Assembly (NCBI GenBank): GCA_001599975.1
Contig: BCIO01000002.1
Location: forward strand, 248,001 to 312,000
Source of the DNA: Cystobasidiopsis lactophilus
Taxonomy: Eukaryota > Basidiomycota > Agaricostilbomycetes > Agaricostilbales > Chionosphaeraceae
Reading direction: 5' to 3'
Length of the DNA: 64,000 nt
The position numbers were made by a program, and so were the translations under genes. Below are positions 1 through 64,000 of this stretch, piece by piece (within the stretch, counting starts at the first letter, position 1; each line of letters starts with the position of its first letter). The notes under the pieces were generated by a model. It was given only the letters and a program-made list of their open reading frames with translations. It was not told the DNA's origin and ran no database searches.

Positions 1-3000
1 CCCTGTTGCAGGAACCCTTAGTTTTGGCTTCTTCCCAAGGAAAGCGTGACGACGTACGCCACCCAGGCCACCGAAGTGGTTGTCAACGGCGAAGAGGTCG
101 TAGATGGCCGGCTCGCTGTTTAGCTTGTCGGCGGCTGCCTTCGCCTCCGGGTCCTCGCTGGCTACTTGTGCCATCAGCTGAGGCTCGATCACTCGTTCGG
201 TCAAGTCCAAGCCTTCGAGCGGAAAGTCGACGTTGTCCGAGATCTTGTCGCGCGTGCCGTAACGAGAGGCGCTGAAGCGTTTGAGGTGGATAACCAGGAC
301 GTCGGGGAGCGACCACAAATCGACCTGCTTAGTAGCCTCCTTGTGCTCTTTGCAATTGGGGCAGTACCTGTTTGCGAGATGAGAACAGCCGTCAAGTGCG
401 ATCGGGCCCAAGAAGACGAACCAAGTGTTTTGAGCGTCGAGCTGCTCTTTGCGGCTGAACTCGGTCAAGCAAGTATCCAAGCTTAGCGCCTCCTTGTCCT
501 TCGCCTTAGGGGCAGGCTCGAACAACACGCCGCCGTAGATGTCCTTGAGAGGCATCTGGCCCTCGAGGAAGGTCTTGAAGACGTGTTCTGGCACTTCGCA
601 GATCAAGCCATCGCCGGTGCGAAGGACGGGCACCGTTGGCTCTGGCGGTGATGGAGCGGCGGGCGCTGCAGCTGGCTCCGGCGCGTCCTCCTTGGACGGG
701 CCGTCAAACTCGGCGTAGAGCTTTTTCAAGTCTTCGTCCTCGTCTTCCTTCTCCAGCGACGCGGCGCCGGGGAAGGTGCCGGGCAGTTTGGCCGGAGGCG
801 CCAGCATTTCCTTGATGCGCTCCTTCAAGTCCACAAGGGAGGGGCGGCTAACAAACTGCTGGTCTGTCATGACAACCTTGGAGCGGTCGCCGATCGAGTT
901 GACCATGAGGCGGAAGAGGTTGGGGAGAGGAGTCGCCTTGGCGGAAATTGGTGGAGGGGTATACTTGTCAGCGTCTGCAACAGAGTGCAAAGGGGCGGTA
1001 GAAGTGGAGGTGGAGGTAGAGGCGACAGGCGCTGTTGGTTGAGCGGGCTCGGCTGAGGTAGAGGTCGATGCATCAGCCATATCGATGTCGCCGTTGATAG
1101 GAGCTGAGCCGTTGGGCTCAGTAACAGGAAGGTCAGCGGTAGCAGCGGGCTCTGTTGCGGCCTCCTCTTCAGGTTCAAACATGTCGGCACCTTGGGGAGA
1201 TTGGCGTGCGAGCAGGCGGGCGACTGTGTTGTAAACGTTGTCGTAGGACTTGACCTCATCGATGGTGAAGCCAACCATAACGGGGAGGCCAAACAGGGAG
1301 TCGGAGCGGTCGCTGGCCTTTTTCTTGACGCGGAAGTAGACTGGCAGCACAACCTTGCCCTCCTTGGCGTCCCGAATCTCGTCGCTCATTTGACTTTTGG
1401 CGCGCATCTCGCTGATTTGCAGCTGAGGGTATTGGAAGGGCAGCTCGTAGAGGATGATGTGGTCGGTCGGCTCGGCCTTGCCGATAGGAGAGTTGATGCT
1501 GACTTCGTGCGAGTCGTACCAGTTCTTCCAGAATTTCGAGTGGTACGCCTCGAGGCAGTAGAGCTGTGCGGTTTACCAGGAGCGTCAGCCTTGGGCAAAC
1601 AATTGGCTAGGTAGGGCTACCGCGCACCGTTTTGGGGTCAATGTTCAACTTCTTGCCGACCGCCTCCTTGAGCTGGCGGATTTCAGAGTTGGGCGGCAGG
1701 CTGACAATGATCTTTTGGCGGGGCTTGTTGGTGTCCTTGGGCACGAACCAGATCACGCCCATCCACGGCTTGGCGGGTAATGGGAGGGTGAGAGAGGTGA
1801 AGGCGTCAAAAGTGATGGAGACCTGTGGGGCATTGATCCACAAGATCAGAAAAATGAGACTGATCAGGGGGGCGCAAAAGGCCCACTTTTTCGCAGGTCG
1901 GGCAGATGACCGTGCTTCTGTACATGCCCTGGAAGAGGTCGACGATGACCGAGTCGTTGCGGAGCTTGAAGAGCTCCCAGCTCTTGTTGGCCATGGCAAC
2001 CATCTCCTTCGCTCCGCCGCCTTCCCACTCGGGCTTGACGGTGGCCGGCTTCTTAATGATGCGGTTCAAGTCCTCGTGCAAGCCATCGAGCAAGAAGCTG
2101 AGAAACTCCTGTGAGTCCTGCTGGGACCAGCCGATGAACATGGGTCGGAAGCGGCCAATCATGCTCTTGAATTGGCGCGGCGCAAAGGCTTGACCAGAGC
2201 CCTTCCACATGTTTTGGATCACGTCCCCGAAAGCCTCGGCGACAGCGCCCGACATGCCTAACGGGTTGTCCTTGTTGATCTCGGTCGACCATTCTGGAGC
2301 TGTGGGGCAGAACTGGTGAGAACTGATTCATAAAGAAGCAGGGGAGCGCCGACGCACATTCAAAGTACCGGCGCAACTCTACCGTGTTGCTCAAGCATTG
2401 GAGCGCGCTGTTCATGAACTGTGCGAGACCAGAACCGATATCAACGCATGAATGCAGTGATAAAGGGATCTGGAAGCACGTACACAAGTATTGCCCAAGT
2501 TGGTCAAGCCAGTCAAGCCATGGACCCGATTCGCGTTATTGTGGGAGCGCAGGTTTCGGCCGGAGCCGAACAGGTTGGCAACCAGCCCAGCGGGCGAAGG
2601 CGATCTCTTTTCTCTGGCGGCGCCGTTCTTGGGGCGGGCGATGAGCTCGGTGACCTGCTTGTTGCTGGGGCCACTGGTGGTGGCGGGCGGGAACTTGTCG
2701 CTGTCCTCAAAGGTGCGAGGCTTGCTGCCAAAATGGGGCTTGCTGCTGCCAAAAGCGATAGGAGGCATGTCGATGGCTGGGATGATGGGCGGTAATGGAT
2801 GGCCGTTGGACGGGTCGGCGTCGTTGCCAACCGCAAAGATGGGTCGGTTCTCAGGCACGATCCAGCCGCCGTGACCGTCACCAGCGTCCACCCCGAGCTC
2901 AATCTCCTTGCCGTCCAAGCCCGCTTCGAACAGGGTGGTGTCGTCCGTCTCGCGGGCGCACTCCTCCTGCCCAGCCGTGAGCCACTCGACGAGGACGGCG

Positions 3001-3916
3001 AAGGACCGCGGCTGGGGTGGTCCCACCGGCAGGGAACTCGCCATGATGTCTTCCTCGGGCAGGCGGTAGAAGCGCAAAGGGGTTTCGGATTCGAGGCCGA
3101 GGACGTGGTGAGCCATGATGCGGAGGTTGCGCAGCGTCTCGCTCACGGACATGGCGAAGGGCTGGGGTGCAGGCTTTGTAAAGTCCATTTCTTGGGCGGT
3201 ACAGATGCGGCGCAAGGTGATGGAGGGCGGGTAGATCTCGACGCGCACGTCGTCCGCCATGCCAGAGCTGCTGATGACTTGCCGCTCGATCTTTGGAGCC
3301 TTGCTCCCATACCTGTGCAAGTAAGGTGTCAACTCAGCCGCTGTAAAAATGGCTAAGGGCGTGGTAACAGCACGCACCACTCTGACAAGAGCTCAACGGC
3401 CGCCTTGGGCAACAAGACCATGTTTTGGTTCTCCTGCACCTCGACAAGCCGGCCATCGACGAACAAGGGCGAGTTGTCAACAGGCCCGACCTCATTCAAG
3501 CTGACGTTGCCGACCTCCTTGATCAGGTCTGGGTCGTTTGGAGAGCAGGCCGCCTTCCAGCGCTTGAACCAGGTGAGGTGCACCAAGTACCACTTTGCGT
3601 GCACGACCAGCGGCGAATCCTTGAGGGCCAAGATCCTGTTGAGTTGCTCAGAGGCGTCCGGCATCGACGCTAGCGAGGACGCGGCCGAGGAGGAGGAAGC
3701 AGACGAGTCGGCGGGCGAGGCTGAGGCGTCTGGGGCGATGGCCATGTCGACGTCGTTGGCGAGCGCGCTGTCCGAGTACGGTGCGCCGCCCATGTTGTTG
3801 CTGTTGATGTTCTCGCTGCTGGAGGGGTCCACGGAGGCCGAGCGGAGGCGGCTGGGCGGGTGGGAGGAGGACGCGGACGACTGGGAATCGGAGCGAACTC
3901 TTTTGAGGGAGTTCAT
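1..3916 (-). CDS. UBP12: Ubiquitin carboxyl-terminal hydrolase, DUSP-USP type (UBP12/USP15-like), 3' end beyond window
   Basis: Cysteine protease that removes ubiquitin from proteins. From the start at 3916 the N-terminus is Ser-rich, then a DUSP domain (WYLV..WFKRWKAAC), a ubiquitin-like stretch, the Cys box GLTNLGNTC|FMNSALQCLSNT (catalytic Cys at the exon end near 2484), the QQDSQEFLSFLLDGLHEDLN box, the zinc-binding CPTCEK, a long insert, and CSHLANRYCPNCKEHK before LKRFSASRYGTRDKI and the start of the His box (YDLFAVDNHFGGLGG). The catalytic His lies past the window edge. About six short introns are visible: near 3313-3374, 2421-2483, 2300-2358, 1822-1888, 1564-1627 and 3-57. All have GT-AG ends and restore family sequence across the joint. 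The upstream Met at 3916 is the first in-frame ATG. Long insert plus DUSP fits UBP12/USP4/USP15 rather than other USPs. PACE-like motifs lie upstream. Confidence 0.93.
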
Positions 3917-4332
3917 TCGCAACAGACCATTCTACTCGGGGCTCGTCTGTGAGTGGGCAGCGCTAGGGTTTGGTGGTACAGGTTCAACCGGCAATCAACA
4001 CGCAAAGTGTAGCAGAGGGCGTCGTCAGCTCAGCCTGACAGGCAGATCTGCGCGCAAAAAATTTCAGGGGGCAACGTTTGCCACCCATGGTAAGCTTCAG
4101 CGCGGGCTCAAATAGGCTGGGGTCAGGTACGGGGAGCTGTAGTTGCAAGCCTGCCTGACCCAAATGGACTCTCAGAGGTGGAAGCGTTGGGTGGCAAACC
4201 TGGGACTTCGCTCGGTGGCGACCGTCGCCACCCAAATGTGTCAGATCAAAGTACAGAGGAGAAGTAATGAATTCAATCTTAAATGCTATGGGGATAGAAG
4301 AGAAGGCGGCTGGTCACAGAAGAGGCCTGTAT
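3917..4332 (-). promoter_or_regulatory. Deubiquitinase promoter with clustered PACE-like sites
   Basis: The gap between the deubiquitinase start and the 3' end of the next gene holds GGTGGCAAA on the minus strand at 4077-4085, the same 9-mer on the plus strand at 4190-4198, and a perfect inverted pair GGTGGCGA/TCGCCACC at 4214-4221 and 4225-4232. GGTGGCAAA is the consensus of the proteasome-associated control element bound by Rpn4 in budding yeast. A role here is inferred from the motif and from the ubiquitin-pathway target; whether this lineage has an Rpn4-like factor is not known to me. Confidence 0.5.
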
Positions 4333-5472
4333 TCAAGCTGGCGAAGGCGGCCCAGCATGAGGGTTGTGCTGCGGAGTACCATGCTGACGGATACCGGGCT
4401 GAGTCTTGCGAGGTGGAGTACCGAGTTGAGAAGGAGGGTGCAAGTTTTGAGCCCCTGCGGTATGCTCGAGATCGCCGAACAGGTTGACGATTGCAGAAAT
4501 GTCGGCAAAGGTGGTTTCAATGGACTTGTGTAGCTCGAAGACGAAAGAATGGCCATCAGGAGCCCGGAGCTCTGCTCAAGGCTTTGAGAACCAACATGGG
4601 GAGGCCATGTAAGGTGGACGACTTACCTGCCCACTCCTTGGGCTTGTGTTCCGCTGGCAGCGCGTTAATTTCCTGTATGCTGGCTTCGACATCCTTGCAT
4701 GTGTTCTGTTTGGCATTCAAGAAGAAAAAAACCAAAGAGAACACTTGGGGTGTGAGAAGTGCTTACCTTCAGTTCAGAGAAGACGGGCTTCTGGCTCCCG
4801 TACAAGTTTTCCCACGCCCAATTCCGGAGTGCGCTGTCCGTCGATCCTCGGCTGAGAGCTTGACAGTGAGAAAAAACTTTGCCCGTAGACAAGATGCACA
4901 TCAAGCACTGCCTCCGTTGCGTGACGAGAGGATTGTAGGGCTTGCCTTGGAAACTATCTGAAAGCCACCTTTGGAGATCAAGATAGTGTTCCACTGTGCT
5001 TGTTGACGTTAGGGAGAACGAAGGGTGTGGACGTTCCTCTACATACTGAAGTTCGCCAGGGCAGCCTCCCAATTTTTTAGCGCGGTTTGGTGTCCTGGTT
5101 TGGCAATATTGCGTTGAGCAGGCACCATCAGAAACAGAAAGCGTCAGACACTTCACCATGGAAGACTCCAAGCCTCAGTTCGGCGGCGATGTCAGGTGAG
5201 TAAGCCTTACGAAGGCATTTGAGCGCAAACAGAAGACAATGCCCGCTACAGAGCGTTGTCATGCACTCCTTGATGACTGCAAGTACGCCCGGCCCCTCTT
5301 CTCTGAGCTACCAAGATATCAAACAAGTAAGGTACTCCTTACCATGGTCGTATTCTTCATCTAATTTCTTGAGGTCGGTGAAGACCTGATGCTGGGGATT
5401 GACAGCTTCAAGCTCGTGACCAACCGGATTTCTCCCTAGCATGGCCAGTAAGTCGTTGAAGCCGGTCGCCAT
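4333..5472 (-). CDS. Unknown protein, many short exons
   Basis: I do not recognise the family. The likely start (ATG at 5472) gives MATGFNDLLAMLGRNPVG. Introns with good donors and acceptors include GGTAAGT near 4628 (acceptor before ELRAPDGHSFVFELHKSIET), GTAAGC after PVFSELK near 4765, and others near 4870, 5040-5110 and 5290-5340. Joined pieces give helix-rich segments such as HCLLFALKCLRKAYSPDIAA, HQTALKNWEAALANF and EHYLDLQRWLSDSFQGKPYN, which loosely resemble helical-repeat proteins. The C-terminus is Pro/Gln/His-rich and ends at TGA 4333-4335. Head-to-tail with the deubiquitinase. Exon borders in the 5' half are uncertain. Confidence 0.5.
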
Positions 5473-6178
5473 GTTAGCTTCTTAGAATGTTCAAGAACGA
5501 GGGACGCCGAAGAAGTTCAATCTCAAAGAGTGCCACCCGGCGTGAGCGAACACCTTGAAGGAGAGAGCGTTTGTCTAGGTTGAACGCAAGAAGGCGAGTA
5601 AATGGTCTGCGGCCCTAGAGCCGAGAATGGCAGATGGTCGAAGGAGGATGAGAAGAGGCAAGGGCTTTCACGAATGGGTTCAAGCGACGGCAGGAACAAA
5701 GGAGGACCCTTCCCAAATCCAATACCGCAGGGCGTTGTTGAATTTGTCTCAATGTACATTCTTGTTCTCTTAGAAAGGCGGGCAGCGGCTAATGGGCAGA
5801 CAAGGCCAAAGTCGAAATTTCTGGCCGAGCACAAAAGAACAGCCTCGAAACGCAGAAGTTCGGCACAATATGAGCTCGCAATCGCATCACCGACCAGCCA
5901 ACATGAAAGCACAGCAGCCGCATCGGACGTCTGTCTCCAAGCTTAGAGCGACGCTGCCGAGGGTGTAACGCCGACTCCTCGGCGTTTTGGCCTTGCCGTC
6001 ATCTGAGCGCAACCTCTTGCTCTGCATCGTCGAGTGTGAGCACTCTCCTCTTCTAAAGGTGCTACTGGTTTGATTTGGCGAGGTATTGCTTCAGACCGCC
6101 AACTGGAGACATCAGTTTTCACCAGAAACCCTCGCTCGAAACCAACGCATCGCCCCTCTTCACTCGACACTAGACAAA
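5473..6178. other. Intergenic region, divergent promoter
   Basis: Divergent spacer between the unknown gene (-) and the first aldo-keto reductase (+). The short open frames show no family features. Around 6004-6035 there is a block (GCGCAACCTCTTGCTCT) that recurs almost unchanged upstream of the third aldo-keto reductase near 45580, so part of the promoter was copied with the gene. Confidence 0.5.
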
Positions 6179-7388
6179 ATGGTTGCCCTCAAGCTCGGCT
6201 CTGTTGAACTCCCACCCATCGGATTGGGCTGTATGGGAATGTCGTTCGCCTATGGCAAGACGGACGACAACGAGAGCTTCCAGGTCCTGGACAAGGCCTT
6301 GGAGGCGGGTTGCACTTTCCTCGACAGCGCAGTCCTCTACGGGGCCGGACACAACGAGGAATTGCTGGGCAAGTGGATTGCCTCCCGCAACGTCAGGGAC
6401 AAGGTCATCGTCGCGTCCAAGTGCGCCATGGTCATGGACTTCGAGAAGAAGGCGCCTACTGGCCAGGTTTCCAACACCCCAGAGCACATTCGGGAGTATC
6501 TGGCTGGCAGCACTCAGCGCCTCGGCTTCGCTCCCGACCTCTACTACCTTCACCGAATCGATCCGGACACTCCTATCGAAGTTTCGATGAAGACGCTCGA
6601 GGACTTACGCTCGGAGGGCAAGCTCAAGTACATTGGGCTGTCGGAGTGCTCGGTAGAGACACTGCGGAAGGCCAGCAAAGTTGGCAAGGTCGATGCGGTC
6701 CAGGTGGAATACAGCTTGGTGAGTGACGACTATATTTGAGCCGCACCTTGCTCATATCTTGTCCAGTTTGAGACGTTCATCGAGGGACCTGGAGGGCTTA
6801 AGGAAGCTTGTGATGAGCTGTGAGCTTCATTCTTTTGGTAATCTTGCGGTCAGCTAAAGTCCGACAAACAGCGGTGTGCTCTTGGTGGCATACTCTCCAC
6901 TAGGTCCGTCGCTATTGGTCGGTATCATCTTCAAAAATGATCTGAACAATCCTTTTTCATCAGGCCGAGGCATCCTCACGGGCCAGCTTCGCAACATTAG
7001 CGACTTGGACGAGAGTGATGCAAGACGCACCCGCTTTCCTCGCTTTGAAGAGGAGAACCACAAGAAAAATCTCAAGGTGTGTATATTCCTTGCGTACAAG
7101 CAACTCCGAGTTCTCACGATCAGCATTCTTCAGCTCGTGGACCACCTCGAGACCATCGCCAAGGCCAAGGGATGCTCGGTCGGCCAACTCGCAATTGCTT
7201 GGACCGTCAGTCAAGGAACGCTTCCCATTCCAGGCACCAAGAAGGTCCACCGTTTCGAGGAGAACTGGGCAGCAAAGGACGTTAAGCTCACGACCGACGA
7301 GCTCTCTCAAATCCGCAGGACCATCTCGGACTTCCAAGCGGCAGGAGCTCGATACGGCGAGGCCAACCTGAATCATGTTGGACATTGA
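6179..7388 (+). CDS. Aldo-keto reductase, copy 1 (intact)
   Basis: NADPH-dependent carbonyl reductase of the YakC/AKR13-like group, probably cytosolic; the substrate cannot be told. The start at 6179 gives MVALKLGSVELPPIGLGCMG. The tetrad is visible: Asp in FLDSA, Tyr in LYGAGHNEE, Lys in VASKCA and His in YYLHRID. The C-terminal NADPH-binding part GTLPIPGTKKVHRFEENW is complete and the protein ends NHVGH. Four short introns interrupt it after VQVEYSL (6719), after EACDEL (6820), after AYSPLG (6902) and after NHKKNLK (7077). It stands in tandem with copy 2, and copy 3 at 45.7 kb has the same intron positions. Unlike the copies, it has FLDSAVLYG rather than FLDTAVAYG. Confidence 0.92.
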
Positions 7389-7935
7389 GCTGCTGCAATA
7401 AAAGGAGAACCCAGTTAAGACCACAATTCCGACGCACACGCTGGGTGGCGAAACTTGAACGCGATCCCGGGGCCTTTCGACGAAGACCAGCATCAATATG
7501 GGCTCTTCGGAGATCGAACCCTACTCTCCACAGCTAAAACCATCAATCCTCGCCTGTAGAGTATCTTTACGATACAAGGAGTCCAAGAATTCGAAAGCCG
7601 CCGACCTCTTCACCGATGCGCACGCACACGAGAAACAGACCATTCTGCCAGCAGCTCGGATGCTTGTCCTGAAGCTGGGAACTGCATGAGCGCCTTGTGC
7701 TCGCTGACACCAGCCCCTTATGCGCGCTGACCATGCACCGCCGATTCCCGAGCGAAGGCTCGGCGTTTCCGCCTTTTGTTGTCATGTGGGCGCTGGTTGC
7801 TCTCCGACGTCAAATTTCTCTCCTATTTGCGCTCTTTAATCGAGACATCGACTCAGACCACCGGGAGGGGCGTCAATTTTGTCCAAAAACGCTAAGGCTC
7901 AAAGCATCGACCGCCAGTGCTCGACACGAAACAAA
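7389..7935 (+). promoter_or_regulatory. Spacer between tandem reductases
   Basis: Contains GGTGGCGAA at 7444-7452, a variant of the PACE-like 9-mer. The first 60 bases after the copy 1 stop match the bases after the copy 2 stop (9172-9235), showing that the duplicated unit ran past the coding end. A small open frame at 7498-7689 has no supporting features. Confidence 0.4.
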
Positions 7936-9171
7936 ATGGCCATTTTCAAGCTCGGCTCTGTTGAACTCCCGCCCATTGGATTGGGCTGCATGGGAATGTC
8001 GTTCGCCTACGGTAAGGCGGACGACAGCCGTAGGCGAACGACAGCGAAAGCCTCCAGGTGCTAGACAAGGCCTTGGAGCTCGGCTGCACCTTTCTCGATA
8101 CCGCCGTCGCTTACGGCGCTGGACACAACGAAGCCCTTATTGGAAAATGGGTTGCCTCACGCAATATCAGAGACAAGGTCGTCGTCGCGTCGAAATGCGC
8201 CATGGTCGTGGATTTCGGAAAGAAGGCGCCTACCGGCCAAGTCTCCAACACTCCGGAACACATTCGAGAGTACCTGGCTGGAAGCACAGAGCGCCTCGGC
8301 TTCGCTCCCGACCTGTACTACCTTCACCGAATCGATCCCGACACTCCTATCGAAGTTTCGATGAAGACGCTCGAGGAGCTACGCTCGGAGGGCAAGCTCA
8401 AGTACATTGGGCTGTCGGAGTGCTCGGTTGAGACCCTGAGGAAGGCAAGCAAAGTCGGAAAGGTTGATGCGGTTCAGGTAGAATACAGCCTGGTAAGCAA
8501 CGACCTTATTTGAGGCACATCTAGCTCATGTTTTCATTTGTTCAGTTTGAAACATTCATTGAGGGACCCGGAGGACTCAAGGAAGCTTGTGAAGAGCTGT
8601 GAGCTTTGATGTCTTGCCCTTCCCTTGCCGTCTGCTGAGCGCTGAGTTCAAATTTTAGTGGTGTCCTTTTGGTGGCGTACTCTCCACTAGGTCTGTTTCG
8701 ATTGATCATACCTCCGAGTACAAACTCATCCAATTAACAACATCAGGTCGAGGCATCCTCACTGGCCAGCTTCGCAACCTTAGCGACCTTGACGAAGACG
8801 ACGCAAGGCGGACTCGCTTTCCTCGTTTTGAGGAGGCGAACCACAAGAAGAACCTCAAGGTGTGTCCCTTACGAGCTTAATAGTCGCAACAAATCCTGAA
8901 CGTGGCATCGTCGACAGCTTGTTGACCAACTCGAGACCATCGCCAAGGCCAAGGGGTGTTCGGTCGGCCAACTCGCCCTTGCTTGGACCGTCAGCCAAGG
9001 AACGCTTCCCATTCCAGGCACCAAGAAAGTTCATCGCCTTGAGGAGAATTGGGCTGCCAAGGACGTCGAGCTCACGGGCGATGAACTCTCTCAAATCCGC
9101 AAGACGATTTCGGACTTCGATGCAGCCGGAGCTCGTTATGGCGAAGCCAACCTGAAGATTGTTGGCCATTG
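7936..9171 (+). pseudogene. Aldo-keto reductase, copy 2, frameshifted
   Basis: Same gene plan and same four intron positions as copy 1. The start at 7936 gives MAIFKLGSVELPPIGLGCMG. After YGKADD the frame is lost: a 17-bp extra segment (about 8028-8044) is present that copies the preceding bases in reverse complement. Downstream of it the reading frame is open again in another phase from LDKALELG to the end (LKIVGH), with Asp, Tyr, Lys and His of the catalytic tetrad, so the rest looks recently functional. Splicing cannot mend it: the only GT-AG pair around the insert would make a 34-nt intron and then meet a stop. It may be a young pseudogene, a polymorphism, or a sequencing or assembly fold-back artefact. 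Confidence 0.8.
7998..8042. repeat. Perfect inverted repeat (15-bp arms, 15-bp loop)
   Basis: GTCGTTCGCCTACGG at 7998-8012 is followed by its exact reverse complement at 8028-8042. The left arm is the conserved reductase codons (MSFAYG region), and the right arm lies in the extra 17 bp that disrupts copy 2. Confidence 0.95.
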
Positions 9172-9287
9172 AGCTGCTGCAATACAAGGAGAACCAATGG
9201 TGACCATAAATTGGCTGAGTGGCGAAACTGGAAGGCGCGGCCATTACACTCCGAACTCTCTCAGCTCTCCTCGACGAGAGCGTCAAT

Positions 9288-10626
9288 ATGAGCTTGGCAA
9301 GGACCGGGAGTCAGTTCTTACGACACTCTGTAGCGACCGCTAGAAAGTCTAGCCCTCGCTTGACGCTGTTCAATCGCCCCAGCTCTTCTCATGCACCTCC
9401 AGCAAAGGGAATTCGAGTTGGTTACCTCTTCGGAACTTTGGCCGTCTTTGGTATCACTGCGACTTCTTATGGACTGTTCCTTTTCTACAACTCGTTCGTC
9501 ACCTGGCCCCAGGCGGTCCGGATACCGCTGCGATCTGCGGTCAAAGCCAAACAGTTTGGCGACAAGGCCGGCGCCGAAAAGTTCTTCAGGCAGGCCCTCG
9601 ATGCTGCTCGAGCTCTCCCAGCAAATGAACTAGGGCCAGACCGCATGCTCAAGCTTTCAGGGATTGCGATCGCCTTGGGAGCTTTGCTGGAAGAGCTCGA
9701 TCGATCGGGTGAAGCGCTCGATTTGTACGAGGAGGCGTTTGCCCAACTCCAAGAGAATGGAGATTCAGGCTCAGCTGACTTCATGCGATCTGTGGCGCTG
9801 GCCCAGAAGATTGGGGAATTGGCCCAACGACTGGGAGGGCCAACCATGTCGGCGAAAGCGGAGCATTACTTGGGCTGGAGCGTGACCGAGCTGCTCAAGG
9901 CTTCTACCACGGGTGCGCAAAGGGAAAGTGCCGCCAAAGAGACGGAAGCTGGAAAGGCTGGACTCAAGGCGTCAGAGTTGGACCTGCCGTCATGGATCTC
10001 GAAAACGGAACTCGGGGCCTCGATGGAGAACCTGGGCTCCTTCTACTTGGCACAAGGCAACTCGGAGTATGTACCTTGTCTCGAAGGGGTCTTCGCGGGC
10101 TTAGGGGACGAACAACTGGCAGATATGCTGCCACCCTGCTCATGCAGGCCTTAAACCTCCTTCTGCCGCCGGTCGCACCCGGTGTCAAGCCTCCGTCGAT
10201 TTCTGATCGGTGTCACGGTGGCACAATAGCCAATAACCTATGCTCTGCGCTGGCTCTTGCGCCGAGTCAAGACAATCTGGAGAAGGCCGAGCGCTGGGCT
10301 CGCAACGCAATTCATATGGCCCGCCACACACTGCAAGAGGCGGAGCTACAGAATAAAGGGGATGAAGCATTGGAGTGCGAGTCATGCTTGGCGGTGGGAC
10401 TTCTCAATGCTGGGTTGCTGCGGGAGGTGAGCGCCACCATTTTGTTTGATTTTATTCGCGGCCCACTGAACGCATGGCCCTGTTCATTGTGAAGATGCGA
10501 AACGATCCGAAGGGCGCGCTCGAGCTAGTCAAGCAGTCTCTGAAAGAGTCCAGAAAGGCTCGCTTTGTCGAAGGCACTCAGCAGGCGTTGGGCGCTTTGG
10601 ACCGTATATCAGCCAAAACTCAATAG
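9288..10626 (+). CDS. Mitochondrial membrane-anchored TPR protein (MGR3-like)
   Basis: The N-terminus is a basic, Ser/Arg-rich mitochondrial presequence (MSLARTGSQFLRHSVATARK) followed by one membrane segment around YLFGTLAVFGITATSYGLFL and then tetratricopeptide-like helices (AEKFFRQALDAARAL, SGEALDLYEEAFAQL, LEKAERWARNAIHMARHTL, ALELVKQSLKESRKARF). This plan fits Mgr3-type adaptors of the inner-membrane i-AAA protease, an inference from architecture. Two introns: 10068-10121 (donor GTATGT) and one from about 10427 to 10494. The frame continues to TAG 10624-10626. An upstream in-frame ATG at 9219 would add 23 residues; I prefer 9288 because the presequence begins there. Confidence 0.75.
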
Positions 10627-12755
10627 AATGTCTAGGAAAGCTGTATGCTGTATGTAGCATGTGGCTTCCCATAGAATGCTCGCAATGCTCCCCACCGCCA
10701 CTTTATCAGCGCTTGTTGAGCCCCAAGTCGACCTGTTCGCCATCCGCCGATATTTGTGCCCTCCTTTATGCATCTTTGTGTATTGATCCAAAAGGACGTG
10801 TCGGGTTAGAGCCGGACAGCTAGACAACTGTGCCTGCCTCAGTCTGGGTCCGGCCCGCGTCAGCTTGGCTGAAGGTTTCTGTTGCTCAATCTCCGGTCTG
10901 ACTCTCTGCGCCTGCTGTTCGGAGCATTTGAATAGACTGAGACGCTTGGGACAACAGCGCGGAGCTGGGCCCTCCTCCCCCGTCGCCGAAATTGCTTCAT
11001 GGACTGCGCTCCGCCTTCGCTCTTGCCTCCACTCCCTCCCAATCGCGCCAGTCGACCCCTGTAGCCTTTTTTACCCTGTCTGCTAGCCAGTGAAGCTCAG
11101 CCCACAAAGGTGCTTGCTAATGGGACGTCCGAGCTGGCTTCCCGCGCCTCGCTCGCCAAATGCAGAAACAGCGAATTTAGAGCTCTGAATGGCCACAAGG
11201 ACGATCATAGAAGCGTTTTCTTACATTCCGAGTCCGTTGGCGGAGCAGCCCGAGCTGGAGATGGCGGGCATGGCATTCCAGGCCAGCTCAGCCAGAGCTC
11301 GTCGACGAAATTCGGGCTGCGCTCGGACTTTGGGGCCTGAAGGTGGTTCCTGCCCAAGGACCAATGCATTACTGCTGAGGTTCTGTAGATGCGATTGCTG
11401 TCGGATGCTGCAGGAGGGGGGTGACGGTGGGTCAGGATTTGATGGCCGACCTGCCGGAGCCGCTGTTCGGTTTATCGCGCATTGACACTGCCTCGCCATT
11501 GCCCTTGATCTCCTTGTTCTGGGCCTTCGGTTTTGTTTTCTCGAATGCTGGATCTGCTGAATGGCTGCGCCTTGTCCGTTCCCAACGCATAACGGTTCGG
11601 TTCGGTTCGAGTCACATTCCAAGCCGATGCTAAGGAGCTGATAACGCCATATAATGCAGGCTAAAATAGGAAAAAGATGTCTGGCAAAGTCTAGCAAACC
11701 AAAGCGGTGAGCGTCCGCTTTGCTGCATGGAAATTTGTGGCCATCTTTTTGATCCGGAAAGTGCTAGATCAAATTCTGCCGCCATCGTTGGCAGGCAAGC
11801 AAAATGGTGTCAAAACGAGCTGGGAGAGCGCCGATCAAAAAGAGGTTCAAGTACGAAGTGAAGCTGGATCCTCGGCGTAGCGGCCCGCGCAAATGCAGCG
11901 AGCCGAGGCTCCGACCCGCTTGCAGCATTGCCCAAGCGTGTCCACTGCAGCTGTGCTGTGTCTTGACGCGCCCCCGTACATGAAGGTGTCTGATGCCTAT
12001 CCCTCTCAGCTTTCGCCTCAAACAAGGACGGCGACCCAGGTACTAGTTAGGCCTTCATGCCGGGATCGCTTCAGGACTTGGTGGTCACGGCGAAGAAAGT
12101 TTCGAGTGAGTCAAGTGGGATGACTGTGGCAGCAAAATGTGGTGCGGCCGTTTGAGATTCAACGGCTTTTGTGGCGTTGGGCGAAGATCTCGTGCTTGAA
12201 ATTTATCCCTTCTGCGACTGACCTTAACGTCTTATACCATCTCAGAGCATCTCCAATCCTCGATGGCAGACTGAGGATGCCATCTGACTTTCTACAAGTG
12301 CAGCCGAAGGGCTAGTCTAGTGGAAGGTCGGTGTGCTGCCTCCCCCCGTTGCCACCGACCGCCGAACCTCAACTTTTTGCACTTCGGTGTTCATGCTGAT
12401 GCTCCAACTGCCTGCAGATCCAAGGTCTGCCACTACAATAAATTTCGCCACCCGGCTCGGCTGCTTGTGATCATCTCCGCTCTTTTGGCATGTTTGTCGC
12501 ACAGACAACGCCAAGGATCGCCCGCTCTGTGCCTATTCATGCAGTGCACTGCACGTTAATCCTAGTCCTAGTCTAAAGCCTGAAAAATAGAGCTGCCTGC
12601 AATCCCATAAGCTTTTTGCCGCCTTCGACTCCCCACTGAGAGAGGCCCACCTTGACAAACGCCGACTCGTTCGACCAACCCAACCCGGCCACTCAAGCAG
12701 CCCGGTACAGCCCAATCCACGCTACTAGAAGCCCCAGCCAGGAGCAGCAGCAGCC
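10627..12755. other. Gene-poor stretch of about 2.1 kb
   Basis: No gene could be supported. Open frames such as 11221-11697 (-) are low-complexity and lack splice-linked partners. Visible items are a small hairpin CAAAGCGG/CCGCTTTG near 11700 and a GGGTGGCGAAA-type motif on the minus strand at 12443-12452. The last 150 bases are presumably the promoter and leader of the next gene. A non-coding RNA, a divergent gene or a structural element cannot be excluded. Confidence 0.4.
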
Positions 12756-14837
12756 ATGGCCGTCGCCAAAGTGTGAGCGCTCGCTCGCATCGAAGCTGCT
12801 CGAAATCTTGCTGAAGCCCAAAGCCTGTCGCAGAGAGCCGAATGAGATTGGCTGGTGCGTTGTGCTTCCCTTGCGCTTGGCTTGGGCCTGGTGCCTGTTG
12901 GTGACAGCGCTGACCGCCTGAGTTGCTCGGCAATGCGCAGGATGTTTGTGCCGTGAGTTACGCCGAGCTGCAGTTTTGTGTGGCCACGCGCTGAGCTGCA
13001 AGTGGCGACAGGCAATTCTACACGTTTGTCAACAAGGAGCCGTCCAGGCTGCACTGCTTTTACACCAAAAAGTCGACTTTTATCCATGGCACCGAGGGCG
13101 AGGAGTGCCCGCCTCGATACGGCCAGCAGGTTCGTCCACCGCCCTCCTGCTCATCAGTGGCCGTAGCCAGCAACATCGTACTGATGTAAATACCGCATGG
13201 ACGCACAGGAGATCCACGATCGCATCATGGCTTTGGGCTTTGAAGACTGCAAGGTGTACGTCTCCAACGTCGACTCGCAGTCCTCCGCCGAGGGTGGCAT
13301 CATCGTCCAAGTGCTCGGCGAGATGTCCAACAAGGCGGGGCCGTGGCGCAAGTTTGCCCAGACTTTTTTCCTCGCCGAGCAGCCCAATGGCTACTTTGTC
13401 CTCAACGACATCTTCCGCTACCTCAAGGAGGACGGCGATGCGGCCTCGTCCGTCGGCCAGGGCGAGGAGGAGTCCGAGGTCGTGGATTTGGGCCAGCCCC
13501 TCGCCGCCGTCCCTCAGGCGCCAGTGGCGACCCAACAGCAGCAGACCGAATTCGGCACCGTCAACTCTGCCGCCCCAGCCGCCAATGGCTCTTACTATGG
13601 AGCCGCGCCCAATGGCTATGGCAACTACCCGCCCGCGCCTCCCGAGTCGATCGTGTCCGCCCCAGCTTCCGAGGTCAGGTCCATCAGCCCGCAACCGCCA
13701 GTGCCCGTGACCCCCGTCGTCGCTTTGGTCTCCGCCGCCGCCCCGCCCGTCTCCGTCCCTAACTTGCCTGTCCCCGTGGCTGCTGTTCCTGCCGCCGTGC
13801 CGGCCCCAGAAGTCCCCGCTCCAGTCCAACAACAACCAGAGCCAGCTGTCTCTTTGCCAACCACCCCCAAGCCCGCTGTCGTCGCCGTGCCTGCCGTGCC
13901 CACGCCAGCACCAGCTCTGTCTCAAAAAGCCAACCAAGTTCCAGTGCCCGTCGCCGTCGTCCAAGCCTCAATACCTTCTCCACCTCAGGAAGTGTCCCCT
14001 CCACCGGTAGTCGAGCCCACCCCCGTCGAGAAAACACCAGAGCCTGCTGTCTCAGTTGAAACTCCCGCCCCTTCAACAGCAGCTGCAGCAGCCCCGGCGA
14101 CGAAGTCCTGGGCTTCCCTGGCTGCCACCCCGACTTCGGGCGGCAACAAGTCGTGGGCTTCAGCTCTGACCTCTTCCCGCCCTACCTCCTCCCAGCCCGC
14201 CTCGTCCACCTCCTCCTCTGCCGCCCCGACTGCACCGCCATCCATCACCTCCTCCGCCCCGACGCCCAAGCCTTCCACCTCCCATGCGCACAACCACCAC
14301 GGCGGCCGCGAATGGGCGGACGTCACGCGCATCACCATCCCCAACTGCTACGTCAAGAACGTGCCGGCCGACATCGACCGCAGCCTGTTCAAGACCGAGC
14401 TGACCAAGCGCTTCGGCCCGGTCCAAGACCTCGACTTTGCGCCGGACCGGAACTGCGCCTTCCTCGAATTCGTCTCTGTCGAGTCCGCCCGCAAGGCCGT
14501 GCTGAACAGCTTACCGCCTTTTGTTGGCGGTGAAGGAGGTTTCACGTTTGGAGGTGGAAAGGCGGGCGCGAGAGTGACGGTGTTGATCGAGCCCAAGAGG
14601 CCAAAGAGCGAAAGGGAGGCGCTGGCCGCTGCGTCGGCTGCGTCCAGGGAAGCGAGGAGCGGTGGTAAAGGAGGGCAGAAGGACAAGGAGGGGCAGCATA
14701 AGAAGGGCGCCAGTGGTGGAGGTGGAGGTGGAGGAGGACAGGGCGGAAAGGGAAGAGGCCAGGGAACGCCGGGAGGTCAGCAGCAGCAGGGGCAAGGACA
14801 GCGGTCGGCTAGCAAGTCTTCCGGTGGCGGCAAGTGA
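12756..14837 (+). CDS. NTF2-domain and RRM protein (G3BP/Nxt3-like)
   Basis: Homologue of the stress-granule and ubiquitin-protease cofactor G3BP (fission yeast Nxt3, budding yeast Bre5). Joined exons give MAVAKVEPNEIGWMFVPQFY and then KEPSRLHCFYTKKSTFIHG, an NTF2-like domain through FFLAEQPNGYFVLNDIFRYL (about residue 130). A long Pro/Ala/Val-rich linker follows, then one RRM (CYVKNVPADIDRSLFKTEL, CAFLEFVSVESARKAV) and an RGG-like Gly/Gln tail. Exons are 12756-12772, 12834-12854, 12941-12952, 13012-13129 and 13209-14837; the first three are 17, 21 and 12 nt. All introns are GT-AG, and the joined peptide matches the family across every joint. Length is about 598 residues. As a cofactor of a ubiquitin protease in yeasts it has a functional link to the deubiquitinase class at 1-3916, but that is only context. 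Confidence 0.92.
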
Positions 14838-15461
14838 AGAGGCGGTCGCTCCGTTTTCGTTCTTCGCCTTTCGCCAGCTTGACATTTCACTCGCCAATTT
14901 TTTTTTACGACCCCTAGACCCACGCATGCCGTGGAGCTTCTTGTCTCCTCGCCGTGAGTGCGGTTCTTCCTCGTAGCTCCCCGAGCTCTGTCGCTGACCC
15001 TTTCTCGCAGATCTCCACTGGCTCTTCCCGCTCGCCTTTGAACTTTCTTCTGACCCGTGAGTCTGCTCTTCTCTTTAGCTCATCGATCTGAAAACGAATG
15101 CTGAGTTCTCACAGAACCTCTCGCTCTTTGACCTCTCTCTCTGCACTTCGACGGTACGACCCGGTTGGCCACCACGCTTTGACTGTGCGTTTGCTCTCCC
15201 TTTGCCCCATTGGGGACCTCGTCGAGATGCGAATTCACAGAGTCTACCATCTCCATCCTTTGCCTTGGCGCGCACGAGCGTCTTGACTGGATTGGCCGAG
15301 CTTCGTTTTCCGTGAGGGTGGCTTCCCTCAGCGCATTGAGCTGTTTTATAAATTGTTTCTTCACAGGATATACCGGCTCGATCGCACAACTTCTCTTTCC
15401 AGCTCTCGCCTGCCTTGCTTACAGGAAGAGCAGCATCATCTCCAAAAATGGATCCTGGCTT
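14838..15461. other. Pyrimidine-rich intergenic region
   Basis: The 3' flank of the NTF2-RRM gene. It is rich in CT runs (TCTCTCTC-type) and contains no frame with family features. CT-rich tracts are common in fungal promoters, so it may drive the unresolved gene that follows. Confidence 0.35.
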
Positions 15462-15593
15462 TTGGATTCGCCACCACCCTCTTTTTGCTTCTTTTTTCGT
15501 ATCAGTACCTCGCCTTGTCGTCCTCCACTTCCGACTTGACCACCTTCTGCACATCATACGCGCAACAGTCGGTCATCGGAGAGCACAGGGCAG
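15462..15593 (+). repeat. 131-bp direct repeat, copy A
   Basis: Matches 17549-17679 with only scattered differences, mostly in the CT-rich first third; the last 88 bases differ at only four positions. It may be a coding exon in either of two open frames (SYQYLALSSS or VPRLVVLHF). Confidence 0.85.
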
Positions 15594-15699
15594 CAAGAGC
15601 ATCTTTCTTTAGCATTTTTCAACTGTCTGTCCGGGGCTACAAGCGGGACGTTTTCTTCTTCAGTAGTACCACACAGGGATTCCCTCTCAGAAATCTACA

Positions 15700-17300
15700 A
15701 AAGAGTCTGTCTAGTCCCGCTGCTGGGTTTCGAAGCGGATCTGAGAGCTCGGAGGTGGCCCGCCGCCTCGCCGCCTCGCCGTTGCGCCTCGCCACCATGA
15801 TGCCAAGTTGGAGCTGGACCACCATTTGCGCTCCTGCTATGGCTGCTCCTCAACCACTTTCTGCACCCTATCCGGAGCTCGGACGCCATGACGAGTTCAA
15901 GCTCATGCCACAAGGGGTTGAAGAGCAGCCAGCTTCAAGTTGCTTTGCTGAATCTGAAGAAGGCGTGGCAGCTGCTCTGGCCGCGGCCCTCTCCCTCTTG
16001 CACGAGCAGCGAGGAAAGGCGGACCTACAGACATGGATGCCTTGGAGCAGTCCGCAAAAGCAGTGGATACTCGAGCAGCGCACCGTCGCTGGTCTTCTGG
16101 GGACTTGCGCAAGCCTGTCGCAATCGCCAGCGCCAGCGAAGCGCAAAATAGCTCTTACGCTTCAAGTCGATGGCTCTAACTTGTCCGAGCGAGGAACGGC
16201 GATCATTGAAGACCTCAGGTTCTGTAAGTTGGTCGAAAAGACATCGGTGGCGAAGGCTTTATGCTCACCATCTCGAGCCCAGTTCGCACAGCTCGTCGAT
16301 CTTCAGAGCGCACACCTTCCAGCTCTCCTGAAACGTCCAGAGCTAGCGGCTCACGGCGAGGTGTGTCGTTGACCAAGGCCCAGTCTTCAGCCTCATAAAA
16401 AGACCTTCGGTACTTAGACGAAGACAGTCCATATTTCAATATCAAGAACAGACCAAAAACGTTTAGAGAAGCAGTAAGGCTTAAGGTCCTTTAAGCATAG
16501 TTCGTTTGGCATAGTTCGTTTGGCCCGGGCTCAGTCGTCTGCGGGTCCGGGAGCGCGATGCCTACACCTGCCAGTACTTTGGTTATCAGGATGTGAAAAA
16601 GAAGATTAATGAAGATATCAAGGCCGTCGAAAAGCAGAGAACGAGGACGGCCAAGCAGACGGAGCAGCTCAACTCTTTGTACGATCAACTCACGGACATC
16701 ACGAACGGCGTTCTCAGGAGTACCCCCTGCCAAGTCTCCCATTTACTCCCGGAGAAAACCAAAACGGTACGGCCTTTTACCTTCACTTTCGTTTCGTTTG
16801 CAATCATTGATCGCGTTGTGTAAATGATCAAAAACGGCGAAGTTTCATTGGTGAACACTTTGGGCATGTTCTACCCCGAACTCAACGCAGAATCGATATT
16901 GCGCATGATTGACGAGCCCTGTAACGGCATCTGTCTTTCCAAAAATCTTCGCGACTGGGTGGACACCTTGGCCATCGGTTTCCAAGCCACCGTGCGCGGA
17001 TCTTCTCTTTCTTGTGCGAAGGCATTGACGTTCTTTTTAGGAGAATGAAAACGAATACGTCGTCGTCGATTTTCGCAAGAGAGGGTCGATCATGTGGCGT
17101 CGCCCGAAGAGCTCGATGGCCTTTCCACCAACGAGCAGCACGCGCAGTTCAAAGGCCTTGCTAATAAGATCGTATTCAAAACACCTCAACCGCCGAGCAC
17201 TCAACTGCTTGCGCTGCATCTCGCGGCTGTCGCATTTTGCGGGCCGCTGGACAAGCCGAACCACACGAGGACCTGGACGAGGAGGACGAGCAAGTGAACG
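15700..17300 (+). pseudogene. HNH-endonuclease-like gene, unresolved or decayed
   Basis: Two neighbouring stretches resemble the fungal HNH_2 domain: RERDAYTCQYFGYQD near 16545, then PCQVSHLLPEKT near 16725, and EPCNGICLSKNLRDWVDTLA near 16912. A tail PSTQLLALHLAAVAFCG near 17200 recalls the usual end of that family. The third motif has Arg where His is expected (NLRDW). Pieces lie in different frames, and not all shifts can be explained by good introns, so decay is likely. An open frame at 15353-16372 overlaps the 5' part but has no family features. The alternative is a real gene with several short introns that I could not place. Confidence 0.4.
16496..16523. repeat. 14-bp tandem duplication
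   Basis: CATAGTTCGTTTGG occurs twice in direct tandem, just before a possible splice acceptor in front of the HNH-like stretch. Confidence 0.9.
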
Positions 17301-17465
17301 CAATCGCCGCTGAGCGAACTCAGCAATGGCTAAGAGTGAGTCTGAGAACGTTGGTTCCTCCGATCATTCTAATCTGTGATCTTCAGGCCCAAGGAGCATG
17401 CCGGATCGGTCACGCTGCAAATGCAACGTTTGCCGAGCCGCCTACAGTTCGTTAATCACCACCAA

Positions 17466-18442
17466 TGTTCCTGCCCCAAGTGAGTCCTAGCTTGTCATTT
17501 AGCACGTTTAACCTTGTGCTTCATTGTCAGTCCACAGGTCTCCAGCGCTTGGAATCGCCACCACCCTCTTCTCCTTCTTCTCTCATATCAGTACCTCGCC
17601 TTGTCGTCCTCCACTTCCAACTTGACCACCTTCTGCACATCTTACGAGCAACAGTCGGTCATTGGAGAGCACAGGGCAGACCTTTCCCTGGCACTGCGTC
17701 CGCACTATTCGAAGTATCGTTCAATCCCGGCTGCCGGCCATCGTACTGGATGGATTGGCTGCTGAAGCCTCTCTGATATCTCAGTTGAGGTCGCTCTACG
17801 CGCAGCTTCGGCTTTCGACCCTGTGTTCCTTCAGTCAAAACTCCATCAGCGCCGAAACTATGGAAAGGGATGAAGGATTGAGCAATTGCTGCCTCAACAG
17901 AGATGGGGCAGGGACATGGCACCTGACCAGCGTCCACACCAACTTCAACACGGCTCGGCAAATCTGACACCTGTTTCCCACATCAATTCCAGCGTTGAAT
18001 ATCAACTTTGTCGACCACTTTGACCAGCTGAATAATGGCATCCTATCGCTATGGCCGATTTGGTTCCTTGCGATGTACGACTCTGGCGTGCTCGACCAGT
18101 CGCGCGCCCTTTTCTGGAGCGAACTCAAACGCTGTTCAACCATACCAGGCGACAGGGCAAACCGGAACGCCTCGTTCTTTTGGCCCCATCATCTCGCACC
18201 TCCCACCAGCCTTGAAGTCGCTCCGTTTCACTTTCATGGACAGCCAAAGCTCAACTCGAATTCTTTCTTGTCTGGCCGAGCTCACCGAGCGCTTCGACAG
18301 TTCGGGCGTGGCCGTTTGTCCCAGCTTGACACTACAGGCACTGCTGCAGAACGATAACCCTGCAGCAGAAGAAATCCAGACCTATTGCAAGTCGTCACCT
18401 TACTTCTCGGCCACCTTCCGCCGCCATGTCAGGCATGCCTGA
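17466..18442 (+). CDS. Unknown protein, exon structure unclear
   Basis: After repeat copy B the plus strand has open stretches joined by plausible introns. They end in a frame of helix-rich sequence (LPPALKSLRFTFMDSQSSTR, ILSCLAELTERFDSSGVAVC) with a stop near 18440. The pattern of short Leu-rich helices recalls F-box/LRR proteins, but no F-box is visible. It shares the repeated block with the region 2 kb upstream, so the two may be tandem paralogues. Confidence in both borders and function is low. Confidence 0.3.
17549..17679 (+). repeat. 131-bp direct repeat, copy B
   Basis: Second copy of the block at 15462-15593, about 2.09 kb downstream in the same orientation. Flanking bases differ after the last shared ACAGGGCAG. 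Confidence 0.85.
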
Positions 18443-19292
18443 CTCTTTAGGCATTAGATCAATCGACCTCGAGTCGAGCCCTTTGTGGACGCAGACTGAA
18501 TTCTGTCCAGAGAGGGAGCGAGGGGGCACCCAAGACGGCGTCTCATAGGGCAAACCAGGATCACCGGGGCGAGGGCTGGGAGTATGGTGGCGATAGGCGT
18601 GAGAGCAGTGGGCGATGTGGTGGCCGGGCGGCCTCTAGCTCTCAGACTTGCTAAAAGCATCAATTGAAACCTTTGGTAAGCCCAGGTCTCTCCCGCTCGA
18701 CTGCCCAAAGAAATTCGCTGACGACCTTGCCACTCAGAGCGTTCTTTAGTGGTGCTACCTTGCTCGTTCGATTTGACTTGCGAATGGGGTGCTTGGCAAG
18801 CATGCGTGGATGCGCTGGGTCGGGATGAGACTCGTACATAGAGGCAGCCGTGGGCTGAGTGAAGCGGGCCCTTCTGGGGGGTGGCAATCCAGCTCTGGCC
18901 CTTCGAAGTTCGCTTTCTCGCTCGGTCGATCGACTTTCAGATCTCTCAGCCAAGCACTTCAATCTCATATCTTTCCGCTGTCCTCGACCGCAGCGGCCTT
19001 TGGCCCTGCGCTCACCACCTCCTCTCAACCAAAAGCCAAGTGCCCGTAGGATGCTTGTACTCTGCCTATCATGTGCAACCATCCCCAGTTCCAGGCCCCT
19101 TAGCGATCGCGGCGACACATAAGAAATCATCAGGGACTTGAAGCCCGAGCAAGGTGGGGTGCTGGCGCCTATCCAAGAGCAACGAAAGCCGCGAGGACGG
19201 CGGCCGGTGTGGGTGTGCTTCTATACAGATGGAGTAGGAAGTGCAGTTTGTGGGAGCCCTATGTGCAGAATCCCCGGGCGGTCGTTGAAAAT
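18443..19292. other. Intergenic region
   Basis: No supported gene. Overlapping short frames on both strands are compositional. Contains the 3' flank of the V-ATPase subunit G gene at its right end. Confidence 0.4.
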
Positions 19293-20034
19293 CTATTTGG
19301 GCACTTTGTAGTTTTGGTGGAGCTGTGCAGACGCCACAGATTTGCTCAGTGGACTGTCCAAGCATTACACTGAAGATTGGGGAGCAGGCGACGCACCTCT
19401 GGCTTGAGCTCGATGACCTTGTTGAGCAGCATCTGCACCACCTGGTCCTTGTTCTGGTCGAAGAGCGAGTTGATCTTGACGATCTGCTCGTCGGTCGCCT
19501 TGTCCAGCTCGTCCTGGTTGTGGCTCGAGTCCCCAGAGTGCTGTTCGATTTCCCCAAGAAACATCAGCTCGTACAATAGCTTAGGGGTCAAGAGGGACAC
19601 AACGAACGGCCTTCTCGTCGGACGCGGCCTCGTCCTCCTTCTGCTTCTTGTACGCCTCGACCTCCTTGGCCGCTTCTGACCTGGCGTCCTTTAACCGAGA
19701 TGTGCGGTCTGTTCAGCGTCCCAATCTTATATGAGCTCGGCGTATCATAAGGCAGGCGAGGGTCAACGAACAGTCCCTGGCTTTCTGGACCTGTAGCCAC
19801 ACCGCATTGGCTCCAAATCACAGATCAAAGCACGAGGAGCAAGCCTACGATCTTCTGAGCCTCGCGCTCGGCTTCCTGTGCGATCAAAGCGAAGTCAGAG
19901 ACCGCTTCGAGGGCAGGCGCTGATTAGGAGCTGCGACGCACCAGCAAAGCGTTGATGCCCTGCGAGCTGGCCTGTGCGAGATGCCTGATGTAAGCTATTG
20001 ATCTAGCTGTAGTCCAAGCCTGCAAACGCACCAT
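19293..20034 (-). CDS. VMA10: V-type ATPase subunit G (Vma10)
   Basis: Peripheral-stalk subunit of the vacuolar proton pump. Seven exons give a 117-residue protein, close to the 114 of yeast Vma10: MASSQGINALLEAEREAQKI, then VQKARDYRTSRLKDARSEAA, a Lys/Glu-rich coiled coil, and INSLFDQNKDQVVQMLLNKV ending PELHQNYKVPK. Exons are 20032-20034, 19942-19971, 19849-19875, 19772-19790, 19608-19708, 19397-19540 and 19293-19322. The first coding exon is only the ATG codon; its intron starts directly with GTGCGT. All joints keep the frame and the family pattern, which supports this odd structure. The segment EDEAASDEKAHSG differs from the usual EEEFKKFEAEHSG, so the exon 5/6 joint is the least certain. 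Confidence 0.9.
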
Positions 20035-20688
20035 CTTGAGACCGAGACGAAGGCTGCGCTGGCGCAAGAGGCCGCTGAACTCCCCTGCGGAGCTCGCGCG
20101 AATCGGGCTTGTGGTGCTCCCAGGTCGACCTCCAGAGAGCAGGCTTGGAGAGCAGCCACGATGTTTTGGCTTTGCCTTACTTGGATGCTGCCTTTGAATG
20201 CGTCTGAAGACGGCTGAGCGAATGGCCCACCGAGTGGCCGAGCTCGACGTTGGCGCCGGCTTGAGCTTCAAAGTTCAGCTCGCTCTTCCCCTGCCATGCT
20301 TGCGTCTCCATGAACCATTCCGTCGTCTCTAGTCTCCTGTAAATGCTCCTTGAAGGCTGGTTCGGCTGCTGTCCTCTCTGTCTTCCGTTTAATCGGACTG
20401 TTGAGGCCGAGGAAGTGCTGTTACTCGAAAGGAACCTTCTGTCTACTCTCATTCTGTCTCGTCAGTCGCTGAGCCTTCTGCCTCATTCTGTCTCGACAGT
20501 CGCTGTAGTCCGTGCTACCCTCTTGCTCTCCGAACACCACAGCTACTCCTCAGCTTTCTCATCAAGCGCTGCTCCCGATCCTTGCGCAGCTAGGTACTTC
20601 GCTCGCGTCTTTGATTGGGGCATCCTTGACTGTCACTGACTGAGCGCATTGGCTAACAGAAGCGTTTGCCTTGTCGTAGAACAGCAAG
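20035..20688. other. Divergent promoter region
   Basis: Spacer between VMA10 (-) and the next unknown gene (+). It contains an imperfect direct repeat near 20450-20510 (TCATTCTGTCTCGTCAGTCGCTGAG, then TCATTCTGTCTCGACAGTCGCTGTAG). No supported gene. Confidence 0.5.
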
Positions 20689-21391
20689 ATGTCCGTCCCA
20701 GACTTTTTCCAGACGGACCGCATCAAGACAATGGCAAAGTACGGCCCTGTCTTCAGGGACTTCGTCGGAGAAAATTCAGGTCAGAGGACATCATTTATCG
20801 TCCGTGGTACATAGCCCTTACTAACAGACCAATGGTCGATAGCCGCGTATCTCCACGTCGAAGCAGTCGTCTCGGTCCGTCCTTATGCAGCTTGTCTTGT
20901 TGCTTCGAGCTCTCATATTCGATGCAGGGCGTAGAAGAGTGGTGCACGAAACCTCAAGAGCACTATCTCAAGACCGCCAGTCCTGCCGCCAAAAGGGCTT
21001 TGGGCGGCGCCGCAGAGGTGTCTTACTGGGCGACCTTTGCGCTTGTTCAATTCCACAATGTGAAACAGCTGAAGAAGCTGGCATTTCCCTATGTGGCCGA
21101 GCGCCCAGAAGTAGAAAAGGTTGCCGCGGCCGTACGTCGAGTTCCTGCGTTCGATCTGGATCCGTTCTGACAAGCTGTCTGCAGCTGGGAGTCTCTTTGG
21201 AGGCGCTTTTTGAACAGAAGCTCAGCGGCGACATCTTGACAGAGACAGTCAATGCAGTCATCGCCATCTTGCGAGGTGGAGATCCGGGAAAGATGAAGCA
21301 CAATTGGGTTCACGACAAGCATCAGGCCATCTTTGACCGGGTTCACGGCCACTTTGGTCTACGTCCCACCCAAGTTCTTCCCCTTCGCTAG
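20689..21391 (+). CDS. Unknown protein, four exons
   Basis: I do not recognise it. The start at 20689 gives MSVPDFFQTDRIKTMAKYGP. Introns follow at about 20779-20826 (GTCAGA..AACAG), 20874-20926 and 21133-21183, and every joint keeps the frame. Joined sequence includes DQWSIAAYLHVEAVVSGVEE, a helical middle (AAKRALGGAAEVSYWATFAL) and LGVSLEALFEQKLSGDILTE near the end. Length is about 180 residues. No signal peptide or membrane segment. It is divergent from VMA10 and its role is unknown. Confidence 0.55.
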
Positions 21392-22001
21392 TCTCGACAC
21401 GACTTGTTGCGACCGCCTCTACGCTACGCCCTTAAGAGATCTTGCCTCCAGCGGTGCTGGATATACAGGAGCTTTTGAAATTTGAACCCCGTCTAGAACA
21501 CGTTCGTCTGCTGACTTTCTTGCTCCGTAACGTTCGGGAACAATGTGCTCTCGCTGTCTCCTCCTTGCAGCCAAGCGACCTCCGAGGTGGCAAAAACAGC
21601 CCAACTTGTGGTGCTCGCGCCACACGGCTCCAAAAATTTCAAGCGGCTTTCGTGAACAGATCGCCAATAACATCGTTTGCCTGACTGCTGCCTAGTGTCT
21701 GCTTTCCTATAGTCATGATGGCTGCCTTATCGCTGATCGACTTCGAGGCCCGCCCAAGAGCCTCAGATCACATTGGCATCTTCTCGCGCCCTTTTGCTTC
21801 TCGTTGTGCGCTCTCTTCCCCAGACTGCCTGTTCTGCCAGCAATAGACCCCTTCTTATAATACAAGTAGCCTGCTCGACCTACTCAATTCGACGCGCCTG
21901 GAATGCTTTCCAAAGAGTCGCGGGCGCTGAGACATTGGCAGCTCTCGATTGCATTGGCTTCTTTTGGCTTTGTCCAGTGACAACCGCTATAAAAGATAAC
22001 A
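21392..22001. other. Intergenic region
   Basis: A frame at 21442-21684 (MPPAVLDIQELLKFEPRLEH...) is possible but has no supporting splice partners or family features. Otherwise nothing seen; the right part is the promoter of the next small gene. Confidence 0.35.
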
Positions 22002-22484
22002 ATGGCCATCCCAGTCGTCACCGTTGGCAAGCACGTACCGGTTCTGCGAGCCATTGCGGGATTGCTGGCTCCCGAGGTCGAAGGTGGGCTTTGGACCTCG
22101 AAGTCGATCTCTTGGCTAATCATGAAGCAACCAGTCATCTACACCATCGCCGACATACCGCTCGGCGTGCAGGCCCTCCCGTTCCTCCTCGCCGGCGAAG
22201 CGCCGCCCAACGTGAAGGACTCTGTCGGATCCGGCGCCTTCAAAAAGCCTGCTGCCATCATCATCGGCGGGGGCTTCGACGACGCCGAAGTGGCAGAATT
22301 GAAAGCTGCAGCTTCGGGAGCTGCGTCCTCCCCAGCCTGGCTCAGAGTGGACCCAGCCAAGGGCAAAGCGGGCCCGCCCGGCACTCCCGCCTTCGCCAAG
22401 GATATTGCGGATAGACTCAAGGCAGCTATTACAGAGCTTCCAAATGGAGGAGGAGCTGCCAATGGCGACTTCATCTTTGTTTGA
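22002..22484 (+). CDS. Small unknown protein with possible in-frame intron
   Basis: The start at 22002 gives MAIPVVTVGKHVPVLRAIAG. A 51-nt segment at 22084-22134 has GTGGGC, a GCTAATC branch-like site and CCAG, and its length is divisible by three; removing it joins LLAPEVE to VIYTIADIPLGVQALPFLLA. The rest has KKPAAIIIGGGFDDAEVAEL, where a beta strand, a Gly turn and a helix suggest a small alpha/beta fold. Spliced length is about 143 residues. Function unknown. Confidence 0.6.
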   Translation: MAIPVVTVGKHVPVLRAIAGLLAPEVEGGLWTSKSISWLIMKQPVIYTIADIPLGVQALPFLLAGEAPPNVKDSVGSGAFKKPAAIIIGGGFDDAEVAELKAAASGAASSPAWLRVDPAKGKAGPPGTPAFAKDIADRLKAAITELPNGGGAANGDFIFV

Positions 22485-23087
22485 AGTGTTGATGGTCGCA
22501 GTCGGCCGCCGGGATTTGCAAGAGGGCAGATGTTTCCAAAAGGGAAGAGCATGCCAGGCGGTGGCTCATACTTCCGTGGGCTCTGTCATTGGCTTGGCTG
22601 AAAGAGCCTTGGAATGGCTGGCTACTGGCTTTGTCGTCTTTGGGCTGTACCTCGACTCGTGCGGATCGTCTTTCTTGTCTTGCTCCGTCATGGTGCCTGG
22701 TCGAATGGCTTTTCGACTCTTGGCTTAATGCGCGGCCGCTATTGGTGTCTTGTGTCGTTACCTCTCCTTTACTCCAGAGCACTCATGTCTTGGATGTCTG
22801 GGAAAGTTGCTCCCGTCACTGCTTAATCGCCCATGGCGTCCCTCTTTCCAACGCTCTCTCTTTGTGCCAGCACTAGGAACCCCAGAGTGAATATTTTAGC
22901 AAGTCGGTCTAAAGAATGCCCGCGCTTCCCTTTGTCGTGGCAGCGACCGAGGCAGCCCTCTTACTCAGAAGAAATGCTCTGCTTCATTCTAAGAAAGCGC
23001 TCTGCTATCCCTCGTTCTGTTCCATAACGATTACTCGCTTTCTTTCTACACCCAGAACTCCGGTGACGACGCAATCCGCCTCCCAAA
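22485..23087. other. Intergenic region
   Basis: No gene supported. Short frames here show no conserved features. Confidence 0.4.
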
Positions 23088-23844
23088 TGGCCAGCGATTC
23101 CTCCACCCGCTTGCGCTGGCGGCTTTCTGCCGTGCTTGCTCGTGTTAAGACCACTTTCAAGGGCTATACTCTCGCTGAGAGAGTCGACTGGCGTATCAAC
23201 CTCATACAGCAGTCGAGGGATGGCTTCCATCGCTTTTTGGACGCCAATCTTATGATGCAATCCCAGAAGCGTCCACGTCCAGCTTACCCTCGTGAACTTA
23301 CCAATAGCTTGGTCCAAGTAAGTCACGGCCCTTACAGATTGTTAGTTCTTAGCGCATACGTCTCGTATAGGAGCTCGACGCCTGGATCGAGGCTCGAGGG
23401 GCCAGAACCAACCAAGCCAGTGTCCGCCAAGCAGCTAAGCAGGTATGGGGCATTCTATCCAAGTCAATGCCTGATCATCTGAGCTGAAGGTTTTTATCAG
23501 CTTCACATGTACACTGCTATTAAGTGGCGCGAGCATCCTGAAGCTTACAATTTCGCGCATCAGGTTTGCCACCCATCCTAAACTTTAAGGACAAGCTCTG
23601 ACTTTGGTTTGTTAAGCTCCACTGTCTTCTGGAGGATCTATTGGGCTTTGACGTTTTGCGTCTGAATGAGCCAGCAGCTGCCGAGGCTTGTTCCAAGGGA
23701 GTCGAGGTCTTCATCGACGAAATGCTACACGCAGACCTCGTGAAGCGCGTGGAGCACGCTTGGTTCAGGAAGTATCCCAATGACAGACCAGAGCTGAACA
23801 GACGCTTTCAAGCTGCGAGAGCTGCAGCCTTGTCTCCGGCCTGA
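23088..23844 (+). CDS. Unknown basic protein, four exons
   Basis: The start near 23088 gives MASDSSTRLRWRLSAVLARV. Introns are about 23317-23369 (GTAAGT), 23443-23500 (GTATGG) and 23564-23616, all phase-consistent. Joined sequence reads KQLHMYTAIKWREHPEAYNF, then QLHCLLEDLLGFDVLRLNEP and ends FQAARAAALSPA at TGA near 23844. It is about 190 residues, Arg-rich and helical, and I do not recognise the family. The third intron starts with GTTTGCCACC and so carries a PACE-like 9-mer (23565-23573). Confidence 0.6.
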
Positions 23845-24045
23845 ATGCCGTGGCACTGCTTTAAGTTTCCTTTGTAATTCTAGCCTGAATGAATATGTCC
23901 TTCTCGTCTTGAGAGCCTGAAAGCTATTACTCAGGGCCCCATTGACGCATCCACGTTGCACCACTTGCCACCCAGCCATCAAAACCAGAGCCGGTGCTTT
24001 TCCCTCCTGTTCCCCATCGACGTCCAACTCGCAAAGAAGACAGCA

Positions 24046-25615
24046 ATGGAAGACAGCTTTGCGTTCCTACTCGAGCTGTACGGCAACGAATCGAGGCCGA
24101 CTGAGCAGGTCTTCCAAGTCTTTCAAGACGCCGGCGATGTCCACGTCGGTTTCCGGCTCTCTCCCGATCTGACTGTCCAGCCTGATTGACAAAGGGCGCG
24201 AACAGAAAGCTCTGGACACGCTGTTGACGATGGACTATCTAGACCAAATCGAGCAGCAAGACTCCAAGAGCGCTTCGCAGCAAGCCTCGCCCAAAGGCAG
24301 CCCCAGAACGGCCAAGGCCAAGCTGCCCAAGCAGACCTTCTCGTTGACGTCCAACAAGTTCCAAAACACCAGCAGACCTGCTTCTCCTGCTTCGATCCAC
24401 CCGCCCCCAGAGGCGTTTGCGAGAACGGAAGTCAACCCCTGGGTCAAGGCCGACTCGCTCTCTTTGACCTTGGCCGAGCAGCTCCAAATTACGCCGCAAG
24501 AGGTCTCTTCTATGCTCCACAAGCGTAACAACTCTCTCGTGTTGACTTTACAAGCCTACTTCTCGATGTTTGAACTCGAGCGGCCCTTCGACACCTTGTC
24601 CTTCGTCCCGCCTCTAATCGAAGAGTTCGCCGAGCTAGGGGGACTGGAACGGAAGAAGCAAGAGCTGCTCGATAACCTGGCCAGCTTGGCGCCGCCGGAG
24701 AATGCCTTCTTGGCCAAACCAGCCACTTGGAGGGCCTTCCTGTCCGCTGCCAATGGCAACATGGAGAATGCGATCGGCCTATCGGAACTCTACACGGAGG
24801 CCGTTTCTAAAGAAGGTCTGCCGCTACACGCCGAGTTGATGCACTCGTTGGCGGCTTCCTCTTCGCCCGTGGTCAAGGCCAAAGAGGTGCCTTTGGCTCC
24901 GGCTCCAGTAACGGTGGAACAGCGAGCGGAAATCGTCCAAAAACCTCGTCAGGCGTCCTACCGGCAATGCATCGCTATGGTCACCGAGTACCGCGTAAAA
25001 GTAGCGACGGCGAGACAAGAGGCGCAGCGGCATGCACGATCTGCTTCCTCGAAGAGTGGACTTCATGCTCAAGGAGAGCAGGCTGCTGGTGGAATTTGGA
25101 CGGACAAGGCGAGGGACTTCCAAAAGAAAGTGGAAGAATGGGAAATGCTGGCCGCCACCGCGTTGATCAAAGAGAGACAGTGCGGTTTTTTCCCTTCTCT
25201 TTTGGCCTGCTTGGCCTAGTAAAGGACTCTGGACTTATCAATGGACTGTGACAGGACGAGTAACGGGAGAAGGAATACGGTCGATCTGCATAATCTCAAC
25301 GTCACCCAATCCATCAAGGTGGTGAACGAGGTTGGTGGCTTCGCTCCCCTTGAGTGGATTGTCACTAAATGCACCTGCCTTGCTCAGGAGCTCAATACAT
25401 GGTGGTCAGCTAAGAACCGGTCGAGCGAGTTGGAGATCGTCACCGGCTGGGGTCGCCACTCGGCGAACAACGTCAGCGTGCTGATGCCCAGAGTGGAAAG
25501 CTACCTCACCAAGGAAGGCTGGAGGTGCGTTTGCTTCCTTGGGTGTGTTCATTTGAAGTTGTGTAGGCTGATCAGCCTTGACCCAGATATCGAATCGACC
25601 GAGACGCGGGAGTAA
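24046..25615 (+). CDS. SMR-domain protein with DUF1771-like helix (Cue2/N4BP2 type)
   Basis: SMR domains are found in endonucleases such as yeast Cue2, which cuts mRNA at collided ribosomes. The start at 24046 gives MEDSFAFLLELYGNE. A CUE-like three-helix stretch follows (LTLAEQLQITPQEVSSMLHK), then a DUF1771-like helix (RQCIAMVTEYRVKVATARQE) and the SMR core: NTVDLHNLNVTQSIKVVNE, intron, ELNTWWSAKNRSSELEIVTG, then WGRHSANNVSVLMPRVESYL. The usual DLHGL and TGRGxHS motifs read DLHNL and TGWGRHS. Introns lie near 24109-24205 (borders uncertain), about 25181-25253, 25331-25387 and 25526-25567. An N-terminal linker is Ser/Lys/Pro-rich. The similarity to Cue2 is by domain order; activity is inferred. 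Confidence 0.82.
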
Positions 25616-25825
25616 TCTATGTGATTGGCCTTAGTTGACCTAGCTTTGTTTGTGGCTATTATCTAGCATTTTGTAGACTATATAGAGCTATTGGCAGATA
25701 TGATACTTAATGCAGCCTAGATTTGGTTCTTCGGGTCGACAATCAGCGTGGCATACAAGGCTTTGCTCCCTTTTGAGACACTGTCCGTACCGCATGGCCC
25801 ATAACCACCCGCGTCATTGGTGGCC

Positions 25826-26613
25826 TTAATGCAGCTCGAAGTCGCTGAAAGAGGCAGTGACGCCCTCGGCAAACTTGTCCAGCGGCTGGCAAGCCATCAC
25901 ACCCACGCGGATCTCTTCGATGTCGGTGGCGAAGAAGCCGTTGATGTCTCGACGGTAGTCAGGGACGGAAGGGTCGCTGCTTGTAGCACGAACAGCCAGC
26001 AGGTGGTCCTCGCGGCTGAACGTGAAGCGGATCGAAGTGTCCGGGCTGATGATGTCCTTAGACCCAGGCGGCGCGCTTGCGATAGACCAGTCGCTGTATT
26101 TGACCGTGACAACCGAGCTGATGAGGAGAAGAAGACGGCTCATTAGCCTAAACTGCAAGCAAAGCAACAGCGGGCGGCGGCAGCTTGCCCAATCCAGTTC
26201 TTGCCATCGTCCCTTTCACTGACCACCAACATTGAGTAACAGACTCTAAATGCTCAAAGCTTGAAATCTGCTCACACTCCAGCCTTAACCCATTGGGTCC
26301 CGCTCGACGTCTTCATCAACAAGAAGATGGTGGCCTGGTCAAACTGCTGCTTGTACGCGCCCTTGACGGAGACCGACGCTTTAAAGTCGCTTTTGAGGTC
26401 TTTCAGAGGGAAAGTGTAGGCGTCGCCAGACGACACGTCGTGCGCTGGCGGCTTCTTCCACCAGTCTTGCCCGGACGACGTGGCGACCTCGAGCGTTGCC
26501 CCGTCTGACGATATCTCCGCCTTCTTGGGCGCTGTCTTGAGCCACGACCATTTCGAATCGTTGAAAGGGACAGCCATTTGGGAAGAGAACGACGGATTGG
26601 GGAAGACAGTCAT
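25826..26613 (-). CDS. DUF1349-like concanavalin-fold protein
   Basis: The start at 26613 gives MTVFPNPSFSSQMAVPFNDS. Visible DUF1349 features are FNDSKWSWLKTAPKKAEISS, TSSGQDWWKKP, FDQATIFLLMKTSSGTQWVK and, after introns, YSDWSIASAPPGS and RVGVMACQPL. This family of jelly-roll proteins is related to the C-terminal domain of beta-xylosidases and occurs in bacteria and fungi, mostly without known function. Two introns are likely: one directly after WVKAG near 26276, and one ending CATCAG near 26113. The region between them (ERDDGKNW...) is less certain. It ends at TAA 25826-25828. Head-to-tail behind the peroxiredoxin-like gene. Confidence 0.75.
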
Positions 26614-26817
26614 CAGGCCCAGTCGACGCGCTTGGGCGGGAAATTGGACAGCAAGCTTTAATACAAGTGGGAAGCGGATTCAGACGCAAGAACAGGATAC
26701 AAGAGGTTTAGACCGCATGAAAGCACGTGTAGCAGGTCAACAGTTCTCAGGGGCGGCAAGCGAACAGCGCCACCTGGCTCCCTTTCCCTTCGAGATCCTG
26801 CCCTTTGCCTGAACAGT

Positions 26818-27584
26818 CTAGGTCGTCGTCAACGCCGCCAAAGCCTCTTCCAAGTTGGTCATGTCGGCAGGATTGGAAGCGCAGTGTCGGTACAGAACCT
26901 TGCCGTCCGCGTCGATCGCAAACCCTCCATTTGACTGGTAGCGGGTCTGCACGGCGACCACTCTCGTGAGAAGCGGACAGTATCGTGATAGCAAGCGGCA
27001 CTCACTCCTACAGTCTTGGTGTTCTTGATTCCACGCGCCCGCAGATCCTTGACCTTGGACAGGGCACCCAGGTCGAAAACTGACATGAGGCTGATTTCCC
27101 CTATGCCATACGTAGCATACATGGCCCTAATGGACATGAACGTCGTCAGAAAGGGCCAGCGCACTTTTCGCGGAAGGGAGAGCCATACCGAGACGCATCG
27201 GCTGCAAAGGTGACACAGCATGAGCATCGAGAGTTCAGCCAACGAACCTTAGCAAAGGGGCTCACAGATCAACTCCATGTTTTGGGGCAGCTGGCCCAGC
27301 TCCAGCGTCTCCTTGACGTACTCCTCGTTGTCCTCCTCGCTGGCGTGGGTGACGCAGTAAAAATTGATCGACGGGTTCTCCGGCGCCATGGTGGCCATCG
27401 CCCTGATCTCGGCCTCGCAGAACGGGCAGCCCAGATGACGGACAAACACCAGCAGCGCAGGAAGTCGGAGCTTCTTCGAGCTGGGATCAGCCAAGGGAGC
27501 CTGCGAGCCCACTTCCGGCAGCTCGCTCAAGTCAGGGGCGGACGACGGGATGATCGATTTGATGTCGGCGAGGATCCAGGCCAT
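26818..27584 (-). CDS. Thioredoxin-fold peroxiredoxin-like protein (AhpC/TSA_2, PRXL2 type)
   Basis: Redox protein of the PRXL2/AAED1 group. The start at 27584 gives MAWILADIKSIIPSSAPDLS. The core is PALLVFVRHLGCPFCEAEIR, with a CxxC redox site in the normal place after a beta strand, then INFYCVTHASEEDNEEYVKE. After introns it reads YATYGIGEISLMSVFDLGAL and GGFAIDADGKVLYRHCASNP, ending ALAALTTT at TAG 26818-26820. Introns lie near 27200-27265, 27105-27130 (least certain) and 26950-27010. Substrate unknown. A perfect GC palindrome sits about 80 bases upstream of the start. Confidence 0.83.
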
Positions 27585-27665
27585 TGTAAAGGGTCTCAAA
27601 TGGAGAAGGCTCGGAGATTATAAGATAATGTTGAAGACGCTCAGGAAGAGGAGTTTACTGCGGAG

Positions 27666-27681
27666 GCCGCCGCGCGGCGGC
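27666..27681. repeat. Perfect 16-bp GC palindrome
   Basis: GCCGCCGCGCGGCGGC in the promoter of the peroxiredoxin-like gene. It could be a dimeric regulator site or chance in GC-rich DNA. Confidence 0.6.
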
Positions 27682-27925
27682 GCCACGGTGGCGTGGAAGT
27701 TCTTCGAAAGATGGTATGGAGTGCAGCGTGGGGATTTCATGTTGGCGGGTCAAGTACAAGGAGAATATATGGAAAGGGTCTCCCAGCCAATCTATTGGGC
27801 GTCAACGGAAAACTTCGCGCTGATGTGGCGTCTGCCTTCCTTCCAGTTCACGACGAACTCAGAGCGACAGGGAGCTCGGAAGGAAACTGCAAAGAGGATT
27901 AGATGTGCAGATACTATGAGGCGTA

Positions 27926-28664
27926 TCACGTACGGGCGAATTGAGCTTCCCAAAAATGGGGATCGAAGGGCTTGACTGGCGACTTGAGCAGCCTCAAGGC
28001 TGCGCGGTCTCCCAGAGCGACTTCATGACCGGGAAGTTGTCCGGTGTAGTGGAGCTGAAAGGTCTTCAGGACTTCGATCAGAGCGCGCCCGCACCAAACC
28101 TGCGCTTCCTCGGCCGGCGATTTCGACCTAGACGCCGATATAAATCCCAAGTGCAGGACTATCGCGGAGCCAGATTTCGCAAGAATGGGGCAGTGATGAA
28201 AGACGGCACTAGGAGCAGGCAAGGAGGCTTCCCCTCCATGGTTCAATCCAGAATTGGCCACTCGCTGGAGCCATTCATGATGGCCTGGAGCCGCGGCGGC
28301 GTCGACGATTACTTCTTGGGGCAAGTAAAGCTTCTTCTGGGTCATGGCTGAGTGATGGGAAGTATGGCTTTAGCATTGAACGAACCATGCACCGCACGTA
28401 GACGAAATGGGGTCTTCCATTATCTTCGAGCACCATGCGCCAGAGGTGCTCGTGCTTGTCAAGTGGTAGGACGGGAGACATCTCCGCTGGAGAGGCAACT
28501 AGACCATGCCCGTGAGCATGCTGAGTCGGAGAGGAGGCGACTGGACTTCCGTCGCCATCGGAACTGGCCGAATCGGCTGTACTACTGATATGCAGTCGGC
28601 TTGGCTTGATGGGATCACTGATAGCCTTCCTAAAGGGTTCGGGCACGAAATGAAGGCTGTCCAT
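27926..28664 (-). CDS. Unknown protein, paralogue of the gene at 29080-30264
   Basis: The start at 28664 gives MDSLHFVPEPFRKAISDPIK. One 62-nt intron at about 28333-28394 (donor in VY|GTGCGG) joins PHFVY to KKLYLPQEVIVD and keeps the frame. It shares with the neighbour the N-terminal pattern (DPxxPxRLHxxS), a Ser/Pro region with QHAH, and later LHLGFISAS (neighbour LHVGFTNDS) and TGQLPGHEVALG (neighbour TGELPTDEAALG). It is shorter at the C-terminus, stopping at FWEAQFART where the neighbour goes on. Strongly diverged but open, so probably functional. Function unknown. Confidence 0.6.
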
Positions 28665-29079
28665 GAGGAACCCTCGGAGGTCTGCTCAAAGTCTGGGACG
28701 GTGGCAAGCGGCAGGGAGCGACGGGTTAGTATCGGACTATCAAGCACCGCCACAATGGCTCTGGATGACTTCTGGTCGGTGGCGAAACTGGTATCTCACA
28801 AGCCCTAACCTCAATACGTATGCAGGCGCATTCAAAAGCAGCGTGGAAACTTTGGGAGTTCCTTGGAAGCCGAGCTCGGTGGCAACAGGGGAAGTCATTT
28901 GCATCGTGCACAGGTAGCTATTCGCTTGGCACACTACGAAACAAGTCGAGGCAAGTGTAATGTCTTCATTGTAGGGAAGGCAGATGGACAAGGGAAGCAC
29001 TACCGACCGCGGAGCAAGAGACACAAGCAGAGCAAGCAACAATCAAGCGCGAGGGATAAATCGAGTCGACAGAGGGCAA
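28665..29079. other. Spacer between paralogues
   Basis: Contains GGTGGCGAA at 28779-28787. No gene seen. Confidence 0.4.
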
Positions 29080-30264
29080 TCAAAAGGTATCATAGTAGCC
29101 ATCTTTGGGCTGCACAAAGAAATCGGCATAGAAAGGGTGAATGTCGGCGCCCAAATGCCATTCGACATGCACGAAGCAAGGGCGCGGAGCTTCAGACGGA
29201 ACTGCGACGGCAATGAGCTTCTCGCGTGGTTCTAGTAGTACTATTGTCCTACGGGTGAAAGTGCACTCCCAGAATTGGGCTCGGAACGGTACCGGTCTGG
29301 CGGCAGGAACAGTCTTGGGTTCCATCGGCAGCGACATGGCTCGGCTAGGATGATTGCCAGAATGAGGAAAATGAACTATGCGCTGCATTCTGCCAAGGGC
29401 AGCTTCGTCCGTTGGCAGCTCGCCCGTGTTGATCAAGTGCGGAAGCGTGATGTGACGCAAACCAGTAACGGCCGGAATGGAAACCGGGGGCGAGTCCTTG
29501 CGCTTCTTATAAGACACTTTCACAGTGTGGGCGGGAGTAAACGAGAGAGAGTCGTTGGTGAAACCGACATGGAGGCTCTGGTCGCTTTCCGGAAAGAGGA
29601 CGACCGGCTGGTCGAAGAAATACGAGTGGAAGGTGGAGTGGTTTCCTTCCGCAAAGTAGATCTTCTTATAGCCCGGGCTCTGGTGGTGCTTAGACAGCCA
29701 GTCGTTCTGGGCGCCCTTGGTCGTGAAGTTGGGGTTGGTCGACCACACTTTTTCTGGGAGACAAAGGATGGAAGCGGTGGCAAATCTGGGAGGCGAATGG
29801 CTGGTTTGGATCTTTCGTAGAGCGTTCGCTCTCAGGTACACGAAGCCAGGGCGCGTCGGGTCGGAGGAGACTGGGGGAGCCGTCGAACCTCCGTGCGCAG
29901 GTTGGGTCTGGACGCGGACAACCCCACCGCTTTCAAAGATAGGTTGCAGCTGCATCTCGTTAGGGTTGGACTGGGCAGCTGTCGGGGTGAGCTTTTGGGG
30001 CGCCATGTCCGGCAAGTGATGCTTGATGGGAATGGGTTCAATCAACGGCGACGCCACCGGAGATAGGTCCGGGGGAGAGGCGATGGGAACGCCAGGTTCA
30101 TGCGCATGTTGAACACGATGTACCGGAGAAGTCGGGCTTCTACCAGCGTCGGCCTTGACGGGAGAAATCTGGGGGGTTTCGAAGTCCCTGCTGTTGGTCA
30201 CTACATGCAGTCTAGTGGGAATTAGAGGGTCGGTGCTCTTCCTCGTATTAGGCACTTCGGGCAT
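29080..30264 (-). CDS. Unknown 394-residue protein, single exon
   Basis: The start at 30264 gives MPEVPNTRKSTDPLIPTRLH. The first 120 residues are Pro/Ser-rich and likely disordered. The rest is predicted mixed alpha/beta with several FVYL/FVHVEWHLG and VVLFPESDQSLHVGF strands, and ends VQPKDGYYDTF. No signal peptide or membrane segment. One paralogue lies directly downstream on the same strand. The single-exon structure contrasts with neighbours full of introns and with the two-exon paralogue. Function unknown. Confidence 0.7.
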   Translation of the reverse strand: MPEVPNTRKSTDPLIPTRLHVVTNSRDFETPQISPVKADAGRSPTSPVHRVQHAHEPGVPIASPPDLSPVASPLIEPIPIKHHLPDMAPQKLTPTAAQSNPNEMQLQPIFESGGVVRVQTQPAHGGSTAPPVSSDPTRPGFVYLRANALRKIQTSHSPPRFATASILCLPEKVWSTNPNFTTKGAQNDWLSKHHQSPGYKKIYFAEGNHSTFHSYFFDQPVVLFPESDQSLHVGFTNDSLSFTPAHTVKVSYKKRKDSPPVSIPAVTGLRHITLPHLINTGELPTDEAALGRMQRIVHFPHSGNHPSRAMSLPMEPKTVPAARPVPFRAQFWECTFTRRTIVLLEPREKLIAVAVPSEAPRPCFVHVEWHLGADIHPFYADFFVQPKDGYYDTF

Positions 30265-30789
30265 GCTGAAGGGACGTTAACAAGTCGGTATGGTAGGACG
30301 GCCAAAAAAATGGACGGAAACCCAACGACGGGCGAGAGGCTGTGCGTCTCGCAGTCCCCCCTACGACGTCCGAGAACAGCAAGAATCAAAGAAAAGAACG
30401 ACCAAAAAGCCAGTCTGTGGGCTCAAGAACAGCGAAAGCAAGCCAAGGAATCGGGGCAAACCAAACGCTGCTCCAACAATGCGACGGTATGTGGATGGAT
30501 GGCGGCTAAGTGGCAGTGCATCAGACTCCGCGCCATGATAGATGGCTTGAGTGCTTTGTGATCTGGAGAAAGCAAGAGCAGAGTCCGCTGCAGTCTAGTC
30601 TGTGGATTCGGGCAGCGGCAAGTCCGCTCATAAGACGCGGAGGACCAGACAATCAGATCCGCGCAGCTTGTGATAACCGCCTTGACAGAGCTGGAGTATT
30701 TCCATTTCCACAGGCAGCAGCAGTCTTAGTCCAGAGCAAAGGACGGGGCGACGCCGCCGGCTTGGACGTCGACCGCCAAAAGTGGTGAA
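30265..30789. other. Divergent promoter region
   Basis: Spacer between the unknown gene (-) and the DHX35-like helicase (+). Purine-rich on the plus strand near 30300-30470. No gene supported. Confidence 0.45.
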
Positions 30790-33369
30790 ATGGCATTTTG
30801 GAAGGCGAGTCTTAGCGTCTTGCTCGTCGCTGGCAGCAACTGAGCAGCAAAGATCAACAGCCCGGCACGCAGGCGCCTGGGTCCGTCATCGACCGGGCGC
30901 AGGAGAGCGAGGGCGCCATCGCCACGACCTCGTCCAACAAGTTTGGCGGCCTGTCGCTCTCCGCCCAGCGCACCCGGCTGCCCATCTACAAGCAGCGTCA
31001 GTGCTTCTGCCTCCATCTCCGCAGGTGATGCCCACTCAGTCATCCGCACTCACAGGCTCCAGGCTGCTCTACTTGGTCGAGCGCTATTCTGTGGTCATGT
31101 AGGCTCGCCCTTGACCTCTTCAGCGGCATCCAGGGATTCAATGGCCATTACGAACAGTGTTGTTGGTCAAACAGGCTGTGGCAAGACGACCCGTAAGTGG
31201 CCATTGCCCAAGGCCGAAGGTGGAAGGGCGAGCTGACGGCCAGAAATCAACAGAGCTGCCGCAATATCTGTTTGAAGCTGGCTGGGCCGCCGACGGGCGG
31301 GTGATAGGCTGCACACAACCTCGAAGAGTGGCGGCAACGTCGGTGGCGGCCAGGGTGGCGGAGGAGATCGGCTCCATCTTGGGCGACGAGGTCGGCTACT
31401 CGATCCGCTTCGAGGACCTGTCCTCGCCCACCCGGACTCGCATCAAGTACCTCACCGACGGCATGCTGTTCCGGGAGATCATGGTCGACCCCTTGCTGTC
31501 CAAATACTCCGTCTTGATGATCGACGAGGCCCACGAGCGCAGCTCTTACACCGACTTGCTCCTCGGCGTGCTCAAGAAGTGGGTGTTTCTCGTCCGCTAT
31601 CTCACATTGAGATTTCTCCCTCGAACAATTGCCACAGGATCCGCAAGCAGCGGCCCGACCTCCGGCTCATCATCTCCTCCGCCACCATCGACGCCCAGCA
31701 GTTCCTCGACTACTTCAACTCCAACGTCGACTCGGACAACCGCTCACAAGACGACGCGACCATCATCAGCTTGGAAGGCCGCATGTTCCCTGTGGAAGTC
31801 AGCTACCTCGCCGAGCCCACCACCAACTACGTGCAGAGCGCGGTCGAGACCGTCATGCGCATCCACCAGCACCAGCCCCTGGGCGACATCCTTGTCTTCC
31901 TCACTGGCAAAGAAGAGATCGACACCTGCGCCGAGGACATCTTGGAGCGAGCGCACTCCCTGCCCAAAGACGCCTTCCGCCTCTTGCCGTTGCCGCTGCA
32001 CGCCGCGTTGACGACCGAGCAGCAGCTGTCCGTCTTCGAGCCCGCCCCACCCAACACCCGGAAAGTCGTCATCTCCACCAACGTCGCCGAAGCCAGCGTA
32101 ACCATCGAGGGCATCAAATACGTCGTTGACTCAGGCTTCGTCAAGCTCCGCGTGTACAACCCCAACACGGGCATGGACGTCCTCCAAGTGGCGCCCGCCT
32201 CTAAAGCTTCTCTAAACCAGCGCGCTGGTCGAGCAGGCCGCACGTCGCCGGGCAAGTGCTATCGCCTCTTCCCCGAAGCCGCCCTCTCCTCCCTCTCCCC
32301 TTCCACCACGCCGGAAATCTGCCGCTCCGACCTATCCCTCTTCGTGCTCCAACTCAAAGCGCTCGGCATTGACAATGTGCTACGATTTGACTTCTTGACC
32401 GCCCCACCCAGCAGCATGCTCCTAAGAGCCTTGGAGTTCTTGTATGGCTTGCAAGCGCTGGACGATTATGGAAGGCTAACGCGGCCGCTGGGCATCCGAA
32501 TGGCCGAGCTCCCCGTGGATCCGATGATGGCTAAGATTGTGAGCCGGCTCTGGCTTCATATGGAGAAGGCCATGACTCGACGTGGCTGGCGTTCACAGTT
32601 GCTGGACTCGGCCAACTTTGGCTGCAGCGAAGAGATTTTGACCATTGCTGCCATGACTTCAGTTCAGGTGTGTGCCGGCTCAAACCCTCAGCACGCAGTT
32701 GCTAAGGACAATTTCTCGCAACCACAGAACGTCTTTCAAATGGGTGACAGCGAGGCCATCCAAGGCGAACTTGAACGTCGCAAATTCACGGCCGAAGAAG
32801 GCGACCACCTCACTCTGCTCAACGGTGGGTTCGGCCTCGTCACCCGTTGAGCGCTTAGCTCACTGCAGGGAATCGGACCCGCAGTGTTCAAAGCGTTTCA
32901 AAAGAATGGCCGGTCGTCTGCCAAGTGGTGCAATCAGCACCGGCTCAACTTCAAGGCTCTGTCAAGGGCCGTCTCCATCCGGCAGCAGCTCTCCAAATAC
33001 CTCAAACGCTTCGATATACCCACCAAGTCCGCCGAGCTCGACCACGCGCCCATCCGGCGCTGCCTCGTCTCTGGTTACTTCAAGAATGCTGCGCGGTTCA
33101 ATGCTGCAGATGGCACATATCGCTCGGTCCGAGAGGGCGCCATTCTGCACGTCCATCCTTCCTCGGTCATGTTCACCCGCAGTCCGCCAACTGGTGTGGT
33201 CATTTTCCACGAGGTGGTCGAGACCACCAAGCGCTTCATGCGCGACGTCACCGTCATAGAGCAGGTAGGTTGTGACACTACCGTGATTCTTCGCCCTCGA
33301 GTGCTCAAAGTTCCCTCTTCCTCTCAGGATTGGCTCATCGAACTGTCGAATGGGTTCTATTCCTACTAG
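30790..33369 (+). CDS. DHX35: DEAH-box RNA helicase, DHX35 type
   Basis: Nuclear ATP-dependent RNA helicase found with spliceosome C complexes in animals. The start at 30790 gives MAFWK, then after an intron [20 protein letters not shown]. Motifs in order: Walker [10 protein letters not shown], Ia [66 protein letters not shown], then the winged-helix/ratchet and OB-fold ending [13 protein letters not shown]. About eight introns; family sequence is restored at each (for example [19 protein letters not shown]). The first intron appears to be GC-AG (AAG|GCGAGT). A later one near 32826-32886 uses the acceptor CCCGCAG to give [15 protein letters not shown]35 is kept in intron-rich fungi and lost from intron-poor yeasts, in keeping with this genome. 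Confidence 0.95.
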
Positions 33370-33542
33370 CTGTGGGTTCATCTGTACCAGTCGACAGGCG
33401 TCGGCACCATACCTGCATTTTGATACCCCTCACGCGCGACTGATTTCGAAACATTGGGACTTGGGATGGGGACCGTTCTCTCATTGTGATGGGTATATGA
33501 TGCAGAGGTATCAGTTCAGCAACACGCCCTTCACCGAGACAG

Positions 33543-36500
33543 CTACTGAGCCCAATCTTCGCCAGGATACAGTCTGACGGCTTTGCCGAGAGCGTAAATC
33601 GTCCTGCGAGACCGGAATGAGGAGTCGTTGAAATTGATGAAGGTACTGCTTACCAGGAAAACAGAAAGTTGGGGTACGAGATGGCGCAGCCTGTCAACAT
33701 GAAGTGAGCTCGGCTCATGGTGGCGAAAAGAGCTCGCTTACTCTTGTTGAAGATGCCTTCAATCGCTTCCTGCACTTTGATTCAGAATCATTAAGCAATT
33801 TCGCGAAGGAAAAGAACGCACTCGGTCCCAATGGCCATCGCGCTGCTGCCGAGCCATGATGAGCCTCACGCCGCGCTTGATGGGTTCGACCACGGGGTAT
33901 TTGGCCTTCATGAGCGCTAACAGCGCCCACGAGGTGTTGGTCAACTGAGACGTCACGTTGTGTACATACTGCCCAGTCTCGCAAGACTGTTGCCCCCAGT
34001 TAGGCATATCATACTGGGGAGGAAGGAAATCGGACGCACTCGGAAGCTCTCGCCCCAGCCGCCATCTTCCATTTGACGGGCCAAGAGGAAATCGCAAGCC
34101 TTTTGGACTCTCGTCGAGGTGGCGTAGGTCTCGCCCACGCTCGCCAAGGACTCCAAGGCGAACATGGTGGCGTAGGTGAAGCAAATTCCCCAAGAACCAT
34201 CTGTGAGCGGGTCAGATCGAGTGATGGCTCGGTAACAGCGACGATGCTTACACCAGCTCCCGTCTGCTCGTTGGGCAGAGTGTATATAGCTGATGGCGCC
34301 CTTTTGCATTTGCCTGGGCGCTGTATGAGCGCCCTTCAAAAACGTCTCACGCGAATGAACGTACTTGATGTCAGCAGAGCGATAATGTGGATAGCTTTCG
34401 GTAAAGAGTGAAAGGGCCGTCAAAACCGCGGTTGTGCATTCCGGATAGCTGTAGTCGATCTGTGGAAATTACCCGTATTCAGCATTCGCGTACGCTGCTG
34501 GACAACGGCGACGCTGACCATGATTTTCCCTGCAGTGGATATCAGCTGCCTTTCCGAGTCAAGAAAAGGTCAAGCTCACCGAACACTTCCGCCGGATTCA
34601 GCAGTTCGAGATATTTCGAGCCTCGAGTCTTTTCGTAACTGGCAAACCCGCCGTCGGAGTTTTGCATGCCAAGAAGAAGATCCACCGCATGGCAGAGGCG
34701 GTCTTCGGGCACGAGTTTTGGTGTGTAGCTGGCACGTAGGGTGAGTTCACCACCGCATTCAGAGAATAGGGTACTTACTCGAGAGCTTGGAGCATTAGCA
34801 CTGATTTCAGACCTTCTGCAGTGCAATCCGACACGGTGTAGCCTTGTTCGCGGGTGCTGAACTGCGAGTCCACCTGCACGTTAGCCCAGTCGATGGAAAC
34901 GCAAGAGAAAACTTACCGGCCAAGCCCCCTTGGTAGATTGACGATATCGAGGGTGAGGTGGATCCTCTTTGATTTGACAGTCGTCAAGCCACTCCAAGGC
35001 TTTGATGAGGCTCTCCTTGTTCTCATCGCGTTCGGCCAGGCCACTCTCAACCAGAGCTTGAGTGATAAAGACGATATCCCAAAGTTCTACCATGCCCGTG
35101 AGCCAGAACAAATGATAAATTGAGGAGAAACGTACGGCTGCCGTTGGTGCCGCAGCCCATCATACCCTCGCCGCTGAGCCAGAGGAAGTCTCGGATCTTT
35201 GAGCGATGGAGCTTCATGGCTTCGCTGTTGGGACCCTCCACAATGTAGCGAGAGATCATGTTGAAAATTTTGTTGACTGGCGCCAGATCTTGGTACGAGG
35301 TGTTTTCGTCCTCTTCGACGATGTACTGGTAGGCCAGCTCGACGCCCTTGTTGCGGAAGTAGGGCAAGCACTGAACGAGATAATTTTCGTAGGCCGAGAG
35401 ACCAGCAAAGAGGGTGTCGAGAAGAAGTGGGTGTGCGGTGTAGAGATCAGCTTGCGAAATGTTGTTGCGCTGGGCCGGCCAGTTTATCGACTCGAAAGGC
35501 TGAGGGTAGAGCTCCTGTGCCGCTGTTAGCCTCGAAACACTGCAAAGTGAAGGAAAGCATACTTGACGCAACGAGAGGATCAACTTGTCGACTGGCGTTT
35601 GGAAGCGTCTGGCGAAGAGGAAGCCGAAGGGCACGTAGACTTGACGCATGTGGATCCAATAGCGCCATGGGTGCACCGGAACCCAGTCAGGAAGCAAAAG
35701 AAGTTCAGGCGGCACCACGTTGAGGCCCTCCCAGTCGTAGCAGTTCCTTTGGGGAAGGATCAGCGGAAAGGCCTCAGATGGGTAATCAAGCTCACAAGCA
35801 GGCCAGCAAGAGTTTTCCCCATGACGGTGCGGCGGCAGCTCCTCCTGAATTATTTATGAGATGTGGGTTGTGACTACATTGGGAAGGAGGCCAGCGTACC
35901 CAGGCGATGGAGCGTCTCGCGAGCTTTGACCATAGCAGGTTCATCCGGGGCGACTCCCATAAGACGCAGAATGGCATAGTTCAAGGCAGCTGTGACAGTT
36001 CAAAATCTTTTAGTTTAGTTTCTTGAGTAGCAAAGGTAGTGGCGCTACCCACTTCCATAAACTGTTGATTTCCCTTCGATGTGCCTTAAACCGAAGAACC
36101 TGAGCTGTGGAAAGCGATGCCTGGGCGCAATGGGAGCACTCACAATCCCCAGCCAGAGTCCTCTGGACCCTTTCTGCGTTGTTTGTTGAACAGGTAGCGC
36201 GAAATCTCGATCTTCCACTCCGGAGGTAAGGGCGTCTCCGTCACGTAGCACCCAATCACAATGCCGGGCAGCAAGAACAGCGGGCCGCCATACTCTCCAG
36301 ACTACGCATACCGAACTTCATTAGCAATCATAGAAGGAAGGGGGCGGGGAAGTGCGCGGACCCAATGGCCATCCGGGCTCTGCATGAGCTTGAAGTACTC
36401 GAAGCCATTCTGGGCCGCTTTCAAGGGGTCGCCGTCCGCGTCCTGGAGCATAGGTGCGTCGGTGGGCAGGCCGAGCCAGTGCTTGGACTCAAAGGACTGG

Positions 36501-36673
36501 GCCTGCTCGCGCGGGAACGGGTTCTCGCCTCGAAGCTCGTTGGCGCCCTCGGCGGCCTGGTAGTGCCACACATGCCGCCCGCTGTCGCTCGAGTCGAGGT
36601 GCCATTGAGTCAAATCGGTCGCCCCCAAGGGCGAAGGAGCGCTTTGCTGGACGCTGCCTCGACGGTCTCGCAT
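33543..36673 (-). CDS. ERG7: Lanosterol synthase (oxidosqualene cyclase)
   Basis: Cyclises 2,3-oxidosqualene to lanosterol in ergosterol synthesis, on ER or lipid-droplet membranes. The start at 36673 gives [20 protein letters not shown]. Recognisable parts are the QW-type repeats ([49 protein letters not shown]) and the catalytic acid motif [11 protein letters not shown] near 34830. The membrane-entry region [13 protein letters not shown] and the end [24 protein letters not shown] are also present. Many short introns (at least ten) interrupt it. It ends at TAG 33543-33545, convergent with DHX35. Length is about that of fungal ERG7 (near 730-760 residues). Confidence 0.94.
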
Positions 36674-36920
36674 ATTGCTCGCCGGTTTGGGTCAACAAGC
36701 ACTTTTGACTTTCAAAAGGGCTTTGCCGGTCTTAAGCGGCCGTGTCTCAATCTTCAATTATGGCATCTTAAAAGCGATTTGTAGTCTATGAGCGCCGAGA
36801 AAGAGACGCTAGACGTCCGCACTTTCTTGTGGGTTCGCCATCGACCAAGGTTCGACGTTAGCGCCGCCTTCAATGTGAGGTGTGAATGTGCGAAGATGCA
36901 ATCAATTACAAGGTGCTGCC

Positions 36921-37570
36921 TCATAGCTGCTTGTCGCCTTGCAAGGAAGGCGCCTTCTTGCCCGCGAGGTTCTTCTCTTCGAAGAGCTGTGAGAATGCCC
37001 CGAAAGCCATTAGTCCAGGATACATACGAATGTAAGAGGCACTACTCACCTTGGACAGGTCTCCTTTGGAGTGCATGTCCATGACAATGTCGCAGCCGCC
37101 GATGAACTCGCCGTCGACGTAGACCTGGGGGATGGTGGGCCACTCGGAGTACTCCTTGATGGCGTCCCTTAGTTCGGCGTCCTCGAGCACGTTGAACGTC
37201 TTGAGCTTGCTGGAGGGAATGTCGTGGAGGTCGAGGATCTGGACGACGGCCCGGCTGAAGCCGCATTGTGGCAACTGGGGAGTGCCCTTCATGAAAAGCA
37301 CGACCGGGTGCGCTTTGACCGCCTGGGGAGCACACCATAAATCTCAGCACTTTTGGACGTGCTACGAGGGGCGAAGATCAAGCGCACCTGGTCGATTTTA
37401 GATTTGACGTCCTGCGAGAGGCATCGAGCGCTGAGTAACCAGGGCTGCTGCTGGGCGGACCGGAAGACGCTCCCTCGGGCCTGGTAGCGGCTTGTGAGCT
37501 CGCATAGCTAGTGGCTAGCTAATGAGTGGAAGCAACCAACGGAGGCCTTTGCTAATTGGAAGAACGCCAT
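36921..37570 (-). CDS. GRX5: Mitochondrial monothiol glutaredoxin
   Basis: Carries Fe-S clusters in the mitochondrial matrix. The start at 37570 with a 60-nt intron (GTTGGT..TACCAG) removes an in-frame TAG and gives [20 protein letters not shown], a typical matrix presequence. After a second intron come [20 protein letters not shown] with the single active-site Cys in [24 protein letters not shown] with the cis-Pro and GG/CD glutathione-binding motifs, and the C-terminal [12 protein letters not shown] third intron lies near 36988-37049. Divergent from the large gene at 37722, 151 bp apart. Confidence 0.93.
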
Positions 37571-37721
37571 TGGATGACCGGTTCCAAAAGGTGTTCGACC
37601 AAAAGATCTGTTGACCCTCGTCAGCCTCTGCTCGCCTCTGGGTTTGGCCACTACCGGTGAGCATTATCACACACTAGTTATCGCACAACACTCAAGGGCC
37701 AACGCCAGACGCCGGCAATGC

Positions 37722-40127
37722 ATGCATCGGCTCGCTCGCTTCCCACCCCTGCGTCGACTTCGACAGGCCAGCCACGGTGACCTCGTCGCCGCGCTCACCG
37801 CCTTCACCGCTGCGCCACCACTAGAATCACTAAGAGATGGGCCGGCCGTGCGGTCGAGGCTGGTTCCGAACAAGATATGGACGCAGGAGCAGCTAGCCCT
37901 CGCAGTAGGCGAGGTGGTGGAGACCGCCGCCCGGGGGACAGACCTGCTGGCTCTGTTTCGCCTCTTCCCGCGTGAATATCTGACAAGGCACACCGCGGAC
38001 GGCGTCCTGCATCAAGCGTGCCACGAAGACGGCGTGGATCTGGCTTTTATGCGCAGCTTCCTCCGGGCTTGGACCCAATCCCACGCAGCTGTCCAGTCCA
38101 TCCCCTCCGACGCCACTCTCCACCTTCTCGCTGCCCAGCTGCCCAAAACCAACTTCAACACGCTCAGGGCCGTCTTCCTGCACTTGCAAAGGGCCGTCTC
38201 CGCCAGCAGCTTTGTGACCAAGACGCCACCCAGGGTGCTAGTTTCCCACGCCCTCGCCGTCCTCTTCGCCCACGACGACATCACGATCGACAACTATAAC
38301 GACGCCAGCAAGCTCCTCGCCTTCTTCAGGGACGTCGGCGCCCAGCCGACCTTCCGCCTCTTGCGCGCCTGCATCCACGCCTGGTTGCGGGTGCCGCTCT
38401 CCGTCCGCATGCGGAGCCGGGAGGCGCTCGCCTCGCTGCTTTCTCTCATCTACCAGGTGCCCATGGACCGTGTCCAAGCGCAGACGGAGCGGCTGTTGAG
38501 GCGGAAAAGGACGGCAGGCGTGGTGGACATGGAGCTGCGAGCCTTGGCCTCTGGGGCCAGCACTCCAAGAAGGCGCGAGCTGCTGTTAGACCTCTGCAAG
38601 TGGTACCAGGCTGCGAAGGAGCACAGGAACATGGTCGACGTCCTGGCTTGGCTCGTGCAGGTGGAAGCCCGCTTGGACCTGCTCAAGCCCGCCGCACCTG
38701 GCTTGGTTCACTCGCTCGTCGGCCCCCTCTCCACCTTTCACCCGCTTGCTCCCAACGATAGTCAAGATGACTACCACCTTCCGCTGTTTGAACATCTGCT
38801 CGATAAGGTGCTGGCCCACCCGGACTGGATCGCCTCGTTTGCCAAGGTGCCCGGCTCGACAGTGGCTGACGAGCGATCTTTGCGGCAACAGCAGATGGCA
38901 GCGACCAAGGCCGATTGGGTCGCTCTGCGGCTTTTCCAAGCGGTCCACCTCACAACGGACGACCACTGGGTTGACGCTACGTCCATTCACAAGGCCGCGA
39001 AGGCTTCCCTTCCCCGGCTCGCTTTTGCCCTCCACAAGCAGCGCCACACGTCCTGGAAAGACAACCCCAACGAGGAGTATATCTACGATGCCAAAGTCAC
39101 GGAGAGCCTGCTGGCCTGCCTTTTTCAAGCCCGCCTGCCCGAGCTGGTGCTCGAAGCTGTCGAGTGTTTCGGCGGCTATTTCCACCTATACCAGCCTCAC
39201 AAATTCTGTACCTGGCTGATCCGGGCAGCAGCGGAGGTCGATCGGCAGAACGGGTCCTCGGGCGGCGGCAAGCTCAACGAGGTGTTGCTCAAGCTGGACA
39301 AGGAGCAAGCGACGTCCCAAGAGACCGCCTTGGCGCTCGTTGACGCTTTCAAGGACGACAACGTGCTCCTCGCTCGGCTCGTCGACTGGACTTCGCCTTC
39401 CGCCTGGGCGCCGTGGGGCAACGTCGTTGCGCTGGCCGCCATGGACGCCGTTCTCGCTCGCCTAGCCACCTCTTCTGCCGGCGGCCAGCCTGCCCCAGAA
39501 TCGCTCGTCGCCCTATTGGAGAGCCAAGCTGCAGAACGAGGCCTCACCACGCCCTTTGACTACTACCGCGCCGGCCTGTTAGCCGAAGTTCGCATGGACT
39601 GCGAAGCAGCGGCCGAAGTTGCTGTGGCCACCTTTGAAAAGCGACCTTTGACGTGCTATCAAGGCTACTCGCGCTACATGGAGTCCACCTTGGTCCGCTG
39701 CGTGTCCGTCTGCCTCCGCCGGGGCCGAACCGACCGCGCGCTCGACGTCCTCCTCTCGCCCCACGTCCCTCCAGCCCTCATCTCCACCCGCCTGGTCCTC
39801 CGCACTCTCGTGTCTTCTTTGCGCCACCACGCCAGCTTTGTTGGCTCAGCGGGATTGAGCCGGGCCTTGGAGCTCGTGCCTCTGGCCGGCGAGCCCAAGA
39901 GGGTTCTGAGGCGGTCCGCTTTACTGGCGCGCGTCTTCAAGGTCGCCATCTTTTCAGAAGAAGACCCGCCAGACATGACGGCGGCTTGGGCAAGGTTGGA
40001 CGCGGTGTGGCGGCGGGTCGGGCCGTTCGTCAAATGGGAAAGGGCCAGTTCGTGCTTGGATCTGGTTGCGGGCAGGTCAGACAAGCTGGTTCACCTCGTT
40101 GGGATCTGGAAGCGAAGCCAAACCTAG
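37722..40127 (+). CDS. Large mitochondrial-targeted helical protein, unknown
   Basis: Single exon of 801 residues. The first ATG in the long frame is at 37722 and gives MHRLARFPPLRRLRQASHG, an Arg-rich amphipathic presequence. The rest is nearly all helical with repeated Leu/Ala pairs (LHLLAAQLPKTNFNTLRAVF, LLARLVDWTSPSAWAPWGN, AALISTRLVLRTL-like), in the style of PPR or HEAT-like organelle RNA factors; no clear 35-residue repeat register could be fixed. The lack of introns is odd in this intron-rich window. A role in mitochondrial gene expression is possible but only inferred. Confidence 0.75.
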   Translation: MHRLARFPPLRRLRQASHGDLVAALTAFTAAPPLESLRDGPAVRSRLVPNKIWTQEQLALAVGEVVETAARGTDLLALFRLFPREYLTRHTADGVLHQACHEDGVDLAFMRSFLRAWTQSHAAVQSIPSDATLHLLAAQLPKTNFNTLRAVFLHLQRAVSASSFVTKTPPRVLVSHALAVLFAHDDITIDNYNDASKLLAFFRDVGAQPTFRLLRACIHAWLRVPLSVRMRSREALASLLSLIYQVPMDRVQAQTERLLRRKRTAGVVDMELRALASGASTPRRRELLLDLCKWYQAAKEHRNMVDVLAWLVQVEARLDLLKPAAPGLVHSLVGPLSTFHPLAPNDSQDDYHLPLFEHLLDKVLAHPDWIASFAKVPGSTVADERSLRQQQMAATKADWVALRLFQAVHLTTDDHWVDATSIHKAAKASLPRLAFALHKQRHTSWKDNPNEEYIYDAKVTESLLACLFQARLPELVLEAVECFGGYFHLYQPHKFCTWLIRAAAEVDRQNGSSGGGKLNEVLLKLDKEQATSQETALALVDAFKDDNVLLARLVDWTSPSAWAPWGNVVALAAMDAVLARLATSSAGGQPAPESLVALLESQAAERGLTTPFDYYRAGLLAEVRMDCEAAAEVAVATFEKRPLTCYQGYSRYMESTLVRCVSVCLRRGRTDRALDVLLSPHVPPALISTRLVLRTLVSSLRHHASFVGSAGLSRALELVPLAGEPKRVLRRSALLARVFKVAIFSEEDPPDMTAAWARLDAVWRRVGPFVKWERASSCLDLVAGRSDKLVHLVGIWKRSQT

Positions 40128-40435
40128 GCTATAATACCGTTGCCCTTTTACCATGCACGCACCGGCCCTCTTGTTTGCGACGCGTGACCGCGAGGAATGC
40201 CGGCGGCGCCTTCGCCTTGGTTTTTTGCCCATCCACCATCTCACGCTCTTTGTTTGGCTCTGTTTCTTTCTATCGCTCTTCAGCACCAATCCACCACTCG
40301 TTCAAAACCTAGCCCTTGCCTCCCCGGCTGCCGTCTTCCCGCCAGATTTGCTTTCTTCAAGTTCGCGCGCCGATCTTGTTTTTCCCGCCCTCGCCTTCTT
40401 CACATTAAAACTCCTGTTCGCCTGTAACAGTCAAG

Positions 40436-41396
40436 ATGCTACTAGCTACTGCTGCTGCTGTTTTGGCCAGCCTGGCATCGGTGAGCTTGGTCCTCGAAGC
40501 ATCCGAAACGCGTGTTTATTGGTCCACGGGAAAATCGAAGGTCGTGCAAGCCACTATCGCCCCCACCTCTCCTGTTGCGACAACAGTCTGCGTTGGCGGT
40601 GTTGTGAGTCGAAATTTACCTTCAAATCGTTCAGAATGCGCGCTGACGTTTGCTTTCGAAAACAGGGTGAGTTTTGATGTGCCCTTGGCGTGTTTTGGGC
40701 ACCCAAACTCAGCTCGGTCTTCTCTCTTTGCAGCTTGCACGATCAGCTGGATCGACAATGGGATTGCGCCTCTTATTAATGCCTTCGGGCGGACGAACGT
40801 CGGGCTTTACGTTGGCTCGACCACCCAGCAAACGCTCATTCAAAATCTGGGCAACATGCGCGTTGATAATGTTGACACCTTTGACGCCACTTTCGACCCG
40901 ACCATTGGTCCGGATGGTGCTTTCTACTTTATTCGGTTCCAGTCGCTCGCGGGAGTGGACGCTGCCGGACAGCCTCTCCAGGCATTTTCTTCTCTTTTCA
41001 CGTGAGTCTCTAGGCCTAGGCAAAACACCGAGACTTGATGCCAACTTGTGAATGCTCTTCAGCCTGGCCGGTATGACCGGCGAGCTCACGGCAGCAGCCT
41101 CGGCGCAAGTAGCGGCCTTGACCTCAACAAGCGTTATTGTGCCGTCGACATCGACCTCGGTCATTCTGGCCACCACAGTTGTCACATCATCTGCACCGAC
41201 CACTTCAGCTGTCAACACGGCAACAGCCTCGCTAAGCGCCAACGTGTTTGCCCCCTCGTCTGGTGCTGAGCATCAAACTGTCGGCTTGGTTAGTTCCTCT
41301 TTGCTAGGGCATTCCTCGACCTGAAGTACTGACTAGCACCTGTTTCAACAGAGTGTGCTGTTCTTTGCGTGCTTGATCACCCTGTGGCTGATGTAG
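40436..41396 (+). CDS. Secreted Ser/Thr-rich GPI-anchored protein (Kre9/Knh1-like domain)
   Basis: Cell-surface protein. It starts with a signal peptide (MLLATAAAVLASLASVSLV). The middle matches the Ser-Thr-rich GPI-anchored family (PF10342 style): CTISWIDNGIAPLINAFGRT, NVGLYVGSTTQQTLIQNLGN, IGPDGAFYFIRFQSLAG. After an intron at about 41002-41061 comes a Ser/Thr/Val-rich stalk, and after another near 41289-41351 a short hydrophobic tail SVLFFACLITLWLM, as needed for GPI attachment. The 5' part has one or two introns between 40600 and 40735 whose borders I could not settle. Ends at TAG 41394-41396. Confidence 0.82.
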
Positions 41397-41696
41397 AGGA
41401 TGGGGAGCATGTGCTGTTTCTGTCTCGATGTCCAGTACATCCGCCATTCTACCATCGGCTTTCACGGACATTTGCCTACGTAGACCACTTTGCATCCTTA
41501 GCATAATTCATATCCTATAGCAAAACCCCGACTATGCACCACAGGCGCCTGCGACATTTGTCATCAGCATGCCGACTGAGTCGCCACGTTTCTTCAGCCT
41601 CCGCGGCGACAGCGTCACAAAAAGCGCATTAAACTTGTTGGAGACCTACAACCAATCCTTCTCCAGTTATTTCCAAAATGCGAGCATAGTCAGTTC

Positions 41697-42433
41697 ATGC
41701 AAAATTGGTGGCGAATTCGGCGCTCAAGCAAAGCCTTCCGAACAGCTTCTATGACAACATCGAGGGCGACCAGCGCCTCAAGCATGACAGCGGCCGGGCT
41801 GTCCCATTGGCCAAGCTGGCTGAGCTGGGCGTGATTGCGAAAGAGAACGTCACCTTGGAGCAAGTCGACGAAATCGCCGCCGCTCGAGGCTACAAGTGCC
41901 GCGACGAAATCACAGTTTCCAAAGAGGGCTTGGGCGACCTGTACGAGTCGTGCGTACTGTTTTTATTGCATTCTGTCTCTTCAACTCTGAGAAAGTTGCG
42001 TCGCAGCAAGCTGAAGATGTTCTTCGAGGAGGTGAGCGCTCACCCGGCGGCGGCTTTATGGCCTTGACTGAAGCACGGTGCCCACAGCATCTGCACGAGG
42101 ACGAAGAGATCCGATGGATCAGGGACGGTAGCGGTTTCTTCGACGTCAGGGACTCGACCGACTCGGAGTGGATTCGGGTGGCGATGGAGAAGGACGATTT
42201 GATGATTCTCCCCGCCGGTATCTACCACCGTGGGTGCGCTCATGCCAGCTTACACGCCGGTTTTAACTTTCCCGTCAGGCTTCACCTTGGACGAGGGCAA
42301 TTTCACCAAGTCCGCCCGTCTCTTCCAGGAGCAGCCCAAATGGACGCCGCTGCCCCGGGCCAACCCCGAGACCGACAGCAACCCGTATCGAGCTCAATAC
42401 GTGTCCGAGTTCAGACGACCCATCGCTGTTTAA
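41697..42433 (+). CDS. ADI1: Acireductone dioxygenase
   Basis: Fe/Ni dioxygenase of the methionine salvage pathway, acting on acireductone. The likely first exon is very short (ATG at 41697, MQN), joined over a 42-nt intron to [18 protein letters not shown]. Then come [13 protein letters not shown], intron, KLKMFFEE, intron, [20 protein letters not shown] with the metal ligands HxHxxxE, and [13 protein letters not shown] with the fourth ligand His. After an intron it runs [20 protein letters not shown] to the end FRRPIAV. All joints match the family. The 5' end is the least certain part. Only 22 bp separate its stop from the next start. Confidence 0.92.
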
Positions 42434-42455
42434 TTACCATGACCTTGTAAATTAC

Positions 42456-44061
42456 ATGAAAAATGGCGCCAGCGAGAAGTTGGCCCCTCTTGCTGTGACG
42501 GCGACTGAAAATGGACATCAGCAGCATCATCTCGTCCCAGCCCCTCTACGTTTCTGTTCACTTCTCTTCTGGCGCCACGAGTAACTTGTGAGGAGATAGC
42601 GCCCTTCAGACGGCCCTCGCTCACTTGGGCATGTCGACCACAGCCACTACTTTTTCCTAAGAGAGAACTGCCGCTGCGACAAATGCGTGCACGACCATAC
42701 CCAACAGAGACTTTTGGATCCTTTCAAAGTGCGTTGGCACAGTTTTCGCACTGCCGTTTGCCCATGATCCTGAACCCCGCTCTTTCCTTTGCCGCAGATC
42801 CCCTTGGACATAAAGCCTCAATCAACCGAGAGCACTTCGACAGGGCTACAAGTTACATGTGAATAGATTTCCTCACACGATAGACCGCGCTGAACAAGGC
42901 CGGCAGGGCCTGACGGACACTTGTCGAATTATCCGTCTTCGTGGCTGGCTGAGAACGCTTACCAGCCTGCCGTCCTGAAGCCCTCCAAGCCCGAAGATAT
43001 GCTTCAACAAGTGCTCTGGGATGCTGAAGAAGGCGCCAAGTTAGATCCTGAAGTCGATTACGAGGCTATAATGAAAGGCGACGAAGGAGTGTGGGAGTGG
43101 ATCAAGAAAGTCGTATGTGTGCCTTATGCCTTCGCACCCGCCTACGCTTACAGGTGTTATGATAGCAAATCTATGGCTTCTGCTTCGTCAAGGGCTGCCC
43201 GGTTACCGAAGAGGCCACCGAAGCTTTGGCCCGGCGCATTTGCTTCATCCGTGAAACGCATTATGGCGCTTTCTGGGCTTTCCAGGACGACTTTGAACAT
43301 TCAGACTTGGCCTACTCGAGCGTACCGCTTAACTCGCACACCGATACCACCTATTTTCAAGATCCGGTCAAGCTGCAGATGTTCCATCTTTTGTCTGCGC
43401 GGTCGACGCACACTGGCGGACACTCGACGCTTGTCGACGGCTTTCGCTGCGCACGGATCATGAAGAAATCGCACCCAGTTTGCTATAAGCTGCTGTCGAC
43501 TTTGCCCGTTCCAGCCCACGCGTCAGGAGGCGACACCACTCTCTTTCGGCCTCAGATCGACCGCCCAGTCCTAGAGCACGATCATGATGGTAACCTAGTT
43601 GTCATCCGGTTCAACAGCGATGACCGGGGCCTAGTAGGCAAGGGGCCGCTTTGGCAAGGCATTGTCGAGATGGAAAACGGCGACCGGCTGGACAAAGTGA
43701 CGGCTTTCTATCGGGCCATTCGCGTTTGGGATGGACTACTGAGGGACCCGGAAAACCTGTACGAGTTCCCCATGGAACCGTCGCGGCCCTTTATCTTCGA
43801 CAATGTTCGCGTGCTGCATGGGCGCACCGGTTTTACAGGAAAGAGGGTAAGTTTTTAGGCTTGTCATCTGCGTAGTATCACTTGATTAATGATGAGGGCC
43901 CGTCAGAGACTTTGCGGTGCTTGTGAGATTCCGTCTTCGCTAGCCATCACCGTGATACACTTCTCATGCTACTTTTTCGCTTAGATCTGAATGGCGACGA
44001 CTACTACAATCGAATCAGGCGAGCAGGCGTTCCGCTTTCACTTTGCTATATCTCAAGCTGA
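42456..44061 (+). CDS. Trimethyllysine dioxygenase (carnitine biosynthesis)
   Basis: Fe(II)/2-oxoglutarate dioxygenase of the TMLH/BBOX family; the sequence around the active site is closer to trimethyllysine dioxygenase. The N-terminal zinc-binding part is HYFFLRENCRCDKCVHDHTQ, then after introns IPLDIKPQST and TWPDGHLSNYPSSWLAENAY. The catalytic part has CFIRETHYGAFWAFQ, LNSHTDTTYFQDPVKLQMFH (His and Asp ligands), TGGHSTLVDGFRCA and VRVLHGRTGFTGKRRLCGAY with the third ligand His. The last exon ends VPLSLCYISS at TGA 44059-44061. A first intron of 54 or 60 nt near 42553-42612 removes two in-frame stops. Gamma-butyrobetaine dioxygenase is the alternative. Confidence 0.88.
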
Positions 44062-44379
44062 AAAGTCTGACTTCATAGAACCTTGGCTCGGAAGTTCGAA
44101 CCCAGCCAAGCAGCGGCCTAGCTCTCTCGTGTTGTCCGCGTGGAACTAAGAGCCTTTCGTTTCCACCCCCACGACCAAATAGGTGTGCGCTAGTGAGAGT
44201 CCACATGTCCTTGCAGTGCAAGCCCACTTTCTGTTATGGACAACGACGTGAGAAAGTACGAAAAAGACTGCTGTTTACATGTGCTTTGTATCAAGAGGGT
44301 CGAGTAGGCAAGTTGTTCAACCTGGTGAACTTGTCAGATATGATGGCTGGGCGGACGTGTCGTCTTGAAAGAAAAAAAC

Positions 44380-45298
44380 TCACGCATTCTCCTCTGCTGA
44401 GGCTTCCATCCCCAAGTGTTCCAGCTTCGGTAGCACGACATCTCTCCAAGCCATCAAGCAGACCTGGAGAAGTGTCAGCCTGAGATTACTTTGGCTTCTG
44501 CAAGCACGCTCACCTGATCCAGCGAAGGACAGTTCCCCTTCTTCATATCCCTCTCAGCAATCTTGACCAGCCTGCCGACATACGATGAATTTTGGTGCCA
44601 TGCAGACCATCGCTGATCGTGTATAGATTGACGCTCGATCTTGGAAGCATTTGCCTATTGGGCGCGCGCTCAATAGGGAAATATGACAATAATAGAACGT
44701 AGCGACTGACCAACTCCATCTTGAACTCGTCGGCAAGTTGGTACACGAAGTCGACATACTGCAAGAACAAGTCGTAGCAGCGAAGAGAAGAATGGGTCGG
44801 TGGATTTGAAGACGAAGCCGCGAGTTTGCTGGCCTGTCGGATACGAACGACACCATTGTAGACCTCCCTGATCTCAAAACATGAGCCCAACTCTCTTGTA
44901 AAGTTCTCAAGATAGAGCGGTAGCTTGCGTGTAGGCTGGGCGAAGAGTAGTCAATTAATATTGTTGGTTACAATACCGAAGCGGTGCACTGGACTCACCA
45001 TTCATGTAGTCTTCAGTAGATATTCCGTTTCCTTTGAGAACAGATCGAATGGCCGCAAACGACAAGGGCAGATCTTCTCGAACAGAAGTAGAGGTCGACA
45101 ATGACATCGCGGACTCGCGGCTCGGAAACAGGAAGGCTGGAAGGGGTTAGGCACTCTTGGCTTGCAATCGGCGACAAGCAGCGCACAAAAACCAGCCAAC
45201 AAGATCACAAAGAGCAGCGAGGAATGAAACCACGTAAAGGGGTTGTGTCCGGGAAGCGAAGGTTTGATGATGTACCAGGCCCTCCTGCCAACCAGCAT
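44380..45298 (-). CDS. Unknown membrane-protein family, copy 1
   Basis: Paralogue of the gene at 49383-50308. Shared parts: a hydrophobic N-terminal segment (SSLLFVILLAGFCALLVADC), LPLSFAAIRSVLKGNGISTE (copy 2: LSLSFAVIRAVLLDGEQVTS), FLQYVDFVYQLADEFKMEL (copy 2: LYLRYLDFVYKLAIEAKLQL), and the last exon VCLMAWRDVVLPKLEHLGME. Introns sit at the same places (near 44660-44705 and 44465-44515). Between the membrane segment and the SFAAIRS part the frame changes without a clear intron near 45130, so this copy may be damaged or its first exon may differ. Function unknown. Confidence 0.5.
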
Positions 45299-45743
45299 TC
45301 AAGAGCAACAAGCTGTCTCCTAATCTCGAGCACTTTGAATAGCCAGGCAGCTGTTCGTGGTCTGGTCCAATTCGCACCTTGCACAGCACCTGGGTGGCAA
45401 CTCAAGCAATGTGCTGCCGTTGGTGCCACCGTATGCTGCGGGGCCTTTTATTTACACAGCAAGCTCAACTCTAGTTGACGCCGAAGGGTTTCGGACGTCT
45501 CCTTGCAGACCTGGAGCAGCAGAGGGAGCTGGCAAACATCACCGAATTGTCGGCGATTTCCCCTCGCACTCGTTTAGACGCAACCTCTTGCTCTTCGACG
45601 TCGATGTGAGTGATTGAGTTTGTGATGTAGCCGTTCTTCACTTACAGAGGGCTTGTACCGCTCAGAATAAGCCAGAGAGGCCATTAGGACCAGACAAACA
45701 CCTTCAGAACTCACATCTCCGACTCCCCTCCACACGAACGGAA
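45299..45743. promoter_or_regulatory. Promoter of aldo-keto reductase copy 3
   Basis: Contains a block near 45578-45606 (GACGCAACCTCTTGCTCT...) almost identical to one upstream of reductase copy 1 near 6004, so regulatory DNA moved with the gene. Confidence 0.5.
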
Positions 45744-46954
45744 ATGGCCACCTTCAAACTCGGTTCTGTCGAGCTGCCCTCTTTGGGACTGGGCTGCATG
45801 GGAATGTCCCAAGCTTACGGCAAGGCGGACGATAACGAGAGCTTCCGAGTCTTGGACAAGGCCTTGGAGCTCGGCTGCACCTTTCTCGATACCGCCGTCG
45901 CTTATGGCGCAGGACACAACGAAGAGCTAATCGGCAAATGGATCGCCTCTCGTAACGTCCGAGACAAGGTCATTGTCGCTTCCAAGTGCGCTTTCATCAT
46001 GGACTTTGAGAAGAGGGTGCCCACCGGCCAGATTTCAAACACCCCAGAGCACATCCGAGAGTACCTAGCGGCCAGTACGAAGCGCTTGGGCTTTGCTCCC
46101 GACCTGTACTACCTCCACCGAATCGACCCGGACACTCCTATTGAAGTCTCGATGAAGGTGCTCGAGGAGCTCCGCTCGGAGGGCAAGCTCAAATTCATTG
46201 GGCTGTCGGAGTGCTCGGTAGAGACTCTGCGGAAGGCCAGCAAAGTTGGCAAGGTCGATGCGGTCCAGGTGGAATACAGCTTGGTAAGGGAGCAAATCTT
46301 CTTACAGCCCGCTCTTCTTGCTGACATTCAACCCAGTTTGAAACGTCGCATGAAGGGACTGGTGGTTTGAAAGAGGCGTGCGATGAGCTGTAAGCCCTAG
46401 CCTTTGGGTGATGTTCGCAAGCTAAAGCGAGCAAGTAGTGGAGTTCTCTTGGTGGCGTTTTCCCCCCTAGGTTCGTCTTCCCTCACCGATCGCAATTTCG
46501 CAGTGAATATCAATGCACATGGTACTCAGGCAGAGGCGTCCTCACTGGCCAGCTTCGCAATCTTAGTGACCTTGATGAAGACGATGCCAGGCGAAGTCGC
46601 TTCCCTCGTTTTGAGGAAGAGAACCACAAGAAGAACCTCAAGGCATGTACTTTTCGCGTAGATCAGCAGCAACATGTGCTGAACAAAAGATCGCCACAGC
46701 TTGTGGACCAGCTCGAGACCATTGCAAAAGCCAAGGGCTGCTCGGTCGGCCAGCTCGCCCTCGCATGGACCATCAGCCAAGGCACGCTGCCCATCCCAGG
46801 AACGAAGAAGGTCCATCGCCTCGAAGAGAATTGGGGTGCGAAAGACGTCAAGTTCACGAGCGACGAGCTCTCCCAAATCCGCCAGACCATCTCGGATTTT
46901 CAAACGGCCGGAGCGCGATACCAGGAGGCCGACATGCAGAAAGTGGGACATTGA
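45744..46954 (+). CDS. Aldo-keto reductase, copy 3
   Basis: Same family and same four intron positions as the pair at 6.2-9.2 kb. The start at 45744 gives MATFKLGSVELPSLGLGCMG. Asp (FLDTA), Tyr (AYGAGHNEE), Lys (VASKCA) and His (YYLHRID) are present, and the NADPH-binding GTLPIPGTKKVHRLEENW is complete. The second exon reads FETSHEGTGGLKEACDEL where the others have FETFIEGPGGLKEAC. It ends QKVGH at TGA 46952-46954. Blocks match copy 2 almost exactly in the 5' half and copy 1 exactly for about 57 bases before the first intron, a patchwork that suggests gene conversion. The substrate is unknown. Confidence 0.92.
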
Positions 46955-47370
46955 TACTGTAATGAACGAAATAGGTTGCCATGACAGATTGGTCATTTGC
47001 GAGACAAGTCCAGCCAAGTTCAACAGCTCGGCCTCAAGGCTTTCATTTACCCTTCAAGAGTCGCATGGTACTGCTGTCCGTTATGCTCTTTCCGGTCTCA
47101 CTGACAGGACCTAGTGCATACTCGCACGGCCAGGCCGCGGTTTGCTCGAAGTTGAGAATGCTTGTCGCCACCACCTGGCCAAAAGCGATGATCCGCGTCC
47201 AGGGGAGCATTCCGCTCCATTTGGTCCGATGTCGAAGTCCCACCACTATCCAGAGCGTGTGGCCAATGCTGATCGGTCCGCATCCCAGCCGGTGGCCTCA
47301 AAGGGGAAGGGGGCAATCGAGGGGTCAAAACGCGCCAAGAGCAGCGCTTGCAATCAAAAAGGTGAGGGCG
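46955..47370. other. Intergenic region (convergent)
   Basis: Between the 3' ends of reductase copy 3 (+) and the secreted unknown gene (-). No gene supported. Confidence 0.4.
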
Positions 47371-48918
47371 CGTACAAGAATCTCAAATGCTTGTAGAAGA
47401 TCCTCGCTGAGGGAGGATGCGCGCGAAAGATGGGAGTCAAAAACCGTGCAAAGCCTGTTGCAATTGTAAAAAGGGCAGAACACAAAGACGTTCTCGTCCA
47501 CCTAATGATGCAAGAAGAATGCGAAAGTCGTAGGACGGGGAACGGTGGAAAAAGAAAGTAGGCAGCTGGTTCTGGTGGGGAAAGGTGCGAACAGAAAACA
47601 ATCGAAGGGGCGTGTGGATCTTTAGGCGTGCGAAAGATGCAGGGGTCGTGCAGCAGAGTTCGTTCCTTGAGATTAAGCCAACATCTTGCCGTTGGGCTTG
47701 ATGAGATGCCATGTTTGAGACTGCGGATGAAGACTCGTTTGAGGACGCTTGAAGCCAAGATGGAGCCCGACGCACCAGGTCCTTCTCGTTCAAGTCCTTG
47801 AGGACGGTGTAGGTGACGCGTTTGTTCCAATCGGCCTTGATGCCAGAGTCGGCAACGACTTGGGTCTACCATTTCGAACATCAGCCCGGCGTCGCTGAGT
47901 TCGTCAAGAAAGCCGCGATCACCTTCTGGTCGGTGATGTGGTCGAAGGCAACGATCTACAGGTAACAAGATGGCAAGTCAGAAGACAGCGCGGACGCGAG
48001 GATCCGAGAAGACAACTCGCGTGGTACTGTGCAGCGACAATCCCACTCAATCCAGATCATTTTGGAACGAAGTGTGACAAAACGCACTGCATGAGCCTTG
48101 GCACCCTTGTGGACATACCAGTATCTGAAGAGCGGCCGTCTAAGCCTTGCGCACACAAAGGAGAAAAGGCCACTCACTGCTTGGCAGCTCGCACGCGCTT
48201 CTGGAGCTTGTTCTCGGGCTCTTGGGTCCCGAAGCCACGGGCTTGCATCGAGGACAGAGCAACCGGGATCGAGCGAGTCTCGTGCTCGGGGGCGACCTCG
48301 CTGCGCTTGTGAAAGTGGGTGACGGTGCACCTGTAGATGGCGGCAAACTGATCTTTGCCCAGCTGTGCGCAACCACCAAATAAGTCAATGACACTTTCGA
48401 GAGCTCAAAGTAGGAGGGACACGCACTTTGTAGGACCACGCGGCCGAGATGCACTTGTCGTTGGAGTCGGTGGGCGAAAGGATGACATGCTTTTCGTGGC
48501 GCTTGACGGAGATCCAGGAGCCTTTGCCCTTCGCAGGGTAAAGCTGCTGACCACTGCGCTCGTATGTGAGAGCGTTTTTGGTCTTGGCGTTGACCTTCCG
48601 AAATGCTGAGAGTCAATGGATGGAACGAACTCGGACTTTGGCCAACTCACAAAGCGGTCTGTGGGTGGCAAACAGAGGTTGTCTAAGAGGCGTCTATACA
48701 CTCGAAGAGAGACGCAACATACATTTGCTGAAATGCACAACGCCAGCATGAGCAAGGGTCCGAGCGCCACTGGGAAAGGGGGACGACGCGCTCACCCGAC
48801 CGGGACGTTCTTCGCTTCCTTGTCAATCGTCTTGGCGACGCTGGCGCCGTTGAAGGAGGCGACGGCAGAGCCAGCTGCGGCCAAGGCAACGGTGAGGAAG
48901 GCGTTCAACTTCATTGGT
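47371..48918 (-). CDS. Unknown secreted protein, several exons
   Basis: A start near 48918 gives MKLNAFLTVALAAAGSAVAS, a clear signal peptide. A long first intron (about 48605-48790) follows, then RKVNAKTKNALTYERSGQQL and YPAKGKGSWISVKRHEKHVI, AAWSYK; after an intron DQFAAIYRCTVTHFHKRSEV and QARGFGTQEPENKLQKRVRA; then YWYVHKGAKAHA; and at the 3' end VAFDHITDQKVIAAFLDELS and KADWNKRVTYTVLKDLNEKD. I do not recognise the family. The 3' limit is uncertain. The first intron holds a PACE-like 9-mer (48664-48672). Secretion is inferred from the N-terminus alone. Confidence 0.55.
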
Positions 48919-49382
48919 AAATTGTTTGGGCGCTATTAAAAGAACCAGGTATCGTCAAGAACCAGGTATCGAGGGACGGTGTGCTGTCCGAGCTGTTGTA
49001 GTAGAGATGCAAATGGAGACGAAAGAGAGGCTGGATTAAGAGAGATTCGTTGGCGAGGAGCAAGAAGCAGGTCCGCGCTGCGGCCGTCGGCATTGACCCC
49101 CTTTTCCATTGTTAATCATCAGAAGCTCGCTACTTTAGCTCAGCGCACTAGTTTCATGCTATCCAGCGTGTACGAAGTGCCCCAGTATTGTAGACAGCCG
49201 CACTTTCGCCCCCCGCGAGAGAACGCCACTGTTGCCACCTTGCTCTGCCCATGCTCCGCCAAGCATACCGTCCATGGCGGTCTATCAGATGCCAGTGGAA
49301 TATCGCCAGCTGTGGGATGGAGGTGTCAAGCTCTGTCAAACGCCAGGCCGTGAGGGCAGATCCGCTAGCCTGCGCCAAGTAA
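48919..49382. other. Intergenic region
   Basis: Contains a 14-bp near-repeat (AAGAACCAGGTATCG, twice near 48940-48972) directly upstream of the secreted gene. No gene seen. Confidence 0.4.
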
Positions 49383-50308
49383 TTAGCCCGGCGTCTTGCT
49401 TCCTGTAGCCCACCACACGAGTGAGACGTACTCTTCCTCTTCTTCTGAAGTGTCGACTCCCCATCCTCCCAATGCGGGTAGCACTACGTCCCTCCAAGCC
49501 ATCAGGCAGACCTGCTCTCGCAGTCAGCGGAGCAACATAGCAGCCTGTGGCAATGTGCACCGTATCAAAAGGAGGGTAATCCTCTCGCTCCAGGTGTCGA
49601 ACGATATGCGCTAGTAGGCCGCTGACCTCGGAGGTCCGGTTGCGCCACCTAGACTGGGCTTGGGTGTAGGCTTCTTGCAAATTGATGACGGACAGCGCCT
49701 GAGCAGATTTGTTACTTCCAGCTTAAATTTTAGCATGCAAGAAAGGGCATACTAGCTGTAGCTTGGCCTCAATAGCCAGCTTGTAGACGAAGTCCAGATA
49801 GCGAAGGTAGAGCTGCCGAAGGTGCTCGTCGCGGTCGCCAAGCAAAGCCAGTTGGTTGGCAGCATTGTAAACCTCACTGAGAGTCTACATTCAGGGCGAG
49901 CTATAAGGCCTTGAGTCGAGCGAACTTGCGTATAAGCTACGAGTCCAGACATTTGAGCGAGGACGGGGTGGCAAAGTCACAGAGCAACCAACCAGCCATG
50001 TACGACTTAGACGTTACTTGCTCTCCGTCCAGAAGCACGGCACGAATGACAGCGAAAGACAGCGACAAATCCGCTTCCGGCGCGGCAGCCTGCTTGATGG
50101 GCAGTTCACAGCTGGTCCTCCACACAAATGGACCTGCATGATCTTTGAATCGCAACCCAAACGGCAAGTGCAGGATATGAGAAGCACCAAATGCATAGGC
50201 AAAGGTACCGAGCAGCACCCAAAGACGCCACCGACGCAGCAGAGCGTTCAAGAAGGCATTCTTCTTTGAGACAGTTTTCTCCTTGGCTTCGCGAGTCTCG
50301 GTCGCCAT
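49383..50308 (-). CDS. Unknown membrane-protein family, copy 2
   Basis: The start at 50308 gives MATETREAKEKTVSKKNAFL, then basic residues and one membrane segment (RLWVLLGTFAYAFGASHILH), so a type II single-pass protein is likely. Next FVWRTSCELPIKQAAAPEAD and LSLSFAVIRAVLLDGEQVTS, an intron (49888-49990 region), TLSEVYNAANQLALLGDRDE, LYLRYLDFVYKLAIEAKLQL, an intron, QAYTQAQ-type helix and HIVRHLEREDYPPFDT. A 47-nt intron follows and then VCLMAWRDVVLPALGGWGVD, with an acidic tail and WWATGSKTPG, stopping at TAA 49383-49385. Paralogue at 44380-45298. A PACE-like 9-mer lies in its first intron (49967-49975). Function unknown. Confidence 0.65.
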
Positions 50309-50440
50309 AATCACTCAGAACCAACTTTTCGGCACTTTCAGGCCCCCAAGCGCAACCAAAAGCCAAGTGGCGACACCCAAGCTCGTCGACGTCCGTTTCC
50401 AAGCTTTCTTTCCGCCTCGACCGTCTGCCGCCCCTTGAAA

Positions 50441-51762
50441 ATGCCACGAGCTTCGCACACCACCAAAAACTCAAAGTCTCAAGGAAAAAAGCGAGCTAAG
50501 CCATCGACGATTGCGCGCCGGTTTCCTGCTGCCGGGCCTGACGAGGGCGATTTTGAGTCTTTGCCGCGAGAGGACGTCGATGAGGCCGAAGGGTCAGGCG
50601 ACAAAGGTTCTTGCTGGCCCTACATTAGACATTGATGGCGTCTTGATGTTTCCGATGAGCACAGATTCTGATGCAGAGGGCGAGGAGGAAGCAGAGGCTT
50701 TTGACAGAGTGCCGGTGGTGAGCGCTGTTCATTGCTGTCAAAACTTTTTTGAGGTTCAAATGGCTTGAAAACAGGCTATGTGGGTTCGTGCTGCTCTATC
50801 GTATGCAATGGTGGCATATATTCAATGGCGAGAACAGGACTTCAACCATTGCGACCCTCGAAAATGCTCTGGCAAGAAGCTGGCCCGGCTCAACCTAATG
50901 CGCGAGCTCCGAGTGGGCTCTTCAAAGTTCCGAGGGGTCGTTCTGTCGTTCGTGGATCTCTCCCCTTTTCCAATTCGTTGGTTCAGTTTGTGGACCACCC
51001 GAACAGACCTAAAGGCCAAGTGCCGGTGTGCCCGGACGACGAGCTGATCGTTGGGGAGAACGGCGTGGCAGTGGTCGAGTGCAGCTGGGCGAGGTTGGAC
51101 GAGGTGCCTTTCAATAAGATCCGGTCTCCAAACGAACGACTATGTGCGTGCCTTTGCCACCTTCGATCATTCCTGCGCTGATCCTCTGTTTGCTAACTCG
51201 CACAGTACCGTTCCTGATTGCTGCCAACCCGGTCAACTACGGCAAGCCTTACAAGCTAACGTGCGCCGAGGCCATCGCCGCCGCTCTGTGCATCACCCAC
51301 CGGCGCTCCCAAGCCCGCGAGCTGCTCTCCAAGTTCACCTGGGGCGATTCCTTCTTTGCTCTTAATGAGTGAGTGGATTCTCTGCTTATCCCTACGAGGA
51401 TCGTCGATGTGATTTCCGCCACAGCGAGTTCCTGGACCAGTACGAAAAGTGCACTGACGTGGCGAGCATCAAGGAGGCGGAAGCGGCCATCGCTGCCGGC
51501 TTGGAGCAGGAGGGCCAAGATCGCCGTTGGTTTCTTTCTTTCTTCCTTATCATGCTCATGATATGATGTCCTTGACTTACCAACAGGGGACGCTCAGCTA
51601 GGGGACGAGGACGATTTATTATTCGAGAACCCGAACCACGCCTCGACGGCCTGGCGGCCTCATAGTACACACAATGATGACAACAGTGACAGTGAAGAGG
51701 AGGAGGAGGATGAAGATGGTGTAGAGGAGGGTTTAAATGTACAAGGTCTATCGATATCGTGA
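50441..51762 (+). CDS. TSR3: 18S rRNA aminocarboxypropyltransferase Tsr3
   Basis: Adds the acp group from S-adenosylmethionine to a hypermodified uridine of 18S rRNA during cytosolic maturation. The start at 50441 gives [20 protein letters not shown]. An acidic stretch follows, then [81 protein letters not shown] and [18 protein letters not shown]. The tail is acidic ([11 protein letters not shown]) and stops at TGA 51760-51762. Introns are all GT-AG and in phase. One exon, 50775-50783, is only 9 nt (GCTATGTGG) and supplies AMW of the conserved AMWDFNHCDP. The gene is convergent with VPS24, 13 bp between stops. Confidence 0.93.
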
Positions 51763-51775
51763 AAGCAGGCGAGCG

Positions 51776-52560
51776 CTATGAGAGCAGCGCGTTGAGCTCT
51801 TCCTGCATGCGCCGGGTGATCTCCTCGTCCTCCGCCTCTTGCTCCTTGGTGGCCGGTAGCGCGGGCAAGGAAGCCGCCGTGGCCGTCCCCAGCTTGCCGT
51901 CCGTGACCTCGAACAGGACCTTCTCGACCTCGGCGTCGGCCTCCTCCTCCATCTCGTCCTCGTCGTCCATGGAGGACTCCATGACGTCGTCCATCATCTC
52001 GGACATCAAGCCCGCCTTGGTCATCTCGGCGGACATGGCCACCATGGTCTTTGAGAGCTCGGGGAGGCGGATCAGCTGGTTCGACATCTTCATGATCTCG
52101 GTCGACTTTTGTAGCGTGCCGCTGATCTTGATCAGGGCTGAATGTCATTTCCCAGTGAGCACGCAACATTGAAAGCGAGGGAGGTTCGAACAACGCACAA
52201 AGTTGGTGGGTGAGCTGCATGGAGATGGAGTTGAGCGTGGCCTTTGAGGTCCTGAGCCGGTCGCCGGCCTTCCTGGAGCGCACAATCTCCTTGGCGAGCT
52301 TCTTGGCCAGCCCGACCTGCCCTTTGGAGGCGAGCTGCTTGGCCTGCTGCCGTGTCTTGGCCTGCTCCGCCTCGAGCCTCCTGATGTCCCGCTCCAAATG
52401 CCGCGACTCGGTCCTCAGCGTTTGCTGCCACTTCTTGACCTTCTCTGTTGGGTGTGCGCCTGTCAGTGTAGGCCATTGTTTAAGGCATAAAACAAGAGTG
52501 CGCACCCTCTGGCGTCGGCCCATAAACCAGGCGGGAAACTGATTGCGCCCAACTGCTCAT
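51776..52560 (-). CDS. VPS24: ESCRT-III subunit Vps24/CHMP3
   Basis: Snf7-family coiled-coil protein that forms membrane-remodelling filaments at endosomes. The start at 52560 gives MSSWAQSVSRLVYGPTPE; after an intron come EKVKKWQQTLRTESRHLERD, LAKKLAKEIVRSRKAGDRLR, LNSISMQLTHQL, an intron, and LIKISGTLQKSTEIMKMSNQ. The acidic C-terminal half (MDDVMESSMDDEDEMEEEAD) leads to the MIM-type end DEEITRRMQEELNALLS. The basic N-terminal and acidic C-terminal halves are typical. Introns lie near 52139-52199 and 52449-52505. The start is only 40 bp from that of PTPA on the other strand. Confidence 0.94.
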
Positions 52561-52600
52561 CGTCGCTTGACCTCAACCCGTTCATTATTGGCCATTTCAC
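52561..52600. promoter_or_regulatory. 40-bp divergent promoter of VPS24 and PTPA
   Basis: All DNA between the two start codons. It contains TTATTGGCCATT, that is, a CCAAT box on the minus strand. Both 5' leaders must be very short, overlap, or begin inside the neighbouring gene. Confidence 0.6.
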
Positions 52601-53856
52601 ATGCCAGATGATGATGGTGGCCTGCAGCCAGTGCGGCGCATCTACACCGAGGCAGACATCCCCAACTGGCTCCTCTCCCAGGCCTACGCCCGCTTGACCG
52701 GCTTCATCTCGCGCCTCTGCCAGGCCGTCGCTGGCTTGTCGCTGTCAGACATCCCGGACACTTCTGCCTCGCCCGTCCGTGTTGTCTCTGTTGCACTAGC
52801 AATCCTGCATTGCTCATCGCCCAAAACTGGACAGATCATCGAGGGCGTCTGGGCCATCTTGAACGAAATCGAAGGTTGGACAGCGGACATCCCTCTGCGC
52901 TCCGACCCGCAGCGGTTTGGCAACCTGGCCTTTCGTGATTGGGGAAAGAGACTCGAAGATGTTCGTTTGGCCTCTCCACATACTTCAATTCGAAGTCCCC
53001 TGAGTCTGGACATGACGAACAGAGAGCACTGGAGCTCCACCACGCTTTGCCTCTGGACTCTTTGCCCAAAGATTCGTGGCCAGAGCTGCTGCACCACTTT
53101 AAGACTTCCTTTGGCTCCTTCACGCGCATCGACTATGGCACGGGCCACGAGCTGAGCTTCTTCGCCTACCTCTGCCTCCTCTCCTCCGCCTTTCCTGCCA
53201 CCAACACCACCGACTTGGACAGGGACCTGGTGAAAAGGCTGTACATCAAGTACCTCCAAGTCTGCCTCAAGCTGCAGCTCATCTACCGCCTCGAGCCGGC
53301 CGGGTCCAAAGGCGTTTGGGGGCTGGACGACTTCAAGTTCCTCTCCTACCTCCTCGGATCCGCCCAATTCCTCTCTTCCCCCACTTCCACCAATGACAAG
53401 ATCCAGGATGTCCCGAGAGTGTCGGAAATTGCCAGGCCGATCACCGCCGACTCGCAGCTCGCCACCACCAACCTGTTCTTCCTCGGCCTCGCCCAGATCC
53501 ACCAGCTGAAGAAAGGCCCTTTCCACGAGCACTCCCCGGTCCTGTACAACATCTCCCAGACGGTCCCCAACTGGCTCAAGGTTCATAAAGGCCTGCAAAA
53601 GATGTACGAGAAGGAAGTCCTGTTCGTCGTCGCCCTTTTCTTGCTCTATCTCTCTTGCAAGCTGAGATTAGGCTTCTTTGAGGGGGTGAACAGAGAAAAA
53701 TGGCCGGTCGTGCAGCATTTCTACTTTGGGAGCTGCTTCGAGTGGAGGGACAAGGAAGGGAAAGAGCTACCCATCAACCCACTGGCGCACTCAGACAAGG
53801 ACGAGGAAAGCCCAGCCGGCTTTGAAGTGGTCACAAAAGCACCGTGGGCGGTGTGA
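52601..53856 (+). CDS. PP2A phosphatase activator PTPA (Rrd1/Rrd2)
   Basis: Peptidyl-prolyl isomerase and chaperone that activates PP2A-like phosphatases. The start at 52601 gives MPDDDGGLQPVRRIYTEADI. Family motifs are QRFGNLAFRDWGKRLED, then after an intron (about 52960-53021) RALELHHALPLDS and FTRIDYGTGHELSFFAYLCL, VCLKLQLIYRLEPAGSKGVW, GLDDFKFLSYLLGSAQF and LFFLGLAQIHQLKKGPFHEH. VLYNISQTVPNWLKVHKGLQ KMY comes next. A second intron near 53620-53689 joins EVL to EKWPVVQHFYFGSCFEW; reading through it is also open, which could mislead gene callers. It ends TKAPWAV. Confidence 0.94.
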
Positions 53857-54705
53857 GGAAGCTGCTGTGTACCTCGACATTGGGTTGGGTGGTGCTTGCG
53901 CCATCCTACCACGCAAAGTGACTCACTCGTAAGTCTGCAGTCGTCTCTCAGTCGTCAAGCATGACTTATGATCGTTTGCAATACTGCTCTTCAGACTCTG
54001 GCGGCTCGATCAGCACCGACTCGCGGGACAAGAGCGCAGGCCAACTCCGGTTCCTGCCCCCGCTGTCCGACACTCCCCTCACGTTGCCCAGCCAAAGCAT
54101 GACTCTCATCTCCGATCTCCGTCGGCTATAGGCCTGAGTAGGACGGAGAGAGAGGACGGATTGGAGACCAGATCGTATCGGGAGCTGACTCGGAAGAGTT
54201 TACCAAGGAGGCCACCTTAACGTACTGGCTCAGCAGCATTGTAGATTCGTCCCATAAGGGTGCTGAGGCCAATCGAGCGCGAGACATCCATTTGAGGTTT
54301 CTTGTCACCGTGCTTCGACAATGCTTTGCTGCCCGCACGACAACTGCTTGATTGCCCTATCCTTCGTGCCTTACGACCACCCAATACGACATTTGCAAGC
54401 TTCAATGTGATGCAGAGTGCCACAGCTCAGGCAGGAAGGCGTGTTTCTGCTCTGCCGGCTTGGCTGCCTTCTCTTCGCCACTTGCCCAACTCATGCATCC
54501 GCAATGTCGCGCTACGAGACGCGTCTTGCCTCTTTCACGGGATTCTAGCTAGCATACAAGGCACCATGACGCGAAGCATGAGCCGATTATTTCACCTGCC
54601 TTTCCTAACGGCGCCGTTTTGCTTTGCGCGGCCTGGGCGATAATTTCTTGCTCTGCTTCCAATTCGGACGACCTCTTTGCAAGAAGCAAAAGATCTTAGA
54701 AAGCC
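53857..54705. other. Intergenic region with AP-1/Gcn4-type site
   Basis: Contains TGACTCA at 53919-53925, the core of Gcn4/AP-1 sites. Minus-strand frames at 54126-54423 share a possible splice donor but have no family features. No gene supported. Confidence 0.4.
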
Positions 54706-57284
54706 ATGGCTTCTATCACCAACGTCCTCTACAACATGCTTGGCATCTGGGTCCTGCTCTCTGCCTTGCTGCGCCCTCTGCTCGGCTTCGCTGCCCCAGA
54801 TCCCATCTCGGCCGTTGCCGTCTGCCGGCACTCCAACTCCACTGCGACTGCCATCCCTATGCCAGTTTGCCCCCGCGTTGCCTTGGCCCTGCCGTCGGTG
54901 AGTTGCACCCAGCTTGTGGCGGACTTGGCGGCGACCGTTTGCTGACCTCGGGGCGCAGCTGTACTACATCGACCATTGCCTGGCTCCTACTGTTAATATG
55001 CCATCCGTCGTGCTTCCTGACCCTGTTGATGCCAATGTGAGCCCCCTTTACTTTTCGAACGGCAAGACTTCCCGAACTAACGGCCGTTGAGCAGCCTCCG
55101 AGCTTGGACTGCGGCATCCCTGTTGACGACGTCATGATTGCGATCAAGTCTCAAGCTGCCCGGGCCATCAAATACATCGTCGCTCTCGTCTCCCTGCCGA
55201 AGCATCACTTGAAGATCAGGAAGCTCAAGGCCCAGCTCTCGGACTCCAGAAGGCAATGCCGGAACGTGGCTGAACTTCAAGATGATCGCATCTACTCCCT
55301 CAATAACAAGCTCGAGAAGCAAGCCAAGGAGCACGAGGGGCTTCGGTTCCAGATTGTCACCTCCAACGTCGAGATCAAGGTGCTCCAAGATCGGCTTCAG
55401 CGATCAGGGGACGCCATGTTCGAGCTCAGAGACCAGCTTCAGAATGCTTCAAGTGGCGTTTCCCTCTACAAGAGGCGCTTCTGGTTCGCAATGGCTGGGA
55501 TTGGGCTGATGGTGGCTTTGCTGGCACTGGCTGCTATCGGATTCTCGGCCCAAATTGCTGAGGGTAAGCACCCACCTTCGCTTGTTTTGACTGCTTGCAT
55601 TCAACTGACTCCACATTGCACAGCCCAAGACCGCTGCGCCGACTTGTCTTCGAAGAATCTCGCCCTGGCCTCTCTCCTGAAGGAAACTGTGGCGGCCAAG
55701 GACGCCCAGACGCCAACTCCGAACTTCCAATGCGGTGCCGTTCAAAATCGGCTTCCTCTGGGCAGCGCCGCCGTTTCAGACCCCATCTTTACTGTCCGAC
55801 CTCCTCAGCCAGCATTCGACCCTCAGACGGTTCCGTTCTGCTTGAACCCAGGCAACTATCGTCAAGCCTGCGCATGGGCCTACGACATGGTCGCAGCGGA
55901 TCAGAGGACCGCTGCTTTCTTGAAGAAGATTATGTCTTACGAACAATGGGTCCTAGAGCAAAGCAGGGAGAAAGCCATACAAGAGGAGCGGCAACGGGAG
56001 GCGCTACGACTTCAGGAGGATCGCATGCTGGCGGCTCAGATGCGCCAACTCCTGGAACAGCAAGCGCACGCCCAAGCATGGGCCCAGCAACAAGCGCACG
56101 CCCAAGCCTGTATCCAGCAACAACCTCAATACTTTCCGCAGCAGCATTACAACCCTTGGCAACTCCAAGTCGAATCGCTTCCAACTACTACCTACCAGCC
56201 TCCTCCCACAGCTGCTCCAGCGTGCGCGATCGCCAACTCCGGGAATGTGGACGACCCGTTTTCAGTCCAGTCTTCGGCTCACATGGATTGGGTTGGCACG
56301 TCTTTGCCTTCTGGCGGCGAGACTCAACCTACACAAGAGATTAATGGGCCGTCATTCCAAGGGCTAGGGCTCGCTCTTCCCGAGCTGTCGTCTGGGCCTT
56401 CCGCCTTTCCCGTGACGGCACCGCCCGCGCCTCCCCCGCTTCCTTTGGCTACCCCAACTTCTGACCCTCCAATCGCCTTCACCTCTGCCATGCCAATGCC
56501 GACGGTCAATGACACGCTAGCAGCCATCGACATTGCAGGAGCCTTCATCAACACCCGCCAGCTCAGCGAAGACATCAAGGTCTTGGCACTCCCGCACGAC
56601 TTGTTCGCACGACTGTGCACATTGAAGAACGATGCATCGCCCTCTTCGGTCGCAGCTTTCAGCCAAGCAGCCAGTCAACACTTCAGCCATGCGGATATTT
56701 CGCAGCTCGACTACATCTTGGTGCCTATGCCATCGGAGCCGCCACCAGAGCACCATCAAGAAGGATGGTGGACGCAACGAGAGGACTGGGCTCTGGGAAG
56801 CATCAGCTTGAAGGAGGGCTCGTTGGGTTACTGGTGTCCAGGCGCCAGCGAAGAAAGCGCGGCCATGGCCTTCAACGTGAGTTTGACTCCCCTAGCTCAT
56901 TGGAGTCCGTTTAATCAGATCTTTCTCAGGAGCTCCGGGCGGTCGTCAGCCGCTTACTGAAATCTTCTCCTATGGCCGACCTTGATCGCGAGCAGTGGAA
57001 CTTGGATTGTCACAAGGTAGGCGTCCCTCCTTCCACTGTGCTAACCACGCACTGACAAGTCGCATAGGATCCTGATGGTTCTTTACACGCGCCCGCCTTT
57101 GTGATCAAGTCCATGCTCGAGCTCGCTTCGGATGACCTGATCGAAGTGATGGTGGGAACATCGACGACGGCGGCTCAGCAGGTAAGACAGCTTGTTTCCA
57201 TTCCTTTTGATGCAAGTGCTGATCCTCATGTGGGTACAGTGGCACAATGTTCTTTTGGCCATAGGGGCGCCCGCCACATGCTGA
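54706..57284 (+). CDS. Unknown membrane protein with coiled coil and Gln-rich repeat
   Basis: The start at 54706 gives MASITNVLYNMLGIWVLLSA, a likely signal peptide. Exons join at about 54899/54958, 55038/55095, 55565/55622, 56878/56930, 57017/57068 and 57181/57240. After a Cys-containing lumenal part comes a long heptad stretch (LKAQLSDSRRQCRNVAELQD, LQDRLQRSGDAMFELRDQLQ), then one membrane segment (FAMAGIGLMVALLALAAIGF). A second charged helix follows (EQSREKAIQEERQREALRLQ) with a duplicated Gln/Ala/His motif (QQAHAQAWAQQQAHAQA), and a Pro-rich region. The end is VIKSMLELASDDLIEVMVGT and WHNVLLAIGAPATC at TGA 57284. About 740 residues. I do not recognise the family. Confidence 0.72.
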
Positions 57285-58004
57285 TCTCACCTCATTCTGT
57301 TCTCTGCTCTCTTGCTTATCTGTTCCAATAAATGACTAGGTCAGTCTTATCAATCTTCACAACTCTCTGTTGCTCATCCCCTATTGCAGAAAATACAAAA
57401 ACATGGACTTTCAGTCAGTGCCTCATGTACATTGCTCCTTCCAAGCTGGGTTTCGCCTATCAGTAAGCTTCCGTTCTGTAATGCTTCTGTTCAGGATACT
57501 CAATGCATCTGAGCACAGTCTTCGAGGCGACTTTCCAACTTACGTTTGTAAAAAGTGGTTGTACACTTTGAGGCAAAGTCAGGCTTCCGGTATGTCGGGC
57601 TTGATGTTCCTGAGTGTCTGATTCTTTGCTCATTTCGAATCAGTTCTCGAGTCTCGGGCTTTGCCAGGTCGAACATCAAGCTGTTTTTGAACTCAAAGAA
57701 GGAGTGCCCTCACACAGTATGCTTGGTCCTCTCTGAACGCTTGACTGACCCAAAAATGAACGGCTCTTGCAAACAGCTGCTTCGGTTCTGCGTCTTTCCA
57801 ACCTTAAGGCACCCGCTGGAACGCCAAGGTGACCTTTCTTCGACCCTGCGCGATCAGGCCTTCCCTGGAGGTTGGTCCGCTTTTGTCCTTTGCCTTGACG
57901 AGTATGGCCTCACAACACTTTCTCACAGCCTGATCACTCGTCCTGGTGGTCGATCTCGGTCCTTCCAATCGTAATGTGGAAGGCCTCGCCACGTCGCCTG
58001 CCTC

Positions 58005-58178
58005 GCGCATAAGCTGCTAAGTAAAGGTCAGCATTCGACTCTTGGCATCTTTCCCTGAGACTCCTTGCTGATGTCATTGACAGCTTGTGCGACTGGACTC
58101 TGGGTGGTGAGCGCCTCCACGGAAGTGTGAGACCGCACACCCGGCATGGAGCGAAAGGGTCATCTCTCGAGGTTCGTC
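58005..58178. repeat. Tandem unit 1 with internal inverted ends
   Basis: About 174 bp, similar to 58292-58466 over its whole length; weaker similarity goes on for about 70 bp more, so the unit is near 287 bp. It begins GCGCATAAGCTGCTA and ends CTCTCGAGGTTCGTC. Confidence 0.85.
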
Positions 58179-58291
58179 GCTCCTCCAAGCCTATCCTCTC
58201 CAACAGCGGCCTTTGACATGCATAATATTCAGCCCTTTCCGTTGCCCTCCACACACCGGGTTTCGCTGCCTAATCCAACTCCGCCACCAAA

Positions 58292-58466
58292 GCGCATAAG
58301 CTGCTAGCTAAAGGTCAGCACTTGACTCTTGGCATCTTCCTATGTGACGCCTTACTCACAGTATTCACAGCTTATGCGACTTGATTTCGGGTGGGGAGCG
58401 CCTCCACTAAAGTGTGAGATCCGCACACCCGGCATGGAGCGAAAGGGCCATCTCTCGAGGTTCGTC
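58292..58466. repeat. Tandem unit 2 with perfect 11-bp inverted repeat
   Basis: CGCATAAGCTG at 58293-58303 is matched by CAGCTTATGCG at 58368-58378. In unit 1 the right arm has one change (CAGCTTGTGCG). Best retained is the stretch after the second arm, from GTGTGAGA through CGCACACCCGGCATGGAGCG. Confidence 0.85.
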
Positions 58467-58978
58467 CCTGTTCCACTCCTGTTGTTACTGAAAGCAATCT
58501 CTGACGTGCTTGTAACCCAGCCCTTTCGCTCACACTTCAGCACGCTCACTTCTCTCCCGCGCCTTTGTCCGCCACCGACTCTACCGCCTTCTTTCTGTCA
58601 TCTGCTCTTTCGCTTCTTGTGCTTGTTTCGAATGTAGATTAGGTTCCCAAAAGTGTAACAATCCATTCCGTTTTGCTCAAAGTGGATAGCCTTCCAAAGT
58701 TGTGAGAGCGAGCGAGACAAGAAGATTGCACTAGAAGATTGCACTACGAGAAAGTGACTTTGAGCCACAAACACCGACAGAAGCAAGAGAGCCATTCGAG
58801 GGACGAGGTTTACAAGACAGGCGAGCGAGAAAGCGAGCACAGAGAGGGGAAAGTAGAGACGCGATATTGTTTTCGAGGTCTTGCTCTAAGGCAAGGACCC
58901 GTAAGATATGTTGAGTGTGTGGTCTGGATCTCCCTTGAAGCAGTAGCTGAGTAGGCCGAAAAGAGCATGGCGAAGTGT

Positions 58979-60327
58979 CTAGTCTTGGGGAGTGGTGACC
59001 TTGAACCTGTTGGTCATGCTGATGACACCGGTTCTCAAGAGGGATCAAGGAGAGCGAGGACTAACTTGAGATGCTGCTCATAGAAGAGCAGGGTCTGTGA
59101 TGCGCTGTCTGAGACGTAATTCCAAGCGAAATCAAGGGTGGCGCTCGCTCACCTGCTGGGGCGCCCTGGCGTACATGAGGTCCTTGCCGATCCAGCCCTG
59201 CTCGTGGAAGTCCCTGTTTGTCATCGAATGGACGCGATCAGAAGCAGGTTCTGATGGGGTAGGGATGTTGCACAAACCAGGAGACGAAGAATCGCAGCTC
59301 GCCGTCGTTGACGTCGTCGTCGCGGGTGATGGTCTCGATCTTGTCGATGCGCTCGTCCCAGTTCTTGATCTTGAGCCACCTCTGGATGACCTTCTCCGCG
59401 TCGTCCTCTGGCAGCTGGCCGACGACCACCTCGGGCGAGCCGTTCTTCAAGGGCGAGCCGGTGGACGTCCTGCGGCCGCCGAGCTTCTTGTGGGAGGAGC
59501 CGCCGGAAGTCTCGGCGGGCAGCGAGACGGAGGACTTTCGCTTCTTCTTCTTCTTTTCCGGCTCGGGCTCGGACAGGCGGCGCTTGCTGGGCACGGAGCC
59601 GGCGCTGGTCGAGGTGGGCTTGGGCAGCTTGACGACCGAGCCGGACTCGGACTTGCGGCGGGCCTTCAACTCAGCTTGGTAGGCTTCCAGGAGGTCCGGA
59701 GCCGTGCTGTGGTTCGCAACGACACGATTTTAGAACTGTTTTGGTTGGTTCTGAAAGTGGTGTGCCCGGCAAACTCACGCCAAGTTCTCCTCGGGAATCC
59801 CTGCATATCGCCACGACGAATCAGATGCTAAAACTGATGGTTGTAGTGGCAGAGACATACATGAGTTGTCCTAATGGGGGCAAGACAAATCAGCGAGTTG
59901 CCCCAGAATCAACATCGCTCTGGTCGCTAGGCACTGACCTCCTCTCCGTATCCCTGTGACAGCATCGGCACGTTCATTAGCTATACAGCAAGCTAGTGGC
60001 AGCGGCACTCACGACCCAGCTCTGCAAGCCGAACCACCATACATGAGCCAAGAGGTCGCTAGAAGATGGCTGGACAACTGAGGCCGGCGACTCACGACGA
60101 GGTATTCCTTCTTGCCAGGCGCTCCGCTGTCAGTGACGCGGTCTACTCAGCCACAGAAACAAGGCAGAGGGGCTAAGGGCAAGCAGCGCGGGCTCACCGG
60201 TGCTTCAAGATCCCGCCGACTTCATAGACCTCCTCCGCCCTGTGCTAACTGTGAGCAAGCAGCCCAACGAGCTGTGAGAAAGCCCAATGAATACGCACTG
60301 AGCCTTGCTCTTAGATCCTTTGCCCAT
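58979..60327 (-). CDS. HP1-type protein: chromodomain plus chromoshadow domain
   Basis: Heterochromatin protein that binds methylated histone H3 (Swi6/HP1 type). Eleven exons give 234 residues: MGKGSKSKAQ, chromodomain EEVYEVGGILKHRGAPGKKE YLVSWVGYGEEDNSWIPEEN with Tyr, Trp and Tyr in the places of the aromatic cage. A Lys/Ser-rich hinge follows (KKKKKRKSSVSL), then a chromoshadow domain (RWLKIKNWDERIDKIETITR, LRFFVSW, TLLFYEQHLKF). Exons: 60299-60327, 60198-60239, 60096-60126, 60013-60021, 59939-59953, 59861-59870, 59779-59800, 59278-59706, 59153-59213, 59066-59094, 58979-59006. The chromodomain is cut into pieces as small as 9, 15, 10 and 22 nt, all with GT-AG borders and correct phase. It is about the usual HP1 length. 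Confidence 0.9.
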
Positions 60328-60738
60328 CGTTGTCCTATCGCGAATCGAAACCGGCAAGCTTGGAAGAGGCCAGATGGTCGCTCGGCTCTGACCAGCGCGG
60401 AATGCAAGGTCGCCCAGCCCCGGCGTGGTGCGAATGGCGGGGGGATGGTATTGGTACATAGTAGATTCAGAGAGAGCGATAGAAGTTATCCCCGAGCGAG
60501 CGTGAGCGCAAAGGCCGGTCTCCCGCATTTCATCATGGGCGGAGCAGGCTGCCCTGAGAGGTCTTATCAATGGAACCCCTTGCAGTGGCCTTGCAATGCC
60601 TCTTAGTACTTGTCTGATGCACATCTGAGCTATATTTGAACGGCACACGAGCGAGTTCATGAGCGAGCACAAGCGAAGGACTTGAGAGGCTTGGGTGGCG
60701 TTCGGGGTGGCAAATGCAATAAGTACGGGCTCAAATGA
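60328..60738. promoter_or_regulatory. Promoter of the HP1-like gene
   Basis: Upstream of the HP1-like start on the minus strand. GGTGGCAAA occurs at 60706-60714. No gene supported here, although an open frame on the plus strand at 60112-60606 overlaps the region by composition. Confidence 0.4.
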
Positions 60739-61912
60739 GGTGCATCATAGGCGACCTCTTATGAGCAGGCAGCAAGTTGCACCTGCGAGGTTTCCTCTCC
60801 AAAGCTGCGTGCGTGCTCGACTTTGAGCAAATGGACAAAATGGGCAAGTGGCAGACACTCACAATGCTTAAGCAACCACTTGTAGACGCCCACCTGGTCC
60901 CAAATCTGGTACTGCATGTCCGAGTGGGAGAAGCCGTCCAGCTGGGTGTACGACACGCACTTGCCGCCCTCGCGCTTGATCTGGTCGATGGTGGCGATGG
61001 TCAGGTCGGACGGGTTGGTCGTGTCCGCCGTACTGGCGTCTGTGCGTCAGCGCAGCACTCAAATTAGCCAATCCGCTTAGAACGGGCTAGTGTAAGAGGA
61101 CGCGACGCACAGAAAGCAATGGAAACCTGGGTGGCGTTGGCCAAGAGAGGGAAGGTGGCGGGCACGCCCGGGGCGAGGTAGGAGTTGCCCACGTCTTCAG
61201 CGTAGCCCGACTCGCAGATGGAGGCGGCCCAGGGTTCGGGGTGGAAGGCTAGCTCTCTCATGACGCCGCCTGGATTTGACAAGCAAGATCAGGCTATCGT
61301 TCCATTCGAAGCGGGCGGGGAGGCGGAATGCAGCCTACGGCATCCCACTGCCATGCACGAAGACGCGCTGTAGATCAGCCGAGGTCACAGAGGATCTAAA
61401 GTAGCGTAGCACCGACTCGAATAGCCAGTCAGGTAGGTGCGCTTGTGATCGACGTTGTGCGTCCTTTGGACAAGGCGCAAGATGTCCCTAATGGCGTCCG
61501 GGTCGAAGGTAGAAGTGTTGGCGGGCGCCTAAAGTCTCACGCTTAGGCAAGGTCACGGGACGCGCCAAGGAGCAAGTCCGAACGCACGATTGGGAAGAGC
61601 GTGACGAAGTTCTCATGGATGAAAGTACCCTCGGCAGTGACGTTGCCAGACAGGGTGCCGTTCAGGTAGTAGCCGACGCCAGAGTAAGTGGACGCGACGG
61701 GAGCGCCAGCCAGGTCGGCCTTGGCCCCGGAGCCGGAGAGAAAGGCTAGGAGCGGCCACTGGCCTCGGTGGTGATGGTAGCTCTTGGGCAGAGCGACACA
61801 GTAGGAGTAATCGGTGTGGGGAGCGGGGGCTGCATAGCAAGGCCAGGGCACGACCGTGGCCGAGCAAGCGAGACTGCCGACGAGGCTGAAGAGCAGCAGA
61901 GTGGACTTCATG
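60739..61912 (-). CDS. Secreted esterase, feruloyl/PHB-depolymerase-like alpha/beta hydrolase
   Basis: The start at 61912 gives MKSTLLLFSLVGSLACSATV, a signal peptide. The core has YSYCVALPKSYHHHRGQWPL LAFLSGSGAKADL (oxyanion-strand region) and FIHENFVTLFPI. After an intron come FDPDAIRDILRLVQRTHNVD, KRTYLTGYS and, after a long intron (about 160 nt), SGVMRELAFHPEPWAASICE, so the nucleophile box would be GYSSG, split at the intron. Then follow PATFPLLANATQVSIAF, an intron, ASTADTTNPSDLTIATIDQI, and CVSYTQLDGFSHSDMQYQIW with the likely catalytic His. The 3' end probably has one more small exon and is uncertain. A broken copy lies at 62650-63175. Confidence 0.72.
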
Positions 61913-62432
61913 GGTGCCAATAAAGGGTCTTAGATCAACGCTGAATCGAAGGTCTAGAGGGCGTATTGTTAAAAGAGTGTGGGCGCAGGCGAGGGCGAAA
62001 ACGAGAGTGGGCAGGATGGGGCAGTTGCGGGTCAAGCCACGAAACTCCCAAGACGCTTTCTAGCAGCCTCAACCCCAGATGAGAAAACATGTGCTAGTCG
62101 AGGAGGCGAGGCGCTGTGACGTGACAATGCTCCAAGATCTGAGCTTGCCAGAAGCCAAATGAAACGCTGGCGGCAAAAAGACCTCCTGAAATTCTGCAAG
62201 GTCAACTTGCTTGACTGTACGGAACGAAGGCATCCAAAAAGGATAAGATAACAAACGACCGCAGCGGGCAAAACCAGAGCAGCCTTGAGCAAGCAAATCA
62301 AAGCCGGACCGCTTGCATTGGATGCGGATGGCATGTCATCTGTGCGCGCTTTCGTGCCATTGTCGCAAGATGGTCCGACGCAAACAGAGACTCGAACCTG
62401 ATAGAAGTCTAGTGAAAGTCGAACTTTGACAA

Positions 62433-62530
62433 GATAGGAGAGGAGGCAACCCTCGTATTGCAAAGTCTCCGCCGATCCCAGTGGCAAAGTGTGAATTATG
62501 GCTCTACTTTCGATGGCTACGGGCACGCTT
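62433..62530 (-). repeat. Promoter-like direct repeat R1
   Basis: About 98 bp nearly identical to 63902-64000. Contains AGGCAACCCTCGTATTGC and ATTATGGCTCTACTTTCGAT. The following minus-strand DNA (62032-62431) has an open frame with two hydrophobic stretches but no clear ATG, so it may be a remnant. Confidence 0.85.
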
Positions 62531-62649
62531 TTGAGGACCAGAAGGCAGAAAGTTGCACTTGGCCTTTGAAGCTAGAGCTGTGTGTGTCGAATCGCCAATT
62601 GAATGGAGCGAAGTTGCTGTGGTGGCGGCGGCGAGTGCCAGTTTGGCCG

Positions 62650-63175
62650 GGTTGGTAGTGTCTGCGGCGCTGGCGTCTGTGCGAAGAAGGGGTTTGGATC
62701 AGCCTTTCTGTTGAGGACGGGCTAAAAGGGGAGCCTCAACGCACAGAACGCAATTGGGACCTTGGTGGCCTTGCGCAAGAGTGGGAAGGTCGCCGGAACG
62801 CCATGGCTTAGGTATGCGTCGCCAGCTGCTTCAGCGTACCCCGATTCGCAAATCGCTGCGGCGTAGTACTGGAGGTAGTAAACCAGCTCTCTCATCGTAC
62901 CGCCCGAGCATGATGGAAGTGGTGAGCACGCTCTCTGGTGCCAATTGGCTGGCAAAGCAAAGCGTACGACACCCCACTGTTCGCACACAGGCAGCATAAT
63001 CAGCGCGAATCAACGGCTGATAGGAGACAAGGTGCAACGAACCCGAGTAGCCCGTCAGATAAGCCCGCTGCCGGTCGGCATTGTACGACACTTGAACCTT
63101 GAGGAGAATGTCCCCAATGCCGTCGGGATGGAAGGCGCCCGTGTTGGTAGAGGCCTAAAACAGCTTTTGGCCACC
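62650..63175 (-). pseudogene. Truncated copy of the esterase gene
   Basis: Matches the middle of the upstream esterase: ASTNTGAFHPDGIGDILLKV, RQRAYLTGYS, an intron with matching position, GGTMRELVYYLQYYAAAICE, PATFPLLRKATKVPIAFC, and after the next intron ASAADTTNPAK. The signal-peptide exon at the 5' side and the catalytic-His exon at the 3' side are missing, and the flanking DNA shows no match to them. The serine box would also differ (GYS followed by GG). Therefore it cannot make the full enzyme. Confidence 0.75.
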
Positions 63176-63371
63176 TGTAGCCGATGAAGGCGATTCATGG
63201 TTCGGACCAGCAAGAAATGGAACCCGGAAGTCAGCTCACTGGCGCACACCTCGTCAAGCTTCCGGTCACTCATCCATCCAAACCATTCAAGGCTCCGCTC
63301 TGAAGTAGCTGCAAGCGCCTCTATGGACGCAGCGACCTGAGATTATAAGCAATGCAAACGATCAGAAAGTT

Positions 63372-63899
63372 TCACGGTGAGGCGAGGCGAGTACCGTCAC
63401 TCACTATCTCGACATGCTCATCCCACCCCTGCATCTCATCGACGTCTCTGTCCGACCGAAGTGGAGCGGACACCATGTCTCGCCCTTCAGGCTGCCGGCA
63501 GAGTAGGCGCTCCAGAGCAGGCCACATCGTCGTCAAGGGCAGCGAAAGCTCGTCCATAAGGTATGACCACCACATAGTTTCCGGACGGTGAACAGCGTAG
63601 TGCAAGATGATGGCCAACAGCAGGGGGTGTTCCACGAAAAAGCGCCTTGCAGCAGGAGGGGGCGCTTCGCGTACGCCCGTCTCCTTGTTTTCGGAGAGCA
63701 GCAACAAGAAGCTCCTTACTTGCCGGTTCAGATGCTTGAGGGAGTAGAGGCCGCGCTCATAAGCTGACCGTGTGTTCCAGTTCCACACAGGCGACGCTTC
63801 GTCGGCCTTCTTCTGCAAAATGCGTTCCCTTTTGCGGAGGACTTCAGACATGGCCAAAAGCAGCAAAACAAGTCGTCTGCCGTTTGAGATAGCCTCCAT
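63372..63899 (-). CDS. Unknown 175-residue protein downstream of repeat R2
   Basis: The first ATG is at 63899, right at the edge of repeat R2, and gives MEAISNGRRLVLLLLAMSEV. Other parts: LRKRERILQKKADEAS, LKHLNRQVRSFLLLLSENKE, FFVEHPLLLAIILHYAVHRP and MDELSLPLTTMWPALERLLC, mainly amphipathic or hydrophobic helices. It ends RLASP at TGA 63372-63374. I do not recognise it. The promoter-like repeat upstream supports expression from the minus strand. Further exons are possible. Confidence 0.45.
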   Translation of the reverse strand: MEAISNGRRLVLLLLAMSEVLRKRERILQKKADEASPVWNWNTRSAYERGLYSLKHLNRQVRSFLLLLSENKETGVREAPPPAARRFFVEHPLLLAIILHYAVHRPETMWWSYLMDELSLPLTTMWPALERLLCRQPEGRDMVSAPLRSDRDVDEMQGWDEHVEIVSDGTRLASP

Positions 63900-63901
63900 G
63901 A

Positions 63902-64000
63902 AATAGGAGAGGAGGCAACCCTCGTATTGCAATTTAAGTGTCCGCCGGTCCAAATTGTGAATTATGGCTCTACTTTCGATGGATACGGGAGCGCTTGTGG
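63902..64000 (-). repeat. Promoter-like direct repeat R2 (runs to window edge)
   Basis: Second copy of 62433-62530, 1.47 kb away, same orientation. It lies directly upstream of the ATG at 63899, which suggests a shared promoter or leader. Confidence 0.85.

Follow-up and report, generated by a model that had tools for sequence, protein, structure and literature searches.

Gene architecture rich in microexons has precedents in fungi of related kinds. The accessible part of a report on bglA genes describes a Rhodotorula minuta bglA whose cDNA defines 22 exons, 10 of them shorter than 30 bp and the shortest of 6 bp, with introns of 60 ± 4 bp that include one of the GC-AG type at microexons; the same source gives a 5-bp exon in the bglA of Sirobasidium magnum (PMC9142197). 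Microexons are present in about a third of the P450 genes of Phanerochaete chrysosporium, according to the available text of PMC1184071, and exons coding for fewer than 10 residues are called frequent in basidiomycetes in the sections at hand of PMC2897884. As far as these sources go, the HP1 gene analyzed here resembles the bglA and P450 genes in having introns near 60 nt and several exons below 30 nt, which reach down to 5-6 bp among the described cases (PMC9142197, PMC1184071). The GC-AG introns at bglA microexons (PMC9142197, available part) likewise have a counterpart in this genome, in an isocitrate dehydrogenase gene. The bglA and P450 products in the available text are enzymes, whereas the present gene is predicted to encode a chromatin reader and has four exons in a row that do not exceed 22 nt.

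In plants, microexons no longer than 15 nt are situated inside conserved motifs, e.g. 9-nt exons in AP2 domains (PMC8831610, as excerpted). The present gene shares with them the position of such small exons within conserved protein motifs; however, they belong to another kingdom, and their conservation was tested across species, whereas our results concern one genome (PMC8831610, as excerpted). The Trichoderma virens protein Xlr2 has a 20-nt microexon in its DNA-binding domain, the inclusion of which was shown by RNA to be condition-dependent in the available portion of PMC11121469. It is thus a fungal regulator with a DNA-binding domain dependent on a tiny exon, similar to the case described here, but conditional inclusion was demonstrated by RNA there and the present exons are predicted. 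Fusarium CYP621A also has a microexon within a conserved motif of a fungal protein, but that one is a lone 1-nt exon, backed by transcripts and by 20 orthologues (PMC12940212, accessible text). No report of microexons in a gene for HP1 or another chromodomain protein was found in the literature searched, which covered a minority of subscription journals; in PMC8022950, where microexons and chromodomains are both mentioned, the two have no connection. An earlier note on this DNA knew of no description of such a structure. Within the literature searched this stands for HP1 itself, but, judging from the available parts of the sources, conserved domains with multiple microexons have been described in basidiomycetes (PMC9142197, PMC1184071, PMC2897884), and a fungal regulator with a switch-like microexon in its DNA-binding domain has been published (PMC11121469).

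We analyzed a 64-kb stretch of DNA, referred to as the window, from a genome of 8 contigs and 22.1 Mb. The HP1 gene is located on the minus strand of the window, and its 11 predicted exons encode a product of 234 amino acids (Table 1). The spliced frame is open over 705 nt, from the ATG at 60327 to a stop codon ending at 58979. The ten introns, in order, are 59, 71, 74, 59, 68, 60, 72, 64, 58 and 59 nt long, and all ten have GT-AG ends. Exons 2 to 7, which the earlier note had singled out, were found at the coordinates and with the lengths that it gave, each with AG and GT borders, and their joined frame is open. Exons 4 to 7 are internal and coding in the predicted transcript and fall within the length of about 30 nt or less by which microexons are recognized. 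Rfam and tRNA scans of the 64-kb window gave no matches.

Table 1. Predicted exons of the HP1 gene, and one intron, with positions in the window.
Feature	Position	Strand	Length (nt)	Content
Exon 1	60299..60327	-	29	From ATG, giving MGKGSKSKA; start codon uncertain
Exon 2	60198..60239	-	42	Chromodomain start; expected cage residue Y15
Exon 3	60096..60126	-	31	Strand GAPGKKEYLV
Microexon 4	60013..60021	-	9	S35-W36-V37; expected cage residue W36
Microexon 5	59939..59953	-	15	GYGEE; expected cage residue Y39
Microexon 6	59861..59870	-	10	DNS and first base of W46
Intron 6	59801..59860	-	60	Retainable in frame without a stop, the sole one among 10
Microexon 7	59779..59800	-	22	Remainder of W46, and IPEENL
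Exon 8	59278..59706	-	429	Chromodomain end, lysine-rich hinge, first part of chromoshadow domain
Exon 9	59153..59213	-	61	Chromoshadow domain
Exon 10	59066..59094	-	29	Chromoshadow domain
Exon 11	58979..59006	-	28	C-terminus and stop

The predicted product is an HP1 protein, as the earlier note had proposed. Its two defining domains both score above the Pfam cut-offs: Chromo (PF00385) at residues 15-63 with 48.7 bits (cut-off 25.1) and Chromo_shadow (PF01393) at residues 182-227 with 24.2 bits (cut-off 22.4). The Chromo score was obtained with the microexons joined, and removal of the introns restores the chromodomain core. CBX5 and CBX1 were the best PDB matches of the product, and the Swi6 chromoshadow chain 1e0b also matched it (E 0.00014). 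Like other members of the HP1/Swi6/CBX1-3-5 family, it combines a chromodomain, a lysine-rich hinge and a chromoshadow domain in one small protein, and nothing in it is unusual beyond ordinary divergence; the difference lies in the gene, which spreads the chromodomain across seven exons. Searches for relatives of the protein encoded by exon 8 gave 430 pattern matches in prokaryote genome contigs and 64 in viral contigs, none of them a relative, in collections that are not meant for fungi.

In the CBX1 alignment, residues Y15, W36 and Y39 of the product are matched by Y, W and F, respectively. These positions form the aromatic cage in HP1 structures. The three expected cage residues are located on three separate exons, and the alignment places the Trp and one Tyr on microexons, in agreement with the earlier note. 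That note had further pointed out that a transcript lacking the 9- or the 15-nt exon would stay in frame but lose cage residues. The predicted transcript bears this out, with W36 and Y39, respectively, as the residues that would be lost. The Chromo score decreases from 48.7 bits to 33.6 without the 9-nt exon, to 30.5 without the 15-nt exon and to 25.4 without both. Skipping the 10- or the 22-nt exon singly would cause a frameshift.

The splicing shown in Table 1 is predicted, and two independent methods, spliced alignment and gene finding, agreed on its microexons. We used our own spliced aligner, which compares raw DNA with a protein and allows GT-AG introns. Alignment to mouse CBX1 gave a score of 118.7 and recovered, unaided, every exon border from the end of exon 2 through the beginning of exon 8. 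When the whole stretch was shuffled with dinucleotides preserved, the maximum CBX1 score was 40.7, and it rose to 74.6 when shuffling was confined to the segment that contains exons 4-7; 118.7 was reached in 0 of 200 shuffles in either series. Chance assembly of a chromodomain was ruled out by these controls. CBX5 yielded the same borders as CBX1 and, in addition, the start of exon 2, with the shuffle controls run for CBX1 only. The CDYL alignment ended inside exon 7 and, from the end of exon 2 up to that point, agreed on every border. The second method was our own simple gene finder, based on codon usage, splice-site matrices and intron lengths, with GT-AG introns only, and trained on a 200-kb block of contig C1 that excludes the HP1 gene. 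It reproduced the Table 1 lengths of exons 2-11, and gave exon 1 a length of 230 nt instead of 29 nt, a possible alternative that begins at an in-frame upstream ATG at 60528. Because the gene finder differs at exon 1 alone, the start codon is still uncertain but the microexons are not. An earlier run, which had been seeded with the introns of the HP1 gene itself, gave all eleven exons as listed. When internal exons shorter than 30 nt were forbidden, the HP1 model lost 18.1 bits and the gene split in two.

An exon map that is partly wrong, or a gene that has decayed, would also be conceivable for a map that is predicted from sequence and has an uncertain start codon. We consider this extremely unlikely in view of the agreement between the two methods. 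Decay in particular was ruled out by a frame that is open through 11 exons and by two HP1 domains above the cut-off.

Our preferred explanation, which we hold to be highly probable, is that this is an intact HP1 gene of the Swi6 type in which the four microexons are constitutively included by intron definition. The short GT-AG introns (58-74 nt) would cut the chromodomain so densely that its exons shrink to 9-22 nt. Most likely, the spliceosome would take each short intron as a unit, as intron definition implies, and exon size would then be nearly irrelevant and all four microexons would be constitutive. Intron definition was also proposed by the authors of a splicing survey of 23 fungi (PMC3925392, available text). 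The resulting protein would read methylated H3K9 by its chromodomain and dimerize via its chromoshadow domain. The analysis shows the gene structure, the open frame, the domain content and comparable microexons in other conserved genes of the genome, whereas we infer the splicing as drawn, constitutive inclusion, intron definition and the protein function.

The introns adjoining the 9- and 15-nt exons are of ordinary size, compared with a median of 59 nt in a sample of 400 introns. Introns 3 and 4, which flank the 9-nt exon, have donors and acceptors at the 75th-78th percentile of these 400, as scored by matrices that were trained on the same sample introns. The donor of intron 5, which follows the 15-nt exon, scores at the median and its acceptor is weak, at the 10th percentile, so that this intron may be spliced inefficiently; the acceptors of introns 6 and 7 are near the 30th percentile. 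The acceptor sequence of intron 5, in front of the 10-nt exon, reads ATTAG (window 59871-59875). A point against constitutive inclusion is that the 9- and 15-nt microexons have lengths divisible by three and borders in phase 0, which a cassette exon would require.

The earlier note had proposed on this basis that splicing might switch H3K9me reading on or off. The 9-nt exon, the 15-nt exon or both would be conditionally skipped, yielding an HP1 that lacks W36 or Y39, is blind to H3K9me and still dimerizes. Each of the two exons carries one expected cage residue, either skip costs 15-18 bits of Chromo score and keeps the chromoshadow domain in frame, and a precedent exists in the condition-dependent 20-nt microexon of the Trichoderma DNA-binding domain (PMC11121469, available portion). 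However, either skip would create an intron of 142 nt, a length reached or exceeded by 19 of 400 predicted introns. Furthermore, introns 3 and 4 have strong splice sites, and the adjacent 10- and 22-nt exons, half of the four microexons, would shift the frame. Multiples of three make up 7 of the 25 predicted microexons in the 200-kb block, which is no excess, and a frame-keeping length is therefore no sign of selection. A chromodomain lacking an exon may also simply fail to fold. Numerous cases of exon skipping have been reported for Cryptococcus neoformans (PMC2219887, accessible part), but the same source counts 12 skipping events among 193 in Ustilago maydis, and skipped exons make up 3% of fungal alternative splicing events across 23 species (PMC3925392, available text). 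On present evidence, the proposed switch therefore seems unlikely, and we give conditional skipping of these exons a very small chance. The broader suggestion, that the fungus tunes heterochromatin by skipping, with in-frame loss of the cage exons producing a reading-dead but dimerizing HP1, likewise has very little chance of being correct. If skipping were true, splicing would be linked to heterochromatin reading.

Variation might instead take the form of intron retention, chiefly of intron 6, which would keep the frame and add 20 residues between S45 and W46. This intron is the only one of the ten with both a length divisible by three and no in-frame stop, its donor (42nd percentile) and acceptor (30th percentile) score below the median of the sample, and retention represents 61% of fungal alternative events (PMC3925392, available text). 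Nevertheless, chance would be expected to produce roughly one such intron among ten, and we regard retention as very unlikely to be the explanation here. Constitutive inclusion of the four microexons is favored because skipped exons are a small share of the surveyed fungal events, introns of 142 nt or more are few in the sample, and frame-keeping microexons are not in excess. Splicing variation, if it occurs, would be likeliest at the weak acceptor of intron 5 and at the in-frame intron 6.

We also surveyed microexons in 264 kb of the genome, consisting of the window and the 200-kb block, counting genes that scored at least 40 bits. The block contained 60 such genes with 341 predicted internal exons, of which 25, in 18 of the genes, were 30 nt or shorter. 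The window contained 21 genes with 108 internal exons, 15 of which were 30 nt or shorter, in 7 genes including HP1. Exons of 27 nt or less were predicted in 23 genes, and forbidding them lowered the score by more than 5 bits in 18 genes and by a smaller amount in the other 5; these gene-finder counts include errors, as 2 of the 23 genes lost their microexons on rerun and 3 more changed by less than 4 bits. The longest run of internal exons of 31 nt or less in the 81 predicted genes was that of HP1, with five, and the runner-up had three. By run length, HP1 is thus the extreme of a microexon habit of this genome, and its array looks like the ordinary architecture of an intron-rich fungus, common in its genome.

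Several of these microexons are supported by homology. One such gene, for NADP isocitrate dehydrogenase, is at block positions 33686-31532 and was mapped by spliced alignment to the pig enzyme 1lwd. Its exons were 46, 10, 9, 148, 18, 19, 31, 34, 74, 150, 153, 123, 23, 248, 89 and 49 nt long, the first (46) and last (49) being cut by the ends of the alignment. The 10- and 9-nt exons divide the protein sequence as DGD|EMT|RII|W. Two of the 15 introns, both beside microexons, were best modeled as GC-AG, and the alignment score was 1359.0 when such introns were allowed versus 1291.8 with GT-AG only. In the GT-AG-only map the small exons were 14, 9, 18, 28 and 23 nt. The Iso_dh Pfam score rose from 184.3 bits for the gene-finder model to 216.7 bits for the spliced-alignment map. 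The GC-AG introns are at block positions 33557/33556 and 33100/33099 (contig C1 at about 1,033,556 and 1,033,099).

Pfam scans with and without microexons were paired for HP1, 6-phosphofructo-2-kinase and the V-ATPase G subunit. The 6PF2K score was 218.9 bits with a 22-nt exon and 199.5 bits without it, and the V-ATPase_G score was 107.7 bits with exons of 27 and 19 nt and 73.1 bits without them. The V-ATPase G gene, on the minus strand at window 19293-20311, has consecutive exons of 30, 27 and 19 nt in the conserved N-terminus. A gene of the squalene-cyclase family (window 33543-36673, minus strand) has an 11-nt exon within its matched C-terminal domain, and in an enzyme of the PALP family a 25-nt exon carries SSVKDRIA, presumably the PLP-lysine motif. 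A structure special to chromodomains was ruled out, as isocitrate dehydrogenase, V-ATPase G, 6-phosphofructo-2-kinase and others are built likewise.

The significance of the HP1 array is mostly practical. A six-frame search of the genome with PF00385 gave three matches, none of them inside the window despite the HP1 gene there; the matches lie in a frame on contig C3 that we take by eye to encode an eEF3-type ABC protein and in frames on contig C5 that we take to encode a Chd1-type remodeler. The eEF3-like frame, together with the gene architecture and the HP1 itself, suggests that the DNA is fungal, and the intron density and microexons suggest a basidiomycete-like source. The corresponding search with PF01393 gave no match in this genome, although the HP1 of the window has a chromoshadow domain. 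Both domains were missed because the exons are too short. Since the PF01393 search misses a known HP1, absence of paralogues cannot be claimed from it. PF05033 (Pre-SET, a mark of H3K9 methyltransferases) had no six-frame match in this genome, nor in the control genomes, and PF00856 (SET) gave 21 rows in this genome, unsorted by family. A claim that a fungus lacks HP1 or another small-domain protein may be mistaken in genomes with exons as small as those missed by the PF00385 and PF01393 searches. The gene also offers a clean test of whether intron definition alone lets fungal spliceosomes process consecutive exons of 9 to 22 nt.

Finally, two neighboring gene pieces on the minus strand of the window, at 60731-61261 and 62504-63899, share near-identical stretches (ICESGYAE..., GVPATFPLL... 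and ADTTNP...). They look like a local duplication of a gene resembling those for secreted esterases, and at least one of the copies is perhaps broken.
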